A stretch of DNA of 36,981 nucleotides from an uncultured Bacteroidota bacterium. Lineage in GTDB: Bacteria; Bacteroidota; Bacteroidia; B-17B0; Aurantibacillaceae. The stretch lies in the NCBI GenBank assembly GCA_903834765.1, contig CAILKE010000060.1, positions 1 through 36,981 of the forward strand, read 5' to 3'. The position numbers were made by a program, and so were the translations under genes. Shown here piece by piece: positions 1 to 36,981 of this stretch (position 1 is its first letter; the number at the start of each line of letters is the position of its first letter). Under the pieces are notes generated by a model that did not search any database, was not told the DNA's origin, and saw only the letters and a list, made by a program, of their open reading frames with translations.

Positions 1-101
1 AAATGACCTTTTTCAATCTCATCAACAACCTGCAGCTTAAATGCTAGACTGTAATCTTTTTGAGTCTTTTTAATAAACTCTTTAATTCCTTTGTTTTTCA
101 T
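1..101 (-). CDS. IS3-family transposase orfA, N-terminal fragment
   Basis: Only the first 33 codons are inside the window; the gene continues past position 1. The protein begins MKNKGIKEF and continues with KKTQKDYSLAFKLQVVDE, then IEKGH. This matches the opening of orfA-type DNA-binding subunits of IS3 transposases in Bacteroidota, where a short basic lead is followed by the first helix of a helix-turn-helix. In the family orfA binds the element ends and is fused to the DDE catalytic orfB by programmed frameshifting. Neither the rest of orfA nor orfB can be seen here. The ATG lies 25 bases inside the proposed element tip, a normal spacing. Identification rests on a short N-terminal match, so it is good but not certain. 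Confidence 0.7.
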   Translation of the reverse strand, partial: MKNKGIKEFIKKTQKDYSLAFKLQVVDEIEKGH

Positions 102-126
102 ATAAGTCAACTTTTGTGTCAACTCA
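1..126 (-). mobile_element. End of an IS3-like insertion sequence (cut by window edge)
   Basis: The minus strand carries the beginning of a transposase orfA. It is preceded by a short leader in which the hexamer GTTGAC occurs twice (plus-strand GTCAAC at 106-111 and 118-123). IS3-family ends begin with TG and orfA starts close behind, so I place the tip near 126, where the minus strand reads TGAGTTGACAC. The exact tip is uncertain by a few bases, and the other end lies outside the window, so no target duplication can be checked. The element sits directly against the small gene that begins at 144. Confidence 0.6.
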
Positions 127-143
127 TTTCAGGACGAGGCAAA

Positions 144-395
144 ATGAGCACTTTTTTTTATGGCTCCACATCAGATAATAAAAGAGAATTTGAAGAAAGA
201 TTATCAAATGCAAACTTTGGTTATTTATTAAAAAGAGTAGGTGTAAAAGAAAAAAGTAAAAGCATTTGGTTATTAACGTATCAACGCACAATACTTGGAA
301 CAAATGAAACATTTAAAATAGAATGCGCATTAATCAAAGATACTTGTAGGGTATATATTGATGAAAAAGCGTGGCAAACAATTTTTAAAAAATAA
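144..395 (+). CDS. Hypothetical protein, 83 aa, next to IS end
   Basis: I do not recognise a family. The reading frame extends upstream to a TTG at 60, but those codons lie inside the insertion-sequence end, so I chose the ATG at 144, preceded by AGGACGAGG. The product is 83 aa, soluble, mixed charged and aromatic, with a basic middle (VKEKSKS) and no signal peptide or membrane span. It ends three bases before the next gene at 399, so the two are probably co-transcribed. The insertion sequence stops about 18 bases before the start codon. It may have removed the native promoter or an original N-terminal part, so the gene could be truncated or driven from the element. Confidence 0.55.
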   Translation: MSTFFYGSTSDNKREFEERLSNANFGYLLKRVGVKEKSKSIWLLTYQRTILGTNETFKIECALIKDTCRVYIDEKAWQTIFKK

Positions 396-398
396 AAA

Positions 399-743
399 AT
401 GAAAATAAATACATTTACCTTAATTCTATCTTTGCTATTAGCAGTTATTATTAGTTACTTTTTATCGAGCTATCAAGTTGATAGTAACAAACTAATCCTG
501 GGCATAGGTTGTTTTATAGGGCTTTTTTTATCCAGCGCCTCAGCCTTTTCAATTTCCTTTGATTACGACAGAACAACAACCTTAACAAGGACTGCATCAG
601 CTGTATTTTTTCTTTTGTATTTGAGTTCTCAAATATATTTTGCAATAACCAATTTTGTCTTACCAACCTATGTGTTGGTTAATGGCAGTTTGATTATTTT
701 ATTGCTCTTAATAATTTATGGTATTGCAAAATCAAAACATTAA
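399..743 (+). CDS. Hypothetical small integral membrane protein, 114 aa
   Basis: No family recognised. The sequence shows four hydrophobic stretches at about residues 5-24, 32-52, 66-85 and 90-110, separated by short polar loops, one of which contains DYDRTTTLTRT. This predicts a compact four-helix inner-membrane protein with a short basic tail (AKSKH). The ATG is three bases after the stop of the preceding 83-aa gene, which suggests a two-gene operon. No catalytic or ligand motif is visible, so no function can be given. Downstream lies the 84-bp tandem repeat. Confidence 0.6.
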   Translation: MKINTFTLILSLLLAVIISYFLSSYQVDSNKLILGIGCFIGLFLSSASAFSISFDYDRTTTLTRTASAVFFLLYLSSQIYFAITNFVLPTYVLVNGSLIILLLLIIYGIAKSKH

Positions 744-1187
744 GTTTTTTAGTTTAATTTTATTTCGTTTTGCTTTCTCATCACAACATGTCGCACGCTG
801 ATCATAAAGAGTCTAACGCTCATTAGTATTGTTCGATTAACAAGGATGTTAATTTGATTTCGCATCACAACATGTCGCACGCTGATCATAAAGAGTCTAA
901 CGCTCATTAGCATAGCTTGATTAACAAGGATGTTAATTTGATTTCTCATCACAACATGTCGCACGCTGATAATAAAGAGTCTATCACTTATTAGTATAGT
1001 TCGATTAACAAGGATGTTTGTTTGATTTATTGATAAATACCCCAATTTTTTAATTCAAATGTTGCTTTCATGTTGTAGGGTGTTTACTTTATTTTTTGAA
1101 GCGATGGAAATTTTTCTAAACAATTTTTCTTATCAATTTTAAATAGCCACACGCGACACGCTTGCTCCAGCCAAGGCTCTAATTATA
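744..1187. other. Gene-free gap holding the 84-bp repeats
   Basis: Apart from the tandem repeat at 779-1030 I see nothing coding. Bases 1045-1187 are AT-rich with a short GC-richer patch at about 1147-1177 that resembles other Bacteroidota intergenic repeat debris. No convincing terminator was found for either flanking gene. Confidence 0.5.
779..1030. repeat. Three tandem copies of an 84-bp repeat
   Basis: Copies begin at 779, 863 and 947, each opening with CATCACAACATGTCGCACGC and ending in a variant of AACAAGGATGTTAATTTGAT. Copies 1 and 2 are nearly identical; copy 3 has several substitutions. The unit is 84 bases, exactly 28 codons, so a stop-free minus-strand frame runs through all copies (749-1045). 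I treat that frame as a by-product of the period rather than a gene: the product has no family resemblance and there is no clear start region. The core CATGTCGCACGC resembles CATGTCGCCCGC in the inverted-repeat element near 2.88 kb. Confidence 0.85.
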
Positions 1188-1922
1188 CTATTTGTGTTTG
1201 AACCAGCAAACAGTGTTTTCTAAATATTTTTTAAACTCAGTATTTACAGGTTTTCCATGTATTACTTTATTGTTATATTGCGTTCTGATCAAATAATTAA
1301 AAGCTCCCATATCACCTGTAAAGGCAGTTTTATTATCTGAATTATATTTTTGATGAATTGCCCATAATTTATTGATAAAGTGTTTCATAATGGTAATATT
1401 CCCACCCATAATTCCACAATTTAGTAAAACACTGTTTGCAAAATTAGATTCGTACATATTATAATCACGAATGTTATTGCGCAAATTTTCAGAATGTTGT
1501 TCCATCCATTCATTATTAAGAATTTTGGATTCGTCTCCACAAAAAATACTAATTGGATTGTCTATATATAATTGTTCAAGAAATGGGTTTTTTAAAACAA
1601 TTACATCAGAGATATCGGTAAAAAATATGTTATTAATAAATTCTGAATTTAGTTTTAGGAATTCATTGTAAATGTAGTATCTGTAAACATTGGGATTAAA
1701 TTGAACATCGTGGTCAATTTTTATAAAAGTAATGTATTCGTTCTGATACTTTTCGCACGTTGCTACTGAACAATTATTATGAAAAATTATTCCTTGTAAT
1801 TTTAATTTTGAAATGGAATTTGCCCAATCTTGAATTATTGAATAATCATCATCAGTCAAAACTGTATTTCTATTTACATCGTAAACTCCTGAAATGTAAG
1901 AGGCTACTATATAATCTTTCAT
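1188..1922 (-). CDS. Glycosyltransferase, GT-A fold (GT8-like), 244 aa
   Basis: Probably transfers a sugar from a nucleotide-sugar donor in surface glycan synthesis. Visible features are an acidic metal-binding-type cluster, FFTDISDVIVLKNPF at about residues 100-114, and NCGIMGG near residue 169. Then come a GDMGAFNYL segment and HGKPVN near residue 223. This order (DxxD, NCGxxGG, late HGxPVN) is what GT8-like and related nucleotide-diphospho-sugar transferases show, although the canonical DxD is written here as DxxD. There is no signal peptide. The ATG overlaps the stop of the upstream GT2 gene by four bases (ATGA), so the two are translationally coupled. The acceptor and donor cannot be told from sequence. 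Confidence 0.65.
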   Translation of the reverse strand: MKDYIVASYISGVYDVNRNTVLTDDDYSIIQDWANSISKLKLQGIIFHNNCSVATCEKYQNEYITFIKIDHDVQFNPNVYRYYIYNEFLKLNSEFINNIFFTDISDVIVLKNPFLEQLYIDNPISIFCGDESKILNNEWMEQHSENLRNNIRDYNMYESNFANSVLLNCGIMGGNITIMKHFINKLWAIHQKYNSDNKTAFTGDMGAFNYLIRTQYNNKVIHGKPVNTEFKKYLENTVCWFKHK

Positions 1923-2566
1923 TGATTTAAGTTCTTTATTTTAACTCTAGCTGTGAGACTATCGGGATTATTTCTGTAGTATATATAGGTTCGCAAATCT
2001 AGTTTTTTAACCATAAATTGCTGCTCAGCTCTCTCATAAAAGTGAGCATCCGCTCCATACATATTGTGAAAATTAAGACTTTTAAAAACTTCTTTTTTGC
2101 CAAATAATGTTGCAAATAATATACAATCATCTACATGTACTAAAGCACTATTATTAAACCTATCAGGAACGTAGTAATCTGATTCTTTATGCACAATCGT
2201 TTCAGTAGTAGAGGCTATTAGATCTAGGTTTTTGATTTCGGATAGACAGGTAAGTAAATGATTCGGCTTGTATTCATCATCAGCATCAATTATAGTTATA
2301 AACTTTCCATTACTTACTAAAACTCCTTTGTTTATAGATTCTGATTGACTACAATTTTTGTGTCTCATATAGGTAATTTTATCCTCATGTTTAATTACAT
2401 AATTAAGGATTTCATTCTGTGTGTTATTATTGCTTCCATCATCAATAATAATTAATTCAAAGTCACTATATTCTTGATTGAGTACAGAATCTATAGCTCT
2501 TTTCACTAAAGTAAAAGGAGTATTATAAACTGACAATATTACTGAAATTGTATACTTGTGATACAT
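1919..2566 (-). CDS. Family 2 glycosyltransferase, 215 aa
   Basis: A GT-A fold inverting glycosyltransferase. It opens with ISVILSVYN, followed by the nucleotide-binding LIIIDDGS and the metal-binding IDADDE (a DxD variant), in the order typical of GT2. At 215 aa it is a short single-domain member without membrane spans. I chose the ATG at 2566. A longer version from 2593 adds nine residues but would start inside the -7-like element TATTTTTG (2591-2598, minus strand). The gene overlaps the next glycosyltransferase by four bases, so both probably decorate the same glycan. No other polysaccharide genes are directly adjacent, which suggests a small transferred or remnant glycan module. Confidence 0.8.
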   Translation of the reverse strand: MYHKYTISVILSVYNTPFTLVKRAIDSVLNQEYSDFELIIIDDGSNNNTQNEILNYVIKHEDKITYMRHKNCSQSESINKGVLVSNGKFITIIDADDEYKPNHLLTCLSEIKNLDLIASTTETIVHKESDYYVPDRFNNSALVHVDDCILFATLFGKKEVFKSLNFHNMYGADAHFYERAEQQFMVKKLDLRTYIYYRNNPDSLTARVKIKNLNQ

Positions 2567-2590
2567 GGTTGTGGTTATTTGTTTTGATTT

Positions 2591-2598
2591 CAAAAATA
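2591..2598 (-). promoter_or_regulatory. -7-like promoter element for the glycosyltransferase pair
   Basis: On the minus strand this reads TATTTTTG, matching the Bacteroidota -7 consensus TAnnTTTG, 24 bases before the chosen ATG at 2566. There is no good TTG -33 box at the expected spacing, so the call is tentative. Confidence 0.35.
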
Positions 2599-2928
2599 CT
2601 ATTTTAGATTAATAACTAAGTTAAGGTAAATAAAAATTTTTAAATAATATAATTATGAATTTTCATACTAAAGACCTGGCTTATTTGAAGATTTTATTCA
2701 TTTCACTGTTGATTGAAATTTGAATGTTCTACAAAGTTTGCCTATAACGTTTTGCAGCTAGAACTTGTGCGGTTTTGGAACACTCGTCCACCTAAACGTT
2801 CAAATAAAGATACTATGTTTCTAGGCATTTGCAAATTGAAAATACTTTTCGCGGAGCGACTTTGAAATTTGCAAATGCTTTCATGTCGCCCGCATAAGTT
2901 TTAGCTTCTGTTAGTGGCAGCGTTTAAT
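2594..2928. other. Gene-free gap dominated by the inverted-repeat element
   Basis: Bases 2594-2739 are AT-rich spacer containing the likely promoter region of the minus-strand glycosyltransferases. The rest is the inverted-repeat element at 2740-2919. No coding potential is seen. Confidence 0.5.
2740..2919. repeat. Nested inverted-repeat element, about 180 bp
   Basis: The outer arms are 2740-2772 and 2889-2919. The left arm's reverse complement begins CCGCACAAGTTCTAGCT and the right arm reads CCGCATAAGTTTTAGCT, 15 of 17 identical, with looser pairing to the tips (GCCTATAACG against GTTAGTGGC). A perfect 13-base inner inverted repeat lies at 2825-2837 and 2866-2878 (GCATTTGCAAATT). The whole could fold into one long stem with bulges. 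This style of element recurs between genes in Bacteroidota. It superficially resembles an integron attC site, but the tips do not fit the GTTRRRY / RYYYAAC core. Its right tip lies at the broken edge of the fibronectin-III pseudogene. Confidence 0.75.
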
Positions 2929-3291
2929 CTTATAAAAGCACATGTAGAAATGGTGGCAAACGCGAGTGGTACAAATGCAGCAAGTATCATCACATAGGCT
3001 GGTATGCAAGTTGCCGCGTCTGGTGGCGCTAATGCCATAACCGAGTTGAGTGTAACTGCAATTGGTAATGGTAAAGTGCAAATACGCGTACCTCGTCAAA
3101 CTGGCGAAAAAGCCTTTATATTTGAAAGCAGTGCAGATAGTAACACATGGGTAGAGTTTGCATCAAGCACCGAAACCAAAGTAACTTTGTCTAATCAAAC
3201 GCCAGGCTCTACTGTTTATATTAGATACTATGCCATTAGTAAAACCGGCAAAAGTGCCTATAGCCAAGTAAAATCGGCAATAGCACTGTAG
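2929..3291 (+). pseudogene. Fibronectin type III domain protein, 5'-truncated with internal stop
   Basis: The reading frame can be followed upstream of the ATG at 3004. It reads AHVEMVANASGTNAASIIT, then a TAG at 2995-2997, then AGMQVAASGG, in one continuous frame. The C-terminal part (about residues 20-95 from 3004) is a fibronectin-III-like domain with VQIRVPRQTGEKAFIFESS, WVEF and YIRYYAISKTGKSAYS. The intact Bacteroidota family carries a longer helical N-terminal half that ends in a segment like AHVEMVAN. That half is missing: coding similarity begins immediately after the inverted-repeat element. Truncation plus a nonsense codon indicate a dead gene. A short product from 3004 remains possible but would lack the helical part. 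A good terminator follows. Confidence 0.7.
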
Positions 3292-3316
3292 GTGTGGTCA
3301 TCTTAATAACAGAAAC

Positions 3317-3353
3317 CAAAAATCCCCATCAATTTATTTGGTGGGGATTTTTT
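3317..3353 (+). terminator. Rho-independent terminator after the fibronectin-III remnant
   Basis: A nine-base perfect stem, AAATCCCCA (3320-3328) with TGGGGATTT (3342-3350), around a 13-base loop, followed by T residues. A-rich sequence in front could let it act on the minus strand as well. Its good condition suggests the upstream gene decayed recently. Confidence 0.75.
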
Positions 3354-3460
3354 ATGGATACAGTTCTCGACTAAGTTTATAGTCAGCGAAGTTGAAGTGC
3401 TTAAACTGACAGTTATCATTAGACTTAGAATTTGACTTTTAATACAAATTGATACCAAAT

Positions 3461-4057
3461 TTATGGAATAATTCGTTCTATAATTTGCTTATTTGAAGTA
3501 ATTTCTTTTCCATAAAGCTCTACATATTTTACGGTTGGTAAACCAAACGTACCTGAATTAACTTCAATAAATATTTTAGATAGTAGCGATAGTTTTCCCT
3601 GTATATTCATATAAGCGCTATGCTTATTATCGGTTCCAGTTTTACTTATATAAATTTTTCTTTTTTTATAAGAAACAAATTTTAAAATATAAGCCTGTTT
3701 TTCTTTATCAATTAATTTAGATTCTAAACCATAAACAAGGTTTTTTTGAAAGTAAGTGAGTTCCTTGTTTTGTCCGCTTTCAGAATATCGAATCCAGTAG
3801 GTATGCACTGGATCTTTTTCATTTACTGTTTTATCGGCATTGTAGTTTATATCATAAACGATAATGTTATGGTTTTCGCTTAACTGAATATAAAAAAGAA
3901 GTATTTCCTTATTTTTAGGTTTATAAAGTGTATCTAAATTTTCTGTTTCATAAATAGGCAGAGGTTTTTCTATCTTAAAAGAAGAAATTGTTAATATGAG
4001 AACCGCAAAAACAGAAAGAAGCGTAAAATTAGATAGATATGTTTTTAATATTTTCAC
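3461..4057 (-). CDS. DUF4833 domain protein, exported, 198 aa
   Basis: The protein starts with a GTG at 4057, giving a short basic lead and a hydrophobic segment at about residues 11-27 (LLSVFAVLILTISSF), a signal peptide or N-terminal anchor. The remainder is predicted periplasmic. It carries the family's conserved block DPVHTYWIRY near residues 81-90, the tyrosine-rich middle, and a late GTFGLPTVKYVELYG segment. I assign it to the DUF4833 family (name from memory of the motif), whose function is unknown. It begins just three bases after the stop of the SMR-type transporter gene, so the two are probably one transcript. Nothing suggests a substrate. Confidence 0.7.
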   Translation of the reverse strand: MKILKTYLSNFTLLSVFAVLILTISSFKIEKPLPIYETENLDTLYKPKNKEILLFYIQLSENHNIIVYDINYNADKTVNEKDPVHTYWIRYSESGQNKELTYFQKNLVYGLESKLIDKEKQAYILKFVSYKKRKIYISKTGTDNKHSAYMNIQGKLSLLSKIFIEVNSGTFGLPTVKYVELYGKEITSNKQIIERIIP

Positions 4058-4060
4058 TAG

Positions 4061-4426
4061 TTAGGTTAATTTAATTCCAATAATTCCAATTAATATTAAT
4101 AGGAAGAAAAAAAGATTAGCATATGAAAAGGATTCCTTTAAAATAATTACATCAGCTATTTTTACTCCTACTAAAGCAATTGCCATCCATACTGCAAAAG
4201 CAGCTGAGGCTGATATCTTTTGCATAGCTTTTGAGAAGAAAAAAATATTGGTCACACCAAACAAAACATATAGCAATAAGGGAAATAATAACAGAAAGCC
4301 CTCCTTCGTAGAAAATATTTGAAGCCAGTTTGTTTTAATAAGTTTCTTAAACTCCAAATATTTTAAACTGTATATCCAACAAATTTCAGCTATAGCGGCA
4401 ATAAATATATAAGTCCAAGAAATCAT
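4061..4426 (-). CDS. Small multidrug resistance (SMR)-like transporter, 121 aa
   Basis: A four-helix inner-membrane protein. The first helix carries the conserved glutamate within AEICWIYSLKY (Glu14), which in SMR proteins couples proton entry to export of cationic compounds. The third helix has ASAAFAVWMAIALVGVKI, matching the SMR signature where the antiparallel dimer packs. The length is slightly above the usual 105-115 aa owing to a longer loop between helices 1 and 2. In the family the roles are export of quaternary ammonium, guanidinium or polyamines; the specificity here cannot be read. It is followed after three bases by the DUF4833 gene. SMR proteins often work as gene pairs, but no partner is present here. 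Confidence 0.75.
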   Translation of the reverse strand: MISWTYIFIAAIAEICWIYSLKYLEFKKLIKTNWLQIFSTKEGFLLLFPLLLYVLFGVTNIFFFSKAMQKISASAAFAVWMAIALVGVKIADVIILKESFSYANLFFFLLILIGIIGIKLT

Positions 4427-4594
4427 CTTTAATGTTTGTTTTCTATCTTGTCTGAATTATAATTTTTTACTTTAATTTTCATCATATTTTCATTTGATGT
4501 AGATTTAAAAAATTTATAATCCAGCTTGATTATATTGAAAAAAGTGATGGAGGAACCGATTCGGGACCTATTTTCTGACATGCGAATAAAACTT

Positions 4595-5491
4595 CTATTT
4601 CAATATTAACTGGCTAACAGTTATATTTCTTAAACGTTTACGAGGCTCTAATTCGCTTTCGTAGACAACTTTAACGCCATCACCTAAAGCAATTTCAATA
4701 TCACGAATATCTTTCATCAATCGTATCATACCACCTATTTCAATTGAAGCTGCATGGTCTGAACCCCACATAGCTCTATCAAGTGTGTAATGTCTTTCTA
4801 AAAAGCAAGCCCCAATAGATACAGCAGCTAATGAAGTAGCTAAGCCTGTTTCGTGTCCAGAATAACCTATTGGATTCATAGGATACATTTGTTTTAAGGT
4901 CTTTATCATATGTAAATTTAATTCAGTTGTTGGGCAAGGATATGACGAAGTAGAATGTGCAATTAATAAATTATCAGTGCCTAAAAATTCTATGGCATTT
5001 TCAATTTCATTTAAAGTAGACATGCCAGTAGATAATATAATAGGTTTGCCTGTTGCTTTAACTTTTTCTAATAGCGCATAATCAGTTAAAGAAGCAGATG
5101 CCATTTTATATAATACCGGATTAAACTGTTCGATAAAGTCTACCGAAGGTTGATCCCAACAAGAAGCAAACCAATCTATCCCTTTGTGAATACAGTATTG
5201 ATTAATTTCTGAATACTCATCTATGCCAAACTCAATTTTTCTTTTATAATCAATGTAGGTCATTTGCCCCCAAGGTGTTTCCCTCAATTTGTTCCATTGG
5301 TCTTTTGGCACACAAATTTCAGGTGAACGCTTTTGAAACTTAACTGCATCGCAGCCCGCTTCAACAGCACCATCAATAAGTTTTTTTGCAATGTCGATTG
5401 AACCATTATGATTAATCCCAATTTCTGCAATTACGTAGCAAGGTTCGTTGCTTCCGATTTTGCGACCGTTTTTTAAAGTTATGTTGTTCAT
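4595..5491 (-). CDS. NeuB-family ulosonic acid synthase, SAF domain absent
   Basis: Predicted to condense phosphoenolpyruvate with an aldose to give a 3-deoxy-2-ulosonic acid, as sialic acid synthases do. The TIM-barrel domain is complete: AEIGINHNG (Glu23), KFQ (Lys51), Lys129, HSTSSYP (His179), GYSGHETG (His213) and LERHYTLDR (His234), followed by GSDHAAS. These match the PEP and metal ligands known in the family. The protein is 298 aa and ends soon after RKRLRN. The C-terminal antifreeze-like SAF domain of classic NeuB (about 345 aa), which puts an arginine into the partner's active site, is missing. It is the last gene of the operon, with its ATG overlapping the phosphatase stop by four bases. 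The substrate is unknown. Confidence 0.85.
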   Translation of the reverse strand: MNNITLKNGRKIGSNEPCYVIAEIGINHNGSIDIAKKLIDGAVEAGCDAVKFQKRSPEICVPKDQWNKLRETPWGQMTYIDYKRKIEFGIDEYSEINQYCIHKGIDWFASCWDQPSVDFIEQFNPVLYKMASASLTDYALLEKVKATGKPIILSTGMSTLNEIENAIEFLGTDNLLIAHSTSSYPCPTTELNLHMIKTLKQMYPMNPIGYSGHETGLATSLAAVSIGACFLERHYTLDRAMWGSDHAASIEIGGMIRLMKDIRDIEIALGDGVKVVYESELEPRKRLRNITVSQLILK

Positions 5492-6000
5492 TTTTTTGGT
5501 TTTTTTAAATTAATAATTAGCTCTGCAAATTCTCTAAAGCAACCATAGCCTCCATTTTGGCCGCATATATAATGTACTTGTTTTTTAACGATATCCATTG
5601 CATCGGCCGGGCAAGCAGTTAAACCAACTTGTTGCATAATTTCTAAATCGTTAACATCATCGCCTATATAAGCAATCTCATCTGAACTTATGTTTCTTAT
5701 TTTTATAATTTCGTTTAGTACAAGGAGTTTATTTTTTATCCCCATATGCAACTCCTTAATATTTAATTTTTCAGCACGTTTAGCAACCGATGGAGATAAC
5801 TCTCCTGTTATAATTCCCGTTTCAACTTCGGCAAGTTTTAAAAGTCGCTCTACGCCCATTCCATCTCGAATCGAAAAACGTTTTAGTATTTCTCCATCAG
5901 CTCCGTAGTAAACTCCATTATCTGTTAACACCCCATCCACATCGGTAAGTAGAAGTTTAATTTTTTTTGCTTTGTTATTTATTTCTCTTTTTGATATCAT
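5488..6000 (-). CDS. KdsC-like HAD phosphatase, 170 aa
   Basis: Predicted to remove the phosphate from an ulosonic acid phosphate, as KdsC does for Kdo-8-phosphate, in the cytoplasm. HAD motifs: DVDGVLTD (nucleophile Asp20, acid Asp22), IITGE for motif II, the lysine region following, and GDDVND for motif IV. The C-terminal NGGYGCFREF segment is characteristic of the KdsC tetramer group. I start at the ATG at 6000, seven bases after the start of a frame that otherwise overlaps the SDR stop by 23 bases; the shorter form gives the normal KdsC length. Coupled by a four-base overlap to NeuB. A KdsC-like enzyme implies that NeuB uses a phosphorylated aldose, unlike bacterial Neu5Ac synthesis, which uses free ManNAc. 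Confidence 0.85.
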   Translation of the reverse strand: MISKREINNKAKKIKLLLTDVDGVLTDNGVYYGADGEILKRFSIRDGMGVERLLKLAEVETGIITGELSPSVAKRAEKLNIKELHMGIKNKLLVLNEIIKIRNISSDEIAYIGDDVNDLEIMQQVGLTACPADAMDIVKKQVHYICGQNGGYGCFREFAELIINLKKPKK

Positions 6001-6004
6001 AAAT

Positions 6005-6808
6005 TTATACAGCTGTCCAGCCACCATCTACTATTAAATTTGCACCTGTCATATAAGCAGATGCATCGCTTGCTAAAAACACAACGGCACCTTTATAATC
6101 TGTAGGTTTAGCCATTCTGCCTAATAAAGTTTTTTTAGAATAATTTTCCGTGAAATAATCATCTTGATTATTTTCTACCCCTCCAGGTGAAAGTGTGTTT
6201 ACACGCACTCCTTTATTACCCCAGTACGCAGCTAAAAAACGAGTGAAATTTATTACGGCCCCTTTTGTGGTAGGATAAGCAGGCGATTTATAAAAAATTT
6301 GATTTCCATCTTTATCTTTATAAATAGATTGATCTGGACCTACAATGCCGTAAGTAGATGCCACATTAATAATACTGCCTGAACCTTGCATAGCCATTGG
6401 TGTACCAAAAATTTGAGAACACAAAAACACTCCGTTTACATTTACCTTCATTGATTTTTCAAACATCTCTAAAGGATAATTTTCGAACATAGATTGATGT
6501 CCTGCCAGTGCAGGGTTTTCAAACATATCGTTAATGGCAGCATTGTTTATTAATATATCAATATATCCAAATTCAGAAATTATTTTATCGCGTGCATCTT
6601 CTAATGACGCAATGTTTGTAACATCAAGTTCTAATCCTAAATGATTTTTCCCTAGCACAGTAGCTTTCTCCTTACATTTATTGCCATCAATATCGCAAAG
6701 CACCACATTAGCTCCTGCTTCAGCCAGTGCCTCGCAATGATGAAATCCTATCAAACCGCAAGCACCAGTTACAATAGCTGTTTTATTTTTTAAGGAGAAT
6801 AAATTCAT
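6005..6808 (-). CDS. Short-chain dehydrogenase/reductase, 267 aa
   Basis: A classical SDR oxidoreductase. It has the Rossmann motif TGACGLIG at residues 14-21 and an acidic residue after the second strand (CDID, about 38-41, favouring NAD). NNAA follows near 88-91, with catalytic Ser151 and Tyr178-x3-Lys182 (YPTTK). It ends with the usual VDGGWTAV. An unusual insertion of about 15 polar residues (IYKDKDGNQIFYKS) separates the serine from the tyrosine and may shape the substrate pocket. In context it probably oxidises a hydroxyl to a carbonyl that the aminotransferase encoded just upstream can aminate, or reduces a keto intermediate; this is inference. The start codon directly abuts the aminotransferase stop. 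Confidence 0.85.
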   Translation of the reverse strand: MNLFSLKNKTAIVTGACGLIGFHHCEALAEAGANVVLCDIDGNKCKEKATVLGKNHLGLELDVTNIASLEDARDKIISEFGYIDILINNAAINDMFENPALAGHQSMFENYPLEMFEKSMKVNVNGVFLCSQIFGTPMAMQGSGSIINVASTYGIVGPDQSIYKDKDGNQIFYKSPAYPTTKGAVINFTRFLAAYWGNKGVRVNTLSPGGVENNQDDYFTENYSKKTLLGRMAKPTDYKGAVVFLASDASAYMTGANLIVDGGWTAV

Positions 6809-8158
6809 TTAGTTTTTTATAATATTTAGTTTAGGTTTAATATTGTAGTTGCTTACTTTTCTAAACACCATTTCTAATGGCTCGCCTTTTAATTGTTCGG
6901 TTACATTTTTTTCTTCAACCACTTTTTTAAGTAGTTGTAATACTTCATGATAAGCTTTTAATGTATAAGCAATGTCTTCATCACTATGCATAAAGCACAT
7001 GTTATGAAAACCGGCCCATAAAATACCTCGCTTTATCATTTCTTGTTGCACAAAAGATTTTAAAATAAGTGGGTCTCCGGCAGAGGCATCAAAAGTTAAC
7101 ATACTCCGACAGTTATACCCTACGCATCGTGTGTAGGAATCTATACCTAAGTCTTGAGCAATTTTATTATAACCATCTTTTAATAGTTTTCCTTTAGCAT
7201 CTAGTACAAACGAAACATTTTTTTCTTTCATTTCTGTAATAGTTGCTATTGCAGCAGCCATTGATAATGCCTCGCCTCCAAATGTGGTAAAAAAGAAAAC
7301 ATCTTTTTCAAACAATTGCATTACATCTTTTCTGCCAGTCAATAAAGAAATAGGCATACCGTTTGCAAATGCTTTTGAGTATACAGCTAAATCGGGTGTT
7401 ACGCCAAAATACTCTTGAGCGCCGCCTAAGGCTATACGGAAACCTGTCCACATTTCATCAAAAATTAAAAGCGTACCGTTAGCTTTACAAACCTCTTGTA
7501 GCTTTTGAAGAAAATTATCTTTAGGTGCTTCAAAAATAAATGGCTCTAAAATTACACAAGCTGTATCTTCATCAATTGAATTTATTACTGATTCGATATT
7601 ATTGTAATCAAAGGTATTGGTAAGGTCTTTTACTTCTTGTGGGATTCCTTTATCTCTGCTTGTAATACCAATATACCAATCATGCCAACCGTGGTACCCG
7701 CAACATAAAACTTTACTACGTCCTGTAAAAGCACGAGCTACACGCACAGCTGCACTGCAAACATCTGCACCTGTTTTACTAATTCTGATTGATTCAGCAT
7801 TAGGAATAATTTCATGTACCAATTCACTAAGCTCTACTTCAAGTTCATGCATTAATGAAAAAGTTATACCATCTTTTAATTGGTTTATAATAGCTTGGTC
7901 TACTTTATCATAGCAATATCCTAATGAAATAGGACCAATGCCCATGTTGTAATCTATAAACTCATTTCCATCAACATCCCACACATGCGCATCTTTGCCC
8001 CTCTTTAAATATTTAGGCGCAAGGCCTTTCATAAATTGCCCAGGACCTTTAGCCAAAGTTTGTGTTACCGGATGCATTATTTTTATGGCTCTTTCGTATA
8101 ACTCGTCTGACTTTATTATATCAGGGTAATTCGCATTAAATTCTATTTTGTTGCTCAT
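6809..8158 (-). CDS. Class III PLP aminotransferase (GSA aminotransferase-like), 449 aa
   Basis: A fold-type I PLP enzyme of the glutamate-1-semialdehyde aminotransferase branch. Residues seen: GYHGWHDW (about 154-161, ring stacking), EPFIFEAP (205-212), FDEMWTGFR with Asp234 for the pyridine nitrogen, and YSKAFANG with the Schiff-base Lys262. True heme-pathway HemL is about 430 aa and is encoded away from sugar genes. Here the operon setting points to amination of a keto- or aldehydo-sugar. Most amino-sugar aminotransferases for sialic-like acids (PseC, LegC) are DegT-type instead, so a class III enzyme in this role is unusual. The gap to the transketolase C-subunit stop is five bases. Confidence 0.8.
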   Translation of the reverse strand: MSNKIEFNANYPDIIKSDELYERAIKIMHPVTQTLAKGPGQFMKGLAPKYLKRGKDAHVWDVDGNEFIDYNMGIGPISLGYCYDKVDQAIINQLKDGITFSLMHELEVELSELVHEIIPNAESIRISKTGADVCSAAVRVARAFTGRSKVLCCGYHGWHDWYIGITSRDKGIPQEVKDLTNTFDYNNIESVINSIDEDTACVILEPFIFEAPKDNFLQKLQEVCKANGTLLIFDEMWTGFRIALGGAQEYFGVTPDLAVYSKAFANGMPISLLTGRKDVMQLFEKDVFFFTTFGGEALSMAAAIATITEMKEKNVSFVLDAKGKLLKDGYNKIAQDLGIDSYTRCVGYNCRSMLTFDASAGDPLILKSFVQQEMIKRGILWAGFHNMCFMHSDEDIAYTLKAYHEVLQLLKKVVEEKNVTEQLKGEPLEMVFRKVSNYNIKPKLNIIKN

Positions 8159-8163
8159 GATGA

Positions 8164-9084
8164 TTATATTTTTGAAACTGTTTTTTTATACAATTCTTTA
8201 ATTATTTTTTCGCTCATTTTTTCTCCGGTAAATCCTTCATTGTTTAACACTTCTGAAAGTAACCCAGGTTTAAACCAACGTTCATTAAGTGCCAATGGTA
8301 AAACATTTGCTGTAAGTTGGTGCTTTAATAATAACTCGGCAATAATGCTGTAAAGTCCACCAGTTAAAAAATGATCTTCGATAGTAACTAGCATTTGAGA
8401 ATTCTTTACTGCGTCTAAAATTGCTTTTTCATCAATAGGCTTAAGCGTTCTTACATTTATTAATCCAACAGATAAACCTTCGCTTTCAAGTAATTGTTTT
8501 GTTTTTAATGTTTCTTCAAACAACATTCCGTAAACTAATAGTGTTACATCTGTTCCGTTTGAAATAACTTCTGCTTTTCCGATTTCAAAATTTTTATCGT
8601 GTTGAAAATCTGATTTGCGAATGTTTACACGAACATATGATGGATGCGGAGACGTCCAAATATGTGACAAAGCATATAACATATCTTGTTCATCAGCCGG
8701 ACAAAAAACCTGCATGCCCGGAATACCACGCATTAATGAAACATCTTCTATAGCTTGATGAGTAGGTCCATTTCCGTCTGATAAAAAACCCGGGATAAAA
8801 CCACTTAGTTTAACAGGCAAATTAGCAATGCCCACATCGGTGCGAATAAATTCGAAAGCTCGTAGTGTAAGAAAAGTTGCCAAGGCATGTACCACCGGAA
8901 TTCTACCTCTTAATGCAAGTCCCGCGGCTGCGCCAATCATGGTTTGTTCTGTAATACCTGTGTCAATAAATCTTTCTTTCAAAACGCTTGGCAAGTTGCG
9001 AATGAGTGCACGGTTCTCTGCAGTCATTACAACAAAGCGTTCATCTTCTAAGGCTATTTTTTTTATTAATTCTTCGTAATTCAT
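8164..9084 (-). CDS. Transketolase C-terminal subunit, 306 aa
   Basis: This is the pyrimidine-binding plus C-terminal domain half of a split transketolase. The catalytic glutamate that activates thiamine diphosphate is Glu46 in DTGITEQTMIGAAAGLA. GPTHQAIED near residue 127 follows, then the C-terminal domain with MLVTIEDHFLTGG. It must pair with the N-subunit encoded one base upstream. Split transketolases occur in bacteria both as housekeeping enzymes and in biosynthetic clusters. Its location inside a sugar acid operon suggests it supplies or lengthens the aldose or ketose skeleton by moving a two-carbon ketol unit. The alternative, dehydroxyacetone-type transfers or a DXS-like reaction, cannot be excluded. 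Confidence 0.85.
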   Translation of the reverse strand: MNYEELIKKIALEDERFVVMTAENRALIRNLPSVLKERFIDTGITEQTMIGAAAGLALRGRIPVVHALATFLTLRAFEFIRTDVGIANLPVKLSGFIPGFLSDGNGPTHQAIEDVSLMRGIPGMQVFCPADEQDMLYALSHIWTSPHPSYVRVNIRKSDFQHDKNFEIGKAEVISNGTDVTLLVYGMLFEETLKTKQLLESEGLSVGLINVRTLKPIDEKAILDAVKNSQMLVTIEDHFLTGGLYSIIAELLLKHQLTANVLPLALNERWFKPGLLSEVLNNEGFTGEKMSEKIIKELYKKTVSKI

Positions 9085-9085
9085 A

Positions 9086-9943
9086 TTATCGTACAGTTAG
9101 TGTTTCTGATTCTAATTCGGTTTTAGCTTCACCATGTAATTCTCTAACTAAGCTTGTTATTTCATCGTGCTGAAAATTACAAAACCATCTATCAGCTCTC
9201 GCCTCGATGCTTGGCAAACCTTTACCACGTATAGTATCAGCAATAATTACATTTGGTTTATCTTTACTATAAGGGAGTGTTTTAAACGCTTTATCTAATT
9301 GTGTGAAATCATGTCCGTCAATTCGTTGAACATTGCAACCAAAAGCTTCAAATTTTTGAACTAAGGGTTCAAGTGGAATTAATTCTTCAGTAGCTATATT
9401 AGCTTGAAATTTATTTCTATCAACCACAAAGGTTAGGTTACTAAGTTTAAAAGCACTGGCAACCATTACTGATTCCCAAACAGAGCCTTCATTTAGTTCG
9501 CCATCGCCAGTAATTACTATAATCTTATTGTTTTGCTTTTTCATCCTACAATCTAAAGCTACGCCTATAGCCACAGCAGGAAGATGACCTAAAGAGCCCG
9601 AATGAAATTCAACACCCGGTATATTACGATTTGGATGCCAGTAAATAGAATCAATAGTTTTAAGATGATTTTTTAATCGATCTTTTTCTATTAAACCTAA
9701 CTCAACAAAAGTGCCGTACAAAGCTGGTACATCGTGTCCTTTAGATAAAAACAGATAATCCCTTTCTTCATCCTTCAAATTGCCTTTATGCAGATTTAAA
9801 AAACTCTGATATAAGTATACAATCAAATCAGTGCAAGATAAAGATGCACCAATAAAGCAACCTCCATCAGTTGACATATTTATAATATGTTCTCTTACTT
9901 TAAAAGCGGTTTCTTTAAGTTTATTTATTTTTTCTTCTGTCAT
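9086..9943 (-). CDS. Transketolase N-terminal subunit, 285 aa
   Basis: This is the diphosphate-binding half of a split thiamine-diphosphate enzyme. The ThDP motif is complete: GDGELNEG starting at Gly146, with the closing Asn177 of VDRNKFQ, binding Mg and the cofactor diphosphate. LSKGHDVPALY (about 67-77) and HSGSLGHLP (about 114-122) are typical transketolase blocks. It forms the active enzyme with the C-subunit encoded next; only one base separates the two genes. There are five bases between the SpsF-like gene stop and this start, so expression is shared across the cluster. The donor and acceptor sugars are unknown. Confidence 0.85.
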   Translation of the reverse strand: MTEEKINKLKETAFKVREHIINMSTDGGCFIGASLSCTDLIVYLYQSFLNLHKGNLKDEERDYLFLSKGHDVPALYGTFVELGLIEKDRLKNHLKTIDSIYWHPNRNIPGVEFHSGSLGHLPAVAIGVALDCRMKKQNNKIIVITGDGELNEGSVWESVMVASAFKLSNLTFVVDRNKFQANIATEELIPLEPLVQKFEAFGCNVQRIDGHDFTQLDKAFKTLPYSKDKPNVIIADTIRGKGLPSIEARADRWFCNFQHDEITSLVRELHGEAKTELESETLTVR

Positions 9944-9948
9944 TTTGT

Positions 9949-10749
9949 TTACCTATTTGGTTGTTTATAGTTCACTGTTTTTAATTCGTTTATATGGTTT
10001 TTATACCAATATTCGCCCAAATATTTGTTGTTTATTTTCGAAATATCTAGTCTATTTTCTAATAAATTTAAAATGTCATATAAACCAAAGTGTGGGTTTT
10101 GCTTATAGAGTTCATCATAAACATTTTTTATAAATTCATAATCTTCGGGATAGTCAATTGTCCAACGATGAGTAGTAGAATAATCTTTACCGGTTTCCCA
10201 TAATACACTTCCTATGCGGAATAAGGATGGGTTTTCCCATATATAAGGAGTTGTGTGTTCTCTTTCAAATTGTTTCGCACTTTTTTTCCAAGCATTTTCA
10301 ATGGCTGAAAAAGTCATAATCTCAACATCATTTCCATCCGGATAAGATGCAGGGTGCAGATTACTTACATAATCATACACACCTAAATTATCCATAAAAA
10401 AACCAATCACTTTATCTATAATTTTTGAATCAATCAATGGGCAATCAGATGGTATTTTTAAAATCACATCTGCCGTATAATATAAGGCTGTCTTATAATG
10501 TCTGTCTAATAAATCAGTAGGGTGTCCACGAAAACAAAAAATATTTTCAGCATCGCATAACTCTTCAATATTATTGTCTGCTTTATCCGTTGTTGTAGCG
10601 ACTATAACAGTTCCTGAAAGTTTTGCACTTTTTACACGCTCAACCATTCTAACTAATAAGGACTTACCTGCTAAAGGCAGCATTACCTTACCCGGTAATC
10701 GCGTTGAGTTTGTGCGCGCCTGTATAATAGTTATTATTTTCATGGCCAT
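9949..10749 (-). CDS. SpsF/KdsB-like cytidylyltransferase, 266 aa
   Basis: Nucleotidyltransferase of the SpsF type, related to CMP-Kdo synthetase. It opens with IITIIQARTNSTRLPGKVML, the nucleotide-binding loop with the conserved RxxxxRLPGK. Then come VIVATTTDKADN, FRGHPTDLLDRHY, and KIPSDCPLID supplying acidic metal ligands. HRWTIDYPEDYEF near residue 192 is diagnostic of the SpsF subgroup. Expected role: activate the ulosonic acid made by NeuB as its CMP ester. SpsF relatives vary in substrate, so activation of the operon's product is inferred from context. Two in-frame ATGs (10749 and 10743) could both serve as start. The gene follows the GT-B gene by five bases. Confidence 0.8.
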   Translation of the reverse strand: MAMKIITIIQARTNSTRLPGKVMLPLAGKSLLVRMVERVKSAKLSGTVIVATTTDKADNNIEELCDAENIFCFRGHPTDLLDRHYKTALYYTADVILKIPSDCPLIDSKIIDKVIGFFMDNLGVYDYVSNLHPASYPDGNDVEIMTFSAIENAWKKSAKQFEREHTTPYIWENPSLFRIGSVLWETGKDYSTTHRWTIDYPEDYEFIKNVYDELYKQNPHFGLYDILNLLENRLDISKINNKYLGEYWYKNHINELKTVNYKQPNR

Positions 10750-10754
10750 ATTAA

Positions 10755-11786
10755 TTAAATAGTAGCGATAACCCTATTGTGCTCTTTTAAAAAATCAACT
10801 CCGCTTCCTTCGTAATAAATATAATTTCCGCATATATCTGCAATGTTTTTTGCAGAAGTACCGTTGTTTTGAATCGGCATTAATCTATTCAACTCTTCTA
10901 CATCAAAATAAGAATGGACTTTTTTACCTAAAGCAATACCAACAAACACAACGGTAGAGTATTGGGTAATTAATTCATCACAATTTGCAATCATGTGGTT
11001 TGTGTTTCCATCAGTATAAATTAACGTATTTGAAGGCGAGTTTTTTTTAATTTCAGAAATAGCTCTATCTTTTTTCTCGTTAGGATGAAGTTTAAAAATC
11101 AAGGGTCTTCCGTTTGCTATTTTAACTGTTTGTTTAATAAATTTTACCCGTTCATCTGAACGAAAGGTTTCGCGAATATCAGAGGTAGCTACCAAAACAT
11201 AATCCTTATAAGGAAAATCATTTTCTAAATGCTTCTTTATATTATCATAATTAGGGATTCCAGTAACAGCAACTTTAGCAATATCAGTTCCTTTTTCAGC
11301 TATATATTTTTTATAACCATCTGATCCCGCACAATAAATATCACATAGATTAGATGCCCCGTTTAAAGCGGTACTCATAGCTAAAACAGGGTGTAGTTTT
11401 AATTTTTTAACTACCTTGGCAAGAAAATTGTATTTATCAATCATTCCTTCCTGAATCCAAATTTTTTTAATTTCATTTAGGCTTTTAGGAATTACCATAT
11501 CTGTACAAACAACTGCCAAATCGTATTTATTATTATATACCTTACCCTGATAATCGTTTTTAAGATTATTTTCTGCAAGATATTTATCGGCTTGATGCTT
11601 TGATTCTCCAGCAAAAATTGTGTGGTTTAGCACACCTGTCTTTACTACTGTTTCAAATGCTGGGTTACTAGAAAATATTTGAGAAAAATAGCAATCAAAG
11701 TCTGCATCCAAAAAAGTAGATATTTTATGCATTTGAGTTGTTTGATTTGCAGTCCCTATTATAAAAAATATTTTCTTTTTTTGCAT
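10755..11786 (-). CDS. GT-B sialyltransferase / CDP-glycerol transferase-like protein, 343 aa
   Basis: Probably the transferase that uses the CMP-sugar made by this operon. No family is certain. The features seen match bacterial sialyltransferase-type GT-B enzymes: a QEG tripeptide at 112-114 where those enzymes have (D/E)(D/E)G, the HP motif in IFKLHPNEKKD (234-235), which contacts the CMP phosphate, and YSTVVFVG (ST at 277-278), which matches their S(S/T) motif. The same HP and ST layout occurs in CDP-glycerol glycerophosphotransferases and in KpsS-like capsule enzymes, so those are the alternatives. No membrane segment is visible. First gene of the operon; about 600 bases of AT-rich sequence precede it. 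No convincing promoter was found. Confidence 0.65.
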   Translation of the reverse strand: MQKKKIFFIIGTANQTTQMHKISTFLDADFDCYFSQIFSSNPAFETVVKTGVLNHTIFAGESKHQADKYLAENNLKNDYQGKVYNNKYDLAVVCTDMVIPKSLNEIKKIWIQEGMIDKYNFLAKVVKKLKLHPVLAMSTALNGASNLCDIYCAGSDGYKKYIAEKGTDIAKVAVTGIPNYDNIKKHLENDFPYKDYVLVATSDIRETFRSDERVKFIKQTVKIANGRPLIFKLHPNEKKDRAISEIKKNSPSNTLIYTDGNTNHMIANCDELITQYSTVVFVGIALGKKVHSYFDVEELNRLMPIQNNGTSAKNIADICGNYIYYEGSGVDFLKEHNRVIATI

Positions 11787-12387
11787 AGTTTTATAAGTTT
11801 CTATATCAACAATTTTAACTTCTATAATTTAAATAAAGTAAAATCTATTTTCTTTAGAATAATACTCTATGTCTATATTTCGTAAAATATACTTAACTAA
11901 AACCAATGGATAAAACCTTTCTGTAACATTTCTTTTACAATTATTTTTATTTCGATGTAAAAACAATCTTTCAAGACAAATCTATGTATTGTTATTAAAA
12001 AAAAGGTTAAGGGATGTTTACCAAATAATAATTTAATTATTAATCATGTTAATTTTGTCTGGTTAAGTAAAAAAATATTTATTTAATATCAAATTTTTAA
12101 TTTTGTTGAATAATGAGTTGACCATTGAAGTGATAGATTAACTACAAATTAATTTAAGTGTAAAGAATAGTTTAATTAGATTTCTTGATTGTGACTCAGT
12201 GAGTTTCATTATGGAGGAAGAAACGATAAGCATATACCAATTACATGCATTAAATCAATACCTTTTCACTTACTGAATTTCTTATAAAACAGAGCCATAA
12301 AAGTAATTGAATGACTTAAAGAGAAAAATGACTATAATTCCTCAAAATTTTTCTAATTCCCTTCTGCAAAATAAAAATCTTTTATGC
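11787..12387. other. 601-bp AT-rich intergenic region
   Basis: Very AT-rich with no reading frame I can support and no strong hairpin. It must contain the promoter of the minus-strand operon starting at 11786 and the end of the YhcH-family gene's transcript. I see no clear TAnnTTTG box at a proper distance. Confidence 0.5.
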
Positions 12388-12840
12388 TTACCAGACCTTA
12401 ACTTTCATAACAACTTTTTTAACCTTACTGGGGACATTAATTTTTATGCCCGGTTTATGTAAATCCTCTGGAAACAAAACAGCAAATTGCGTTTGTGTTA
12501 TTTTTACAAAAGAACAAGTATCATCATACAAAGTGTAATCATTGTCAATATCATATTCCTTAGAAGGCATTTGATTAATTAAAGGAATTGTTCCTATTAA
12601 TTCTTCACCTGAAATTATATATTGTAAATCAATATATTTTTTATGCGCTTCTAATTTAGCATCTGCATCATTTTTGGTTTCATATTCTTGAACTATCGCA
12701 AAAAGATTGTCTTCCTCGATAACATATTTTCCGTTTGCAAGTTTAGAAAAATCTGTTTGTTTTATATACATAAAAGCCTTTTTAAGCAAGGGGTTTATGT
12801 TTTCATAGAGCACTGAGTTTTCAATTTTATCAAAAATCAT
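12388..12840 (-). CDS. YhcH/YjgK/YiaL family protein (possible sugar-acid anomerase), 150 aa
   Basis: This is a cupin-like small cytosolic protein. I start at the ATG at 12840 (MIFDKIEN) because family members begin with MIF- or MII- at this point; the frame also extends to a TTG at 12876. Conserved features are EAHKKYIDLQYIISGEE (about residues 66-82), supplying metal-binding Glu and His, and FPEDLHKPG (about 128-136) with a further His. In Enterobacteria a member (NanQ/YhcH) belongs to the sialic acid regulon and speeds anomerisation of Neu5Ac. Its presence 0.6 kb upstream of a NeuB-type operon, on the same strand, is suggestive, but it appears to be a separate transcript. Confidence 0.8.
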   Translation of the reverse strand: MIFDKIENSVLYENINPLLKKAFMYIKQTDFSKLANGKYVIEEDNLFAIVQEYETKNDADAKLEAHKKYIDLQYIISGEELIGTIPLINQMPSKEYDIDNDYTLYDDTCSFVKITQTQFAVLFPEDLHKPGIKINVPSKVKKVVMKVKVW

Positions 12841-13166
12841 TGGATGTGTGTTAAGTATTAACTTTTCTATTTTCAACTAAGCTGCTTCTCAGATAACAAA
12901 TAAAATTTCAAAAGTAAAAAAATTAGTAAGAAACTAAATAGAGATATCAAGAAAATATATTACTTATTAATTATATAACTTAAGCGTAATATTGGCAAAA
13001 AAACATCATGTAAGTAATAACAATATTCAAAAAATCATTTCACCATTTGATAATTTATAGAAAAAAGAGTAGATTTATGAAACGAAAAAGAACTAAAAAA
13101 CTAAGACTATAATTAAGTTAGCTGCAATTGCAAGAAACCGTTATAAGCAAATTAATAATTAAATTT
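12841..13166. other. Intergenic region between divergent genes
   Basis: AT-rich spacer between the YhcH-family gene (minus) and the Uma2-like gene (plus). It should hold both promoters. I see no repeat or hairpin of note. Confidence 0.45.
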
Positions 13167-13595
13167 ATGAGTCAGATTTCAGGATATAACATCCCTCTTC
13201 ATCAGGAGGTAATTTCAGATTTTATTTATCACATTCGTAGACATTTGCAAAGCAGAGGATTGCAATACGAATTTAAGGTAGCACCAGAAGTGGTTTTAAA
13301 AAATGAGGATCTAAAAGAAGGATATATAATTCCGGATATTTCAGTTAAAAAAAGAGAGAGTTCATGGAACCAACCAGAGATGATTATAGAAGTAACTAGA
13401 AATAGAAGTTGGAATTCAGATATTAAAAAAGTAAGAAAAGCAATTAAAGAGGTTCGCTCGTTAAAAGAGGTGTTTGTTTTTAATATTGAGGAAGCAGAAT
13501 GCTGGAGAATCATCAAGCCAGACTTCGATGAGGAAGACGGCAATTGTTTTTCCACTGTACTGAAGTTTGACTTAAAAAATTGTCTTAGAGGTTAA
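13167..13595 (+). CDS. Uma2-like PD-(D/E)XK family protein, 142 aa
   Basis: Resembles the Uma2 / DUF820 group of putative restriction-type nucleases that are abundant in Bacteroidota and cyanobacteria. The core is IIPDISV (Asp57), a 17-residue spacer, then EMIIEV (Glu75). It is followed by the family's D-x-x-K pattern in SDIKKVRKA and a predicted strand-helix end (KEVFVFNIEEAECWRI). The usual tyrosine after the D/K motif is not in place, so catalysis is uncertain. I chose the ATG at 13167 over an upstream TTG at 13128, which would add 13 residues of low similarity. A monocistronic gene; a transposase remnant follows on the other strand. The in vivo role of the family is unclear. Confidence 0.6.
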   Translation: MSQISGYNIPLHQEVISDFIYHIRRHLQSRGLQYEFKVAPEVVLKNEDLKEGYIIPDISVKKRESSWNQPEMIIEVTRNRSWNSDIKKVRKAIKEVRSLKEVFVFNIEEAECWRIIKPDFDEEDGNCFSTVLKFDLKNCLRG

Positions 13596-13600
13596 CCCAG

Positions 13601-13627
13601 TTCCGCTGTATTTGTAATGCTGCGGAA
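13601..13627. repeat. Small REP-like hairpin
   Basis: TTCCGC (13601-13606) pairs with GCGGAA (13622-13627) around a 15-base loop containing ATTTGTAATG. It lies 36 bases from the REP-associated transposase remnant and may be a leftover REP-type palindrome. It could alternatively be a weak terminator of the preceding gene, but it has no T-run. Confidence 0.35.
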
Positions 13628-13662
13628 AGTTCTACTCAATAAGTTATTAATCATTGACTAAA

Positions 13663-13838
13663 TCATACAGCTTCAATAATACTTTCCATTTCTTGATAAT
13701 TGCTTGCTGAAGAATAAACCCATTCATGAGATTGTTTCACTAAACTTGCTTTAACATGATTATTGTGAATGTAGTTTATTTTATCCCAAACAAATTTCTC
13801 TCTAAATAATTCAATAGCATGAAGTGACAGCTTGAACT
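13663..13838 (-). pseudogene. REP-associated tyrosine transposase (Y1/RAYT type), C-terminal remnant
   Basis: Read on the minus strand and ending at TGA (13663-13665), the frame gives LHAIELFREKFVW, DKINYIHNNHVKASLV and EWVYSSASNYQ. This is the C-terminal hallmark of IS200-like REP-associated transposases (KINYIHNNPVKAGLV and YSSARNY in intact copies). An in-frame TAA lies upstream, near 13843, so only about 58 codons survive. The catalytic HUH motif and tyrosine are absent. The active family members bind and mobilise REP hairpins; this one is dead. Confidence 0.75.
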
Positions 13839-14055
13839 GACAGTTGAATTGGAATTATTTCCAAAGATGAAACAAAGTAGTTTCCGAGAAATAAAATCTT
13901 ATGTAAATAAATAATTATTGAATTTATATTGTTTGTTAGTAATAGTTTAATCTCTATCTAACGGTTGAGTATTTTATTTAATGTTTTAATAATTTTTATT
14001 TAATTTCATTCTTATTCTTATTGAGGAGATTTGGTTTTTTATCATATCTTAATAA

Positions 14056-16755
14056 ATGAAGCAGCCATTACTAAAAAGTATTTTAAATCTTGTTTTGGGT
14101 TTAAAATACCATACGATAGTTTTTACAATTTTTACTTTTGTTAATTCTGCAACGTCACAAACAATTATTTATTCAACCAATTTTGGAACTAATGTTAATG
14201 TTAATCCACCTGGGTGGACTTTTTCTGGCGTAAACATGAATATTAGTAACAACACTTCTTCATCTGGCTATTCCGGTGTTTCAGGGGGAGCGTATTTAGG
14301 TGAAGGGAATTCAGTTGCATTTATAAATACTTCAGGTATATCTGAACCGTCTTCTCAAATTGGAACATCTGAAGCCATCTTATTAATTAGTACGATGAGT
14401 TATTCAGCAGTTGCAATTTCTTTTGGCATGAGAAAATCTTCTTCAGGCTATAACTCGAATGCTACTTATGCATTAGAATGGAGTATTGATGGTATTTCAT
14501 ATAATACTATTTCATATACAGAAGCTGCTGCGGGTACTTGGGGGTTGGCTTCTGGCGCTGGTTTAACATTACCAGCTGGAGCAGGTAATCAACCAACTCT
14601 ATATTTAAGGTGGTCATTTGTTAGAACAGGTACCGCATCTAATTTTAAAATTGATGATGTAATTATTACTGGTATTAATTCGGTTACAAATACGGCACCA
14701 TCAATAATAATGGATGTTACAAACACAACAAATTATTTAGATGGAGGAGTTACAATATCTCCAACAACTCCTTATAGTGTTAGCGGTGTTATAAACGACC
14801 CAACCGATCCAGCAGCTAATCTGGGATTTGATTTTACTATTAATGACGCTCAAACCATAGCTTCAAATCTAACAGTAACTGCCATAAGTAACAATGTTTC
14901 TGTTGTGCCAAATTCAAATATTATTTTAACAGGCAATAGTGCTTCAAGAAATGTGAAGATTACACCTATCTCTGTCGGTTATGCATCAGTTACAATAAGC
15001 GTTACTGATGGCACATACAATTCTCAATATATTTTAAATTATGCTAGTTCAGCGGCATCTTCAACACCATCAAATACCTTATGGCATACCGGGATATCTG
15101 ACGCTTCTGCCGCTATACCTATAGATGACAATTATTATATTACCGGAGATGATGAGTTAGATGTATTAAATGTCTATTCTCGTTCTTCCTCAGGATTACC
15201 GTTAGTGTCGTTTGATTATACTTCTCTATTAGGTTTAGACCTTTCAAAACCAGAAGTTGATGTCGAAGCTTCAGCTTCAAGTCCATTAATGGTAAATAGA
15301 AAATATTGGTTAGGCTCAATGAGTACGGGTGGCTCTGCATTTGTAGTTAGACCAAATCGTGATAGACTATTTGCTACAACAATTTCTGGAACTGGGGCGG
15401 CGACAACTTTTTCCTTAAATGGTTACTATGCTAATTTAAGAGCAATGTTAATTTCATGGGGAGATGTAAATGGGTATGACTTTTCTACGAGTGCTGCTGC
15501 TGGAGTTGATTCAAAAAGCATTAGTGGTTTTGCAGCTGAAGGCATGGTATTTAGTCCAGACAATACAACATTATTTATTGGCCTTAGGGCGCCATTGGTT
15601 CCAATAATTAATCGTACAAAGGCAGTTATTGCTCCTATAATCAATTTTGAATCATGGTTCAATAATGGAAATCCATCTGGAAATCCAACATTTGGCAGCC
15701 CCATAGAATTAGATTTAGGTGGAAGAGGATTTCGTGATTTGATCCGTTTATCAAATGGTACCTATATTATTATAGCTGGTAATCCAGCTGGAAGTCCAAT
15801 AACTAGTGCAATTTATAAATGGACAGGAAACGCTTCTGACGCACCAATTTTAGTAATAACTTCGGCAAATTCAGTTTTAAACATGGAGGGTGTATTGGAA
15901 GTAAATGTGAGTGGGTTGGTATCATTGAATCAACTTCAAGTAATATCTGATGGAGGAACAGATGATTTGTATAATGATGGATTTGCCGCCAAGGACTTGG
16001 CCGATTTAAATTTAAGAAAATTTAGGTTCGATAATTTAAAATCAATTAATCTCTGCTTACCTACTACACCTTCAATTACAGCGAGTAATAATACTATTTG
16101 TTTTGGTCAAACAACAAATTTAATGGCTAGTGGTGCAAATACATATACATGGTCAGGAGGCGCAAACGGTAATAGTTATTCAGTATCGCCAACAACAAAT
16201 ACAACCTATAGTGTTATGGGTAGTGATGTATATGGATGCGGAGGCTCTGCTTTAATAACAATTACTGTTAATCCAACACCAACTATTTCAATTTCTTCTT
16301 CTAATTCTTTAATTTGCAATGGTCAAAGTGTTATTTTATCTGCAAATGCTAATGCAACATCATATTTATGGTCTAATGGTTCCTCAACATCAACAATATC
16401 AATAACGCCAAGTATTACTGCTATTTATTCAATAACAGTTAGTAATGGACTGTGTAGTTCAAATTCTAGTATTACTCAAAGTGTAAGTGCATGCACAGAA
16501 TTAGAGGAAACAAACGACATTAACTCAATTAATATTTATCCAAATCCTTTTAATAATTCATTTAATATAAAATGTGATGCTAATTATTCAATCGGAAGCG
16601 AAATTCAGATTAGTGTTTATAATACTTTAGGCGAAATATTACTTACAACTAAAACTTCAGGAAACAGTTTAGATATTAATTCCACGGACTGGGACAATGG
16701 TACCTATTTTATTAGATTAAATAATATAGTATACAAAATAATTAAATTACAGTAA
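14056..16755 (+). CDS. Secreted DUF3616-like protein with type IX sorting domain, 899 aa
   Basis: An exported protein. A hydrophobic signal segment occurs at about residues 20-35 (ending SATSQT). Residues about 36-215 form a jelly-roll-like module (IIYSTNFGT, WSIDGISYN, LRWSFVRTG, FKIDDVIITG), as in MAM-like or concanavalin-like domains. Residues 225-330 look like an Ig/cadherin-type repeat. Residues about 345-675 match DUF3616: SGFAAEGMVFSPD, LFIGLRAPLV and FRDLIRLSNG. Two Ig-like PKD-related stretches (about 680-820) carry the CxGQxxxLxA pattern. The end (about 828-899) is a type A type IX sorting domain: INIYPNPFNNSFNI, DWDNGTYFIRL, KIIKLQ. Predicted to be released or anchored at the surface; no enzymatic activity is assigned. 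Monocistronic, and unlike its neighbours in function. Confidence 0.75.
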   Translation: MKQPLLKSILNLVLGLKYHTIVFTIFTFVNSATSQTIIYSTNFGTNVNVNPPGWTFSGVNMNISNNTSSSGYSGVSGGAYLGEGNSVAFINTSGISEPSSQIGTSEAILLISTMSYSAVAISFGMRKSSSGYNSNATYALEWSIDGISYNTISYTEAAAGTWGLASGAGLTLPAGAGNQPTLYLRWSFVRTGTASNFKIDDVIITGINSVTNTAPSIIMDVTNTTNYLDGGVTISPTTPYSVSGVINDPTDPAANLGFDFTINDAQTIASNLTVTAISNNVSVVPNSNIILTGNSASRNVKITPISVGYASVTISVTDGTYNSQYILNYASSAASSTPSNTLWHTGISDASAAIPIDDNYYITGDDELDVLNVYSRSSSGLPLVSFDYTSLLGLDLSKPEVDVEASASSPLMVNRKYWLGSMSTGGSAFVVRPNRDRLFATTISGTGAATTFSLNGYYANLRAMLISWGDVNGYDFSTSAAAGVDSKSISGFAAEGMVFSPDNTTLFIGLRAPLVPIINRTKAVIAPIINFESWFNNGNPSGNPTFGSPIELDLGGRGFRDLIRLSNGTYIIIAGNPAGSPITSAIYKWTGNASDAPILVITSANSVLNMEGVLEVNVSGLVSLNQLQVISDGGTDDLYNDGFAAKDLADLNLRKFRFDNLKSINLCLPTTPSITASNNTICFGQTTNLMASGANTYTWSGGANGNSYSVSPTTNTTYSVMGSDVYGCGGSALITITVNPTPTISISSSNSLICNGQSVILSANANATSYLWSNGSSTSTISITPSITAIYSITVSNGLCSSNSSITQSVSACTELEETNDINSINIYPNPFNNSFNIKCDANYSIGSEIQISVYNTLGEILLTTKTSGNSLDINSTDWDNGTYFIRLNNIVYKIIKLQ

Positions 16756-16882
16756 ATTAAGTTTATTTTCAAAGTATAGAATGAATTGATTGAAAACAAA
16801 TTTTCAAACGACTAAACAATCATTGTTATATGTAATAACTTGCACTATAATAATTAAAAAATTACTATCTTCGTATTCGTAA

Positions 16883-17263
16883 ATGATTAAACGGAATTGC
16901 ATAGTTGTTTTTTTATTATTTGCTTTTACAGTTGTATTGGCACATAGCATTGTTCCGCACCATCATCATAACATTGCTGTTCATAACGAAGATGAAAAAA
17001 ATGAACATGAAGATGAAAATTCTTTAGAACATAGTTTCGAGCATTACACACACACTGGTACTTCAGGCGATTACTTTATACCAAGTTCTGCAAGCCACAT
17101 GGCACAGCAGATTGTTTGTATTCAAACCTATTTTCCAACTTTTATTTTTATAACTAAAGAAGTTCTTCTTTATACCAATCATGTTGTTCATTCAAACGAT
17201 TGTTCATTCATAAGTTTTGATAGCCTTCATTCTAAAGGCTTACGCGGTCCCCCACGCATTTAG
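16883..17263 (+). CDS. Histidine-rich exported protein before metal efflux genes, 126 aa
   Basis: A hypothetical protein. It has an N-terminal hydrophobic signal (about residues 6-21), then the cluster PHHHHN near residue 26 and an acidic, histidine-rich stretch (NEDEKNEHEDENSLEHSFEHYTHT) to about residue 60. The composition suggests a periplasmic divalent-cation binder. It stands 78 bases before the RND pump gene and is probably the first gene of that operon, so it may act as a metal buffer or sensor; this is inference. A sequence resembling a -7 box (TATCTTCG, 16866-16873) lies just upstream, with a TTG 23 bases before it, slightly too far. No named family recognised. Confidence 0.65.
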   Translation: MIKRNCIVVFLLFAFTVVLAHSIVPHHHHNIAVHNEDEKNEHEDENSLEHSFEHYTHTGTSGDYFIPSSASHMAQQIVCIQTYFPTFIFITKEVLLYTNHVVHSNDCSFISFDSLHSKGLRGPPRI

Positions 17264-17341
17264 TTCTCCTCTTCATATTAAAGTAAGTTGTTCTGCATCG
17301 CGGAATAATTTTAATATAGTTCATTATTAAATCATCATGAT

Positions 17342-20300
17342 ATGTTAGATAACATCATACAGTTTTCTATTAAAAATAAACTCATCGTAGGATTATTCAC
17401 CATCGCTTTAATTGGTTATGGTATCCTGCAAGTTACCAAACTGCCTATAGACGCAGTGCCCGACATTACCAATAATCAAGTGCAGGTTATTACCGTAGCA
17501 CCGTCTTTTGGAGCGATGGATATTGAACGCTTGGTAACTTTTCCCATCGAGCAAGCAAACAGTAACATTAATGGCTTGAAAGAAATTCGTAGTTTTTCAC
17601 GTTTTGGTTTGTCATTAGTTACCATCGTATTTGATGATGAAACTGATATTTACTGGGCAAGACAACAAGTGGCAGAACGATTACAAAAAGCGCAATCACA
17701 AATACCTCAAGGCATTGGTACACCCGAGCTTGGCCCTGTAACCACTGGTCTAGGAGAAATTTATCAATACGTCGTTCGTCCTAAAGCCGGCTACGAAGGT
17801 AAATATAACGAAACGGAATTGCGTACGATTCAGGATTGGATTGTCCGTCGCCAATTGCTTGGTGTGCAAGGTGTAGCAGAGGTAAGTAGTTTTGGTGGAA
17901 AATTAAAGCAATATGAAATCGCTGTTAATCCTAACAAATTGCAATCATACAACATTACCATCAACGATGTATTTTCGGCATTAGAAAAAAATAATCAAAA
18001 TACGGGTGGTGCTTATATCGAAAAAGGCGCCACTGTTTTGTTTATAAGGAGTGAAGGATTAATTGGTTCATTGAAAGACATAGAAAATATTTCTATCAAA
18101 GCCACGCAAAGCGGAGCGCCTTTGTTTATAAGAGATGTAGCAGATGTGAAAATGGGCTATGCCACACGCTATGGTGCGATGTGCTATAATGATAAGGGAG
18201 AAGTATCAGGCGCAGTGGTGATGATGTTGAAGGGTGCAAACAGTAGTGATGTAATTAAAAATGTAAAAGACCGTATTGCGCAAATTCAAAAGACCTTGCC
18301 TGAAGGCGTTGTGATAGAGCCTTTTTTAGATAGAACTAAAATGGTGAACAATGCTATTGGCACTGTTGAACAAAATTTATTAGAGGGCGCGTTAATTGTC
18401 ATTTTTGTATTGGTGTTGTTTTTAGGAAATTTCAGAGCAGGTTTATTGGTAGCTTCTGTTATTCCATTGGCGATGCTCTTTGCCGTATGTTTAATGAATG
18501 CCTTTGGTGTGAGTGGAAATTTAATGAGCTTAGGCGCGTTGGATTTTGGGTTAATTGTAGATGGCGCTGTTATTATTGTGGAAGCCGTCATGCATCAATT
18601 AGCACATAGTAAAAAATTTGCAGGCAATCATTCCTTATCTCAACAAGAGATGGATACAGAAGTAAAACATTCTGCGGGGAAAATGATGAATAGTGCGGTG
18701 TTCGGACAATTTATTATTTTAATTGTGTACTTACCCATTTTTACCTTACAAGGTATAGAAGGAAAAATGTTTAAGCCAATGGCGCAAACAGTTGCCTTTG
18801 CCTTGCTAGGCGCTTTTGTGCTTTCATTAACATATATTCCTATGATGAGCGCATTGTTTTTAAGTAAAAACATAAAACACAAGCCAAATATATCTGATAA
18901 AATAATGGGTAAAGTTGAGGGTGCATATCATCATAAATTAGCAGGCATTATCAAGCATCCAAAATTAGTGTTGTCGTTTGTGCTGTTGTTATTTGTTGGA
19001 GCTATTATTGTATTAACTACCTTAGGAGGCGAATTTATTCCGGCTCTTGAAGAAGGCGATTTTGCTGTGGAAACGCGCATCTTAACAGGAAGTAATTTAA
19101 ATACAACAATTGCTTCTACTCAAAAAGCGGCGCATATTTTAAAGACACAATTTTCAGAAGTAGAAAAAGTAGTAACCAAAATTGGTAGCGGCGAAGTGCC
19201 TACTGATCCTATGCCTATGGAAGCTGCGGATATGATGATAATTTTAAAAGATAAAAAGGAATGGACATCAGCTAAAACTTTTTCTGAGTTAGGAGAGAAA
19301 ATGAGTAAAGCTGTTGAGGATGTTCCAGGTATTACTACTAGTTTTCAATTTCCAGTTCAAATGCGTTTTAATGAGCTTATGACGGGTGCTAAGCAAGATG
19401 TGGTATGTAAAATATTTGGAGAAAACATTGACACCTTAGCGCGCTATGCTGAAAAATTAGGTGCTGTTATTAATACAGTTGAAGGTGCAAAAAATTTATA
19501 TGTAGAACCTGTAACTGGTATGCCTCAGGTAGTAATAGATTATAACCGCCCTACCATCGCTCAATATAATTTAAACATATCAGACATTAATAGATTGGTG
19601 AATACAGCCTTTGCTGGTCAACAAACAGGAATGGTGTTTGAAGAGGAAAAACGCTTTGGGTTGGTTGTGCGTTTAAATACAGATAAACGAAAAAACATAG
19701 AGGATGTACAAAACTTATTAATACCAACTCCTCAAGGCACACAGATTCCGTTGTATTTATTAGCTAATGTGCAGATTAAAGATGGTCCAAATCAAATACA
19801 ACGTGAAGATGCTAAGCGTAGAATTATTGTAGGCTTTAATGTAAGAGGTAGAGATGTGCAAAGCATAGTGAATGAATTGCAAGGAAAAGTAGATGCTCAA
19901 GTAAAATTTCCTTCAGGTTATTATGTAACGTATGGTGGTGCTTTCGAAAACTTGAATGCTGCTAAACAACGTTTAATGATTGCGGTTCCAGTATCATTGG
20001 TGCTTATTTTTATTTTATTATTCTTTGCGTTCAATTCAGCGAAACAAGGATTACTGATTTATTCAGCGATTCCGCTTTCTGCGATTGGAGGCATTTTCTT
20101 TTTAGCATTGCGAGGCATGCCTTTTAGTATCAGTGCTGGCGTTGGCTTTATTGCCTTGTTTGGTGTGGCCGTGTTAAATGGCATTGTATTAATCGCAGAA
20201 TTTAACCGACTCAAAACTACCGGCATGACTGATTTGAAACAGATTGTGTTAGAAGGAACCAGGATGCGTTTACGTCCTGTTTTGATGACCGCCTTTGTTG

Positions 20301-20494
20301 CTTCCTTAGGTTTTTTACCAATGGCTTTAAGTAATGGCGCTGGCGCAGAAGTTCAACGGCCGCTTGCTACGGTGGTGATTGGTGGTTTGATGATTGCGAC
20401 ACTGTTGACGCTTTTTGTATTGCCGATTTTGTATATGTTGTTTGAAAATGGAATTTTTAGTAAACATAAAAAGGCAATAGATAAAGTGCAATAA
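17342..20494 (+). CDS. CzcA/CusA-type heavy-metal RND efflux pump, 1050 aa
   Basis: This is the inner-membrane proton-driven pump of a tripartite metal exporter. The N-terminus (IIQFSIKNK, LPIDAVPDITNNQVQV) is characteristic of heavy-metal RND proteins. Transmembrane helix 4 contains DFGLIVDGAVIIVEA with Asp401, Asp407 and Glu414, the spacing of the proton-relay acids in CzcA. This favours a divalent-cation (Zn/Co/Cd/Ni) pump over the CusA copper/silver type, but specificity is not proven. The length is typical and twelve membrane spans are expected. The pump is followed by TolC-like and adaptor genes. The order pump-channel-adaptor is common in Bacteroidota. A 35-codon gene remnant lies between pump and channel. 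Confidence 0.9.
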   Translation: MLDNIIQFSIKNKLIVGLFTIALIGYGILQVTKLPIDAVPDITNNQVQVITVAPSFGAMDIERLVTFPIEQANSNINGLKEIRSFSRFGLSLVTIVFDDETDIYWARQQVAERLQKAQSQIPQGIGTPELGPVTTGLGEIYQYVVRPKAGYEGKYNETELRTIQDWIVRRQLLGVQGVAEVSSFGGKLKQYEIAVNPNKLQSYNITINDVFSALEKNNQNTGGAYIEKGATVLFIRSEGLIGSLKDIENISIKATQSGAPLFIRDVADVKMGYATRYGAMCYNDKGEVSGAVVMMLKGANSSDVIKNVKDRIAQIQKTLPEGVVIEPFLDRTKMVNNAIGTVEQNLLEGALIVIFVLVLFLGNFRAGLLVASVIPLAMLFAVCLMNAFGVSGNLMSLGALDFGLIVDGAVIIVEAVMHQLAHSKKFAGNHSLSQQEMDTEVKHSAGKMMNSAVFGQFIILIVYLPIFTLQGIEGKMFKPMAQTVAFALLGAFVLSLTYIPMMSALFLSKNIKHKPNISDKIMGKVEGAYHHKLAGIIKHPKLVLSFVLLLFVGAIIVLTTLGGEFIPALEEGDFAVETRILTGSNLNTTIASTQKAAHILKTQFSEVEKVVTKIGSGEVPTDPMPMEAADMMIILKDKKEWTSAKTFSELGEKMSKAVEDVPGITTSFQFPVQMRFNELMTGAKQDVVCKIFGENIDTLARYAEKLGAVINTVEGAKNLYVEPVTGMPQVVIDYNRPTIAQYNLNISDINRLVNTAFAGQQTGMVFEEEKRFGLVVRLNTDKRKNIEDVQNLLIPTPQGTQIPLYLLANVQIKDGPNQIQREDAKRRIIVGFNVRGRDVQSIVNELQGKVDAQVKFPSGYYVTYGGAFENLNAAKQRLMIAVPVSLVLIFILLFFAFNSAKQGLLIYSAIPLSAIGGIFFLALRGMPFSISAGVGFIALFGVAVLNGIVLIAEFNRLKTTGMTDLKQIVLEGTRMRLRPVLMTAFVASLGFLPMALSNGAGAEVQRPLATVVIGGLMIATLLTLFVLPILYMLFENGIFSKHKKAIDKVQ

Positions 20495-20527
20495 CCAATA
20501 CTAAATAATGAATTAAAAACTAAAAAG

Positions 20528-20635
20528 ATGAGTGCAAGTAATTTTAAAGAAACAACGTTATTAAAAAAAGCCTTTTCGGTATCTATGGAGATATTTGAAG
20601 TTAGCAAGTCATTAAAAAATCCAGAGAAATATTAA
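20528..20635 (+). pseudogene. Four-helix bundle protein remnant, 35 codons
   Basis: A short frame from ATG to TAA encodes LLKKAFSVSMEIFEVSKSL, then KNPEKY. This resembles the first helix of the four helix bundle family (the 23S rRNA intervening-sequence protein group), whose members continue with a SLTDQIRRSS-like segment. Here translation stops right at the point where that segment should begin, and the rest is not found downstream. It is too short to fold as the parent. It sits in the 180-bp space between the pump and channel genes and probably is a decayed insert. Confidence 0.5.
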
Positions 20636-20675
20636 ATAATACTATTTTTTCGAAATAAAATCATAAATACTAAAA

Positions 20676-21956
20676 ATGAAACCACACGATTTAAAAACAA
20701 ACAAATATAGCAACAGGTTGCCTTTTGTTTTATGGAATCAAACAATTGGCTTTTGCCTTTTGCTAATTGGTTGTTGCCAATTTTTAAATGCTCAGCTAAC
20801 AATCAATTTAAAAACAGCAATTGATACCGCCTTGAAAAATAACCTGCAATTGAAAACAGAAAAACAACGATCGGAGTATCAACAAAAATTAATTAAAACA
20901 GCTGCTAATATTCCGTTGACTAATGTGCTAGGAGAGTATGGACAAATGAATAGTATTTATGCTGATAATCGTTTTGGTGTTTCTCAATCATTTAATTTTC
21001 CATCGGTATATGTGAAGCAAAAGAATGTATTGACCGAAGAGTGGAAAATAGCTGTGCTATGTGTTACGATGAAAGAAGCAGAATTAAAGAAAGCAGTAAC
21101 TCAACTATTTTATATGTCATTGTATTTGAGAGAAAAAGAAAAGCTACTCTTAAAGAGCGATACAATTTATACTGAATTTTTAAAGAAAACAGAGTTGCGC
21201 TTTGCTAAAGGTGAAAGTAATATTTTAGAAAAAACAACGGCTGAAATGCAACGCGGAAATATAGAACTTCAATTAAAACAATTGCAACAAGAAAAAGAAA
21301 GTATAGGGATTCAATTTCAAGTGTTGCTTAATACGCAAGCAAACTATAAGCCCGAAGAACTTAATTTTAAAATCACAAGTTATTCAGCGGCTGATAGTAA
21401 TTTAATTAAAGACCATCCTTTATTGAAATTGATGCAACAACAAAAACAAATGAGTATCGCTAACACGCAATTAGAAAAATCTAAATTATTACCCGATATT
21501 AATGTTGGTTATTATAACATGACAATGAGAGGGACCGGCGCTGATAATGTATTGTATAACGCATCAAATCGATTTCAATCGGCACAAGTTGGCTTAGGAA
21601 TTCCTTTGTTTTTTGGCGCACAAAAAGCAAGGATCTCAGCTTCAAAGATGTATCAGCATATAGCAGAGAGTAATTATTTACAAGAAAAACAAGTGATTGA
21701 AAAGCAATACCAGTCGGCTTTTTCTCAGTATCAAAATTATGTAAAGACGGTTGCTTACTTTGAGCAAACTGCTTTAAAAAATGCAACTTTAATTAACGAA
21801 ACTGCCAACAAGCAATTTGTTGATGGTGACATTAATTATTTGGATTGGGTAATGCTTACCAATCAGGCAATCAATATCAAGAGTAATTATATTGATGCCG
21901 TCAAAGCATTAAACGAAAGTATTATTCAACTTAATTATTTAACATCTAAATTATAA
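20676..21956 (+). CDS. TolC-family outer-membrane channel, 426 aa
   Basis: This is the outer-membrane factor of the metal exporter. The start codon gives an unusually long polar lead of about 24 residues before the hydrophobic signal (FCLLLIGCCQFLNAQ). An internal start is possible but there is no ATG nearby. The mature part opens with the family pattern LTINLKTAIDTALKNNLQLKTEKQ. Long coiled helices and two repeats follow: FNFPS / VYVKQKNVL near 105-118 and VGLGIPLFFGAQKARISASK near 306-325, as in trimeric channel subunits. Slightly shorter than E. coli TolC. It lies four bases before the adaptor gene, so the pair is translationally linked. Confidence 0.85.
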   Translation: MKPHDLKTNKYSNRLPFVLWNQTIGFCLLLIGCCQFLNAQLTINLKTAIDTALKNNLQLKTEKQRSEYQQKLIKTAANIPLTNVLGEYGQMNSIYADNRFGVSQSFNFPSVYVKQKNVLTEEWKIAVLCVTMKEAELKKAVTQLFYMSLYLREKEKLLLKSDTIYTEFLKKTELRFAKGESNILEKTTAEMQRGNIELQLKQLQQEKESIGIQFQVLLNTQANYKPEELNFKITSYSAADSNLIKDHPLLKLMQQQKQMSIANTQLEKSKLLPDINVGYYNMTMRGTGADNVLYNASNRFQSAQVGLGIPLFFGAQKARISASKMYQHIAESNYLQEKQVIEKQYQSAFSQYQNYVKTVAYFEQTALKNATLINETANKQFVDGDINYLDWVMLTNQAINIKSNYIDAVKALNESIIQLNYLTSKL

Positions 21957-21960
21957 TCAC

Positions 21961-23088
21961 ATGCGACATATCATCATCCTATCATCTTTCGTAATACTAT
22001 ATGCCTGTGGATCAAAGCAACCCGCTGAACAACCAACCGACAATGCAAATGTAAACGAGTCGATTATTACCTTAACAGATGCTCAACTAAAAAACACCCA
22101 ACTGCAAATTGGAAAAATAGAATCACGCTCTATTTCTTCCATTATTAAAGCGAATGGAAAAATTGATGTGCCACCACAAAACATGGTTTCGGTAAGTATG
22201 CCTCTAGGTGGCTATTTAAAAACAACTAAACTATTACCTGGTATGCATGTTGGGAAAGGCGAAGTAATTGCAACTATGGAAGATTTGCAATACATTCAAT
22301 TACAACAAGAATATCTAACTGCTAAGTCAAAGGTTGTATTTGCAGAAGCAGAGTTTAATCGACAAAAAGAATTGAATCAAAGCAAAGCTACGAGTGATAA
22401 GGTTTTTCAACAAGCACAGATGGATTACAATACGCAAAAAATTGCGTTAAGTGCATTATCAGAAAAATTAAAATTGATTAATGTTAATCCGCAATCCTTA
22501 TCGGAAAACAATTTATCAAAAGCGGTTAATATTTATTCGCCTATAGATGGCTTTGTATCTAAGGTTAACGTTAATATTGGTAAGTATGTGAATCCAGCTG
22601 ATATACTTTTTGAACTGGTAAATACGTCGGACATACATTTGAACATTAAAGTTTTTGAAAAAGATTTAGAAAAACTATCTATTGGACAAAAAGTAATGGC
22701 TTACAATAATCAGTCAGACAAAAAACATATCTGCGAGATTATTTTGATTAGCCAAGACCTTACATCAGACCGCACAGCAGAAGTTCATTGTCATTTTTTA
22801 GAATATGATAAAACTTTACTCCCAGGCATGTATATGAATGCGGAGATAGAAATAAAAAACATAAATGCTTTAACAATACCTGAAGATGCTGTGGTAAGTT
22901 TTGAAGGCAAAGAATATGTGTTTGTGACTGAAAAGGATAAAACATACAGCTTAACGGAAGTAAAAACAGGCATTAAAGATCATGGGTTTATAGAAATAAT
23001 TAATGGGGAAGATATGGCGCAAAAATCTATCGTTACAAAAGGATCCTATACCTTATTAATGAAACTTAAAAATAAATCGGAAGAGTAA
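21961..23088 (+). CDS. RND efflux periplasmic adaptor lipoprotein (CzcB/CusB type), 375 aa
   Basis: A membrane-fusion protein linking pump and channel. The lipoprotein signal ends at LYACGS, with the lipid-bearing Cys near residue 16. Segments in order: barrel-sandwich/lipoyl half (VSVSMPLGGYLKTTKLLPGMHVGKGEVIATME), a helical hairpin (about residues 113-170), the second lipoyl half (VNIYSPIDGFVSKVNVNIGKYV), then a beta-barrel domain with LLPGMYMNAEIEI and AVVSFEGKEYVFV. There is no obvious His- or Met-rich metal-binding extension. It completes the exporter with the two preceding genes. The CCC1-like gene starts 55 bases later. Confidence 0.88.
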   Translation: MRHIIILSSFVILYACGSKQPAEQPTDNANVNESIITLTDAQLKNTQLQIGKIESRSISSIIKANGKIDVPPQNMVSVSMPLGGYLKTTKLLPGMHVGKGEVIATMEDLQYIQLQQEYLTAKSKVVFAEAEFNRQKELNQSKATSDKVFQQAQMDYNTQKIALSALSEKLKLINVNPQSLSENNLSKAVNIYSPIDGFVSKVNVNIGKYVNPADILFELVNTSDIHLNIKVFEKDLEKLSIGQKVMAYNNQSDKKHICEIILISQDLTSDRTAEVHCHFLEYDKTLLPGMYMNAEIEIKNINALTIPEDAVVSFEGKEYVFVTEKDKTYSLTEVKTGIKDHGFIEIINGEDMAQKSIVTKGSYTLLMKLKNKSEE

Positions 23089-23143
23089 TGATGTATTTAA
23101 AATTAAACCAAAAATTGTACATTTAGGCTTATATAATAAAACG

Positions 23144-23824
23144 ATGGAACAACATTTAAAAAGCTCGGAATTTATTACAGATATCGTAATTGGAATGAGT
23201 GATGGGCTTACCGTACCCTTTGCCTTAGCTGCTGGATTAAGTGGTGCTGTTGATAGTAATGGAATTGTTATTACGGCTGGCATTGCTGAAATAGTTGCAG
23301 GAAGTATCGCTATGGGCTTAGGTGGCTATTTAGCTGGCAAAACCGAGCAAGATCATTACGAGCACGAATTAAAAAGAGAATACGAAGAAGTTGAATTATA
23401 TCCTCAGAAAGAAATTGATGAAGTAAAAGAGGTGTTTGCCGAATATGGGTTAAGCCCAGAACATCAACAGTTAATTGCGGTTGAACTTTCGAAAGATAAA
23501 AAAAAGTGGGTTGATTTTATGATGAAGTTTGAATTGGGTTTGGAAGAGCCACATCCTAAGCGAGCTCGTAATAGCGCATTAACGATAGGTACATCTTATA
23601 TTGTTGGAGGATTGCTACCATTAACAGCCTATTTTTTTACGGATAAACCAACTGATGGTTTAATTTTATCTACCATCATCACAACCGTATGTTTGTTTGT
23701 GTTTGGATATTTTAAAAGTAAAGTCACTGGTCAGCCACCTATATATGGCGCGTTAAAAGTAACACTCATTGGTTTGGTAGCAGCTGGTGCGGCTTTCGGA
23801 ATAGCTAAATTAATTGGACAATAA
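23144..23824 (+). CDS. VIT1/CCC1-family iron/manganese transporter, 226 aa
   Basis: An inner-membrane transporter of the vacuolar iron transporter family, which moves Fe2+ or Mn2+ out of the cytoplasm. Residues 9-40 hold the first conserved block (FITDIVIGMSDGLTVPFALAAGL), where the aspartate and methionine contribute to the ion path. AEIVAGSIAMGLGGYLAGKTE follows. A cytoplasmic acidic helical hairpin (about 78-138) carries many Glu and Asp and corresponds to the metal-binding domain. Two or three further membrane helices (151-170, 175-195, 204-222) complete the five-helix topology. Its position directly after a metal-efflux cluster on the same strand supports a shared role in metal detoxification. 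The rhodanese gene follows after 12 bases. Confidence 0.88.
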   Translation: MEQHLKSSEFITDIVIGMSDGLTVPFALAAGLSGAVDSNGIVITAGIAEIVAGSIAMGLGGYLAGKTEQDHYEHELKREYEEVELYPQKEIDEVKEVFAEYGLSPEHQQLIAVELSKDKKKWVDFMMKFELGLEEPHPKRARNSALTIGTSYIVGGLLPLTAYFFTDKPTDGLILSTIITTVCLFVFGYFKSKVTGQPPIYGALKVTLIGLVAAGAAFGIAKLIGQ

Positions 23825-23836
23825 AATATAACTAAC

Positions 23837-24223
23837 ATGAAAACAATCATTACCATTTGCAGCTTGATGATCACATTAATTTGTGGCGCACAAACTAAAA
23901 TAGAAAACGTGGATGCTGCTACGTTTAAAAAATTAATTGATGAGAAAAAGTCTATCTTAATTGATTTGCGTACAGATGATGAATTAAAAACAAAGGGATT
24001 TATTAAAGGAGCCACGCAAATTGATTTTTTAGGAACGAATTCAGAAACAATTGTCTCTCGATTAGATAAGAAAAAAACGTATTTAGTTTATTGTGCAGGA
24101 GGCGGACGTAGCGGAGATTGCGCAGAGTTAATGAAAACGCAAGGATTTACACACGTAGTTAATTTAGCCAAGGGGTTTGATGATTGGAAGAAAAAAGGAT
24201 TTGATGTTGAATTGAAAAAATAG
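23837..24223 (+). CDS. Exported rhodanese-like protein, 128 aa
   Basis: A single rhodanese domain behind a signal peptide (MKTIITICSLMITLICGAQT). Seen are LIDLRTDDELKTKGFIKGATQIDF, the CDC25-like acidic start, and the active-site loop YCAGGGRSGDCA with the catalytic cysteine near residue 86. The ending is LAKGFDDWKKKGFDV. The domain is expected in the periplasm, where it may transfer sulfur to thiols or cyanide. It may deal with persulfides in connection with metal stress, but that is inferred only from the neighbouring metal transporters. It follows the CCC1-like gene by 12 bases, so it is probably the last gene of the metal operon. Confidence 0.85.
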   Translation: MKTIITICSLMITLICGAQTKIENVDAATFKKLIDEKKSILIDLRTDDELKTKGFIKGATQIDFLGTNSETIVSRLDKKKTYLVYCAGGGRSGDCAELMKTQGFTHVVNLAKGFDDWKKKGFDVELKK

Positions 24224-24272
24224 AAGTGTAAGATTTTAGTTTAGTATAACTGCATTTAAAATTATATACAGC

Positions 24273-25838
24273 ATGGTGAAAATATTTATATTCTTTTTTT
24301 GTTTTTTTTGTACTGCCTCTTTCGCGCAGTTCCAAAATATTTTAATAAGTACTTCTAATTCACCAGAAGAAGTTTCTATTGCTATAAATCCAAAAAACAC
24401 TAATCAACTTATTGCAGGTGCAAATCTTAACAATCAATACCGCAGCAATGATGGTGGATTAACATGGCAAACAAGCACACTTAGTTGCAATGCTTATAGT
24501 GTATATGGCGATCCTGTTTTGTTTTGGGATACTGCTAACGCAGCTTATTATATGCACTTATCTAATCCACCTGCATCAACCATCGGTGGAAGTTGGGTTG
24601 ATCGTATTGTTATTCAAAAGTCGACTAATGCGGGAGCAACTTATCCTCAATGTGTTGGTGTAGGTAAAAATGGAACTAAGGTTCAAGACAAAGCTTGGTA
24701 TGCAGTAAATCCAAATGATAATTCAATTCATATTACATGGACACAATTTGATGCTTACGAAAGTTCAGCACCTCAAGATAGTTCGGTAATTTTATATTCA
24801 AGATCAAATGATGGTGGTGTTAATTGGACAACACCGAAACGTATTTCCAAATTTGCCGGCAATTGTATGGATAACGATACAACAGTTGAAGGCGCAGTAC
24901 CAGCTATTGGTCCTAACAACGAAGTATATGTTACATGGAATGGCATCAATGGCTTACAATTTCAAAAATCGCTTGATGGCGGAAATACGTGGTTGCCTCA
25001 GGAAACACCCATTACAGCAACTCCCGGCGGTTGGGTGTATGATGTGAGCGGTGTTTACCGGTGTAATGGGTTGCCATTCACCATGTGCGATTTAAGTAAC
25101 GGTCCTCATAGAGGAACCATCTATGTGAATTGGAGTGATCAACGTGCAGGTGCAACAGACGTAGATGTTTTTACAATCAAATCTACGGATGGTGGAGTAA
25201 CCTGGTCTGCGCCAACACGCGTTAATGATGACGCTCCTGGCAAGCATCAATTTATGAGTTCGATGTGCATTGATCAGGTAACAGGTTATGTGTATGTGGT
25301 ATTTTACGATCGCCGTAATTTTTCGGGTAATGATTTTACGGATGTTTATGTGGCTGTATCAAAAGATGGCGGCGTGACTTATCAAAACTATAAAATTAAT
25401 CAAACATCGTTTAAACCAACTACAGGTGTGTTTTTTGGCGATTACATTGGCATTACGGCACATAACAATGTGGTGCGACCTATATGGATGCAATTAAATA
25501 GTGGACAGTTAAGTGTATACACTGCCATTATTAACGGCACATCTTTATCTTTAGAAACGATACAAGAACAGGTAGTGAAAAACATTTTAGTGCAACCTAA
25601 TCCTACAAAAAATGAAGCAACTGTTTCATTTAATCTGAAAAGTAAAAGTGCTGTAACTGCTCAATTAATAGGACAAGACGGCAAAGTGCTATCTGAATTG
25701 CTAGTTAACAAAACTTATAGTAAAGGCGCACATGAAGTTATCATTAATAAAGACAATTTAAAATTGAGTTCGGGTTTGTATTACTTGGTTTTCTTTGCCG
25801 ATAAAACAAGCAGTTATACTAAGTTAGTGTTCGAGTAA
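24273..25838 (+). CDS. Secreted Asp-box (BNR) beta-propeller protein with type IX sorting domain, 521 aa
   Basis: Signal peptide at 1-18 (ending ASFAQ). The body contains five Asp-box motifs: SNDGGLTW (about 58), SNDGGVNW (178), SLDGGNTW (234), STDGGVTW (302) and SKDGGVTY (365). This spacing is typical of sialidase-like six-bladed propellers. The catalytic sialidase set (arginine triad, nucleophilic tyrosine, RIP motif) is not recognisable, so activity is doubtful. The C-terminus (VQPNPTKNEATVSF to TKLVFE) is a type A type IX sorting domain. Predicted to be a surface or released protein. It starts 49 bases after the rhodanese gene but is probably separately controlled. Confidence 0.8.
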   Translation: MVKIFIFFFCFFCTASFAQFQNILISTSNSPEEVSIAINPKNTNQLIAGANLNNQYRSNDGGLTWQTSTLSCNAYSVYGDPVLFWDTANAAYYMHLSNPPASTIGGSWVDRIVIQKSTNAGATYPQCVGVGKNGTKVQDKAWYAVNPNDNSIHITWTQFDAYESSAPQDSSVILYSRSNDGGVNWTTPKRISKFAGNCMDNDTTVEGAVPAIGPNNEVYVTWNGINGLQFQKSLDGGNTWLPQETPITATPGGWVYDVSGVYRCNGLPFTMCDLSNGPHRGTIYVNWSDQRAGATDVDVFTIKSTDGGVTWSAPTRVNDDAPGKHQFMSSMCIDQVTGYVYVVFYDRRNFSGNDFTDVYVAVSKDGGVTYQNYKINQTSFKPTTGVFFGDYIGITAHNNVVRPIWMQLNSGQLSVYTAIINGTSLSLETIQEQVVKNILVQPNPTKNEATVSFNLKSKSAVTAQLIGQDGKVLSELLVNKTYSKGAHEVIINKDNLKLSSGLYYLVFFADKTSSYTKLVFE

Positions 25839-25957
25839 TTTTTATGTATGCAAATAATTATACATCATCAAGGAAACACTAGTAATTGCCTCATTCCAAA
25901 AATCTGATTGAAAGTGTGAATGTGGATTTACTCTCAAAAATAATAACTGATTTAAAT

Positions 25958-25989
25958 AAAAATGCCAACTGAAAGTTGGCATTTTTTTA
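25958..25989 (+). terminator. Rho-independent terminator
   Basis: AATGCCAACT (25961-25970) and AGTTGGCATT (25974-25983) form a perfect ten-base stem with a GAA loop, followed by a run of T residues. It lies between convergent genes and can serve the plus-strand Asp-box gene and, with its leading A-run, the minus-strand lipoprotein. Confidence 0.88.
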
Positions 25990-26022
25990 AACTTATCACT
26001 ACTCTGTTTTTACAGGTTTAGA

Positions 26023-26217
26023 TTATTTAATTGTGCAAATTTCTGAACCGCCTTGATAAGTATTACATGTTGCTTGTGCTGATGATTTTGTATCGCGAAG
26101 ACTAATAACATCAGTCACTCTTCCTTGCGTATCAACACATTCACAAGTATAATCTTTTTTGCAAGAAGCAACTGAAATTGATACGAAAGCAATTGCTAAT
26201 AAGGTCATTTTTTTCAT
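26023..26217 (-). CDS. Small lipoprotein, 64 aa
   Basis: A hypothetical lipoprotein. MKKMTLLAIAFVSISVASC is a signal ending in the lipobox VASC, so Cys19 should be acylated; KK follows. The mature part has four further cysteines (YTCECV, ATCNTY, EICTIK), probably two disulfide bonds. Bacteroidota carry many such short cysteine-containing lipoproteins without known function. A good promoter lies upstream, so it is transcribed alone, and the terminator at 25958-25989 follows its stop. No partner is suggested by the neighbourhood. Confidence 0.75.
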   Translation of the reverse strand: MKKMTLLAIAFVSISVASCKKDYTCECVDTQGRVTDVISLRDTKSSAQATCNTYQGGSEICTIK

Positions 26218-26238
26218 AGTTTTACTTTATAGTTTACT

Positions 26239-26267
26239 CAAATGTATTGATTTTTTTTGAAATGCAA
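26239..26267 (-). promoter_or_regulatory. Bacteroidota-type promoter of the small lipoprotein gene
   Basis: On the minus strand TTG (26265-26267) stands 18 bases before TACATTTG (26239-26246), which matches the -7 consensus TAnnTTTG exactly. The start codon follows 21 bases further on. Confidence 0.6.
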
Positions 26268-26333
26268 TGTTAAGTTGAGTAAGCTTTATTAATAATTTAT
26301 TCTAAATTAATAATAAATGAGTAGGTCGTATTA

Positions 26334-27377
26334 CTAAGTCGTTTTTCCTTGGCTCTTCATTGTTAAATTAGCAATGCGGTAGAGTAGGCGGGAAGCCACA
26401 TTGGCATTCCATTCATCTTCTCCGCCAACTTCATTAATATCAAAGGCTATAATTTTTTTACCGGATGCCACTACTTGTTCTATTAAGTAAAGTACTTGGT
26501 CGGTTTCAAAACCACCGGCTACAGGCGTTCCGGTGCCAGGACATAATTTCGGGTCTAAGCCATCAATATCAAAACTTAAATATATATTTTGTGGCAATTC
26601 TTTTACAATGTTTTCGCAGATGGTATGCCAGGTTGTTCCTTGGTATTGTTGTTGTTTAATATCTCTGTCGAAAAATGTTTTTATGCGGCCGTTAGAGTTA
26701 TTAATTAAATCCAATTCAGCTTCGCAATAATCTCTGATACCAACTTGTACTAATTTTTTGACATTATATAATTTCAATGCGTTGTACATGATAGATGCAT
26801 GAGAAAATTCAAAACCTTCGTAAGCCACGCGTAAATCGGCATGCGCATCAATTTGTAAAATCGCAAATTCGCCCACGTGCTCGCTTAAGGCCTCCATCAT
26901 GCCAAGTGGCGTAGAGTGGTCACCGCCAATTAAGCCAACGGTTTTATTTAATTTTAAAAAATGCAATACGCGTTTTTTCACCCAGGCATTCATTTCAGCA
27001 CAGGCATTATTCACGTCTTCTATTTCCGAAATATCAGTTGAGCTTTCTCCATTACATTGTCTGTCAATAATAACTTCTGCAACGGGACGGTACGTTTCAC
27101 TTTTCTCTCTAAGCTCTTCGTTGATGTCATCCATTGCTATTCCTAGCTTCCAGGCATCTTTCACTATAGGGTCGTATAGATCAACTTGAAAAGACGCATC
27201 AAATATTTGTTGAGGCCCGTCAATGGTACCACCACCATAACTCACGGTTACTTCCCAAGGCACAGGTATAAGCACGGTTTCCGATTCGGATGTTGTAAAA
27301 GGTAATCCAAACATGTTTGCGTTAATATCGCCAACGCTGTTTGCATCAAAGTTCTTTATTTTTTCTTGTTTGTTCAT
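26334..27377 (-). CDS. Ureohydrolase (agmatinase/arginase/formimidoylglutamase family), 347 aa
   Basis: A binuclear manganese hydrolase cleaving a guanidino or formimino group. All metal motifs are present: GGDHS (His154), DAHADLR (Asp177, His179, Asp181) and SFDIDGLDP (Asp270, Asp272). The protein has an early IPVPWEVTVSYGGGT block, and the acidic insertion at about 110-125 is seen in the Bacteroidota version of this family. The substrate (agmatine, arginine or formimidoylglutamate) cannot be fixed from motifs alone, so I give no symbol. It lies 70 bases behind the PfkB gene on the same strand, with a terminator between, so it is probably transcribed on its own. Confidence 0.85.
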   Translation of the reverse strand: MNKQEKIKNFDANSVGDINANMFGLPFTTSESETVLIPVPWEVTVSYGGGTIDGPQQIFDASFQVDLYDPIVKDAWKLGIAMDDINEELREKSETYRPVAEVIIDRQCNGESSTDISEIEDVNNACAEMNAWVKKRVLHFLKLNKTVGLIGGDHSTPLGMMEALSEHVGEFAILQIDAHADLRVAYEGFEFSHASIMYNALKLYNVKKLVQVGIRDYCEAELDLINNSNGRIKTFFDRDIKQQQYQGTTWHTICENIVKELPQNIYLSFDIDGLDPKLCPGTGTPVAGGFETDQVLYLIEQVVASGKKIIAFDINEVGGEDEWNANVASRLLYRIANLTMKSQGKTT

Positions 27378-27395
27378 GCTTGTTAGTATTTACGT

Positions 27396-27430
27396 TTAAA
27401 AAAAGCCATACGAATGCTCGTATGGCTTTG
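27396..27430 (-). terminator. Rho-independent terminator of the PfkB gene
   Basis: AAAGCCATACGA (27402-27413) and TCGTATGGCTTT (27418-27429) form a perfect twelve-base stem with a four-base loop. On the minus strand the stem ends in a run of T. It closes transcription of the sugar kinase before the ureohydrolase. Confidence 0.85.
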
Positions 27431-27447
27431 TAATAGTATGTATTTAA

Positions 27448-28371
27448 TTACACTAAAGAAATATCAAATTGCACTAAGTCAACAAATTCTTGAACGCGTT
27501 CATCAACATCTTTTTGTGATAAACCAATTAAACGCTCTGTTCCAAATTTCTCAACGGTGAAACTTGCCATAGCTGAACCGAAAATAATAGCTCGTTTCAT
27601 GTTTTCAAAGCTGATGTCTTTTGTTTTAGCAAGGTATCCAATGAAACCGCCTGCAAAGCTATCGCCTGCGCCAGTTGGGTCAAAAACGTCTTCTAAAGGC
27701 AAAGCGGGCGCGAAGAATACTTCTTTTTTATTAAATAATAAAGCGCCATGTTCTCCTTTTTTAATGACTAATGCTTTTGGGCCCATTGCTAATATTTTTT
27801 GAGCAGCTTTTACTAATGAGTATTCCCCCGATAATTGGCGCGCTTCAGAATCATTAATAGTTAACACATCAATTCCTTTAATGGTTTCTAATAATTCAGG
27901 CATTGCAATGTCCATCCAAAAGTTCATGGTATCTAATACTATTAATTTTGGGCGAGTAGTTAATTGAGAAAGTACTTTTTGTTGAACATTAGGCATTAAA
28001 TTACCTAACATTAAAAACTCACAGTTTTTAGACGATTCAGGAACAATAGGATCAAAATCAGCCAAAACATTTAATTGGGTGTCTAAAGTATCACGAGAAT
28101 TCATGTCATTATGGTAACGGCCACTCCAAAAGAAAGATTTTTCGCCTTGTTTTATCTGTAAACCGCTTAAATCAACACCGTGTCCCTTTAAGGTATTCAT
28201 AAAATCTTGAGGGAAATCATCTCCAACAACAGATACTAAACTGATATCTTGGGTAAAATAAGAAGATGCCAAAGCTATGTAACTAGCTGCTCCGCCTACG
28301 ATTTTATCGGTTTTTCCGAAAGGAGTTTCAATAGCATCAAATGCTACGGTACCTACAACTAAAAGACTCAT
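27448..28371 (-). CDS. PfkB-family sugar/nucleoside kinase, 307 aa
   Basis: A ribokinase-fold kinase. N-terminal VVGTVAFDAIETPFG and GGAASYIALASSYF give the first PfkB signature region, and VSVVGDDFPQDF follows. The second signature DPTGAGDSFAGGFIG carries the catalytic base Asp237 within GAGD. Length is normal. The family phosphorylates ribose, fructose, adenosine and other substrates; this subgroup is widespread and conserved in Bacteroidota without a settled substrate, so I leave the symbol blank. A -7-like element (TATATTTG) lies upstream, back to back with the tRNA-Asn promoter. A strong terminator follows the stop. Confidence 0.85.
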   Translation of the reverse strand: MSLLVVGTVAFDAIETPFGKTDKIVGGAASYIALASSYFTQDISLVSVVGDDFPQDFMNTLKGHGVDLSGLQIKQGEKSFFWSGRYHNDMNSRDTLDTQLNVLADFDPIVPESSKNCEFLMLGNLMPNVQQKVLSQLTTRPKLIVLDTMNFWMDIAMPELLETIKGIDVLTINDSEARQLSGEYSLVKAAQKILAMGPKALVIKKGEHGALLFNKKEVFFAPALPLEDVFDPTGAGDSFAGGFIGYLAKTKDISFENMKRAIIFGSAMASFTVEKFGTERLIGLSQKDVDERVQEFVDLVQFDISLV

Positions 28372-28395
28372 AATTAAAAGATTAAAATATTTTCA

Positions 28396-28403
28396 CAAAT
28401 ATA
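28396..28403 (-). promoter_or_regulatory. -7-like element of the PfkB gene
   Basis: Minus strand TATATTTG matches TAnnTTTG, 24 bases before the ATG at 28371. No TTG at the right distance. It directly abuts the -33 box of the tRNA-Asn promoter on the other strand, so the two promoters are divergent and overlapping. Confidence 0.45.
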
Positions 28404-28434
28404 TTGTTTATTTACAAAATAGATATTAAATTTG
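28404..28434 (+). promoter_or_regulatory. Promoter of tRNA-Asn
   Basis: TTG (28404-28406), 20 bases, TAAATTTG (28427-28434): a full match to the Bacteroidota primary sigma consensus. The tRNA begins 22 bases downstream of the -7 box. Confidence 0.75.
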
Positions 28435-28456
28435 CCCTCCTTTATAGGGAAAAGAT

Positions 28457-28530
28457 TCCTTCTTAGCTCAGCTGGTTAGAGCACATGACTGTTAATCATG
28501 GGGTCCCTGGTTCGAGCCCAGGAGAGGGAG
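28457..28530 (+). tRNA. tRNA-Asn (anticodon GUU)
   Basis: A full cloverleaf can be drawn: acceptor TCCTTCT (28457-28463) with AGAGGGA (28523-28529, one G-T pair), D arm GCTC/GAGC, anticodon stem CATGA/TCATG with loop CTGTTAA giving GTT, variable GGGTC, and T arm CCTGG/CCAGG with TTCGAGC loop. The discriminator is G at 28530. CCA is not encoded. It has its own promoter and a strong terminator, so it is a single-gene transcript. Confidence 0.96.
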
Positions 28531-28531
28531 C

Positions 28532-28560
28532 AAAAGCCACCAATGTCGGGTGGCTTTTTT
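28532..28560 (+). terminator. Terminator after tRNA-Asn
   Basis: AAAAGCCACC (28532-28541) pairs with GGTGGCTTTT (28549-28558) around AATGTCG, followed by T residues. Confidence 0.85.
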
Positions 28561-28798
28561 GTTTTTAAAAACTTTTTAATTAGTTTTCTAAACAAAAAGC
28601 ACTTATTTTCTGCAAATATCCTGCAAATGTTTTTATAGAGAAGAGCCAATTTTTAAAAAATAGCAACACTCAATTTAGCATTAGATCAAAGAAGAGAATC
28701 TATAGCTTTTTGTTTTTAAAAACTTTTTCTGCACTATAAATTAGTCAAAAAGGATATTAACCGTGCGAAATCCGTGCACATTTTTTTATAGAGAAGAG
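28553..28798. repeat. Imperfect duplicated block (about 153-bp period) behind tRNA-Asn
   Basis: Two markers recur at nearly the same distance. GTTTTTAAAAACTTTTT is at 28561-28577 and again at 28712-28728. TTTTTATAGAGAAGAG is at 28630-28645 and again at 28783-28798. The sequence between them has diverged, but each copy carries a doubled short motif just before the second marker: CTGCAAATATCCTGCAAAT in copy 1 and CCGTGCGAAATCCGTGCAC in copy 2. The rest, to 28938, is plain AT-rich sequence. Such duplicated blocks next to a tRNA 3' end suggest an old integration site. Confidence 0.6.
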
Positions 28799-28938
28799 TA
28801 AGCAGAAAAGGAGGAAAATAAATTATTAAAGTCACCCATTTGTGTTTCTTGATGTGAAAATTAAAGAGGTTTTAGTTTATAATTAAAGATTAAGAAACCA
28901 TTGACAACTAATTAATAAAACTTCATAAGTTCATCAAT
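28571..28938. other. Gene-free stretch between tRNA-Asn and the PorP/SprF gene
   Basis: Holds the duplicated block to 28798. The remaining 140 bases are AT-rich, with no terminator that I can support for the minus-strand genes ending at 28939. Confidence 0.45.
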
Positions 28939-29946
28939 TTAAAACAAAGGCAATATCCCACTCTTATTTTTTCCTTTAAAGGTATAAATTAAAGAAAACT
29001 CAAGGCCCTTATTTCTGTAATCTTTTAAATAATTAGTCACTAAACAATAACTAGTCCTAAATGATACTTCTTTATAACCTATGCCTAATTGAAATATTAT
29101 GGCATTTTTATTTCTCCAATTAAAACCAATAATTGGCTCAAATGAGCTGCCTTTAATTTTATAAAAAAGCAACATGCCAATGTTTGTCTCATTTGCTTTA
29201 GCTTGATTCATGTATAAAATTTGAGGCATCAAACTTAATTCTTCATTAATTTTATACTTAATGCCGCAGTGAAAATTAAATTTTATTGGAGTTGAACTAT
29301 ACTGTCCAATAAAACTTTCATTAGGTTTATTAAGATGATAAATGGCTGCGCCTCCAAAAAAAGACAATCGTTTATTTTTTAATGTTGTTCTGTAATAAAC
29401 ACCGAAATTTAAATCAAACTGATAATAACTTTCTTTAACAAATGTTTCACCACTGGAAATATTCCTATCAAACCCATCTAAAGAAGTTCCCGTATATTGC
29501 GTATCATAAGTAGAATTTTGTGGATGAATGCTCTTGTTTAAAAACCCCATTTGCAAGCCAACAGAAAAATTTTGTTGTCGCTCGTTTTCTTTAACGTCGT
29601 TAATTAACTTATAGGATCCAGCAATTAAAAAATTAAGCGTATTAAATGTTCCATCCGAACTATTGTTGTTATTAATAAACTCACCAATAGAAAATCGAGA
29701 ATTTAAAGTTGCATCAAGGCCTGAGGCAAAACTGCGATATGACCCAGGAGTATTTGTGTACCTCGCCATTTGATCTCTATAGTTGAAATTCAGCTTAACT
29801 CCTTTATATTCATCCATGCGTTCTCCAGTTAAAGCAGGGTTCAAGTAACCGGGATTAGCATCAAATTGGGCGTAATGAAAATCTTGTGAAAAACTTAACT
29901 TCAAAACAAAAACCACCAGTGCTACTATTGTTATATATCTATTCAT
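28939..29946 (-). CDS. PorP/SprF-family type IX outer-membrane protein, 335 aa
   Basis: An outer-membrane beta-barrel linked to type IX secretion and gliding. It has a signal peptide (about 1-20, ending SFSQ), followed at once by the family hallmark DFHYAQFDANPGYLNPALTGE. The barrel strands alternate to the end (GLEFSLIYTF), with family blocks SVGLQMGFLNKSI near 126-138 and FFGGAAIYHLNKPNESF near 196-212. In the family each PorP/SprF paralogue commonly stands behind a large type B secreted protein and is needed for that protein's surface attachment. Here it begins six bases after the stop of the nine-PKD protein, which fits that pairing exactly. Confidence 0.9.
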   Translation of the reverse strand: MNRYITIVALVVFVLKLSFSQDFHYAQFDANPGYLNPALTGERMDEYKGVKLNFNYRDQMARYTNTPGSYRSFASGLDATLNSRFSIGEFINNNNSSDGTFNTLNFLIAGSYKLINDVKENERQQNFSVGLQMGFLNKSIHPQNSTYDTQYTGTSLDGFDRNISSGETFVKESYYQFDLNFGVYYRTTLKNKRLSFFGGAAIYHLNKPNESFIGQYSSTPIKFNFHCGIKYKINEELSLMPQILYMNQAKANETNIGMLLFYKIKGSSFEPIIGFNWRNKNAIIFQLGIGYKEVSFRTSYCLVTNYLKDYRNKGLEFSLIYTFKGKNKSGILPLF

Positions 29947-29952
29947 TTTTAT

Positions 29953-32900
29953 TTATCTAATTAGTTTTACGACTCCATAAAGGTTAACAATTTTGTTTTC
30001 AATGGTTGTGCCTTTTAATGTGTATTCATATGTTCCAGTAGGCTGATTATCGCCTTTAAATTTACCATCCCAGCCATCGTTCTGAGATGATGATGAAAAT
30101 ATTAAATTTCCCCATTCATTAAATATTCTAAATTCCATGTCTTGAAATGGTCCACCTTTGACTTTTAATATATCGTTAATGTTATCGCTATTTGGCGTAA
30201 ATGCAGAAGGAACAGCAACTATATCTGACGCCTTAATGTATATATCATCACAGAATTTACTAGAACAAACATTGCCGTTATAAGCGGTAAGGCAAACTTC
30301 ATAAATCCCAATGTCTGTATAATTATGGCTCGGATTATTTACATTACTGTTTTGACCATCTCCAAAAAACCATTCACTGCTTGTATAATTAGTAGAAGCG
30401 TTTGAAAATGAAATGACTGCATTAGGTAGGTTAACAGTGTTACTAGAAACTGTAAATAATGCGGTCGGTGAATTAATTATTGAAATGTAATTTATTTTTT
30501 CGAGTGAATCAGAGCAACCACCTGGCTCCGACACAATAAGTTTTACAGTATAATTACCTGCAACAGAATATGAATGCGAAGGATTGAGTAAGTTTGAAAT
30601 TGAATTATCGCCAAAGTACCAAACATTAGATGACGCAATAGAGGCAGTAGATTGATTAGTGAAATTAATTAAAGCGGGAGAACAACCGACTAAAGAATCT
30701 GCCATAAATTGAACCAGAGGCTTATCATTAATTGTAACAGATTTTGTTATTGAACTACTGCAACCAAAACTATTAAACACCACTAAAGTAACACTAAAGT
30801 TTCCCGAAGTTGAATACACATGACTTGGACTTTGAGTAATACTTGAATTACCGTCACCAAAATTCCAGTTCCAAGAATTTATTAATCCCGACGAATTATC
30901 CGTAAAACTCGAAACAGAATTTAAACATGAACTCGTAACTGAAAAATTAGCAATTGGGGAAGGGTTTACAACTATATAGCCAGTCTTAATAAGAGAGTCA
31001 TTACAACCAGATGGACTAGTTACGTAAAGTTTAACTGTATAGCTACCATTTGATGTATATATATGTGTAGGATTTTGTTGACTTGAAGTTGCATTATCTC
31101 CAAAGTTCCATAGATAAGTTGATCCCGATGAAGTAGAGGTTGATAAATCATTAAAATTTAATGATAATGGAGCACAACCGGAAGAAACACTTGCACTGAA
31201 TTGTACAATTGGCTTCGCATCAATTAAAACAGTTTGTGTGCTGCTAGATTGGCATCCACTACTCGATGTCGCAGTCAAATTTACAACATAACTACCTGCA
31301 ACCGAATATGAATAAATTGGATTTTGAGTGCTATTAGAATTTCCATCTCCAAAGCTCCAACTCCAAGATGTAATTGTTCCAGATGGTATTGAAGTATTGT
31401 TAATGAAATTTATAGTTGAATTAACACAATTATTAGATGCAGAAAAATTTGTAATTGGTAAATCATAAATTGATATATATGATGGTTTAATTAAAGAATC
31501 TATACAACCATTGGCCGTGGTGACAATTAATTTTACAGTATATGTCCCGGCGTTGGAATAAATATGGTTTGGATTTTGAATTGAAGATGTTCCTCCGTCA
31601 CCAAATTGCCATATATATTGTGATCCGGCAATGGGTGATGATGCATTTAAAAAATTAACAGTTTGAGTTGAACAACCAAGTAAAGTATCTCCTGAAAATT
31701 GAACAGTTGGATTGATAGTAACATTAACAATTTGAGTTGCCGTGCCACTGCAACCTAGGGCACTAGAGCTAACTAAGGTAACAGTATAAACACCAGGTGT
31801 TGTATAGGTATAACTTGGACTTTGAATATTGCTGCTGTTTCCATCTCCAAAATCCCAATTCCAAGAAGTAATTATTCCTGTTGCATAAGATGATGTATTA
31901 CTAAAACTCAAAGTAGATCCAAAACAACTATTTGTAGAACTTGCAACGAAGCTAGCTACTGGCTTATCCAACACAACGGCGAAAGTAGATGTGTTTGCAC
32001 ATGAAGCAGAGGAAATCGATGTTAATGAAACTGTATATGTGCCACCAGAATTGTAATGATGCGATGGACTAATTACGCTACTTACCCCTAAATCACCAAA
32101 GTCCCATATTGAATTAGAAATTGTGCCAAGACCTATTGACGATAAATTTGTGAAATAAACAGAATCTTTTAAGCAGTCTAATGTATATGAAAAACTAGAA
32201 ATAGGTGGGGATTCTATAACTAGTTGTTTTGTTATAGTATCCATGCATCCTGAGCTCTCAGCAACAATTAATGATGCAGTATATGTCCCCGAAACGGAAT
32301 AAGTTAATATTGGATTTTGAACAGTAGAACTTTGTCCATTGCCAAAATTCCATTCCCAAGATGCAATAGTTCCACTAGGCACTGTTGACATATCTGTAAA
32401 TTGAATAATATTATTTGAACATAAAGCTCCATTATTAAATTGAGCAGTTGGTTTATTTGTTGCATCAAGACTAGTGAATTTATATGAGCAAATAACTCCA
32501 TTTAATAATGCAAGAGGACCATAAAAATCACTAGAATTTAGTTGAAAATAACAGGAGGTTTTAAATTTAAATCTATAATATGCAAGTGTGATATTTGGAG
32601 TTATGGTTGAACTAACATTTGCAATATAAGCTCCATATACCAAATACATATCGGTTGTACTTCTATAATTACTAATTGATGATAAATATCCAGGAATGGC
32701 ATCATTAATTATAAAATAAGTCAGTTTTGATTGATTGAATTGAAATTGAATATCTAATGCAGTAATTGGCTGTGTTGACTTAACATAGAGGGGAATATCA
32801 ATATAACTTGAGTCACTAGAAAAAATAGTCTTTACTGCGTTCTTTAAATCAACGACAATTGTATCATTTACTCCAATTAATAATTTAGAATTTTCAAATT

Positions 32901-32985
32901 TTTTTCCATCATTAGAAGCTATAGATACCTTGCTATAAATACAAGAAAGTAAAATATAAAACAGTAGTAAAGATTTAAGTTTCAT
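29953..32985 (-). CDS. PKD-repeat surface protein with gliding-type (type B) C-terminal domain, 1010 aa
   Basis: A signal peptide (1-23) leads into a cohesin-like module at about 35-165, with IDIPLYVKSTQPITALDIQF, YGAY and ALLNG. Nine PKD domains follow from about residue 185 to 905. Each carries W-x-FG(D/N) and a following NP/SP turn; the first is WEWNFGNG and the last WFFGDG. The end (about 927-1010) is a type B type IX sorting domain: VPSAFTPNSDNINDIL, FRIFNEWGNLIF, DGWDGKFKG, TGTYEYTLKG. PKD arrays usually mediate adhesion or spacing at the surface. It is encoded directly before its PorP/SprF partner in the same transcript. Cysteines recur once or twice per PKD domain. Confidence 0.88.
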   Translation of the reverse strand: MKLKSLLLFYILLSCIYSKVSIASNDGKKFENSKLLIGVNDTIVVDLKNAVKTIFSSDSSYIDIPLYVKSTQPITALDIQFQFNQSKLTYFIINDAIPGYLSSISNYRSTTDMYLVYGAYIANVSSTITPNITLAYYRFKFKTSCYFQLNSSDFYGPLALLNGVICSYKFTSLDATNKPTAQFNNGALCSNNIIQFTDMSTVPSGTIASWEWNFGNGQSSTVQNPILTYSVSGTYTASLIVAESSGCMDTITKQLVIESPPISSFSYTLDCLKDSVYFTNLSSIGLGTISNSIWDFGDLGVSSVISPSHHYNSGGTYTVSLTSISSASCANTSTFAVVLDKPVASFVASSTNSCFGSTLSFSNTSSYATGIITSWNWDFGDGNSSNIQSPSYTYTTPGVYTVTLVSSSALGCSGTATQIVNVTINPTVQFSGDTLLGCSTQTVNFLNASSPIAGSQYIWQFGDGGTSSIQNPNHIYSNAGTYTVKLIVTTANGCIDSLIKPSYISIYDLPITNFSASNNCVNSTINFINNTSIPSGTITSWSWSFGDGNSNSTQNPIYSYSVAGSYVVNLTATSSSGCQSSSTQTVLIDAKPIVQFSASVSSGCAPLSLNFNDLSTSTSSGSTYLWNFGDNATSSQQNPTHIYTSNGSYTVKLYVTSPSGCNDSLIKTGYIVVNPSPIANFSVTSSCLNSVSSFTDNSSGLINSWNWNFGDGNSSITQSPSHVYSTSGNFSVTLVVFNSFGCSSSITKSVTINDKPLVQFMADSLVGCSPALINFTNQSTASIASSNVWYFGDNSISNLLNPSHSYSVAGNYTVKLIVSEPGGCSDSLEKINYISIINSPTALFTVSSNTVNLPNAVISFSNASTNYTSSEWFFGDGQNSNVNNPSHNYTDIGIYEVCLTAYNGNVCSSKFCDDIYIKASDIVAVPSAFTPNSDNINDILKVKGGPFQDMEFRIFNEWGNLIFSSSSQNDGWDGKFKGDNQPTGTYEYTLKGTTIENKIVNLYGVVKLIR

Positions 32986-33145
32986 GAAATAATATTTAGA
33001 TTGCTAAGTTAGATTTATCAGAATAATTCATTTTACGAATATGTTATTTTAAGTTTAAGGTATTGTTTAAGAATTTTTCAGATTTACAGAATAAAATTTA
33101 CATTATTTTAAAGTATAAAAAAGATTACTGAACGATAACATGGAA

Positions 33146-33176
33146 TAAAAAAAGCCGTTCTAATTAAAGAACGGCC
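33146..33176 (-). terminator. Terminator of the 1156-aa secreted protein gene
   Basis: GCCGTTCT (33154-33161) and AGAACGGC (33168-33175) form a perfect eight-base stem with a six-base loop. On the minus strand the stem is followed by a run of T. It separates the 1156-aa gene from the PKD gene, so these are separate transcripts. Confidence 0.82.
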
Positions 33177-33200
33177 TTTATAAAAATTGTTTTTAAAAAA

Positions 33201-36200
33201 CTATTTATTTAAAACTACTTTTTTAACTGTTACTGAGTTGTTATTGAAAATTTTCATCATGTAAACACCGTTAGCGAAATTAGAAACATTCATTTCTTGT
33301 TTTTCGTAAGCGTTTAATGTAGTTTGCAATAAAACTTCTTTACCTGTTACATCTATTAATTGTACAGTTGAATTTTCAGAAACTAATATATTTAATAATC
33401 CAGAAGTAGGATTAGGATAAATACTAACGTTGTTGTTAATTACATTTTTGTTTATAGAACCAACAAAAGTAACATCAACTATATTACCATTTAATAACCC
33501 AATAACACCACTTAAATCTTCCGAACTAATTTCGCCATTTTCAGAATCAAAACGAACTGATGCAATCGGTTGTTTAGCTTCGAAATGATTCAATGTATAT
33601 GCGCCATATCTTAAAGTTCTATCATTTTGATTTAAATGAAAAACAGATGACATTTGATTATCAACGATATTATCTAAAACAGTATTAAAAGATAATTTAG
33701 TTTCGTCAAAATTAAAATTAAAATCAATTGCATGAACTTCTTCTGAAGACTCAAAAGAAACAGGAACGTCAACGCTATTACCATTAACACGAGCATTTGA
33801 TAAATCAAAAATTACTTTTTCATTTGTGGTACGTTTGATTGATCCATTTGGCGAGATAGCAGAGTAAGAACCATCTACATCTCCAACCATAATTCCTTTG
33901 TAAGTTTCAGGAGTAACTAAAGGACAAACAGAGTAGTTAGTTACTGTAGTAGCTAAACAGAATGGAGTTACTGGCACTCTTAATTTTGAGAAACCAATAC
34001 CATCATCACCAGGGAAAGATGTAGAAACTCTATAAGCTAAATCGTTTTGAAGTCTTAATGAGTCAACAAAAACCCAGTCTTTTGAAGGACTACCAGTAGA
34101 TACACCAGCAGCACTATAGTTCCATGCTTGTTTAAATTCTCCGATAATTAATGCCAAACGTTGTTGAATTTGAGAAACGTCACCAGCACTGATTTTACCA
34201 TCTAAATTAACATCTAAAGCAAGAGCTTGATAAATATTAATTGTTTGAGTTGGAATACCAAGAGTTATTCTTTTTCCAATAAACGCATCTTGACTATTAA
34301 TAACAGTAATCACGTTAGTTGTATTTACTATATCTCTATCAATATTGATACTTTGGCCATTTACTAAATTGTGTGTAAAATCACCAAGTGTATTTGTGTT
34401 AACAGATACTAAAGTATTAGTTACACAAGTAGCAGACGTTCCATAAATATTAGTATTTAAATATGACGACGGACTAGCAACATCATATTTAATTGGTTCG
34501 TTATTAGACCAAAATCTTAAAGATCCTTTGAATGTAGTGTCTTTAAATGTTTTAAAGTCGCCATTAGATGCTAATTTAGATTGAACACCTGTGAAATAAC
34601 TTTCTTCTAAATTTGAAATAGAGAATGTTGATGTACCCACTCCAGCAGGAAAACCAGCTAATTTAGTAAACTCAACACATATTAAATTACCAGTACCATT
34701 AAATTCAGCATTTGTTGGAGCGGTTGCATTAAAGAATAATGATATGTTTAATTTGCCATTGACAGCATCATTAAAAGAAGCTACTTCAACATATGAAGGA
34801 GTAATTAAATTATTATATACTGTAATTGTTCCCGTTGGAGAAACTTTTGTTATATCATAATTTAAAGTGATGTCATACCCGTTTACATCATTAACACTAT
34901 ATGTTGAAGCTGCAGCTATTGGTAAACAAAACGTTGTAGGTAAACAAGTTGCAGTAGTAGTAACAATAGTATATGGTAATGCATTAGGATCTGCTACGTT
35001 AATTGTAACTGGGCTTGATAAAGTTACAGCACCTTTATCATCAGTAGATCTTACTGTTAAAACAATTGCACCAACGGCTAAAGTAGAAGTTGTATAAGCA
35101 AATGTATAAGGAGCAACAGTAGCTGTTTGAGTTGGAACACCATTAACTAAAAACACAACGCTAGAAACTGTACCATCAGCATCAGTTGCTGTTGCAGAAA
35201 TAGAAGCAACAGCAGGTACTAAATATGATGTACCATTAGCTGGAGTAACAATAGCAGCAGTTGGAGGAATGTTAGCAGAAACAGTATAGTTAACTATTGC
35301 TGAATATGCAGGATTAGTTAAACCTAAGTTATCGGTTGCTTTTGCTCTAATTGAGTGAGTACCTAAAGTTGCTAAAGCAGTATAAGTTGAAACTGCACCA
35401 GTTGTAGTTCCTACAGATACACCATCAATTTCAGCAAATTTTGATACAACAGTACCATCAACATCAGAAGAAGATACAGTAAAGGTAACTACGTCGCCAA
35501 CAATATAAGTATTACTTGCAACTGCAACTGTTGATGTTGGCGCTTGGTTAGCAGCAACATTTACAACTTTTGATGCAGTACCAGTAAGTAAGTCATTATC
35601 AGTAGCAACTAATGAAATAGTATGTGTACCTGTTACGCCAGTGTAACTATATGAATAAGTTGCACCTACAGATCCTGTAATAGCAGCTCCGCTATTAACA
35701 CCATCAACTTGGAATTGGACAGAAGTTACTGTTCCTGCATCAGTTGCAGTAGCAGTATAGGTTCCAACGTTTCCAGTAATTAAATTTGAAGGTCCACCAA
35801 TTGCAACAACTGGAGGAGTTGGTGCTAATAAAGTTAAGCCAGCAAAAACTGTTTCGCCTGCTTGTGGAGTATTTGCTACATATTCAACAGCAGTTCCAGT
35901 TGGATTAATTAATTGAATATTTAATTCAAAAGTAAAAACACCATCAGTAGTAAACTGACCAATTAAAATCTTATTATTTGGACCAAAACCTAAACCACCA
36001 CCTAAAATAGACATGGCACCGTTTGTTGTAGAAAATGTTCCAACTGCTGCATTGTCAATAAATACATCAGATGGAGTTCCTGCGCCACCAAAACCTAAAG
36101 CAGTTGGCACTGCTGCTGTTCCAGCTATTAAACCATCTCTTGCAATAGTACTAGCAGTAGCGACTGTTCCAACATTAATTGGTAAACCATAAATTCCTCC

Positions 36201-36671
36201 AGGATTATTTTGCAAAATATTTTGTGTATTACCTAGAGAACCATCAGTATCTTCTGCCTCTATAACTCCAACTTTACCTGCAGAAACACCACCGGTTGTT
36301 AAGTAAGAGTCCATCATCACTGTATTTTTTTTAATATTAGTTGCACTAATACCTTGAGCTCCTATTTCAACACCATTGTTTGGATCGTTATAAAATGCAG
36401 TTGTAGTTGATATTTTTAATGGGTGATTTGCATTTCCTTTTAGTAAAGAAAATTTCCATCCCGTAGCCATATCAACATATACTCTATAAGTTACAGATTG
36501 ACCAGCAACTAATAATGGGTTTGCAGAGTTTGCTACAGAGTTTGCTGCATCAGCCGCATTGGCTACATAGTATTTTTCAACTATAATGCCTTCAATACCT
36601 TGGGCTTTGGCATACGAAGCACTCAATGCTAGGCTTAAGCCTAATATCATTTTTTTTGCTTTTGTTTTCAT
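33201..36671 (-). CDS. Large secreted protein with Ig-like, cohesin-like and dockerin-like parts, type IX sorting, 1156 aa
   Basis: Signal peptide 1-23 (SASYAKAQ). Residues about 25-280 are an unassigned beta-rich region. Three Ig-like repeats begin near 282, 374 and 470, each with T-AT-D-GTV-SV-F-V-G style cores. Residues about 575-720 are cohesin-like (YDITLNYDITKVSP). Near 818 comes a dockerin-type calcium loop, DVNLDGKISAGDVSQIQQRL, and near 915 a second, weaker VGDVDGSYS. Residues about 945-1060 form another cohesin-like module (VDVPVSFES, IDFNFNFDETKLSF, YGAY, GLLNG). The tail (1085-1156) is a type A sorting domain (VSIYPNPTSGLLNI to KKVVLNK). Predicted surface protein; perhaps a scaffold-like adhesin. 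No enzyme domain is seen. Confidence 0.8.
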   Translation of the reverse strand: MKTKAKKMILGLSLALSASYAKAQGIEGIIVEKYYVANAADAANSVANSANPLLVAGQSVTYRVYVDMATGWKFSLLKGNANHPLKISTTTAFYNDPNNGVEIGAQGISATNIKKNTVMMDSYLTTGGVSAGKVGVIEAEDTDGSLGNTQNILQNNPGGIYGLPINVGTVATASTIARDGLIAGTAAVPTALGFGGAGTPSDVFIDNAAVGTFSTTNGAMSILGGGLGFGPNNKILIGQFTTDGVFTFELNIQLINPTGTAVEYVANTPQAGETVFAGLTLLAPTPPVVAIGGPSNLITGNVGTYTATATDAGTVTSVQFQVDGVNSGAAITGSVGATYSYSYTGVTGTHTISLVATDNDLLTGTASKVVNVAANQAPTSTVAVASNTYIVGDVVTFTVSSSDVDGTVVSKFAEIDGVSVGTTTGAVSTYTALATLGTHSIRAKATDNLGLTNPAYSAIVNYTVSANIPPTAAIVTPANGTSYLVPAVASISATATDADGTVSSVVFLVNGVPTQTATVAPYTFAYTTSTLAVGAIVLTVRSTDDKGAVTLSSPVTINVADPNALPYTIVTTTATCLPTTFCLPIAAASTYSVNDVNGYDITLNYDITKVSPTGTITVYNNLITPSYVEVASFNDAVNGKLNISLFFNATAPTNAEFNGTGNLICVEFTKLAGFPAGVGTSTFSISNLEESYFTGVQSKLASNGDFKTFKDTTFKGSLRFWSNNEPIKYDVASPSSYLNTNIYGTSATCVTNTLVSVNTNTLGDFTHNLVNGQSINIDRDIVNTTNVITVINSQDAFIGKRITLGIPTQTINIYQALALDVNLDGKISAGDVSQIQQRLALIIGEFKQAWNYSAAGVSTGSPSKDWVFVDSLRLQNDLAYRVSTSFPGDDGIGFSKLRVPVTPFCLATTVTNYSVCPLVTPETYKGIMVGDVDGSYSAISPNGSIKRTTNEKVIFDLSNARVNGNSVDVPVSFESSEEVHAIDFNFNFDETKLSFNTVLDNIVDNQMSSVFHLNQNDRTLRYGAYTLNHFEAKQPIASVRFDSENGEISSEDLSGVIGLLNGNIVDVTFVGSINKNVINNNVSIYPNPTSGLLNILVSENSTVQLIDVTGKEVLLQTTLNAYEKQEMNVSNFANGVYMMKIFNNNSVTVKKVVLNK

Positions 36672-36868
36672 TTTGTTTTTTGTAAATGTGTTTTTTGATA
36701 GTTATTATTATTTAATTATTATTAATATTTTGCAATAGCAGCCAAAAGATATTGTCATTATATTTTATTTATGAATAGAGTTAGTAACTAAACTAAAAAC
36801 AAACTAACTGTATTACTTAAATTTATAATGAATAAATTGAGGCTTACTATTGCTAAATAAAAATTCTT
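36672..36868. other. Intergenic upstream region of the 1156-aa protein gene
   Basis: AT-rich, 197 bases. It should contain the promoter for the minus-strand gene at 36671. I see no convincing TTG / TAnnTTTG pair and no terminator. Confidence 0.4.
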
Positions 36869-36981
36869 TTAGTTACAAGTTGTTCCAAAAGCTGGAGCAA
36901 ATATTGAGAAATCATCAACATCTGTATCACCATCTTTATCAATATCAGTTGGGCATGACACTAAACCTTGAGTTGAGCCTA
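36869..36981 (-). CDS. C-terminal end of a dockerin-like protein (cut by window edge)
   Basis: The last 37 codons of a longer gene that runs off the right edge. They read GSTQGLVSCPTDIDKDGDTD, then VDDFSIFAPAFGTTCN and TAA. This is a dockerin / thrombospondin-3-like calcium loop, DxDKDGDTDVDDF, ending at a C-terminal cysteine. In Bacteroidota such a DxDGDGxVxxxDF...FGxxC tail often closes large secreted proteins. No type IX sorting domain follows the loop, so either this motif is the true C-terminus or export relies on other signals. The gene lies upstream of, and on the same strand as, the 1156-aa protein; the gap is about 197 bases. Confidence 0.7.
   Translation of the reverse strand, partial: GSTQGLVSCPTDIDKDGDTDVDDFSIFAPAFGTTCN

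Follow-up and report, generated by a model that had tools for sequence, protein, structure and literature searches.

Several described pathways share parts with the locus that we examined. In Bacteroides thetaiotaomicron, KDN is made by a KDN-9-phosphate synthase together with the phosphatase BT1713. The 8-amino-Kdo (Kdo8N) pathway relies on KdnA and KdnB, with an iron alcohol dehydrogenase and a DegT aminotransferase as the two activities, and here the ulosonic acid is oxidised and then transaminated. The window, by which we mean the whole stretch of 36,981 nucleotides that was analysed, carries an operon of eight genes that resembles the B. thetaiotaomicron pathway in having a NeuB-family synthase and a KdsC-like phosphatase with residues E56 and K67, and differs from it by adding a short-chain dehydrogenase (SDR), a transketolase, a class III aminotransferase (AT3), an SpsF-like enzyme and a GT-B protein. 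With the Kdo8N pathway it would share the logic of oxidation followed by transamination, leading to a sugar that carries a carboxylate and a terminal amine, but it would do so with an SDR and a class III aminotransferase, and it has the extra transketolase. Family matches revealed no pair of DegT aminotransferase and iron alcohol dehydrogenase among the eight genes; such a pair is instead found in loci of another group, the f19 family, described below.

Legionaminic, pseudaminic and SpsF-AT3 loci likewise bring together SpsF, a class III aminotransferase and NeuB. At one locus (L092), an SpsF-AT3 fusion adjoins genes of the NeuB family and genes that we judged by eye to be DegT-like and PseB-like. 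Unlike these systems, the operon has no PseB, LegB or DegT family match among its eight genes, and its AT3 shares only 31-41% identity with more remote relatives (the locus of one was inspected). It also departs from the Neu5Ac pathway: its NeuB scores below the N-acetylneuraminate synthase cut-off (255.7 versus 399.65 bits), and its GT-B gene is NeuC-like in fold and lacks the catalytic motif. The original prediction, made from the DNA letters, of a distinct route to a CMP-activated amino-ulosonic acid is supported. Literature searches found no paper that connects this cluster with a sugar, nor did we find a description of a route in which a NeuB product loses two carbons to a transketolase and is then aminated. 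Our own reading, to which we give somewhat less than an even chance, is that the operon's enzymes oxidise KDN, shorten its chain and aminate it, and that the resulting amino sugar acid is CMP-activated and put to use.

The operon and its recurrence in other genomes

The window holds every one of the eight predicted genes where the prediction places them, each on the minus strand (Table 1). Five of the junctions are gaps of 5, 5, 1, 5 and 0 bases, and the phosphatase and NeuB genes overlap by 4 bases. The phosphatase and SDR genes overlap by 23 bases if the phosphatase starts at 6027; with an alternative in-frame ATG at 6000 as its start, the two would be narrowly separated instead. Seven of the eight genes have Pfam backing, the exception being the GT-B gene. 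A promoter and terminator scan returned 33 promoter-like sites, compared with 44 in shuffled sequence.

Table 1. Genes of the operon and a possible additional member
Feature	Coordinates	Strand	Evidence
GT-B fold protein, proposed CMP-ulosonic acid transferase	10755..11786	-	model pLDDT 91, structural matches, invariant motifs
SpsF-like cytidylyltransferase (CMP activation)	9949..10749	-	PF02348 (CTP_transf_3), 107.7 bits
Transketolase N-terminal half (ThDP domain)	9086..9943	-	PF00456 (Transketolase_N), 85.5 bits
Transketolase C-terminal half	8164..9084	-	PF02779 and PF02780; Transket_pyr 99 bits
Class III aminotransferase (AT3; PLP), without aminomutase gating loop	6809..8158	-	PF00202 (Aminotran_3), 158.5 bits
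Short-chain dehydrogenase (SDR), gluconate-5-dehydrogenase-like	6005..6808	-	PF13561 (adh_short_C2), 165.8 bits
KdsC/KDN-9-phosphatase-type HAD phosphatase	5488..6027	-	HAD Hydrolase_3, 38 bits; NF058599, 160 bits
NeuB-family synthase without SAF domain	4595..5491	-	PF03102, 257 bits
SMR-family small membrane protein, perhaps the last member of the gene set	4061..4426	-	PF00893, 42.8 bits

We surveyed 395 Bacteroidota genomes. AT3 orthologues (53-74% identity) were found in 53 genomes and not in the other 342, and NeuB and GT-B of the operon type are present in all 53; two genomes in which NeuB matches at only 41% (G107 and G368) were excluded from this co-occurrence count. The same gene order is seen in Hymenobacter, Chitinophaga, Mucilaginibacter and others. 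When the set was sought across genomes, the GT-B, SpsF, both transketolase halves, AT3, SDR and NeuB genes were colinear on one strand at 66 of 80 named loci and at 33 of the 52 others; at 2 more of the named loci and 12 more of the others, the order is kept without the transketolase. These locus counts are not independent, since the named and other sets come partly from the same genomes, as do loci L035-L086 and L180-L259, and some loci stop at contig ends. The recurring colinear gene set rules out a chance neighbourhood, and the eight-gene operon is real.

All eight predicted members stand, and the recurring set is larger. An SMR-family homologue accompanies it at 68 of the named loci and at just 7 of the others. 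A gene of the fatty-acid-hydroxylase family, absent from the window, is present at 73 named and 38 other loci. We rejected the hydroxylase as an essential member because the window's genome has only a 30% relative, and we rejected a YhcH/NanQ-like gene at 12388-12876 because it has a match at none of the named loci and at one of the others.

The NeuB product and the GT-B protein

The window's NeuB, at 298 amino acids, lacks the usual C-terminal SAF domain; its orthologues have a median length of 297 amino acids (45 sequences, extracted with matches below 80 bits ignored), and the solved structure nearest by sequence, 6ncs, has 290. The best model for the phosphatase, NF058599 (KDN-9-phosphatase), is matched below its curated cut-off of 180 bits, and six other cluster phosphatases score 139-166 bits against it. 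E56, R64 and K67 of the B. thetaiotaomicron enzyme are all present in the window's phosphatase. We take E56 and K67, reportedly described by Lu et al. in 2009, to be markers of KDN-9-phosphate phosphatases. Both are found in 96 of 96 cluster phosphatases, the window's included, and the aligned residues of E. coli KdsC are R and T; solved variants of the B. thetaiotaomicron phosphatase are altered at exactly these two positions. The count starts from 108 loci with matches of at least 100 bits, from which 95 and the window were counted, plus 8 of the f19 family; weaker matches, four loci with stops and L174 were not counted. At 23 of the 80 named loci, some of them truncated by contig ends, no phosphatase turned up next to the cluster.

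Genomes of the f19 family conserve this NeuB and phosphatase almost unchanged and have no AT3 orthologues. SpsF was absent from all five f19 genomes tested for it and the SDR from the one tested. Comparison of the cluster group (124 NeuB sequences, including two loci whose genomes yielded no AT3) with f19 (8 sequences) identified 93 columns fixed alike and one fixed differently; we excluded matches below 300 bits, sequences with stops, short sequences and four loci whose contexts differed. At all five f19 loci fetched, a DegT aminotransferase and an iron alcohol dehydrogenase adjoin a GT-B gene and a NeuA-like enzyme. Given the NeuB that the two groups share and the KDN-9-phosphate markers of the phosphatase, the nonulosonic 9-phosphate formed by NeuB is probably identical in the two groups. 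Because NeuB itself is nearly unchanged in a family without AT3, the SDR, transketolase and AT3 probably act after the NeuB step.

This placement bears on the reaction order first predicted, in which the transketolase builds an aldose that the SDR and AT3 oxidise and aminate before NeuB condenses it with PEP. Every enzyme class needed is there, and NeuB requires an aldehyde substrate. Against the order, nonetheless, speak the f19 NeuB, the phosphatase markers and the loss of sugar-phosphate residues from the transketolase (below), and we regard it as quite improbable. A search of the window's genome for a type I mannose-6-phosphate isomerase found none, with a control that was positive in only 2 of 14 genomes.

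The GT-B gene has Epimerase_2 as its only Pfam match, below threshold. Structural matches to its AlphaFold model confirm the GT-B fold that had been predicted and add a likeness that the prediction had missed: the fold is nearer to NeuC-type enzymes and UDP-GlcNAc 2-epimerases (Z 16-19; NeuC 5zlr, 18.9) than to transferases (Z about 15; polysialyltransferase 5wc6 and TagF 3l7j, both 15.1). That the protein is a NeuC-like epimerase supplying ManNAc(-6-P) to NeuB, with a sialic acid derivative as the product, would suit these top matches. The catalytic motif of NeuC-type epimerases, SGGxxEE, is absent from the alignment, however, and QEG, KxHPNE and S(T/S) are instead invariant in 36 of 36 aligned proteins. 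Bacterial sialyltransferase-like GT-B proteins have the motifs (D/E)(D/E)G, HP and S(S/T); EG, HP and S(T/S) are kept in all 36, although the first motif opens with Q and epimerases lead the structural ranking. Given also the sub-threshold Pfam score and the CMP-transferase-like gene beside GT-B at all five f19 loci fetched, we consider an epimerase very improbable and retain the assignment as a putative transferase.

Transketolase distribution and active-site residues

A split transketolase is present in 40 of the 53 AT3 genomes and a single-chain form in 12, never both, so that 52 carry a specialised form. The remaining genome (G019) has neither, and the single-chain gene of its sister genome (G361) is broken. 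The single-chain form (E <= 1e-100) occurs in 12 of the 395 genomes, all AT3-positive; the 342 AT3-negative genomes lack it. Transketolase and AT3 lie less than 4 kb apart on the same strand in all 38 of loci L035-L086 that hold both, and they are also close in four genomes whose remaining cluster genes are dispersed; in two dispersed genomes (G125 and G133) they are on separate contigs. Membership of the transketolase in the pathway, as predicted, is well supported. The counter-argument raised with that prediction, that the pair might be the genome's only housekeeping transketolase, does not apply, because a second transketolase N half (33% identity) is encoded at C17, on a contig that ends right after it and so hides the C half.

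This distribution weighs against the reading that the KDN skeleton stays whole, with the SDR making a ketone or aldehyde that AT3 converts to 8- or 9-amino-KDN and the transketolase acting separately, for example to make a small two-carbon-extended substituent. Oxidation plus transamination is the logic of 8-amino-Kdo, and the f19 genomes seem to aminate with an oxidase and aminotransferase pair alone. Yet such a scheme has no needed role for a transketolase that is specialised in nearly every AT3 genome and lies near AT3 wherever both occur in L035-L086, and we hold it to be unlikely, although worth keeping in mind.

By E. coli numbering, H66, H100, D155, E160, N185, E411, F434 and H473 bind ThDP or take part in catalysis, and housekeeping transketolases use S385, H461 and R520 for sugar phosphates. 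All 35 split and all 11 single-chain forms aligned keep the former eight residues. S385, H461, D469 and R520 are lost from every one of these and kept in 7 of 7 housekeeping enzymes; the window's C-terminal half follows this pattern, keeping E411, F434 and H473. Split transketolases outside the length limits and the broken L152 were excluded from the alignment, and the split form gave no clear reading for R358, whose column sits at the junction of the two chains. The operon pair resembles split-chain transketolases, with 6yak the nearest solved relative of its N half by sequence, in its two-subunit layout and ThDP-binding residues; it differs in the four losses, as two housekeeping split enzymes keep these residues. 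The losses, seen in both forms, argue against a sugar phosphate at this site. Residue 29 of the C-terminal half is an arginine in both cluster forms and a different residue in the seven housekeeping enzymes (lysine in three).

A proposed route to a shortened amino-ulosonic acid

The SDR contains YxxxK and falls below every cut-off seen, its top NCBIfam match being NF006070 (186 bits, cut-off 279). Among solved structures it comes nearest to a general SDR and a KduD-type enzyme, and its nearest model is gluconate 5-dehydrogenase, which oxidises the penultimate carbon.

We infer the substrates, reaction order, product and acceptor as follows, the transketolase reaction from its residues and from pathway logic. 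NeuB would condense Man-6-P with PEP to KDN-9-phosphate, which the HAD phosphatase would convert to KDN. The SDR would then oxidise the penultimate hydroxyl, at C8, to give 8-keto-KDN. As the tail of KDN is D-manno, C9H2OH-C8(=O)-C7-C6-C5 of 8-keto-KDN should have the D-fructose configuration (a stereochemistry deduced from D-mannose), which is that of the classic transketolase donor. The two-subunit transketolase would remove C9-C8 as a two-carbon ketol and leave a C7 aldehyde, and AT3 would aminate that aldehyde at the chain end. The result would be 7-amino-3,7-dideoxy-hept-2-ulosonic acid, of L-arabino configuration if the start is D-Man-6-P. SpsF, whose KdsB-type NCBIfam matches are all under cut-off, would form the CMP sugar, and the GT-B protein would transfer it to another molecule, possibly a lipid.

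The transketolase could also run in the other direction, adding two carbons to an aldehyde made at C9, with AT3 aminating the new ketone to yield an undeculosonic acid. Some class III aminotransferases do accept ketones, but the nearest models and solved relatives of the SDR are mostly secondary-alcohol enzymes, and we know of no undeculosonic acid of this type; chain extension seems to us improbable.

If chain shortening is correct, the length of an ulosonic acid is not fixed at the NeuB step and a thiamine enzyme can shorten it afterwards, which is unexpected in genome-based sugar prediction; the sugar would be new, as would this role of transketolase, and the envelopes of bacteria carrying the gene set would be expected to contain a zwitterionic sugar acid. 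It would also explain a gene set common in Hymenobacter, Chitinophaga, Mucilaginibacter and Ignavibacteria. Slightly more tentative is the general claim of a widespread route in which a dedicated transketolase acts on a free keto-nonulosonic acid, so that a C9 sialic-type acid becomes a C7 amino sugar acid that is then CMP-activated, and in which one KDN core is served by different oxidation-amination finishing modules.

AT3 shares its fold family and PLP lysine with HemL, the glutamate-1-semialdehyde aminomutase, and scores under the HemL cut-off. A mobile gating loop is a feature of that aminomutase; alignment with E. coli HemL showed that AT3 lacks it, and on this ground we rejected AT3 as an aminomutase.

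The operon and its distribution

The window, contig C60 of a 3.6-Mb Bacteroidota genome, carries an operon of eight closely spaced genes. In order of transcription they encode a GT-B protein, an SpsF-like cytidylyltransferase, the N and C halves of a transketolase, a class III aminotransferase (AT3), a short-chain dehydrogenase (SDR), a KdsC-like phosphatase and a NeuB-family synthase. The original prediction had named this set of genes, and their families were checked against Pfam and NCBIfam. The NeuB of the window is 298 aa long and is without a SAF domain; the median over 45 orthologues is 297 aa. The YhcH/NanQ-like gene scores 113 bits with the sialic acid anomerase model (cut-off 160), and it was not conserved at the corresponding place in relatives.

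Coordinates of the operon, its surroundings and features at other loci
Feature	Sequence	Position	Strand	Remark
Eight-gene operon	window	11786 to 4595	-	
SMR-family gene	window	4061-4426		downstream of NeuB
YhcH/NanQ-like gene	window	12388-12876	-	directly upstream of operon
Two ORFs	window	1188-2593	-	3' of operon; glycosyltransferase-like by eye
ORF of near-identical ~28-residue repeats	window	749-1045	-	probably a tandem DNA repeat
NeuB, cytidylyltransferase-phosphatase fusion, SDR	L159 (G219)	7288-10214		adjoining; SDR 43%
Extra SAF-less NeuB copy	L165 (G035)	9310-10206		no cluster genes adjoining
SpsF-AT3 fusion ORF	L092	8981-11077		pseudaminic-looking locus (neighbours judged by eye)
HpnL-like, GT-B, NeuA-like, Fe-ADH, DegT	L272 (f19)	6194-11410		possible 9-amino-KDN module
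Transketolase N-like and C-like ORF pair	L124 (G019)	7885-9134		another pair; by HldE-like ORF and nucleotide-sugar genes (labels by eye)

AT3 falls in a tight orthologue group (53–74% identity) that is present in 53 of 395 sampled Bacteroidota genomes, the window genome included; all matches outside the group in the 395 genomes were at most 41% identical. When we looked for the gene set elsewhere, as had originally been suggested, GT-B, SpsF, both transketolase halves, AT3, SDR and NeuB were colinear on one strand at 33 of the 52 AT3 loci beyond the window and at 66 of 80 named loci, two collections that share part of their members. A further 12 and 2 loci, respectively, have the same order minus transketolase. 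Carriers among the best 80 named matches listed include Hymenobacter, Chitinophaga, Mucilaginibacter, Puia, Arcicella, Pseudarcicella, Taibaiella and Ignavibacteria MAGs. NeuB and GT-B of the cluster type are found in all 53 AT3 genomes, and across the 395 genomes NeuB (at least 59% identity) occurs with GT-B in 132, alone in 7, and GT-B alone in 5.

Transketolase as a member of the pathway

Among the 53 AT3 genomes, 12 have a colinear cluster that lacks transketolase, and in one more, G389, a single-chain transketolase occupies the transketolase place. Of the 395 genomes, exactly 12 gave a match to this form (open frames of 654–665 aa where intact, 38–40% identical to the N half of the window) at E <= 1e-100: G389 plus 11 of the 12 whose cluster lacks transketolase; at that threshold it was found in 0 of 40 split-form genomes and 0 of 342 AT3-negative genomes. 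Mutual exclusion of the two forms within AT3 genomes gives a Fisher p of 5e-11, relatedness being ignored. The sole exception among the 53 is G019, whose cluster is itself without transketolase and in which neither form was found; in its sister, G361, the single-chain gene is disrupted by a frameshift or stop. Another N-like and C-like ORF pair of G019 is listed in the table.

Transketolase lies less than 4 kb from AT3, on the same strand, at all 38 loci from L035 to L086 that hold both. It stays near AT3 in four genomes of family f30 (L055, L061, L064, L081) even though other cluster genes are dispersed; in G125 and G133, also of f30, the two are on separate contigs. The possibility that the pair is the only transketolase of the genome, sitting here by chance, fails, as the window genome has a further N half on contig C17. 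At least one additional, more distant transketolase-like match was present in 45 of 46 genomes searched. We hold the membership of transketolase in the pathway with much greater confidence than the complete route proposed below.

Active-site residues were read from an alignment with E. coli TktA, whose numbering we use. The ThDP and catalytic residues H66, H100, D155, E160, N185, E411, F434 and H473 are kept in 35/35 split and 11/11 single-chain cluster enzymes. S385, H461, D469 and R520 are lost in every one of these, and are kept in 7/7 housekeeping transketolases (E. coli, four single-chain and two split); S385, H461 and R520 are presumably ligands of the substrate phosphate. Position 29 of the C half is arginine in both cluster forms and lysine (three), serine or asparagine in the seven housekeeping enzymes. 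That two interchangeable forms have lost the same residues points to a common substrate without the usual phosphate.

A shared NeuB and phosphatase core

The best NCBIfam model for the window phosphatase is KDN-9-phosphatase (160 bits, cut-off 180), as it is for 5 of 6 relatives scanned, every one under the cut-off. E56 and K67, which we take to set the B. thetaiotaomicron KDN enzyme apart from Kdo-8-P phosphatase, are present in 96/96 cluster phosphatases and in 8/8 from f19, a NeuB-bearing family; the corresponding residues of E. coli KdsC are R and T. No phosphatase was seen beside the cluster at 23 of the 80 named loci, some of which end at contig ends. Judged by sequence, the product of NeuB and the phosphatase is predicted to be KDN or a close analogue.

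The f19 NeuB is 61–68% identical to the cluster NeuB and adjoins a phosphatase in 9/9 fetched loci. AT3 orthologues were not found in f19 genomes, nor SpsF in the five searched, nor SDR in the one searched. Comparison of 124 cluster-type with 8 f19 NeuB sequences gave 93 columns fixed alike and 1 fixed differently. The simplest reading is that both groups would share a single NeuB substrate, in which case SDR, transketolase and AT3 would act after NeuB. The original prediction had placed aldose-building, oxidation and amination before NeuB, an order that the near-unchanged NeuB of AT3-free f19 argues against.

In 5/5 fetched f19 loci a GT-B (40–41% identical to that of the window) is grouped with an HpnL-like membrane protein, a NeuA/PseF-like cytidylyltransferase, an Fe-ADH (iron alcohol dehydrogenase) and a DegT aminotransferase, families that were assigned on L272 and by similarity on the other four. 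At E <= 1e-20, none of the other loci in the comparison contained a match to either the Fe-ADH or the DegT aminotransferase. These are the enzyme classes behind 8-amino-Kdo in Shewanella. The same core thus appears to be served by two alternative oxidation-amination modules, either Fe-ADH with DegT or SDR with transketolase and AT3.

Other NeuB arrangements were also observed. In L159, which has glycosyltransferase-like ORFs, no transketolase match was seen within 11 kb, and G047 and G333 have second NeuB copies similar to that of G035.

A proposed route from KDN, activation and transfer

The nearest models for SDR are gluconate 5-dehydrogenases (186 bits, cut-off 279), which carry out oxidation at the penultimate carbon. 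Sequence is a poor guide to SDR specificity. KDN retains the mannose configuration at C4–C9, and by the symmetry of mannitol its oxidation at C8 yields a ketose end of D-fructose configuration, the textbook transketolase donor. In our proposal SDR would oxidise KDN at C8, transketolase would take off C9–C8 to leave a C7 aldehyde, and AT3 would aminate this aldehyde to give 7-amino-3,7-dideoxy-hept-2-ulosonic acid. AT3 is missing the aminomutase gating loop and keeps the PLP lysine, and its class often acts on terminal aldehydes. The genes stand in the operon in almost the opposite order to the proposed steps. A search of the window genome did not establish a source of Man-6-P, which we count against the mechanism. 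Also against it weigh the phosphatase scores under the cut-off, the loci at which no adjoining phosphatase was seen, the lack of both transketolase forms in G019, and the SMR gene, which adjoins the cluster at just 7 of the 52 loci outside the named set. The full mechanism is tentative, and we rate its chance at a little below even.

SpsF is a member of PF02348. The predicted structure of GT-B best matches UDP-GlcNAc 2-epimerases and NeuC (5zlr, Z 18.9), and it also matches the CMP/CDP-using polysialyltransferase 5wc6 and TagF 3l7j (Z 15.1 each). Because the EG, HP and S(T/S) positions are invariant (36/36) and the epimerase motif SGGxxEE was not found in GT-B, we favour a CMP-sugar transferase; its first motif, however, begins with Q. 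The acceptor may, speculatively, be a glycolipid, given the one transferase, the frequent SMR protein and the lipid-hydroxylase-like gene. The hydroxylase-like gene, of the fatty-acid-hydroxylase family, is present at 73/80 named and 38/52 other loci, and starts within 2 kb of the NeuB start in 108 of 110. Its nearest model is the ornithine lipid hydroxylase OlsE (101 bits, cut-off 475), and the window genome has just a 30% relative, elsewhere in the genome.

No published account of this enzyme combination was found in the accessible portions of the openly licensed literature. The only match for transketolase, nonulosonic acid and gene cluster together was a Clostridium butyricum paper, the available text of which uses the terms in separate contexts. 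In the available part of the description of a Legionella O-antigen locus, a class III aminotransferase adjoins a cytidylyltransferase, but the accompanying enzymes are other than those of the window operon.
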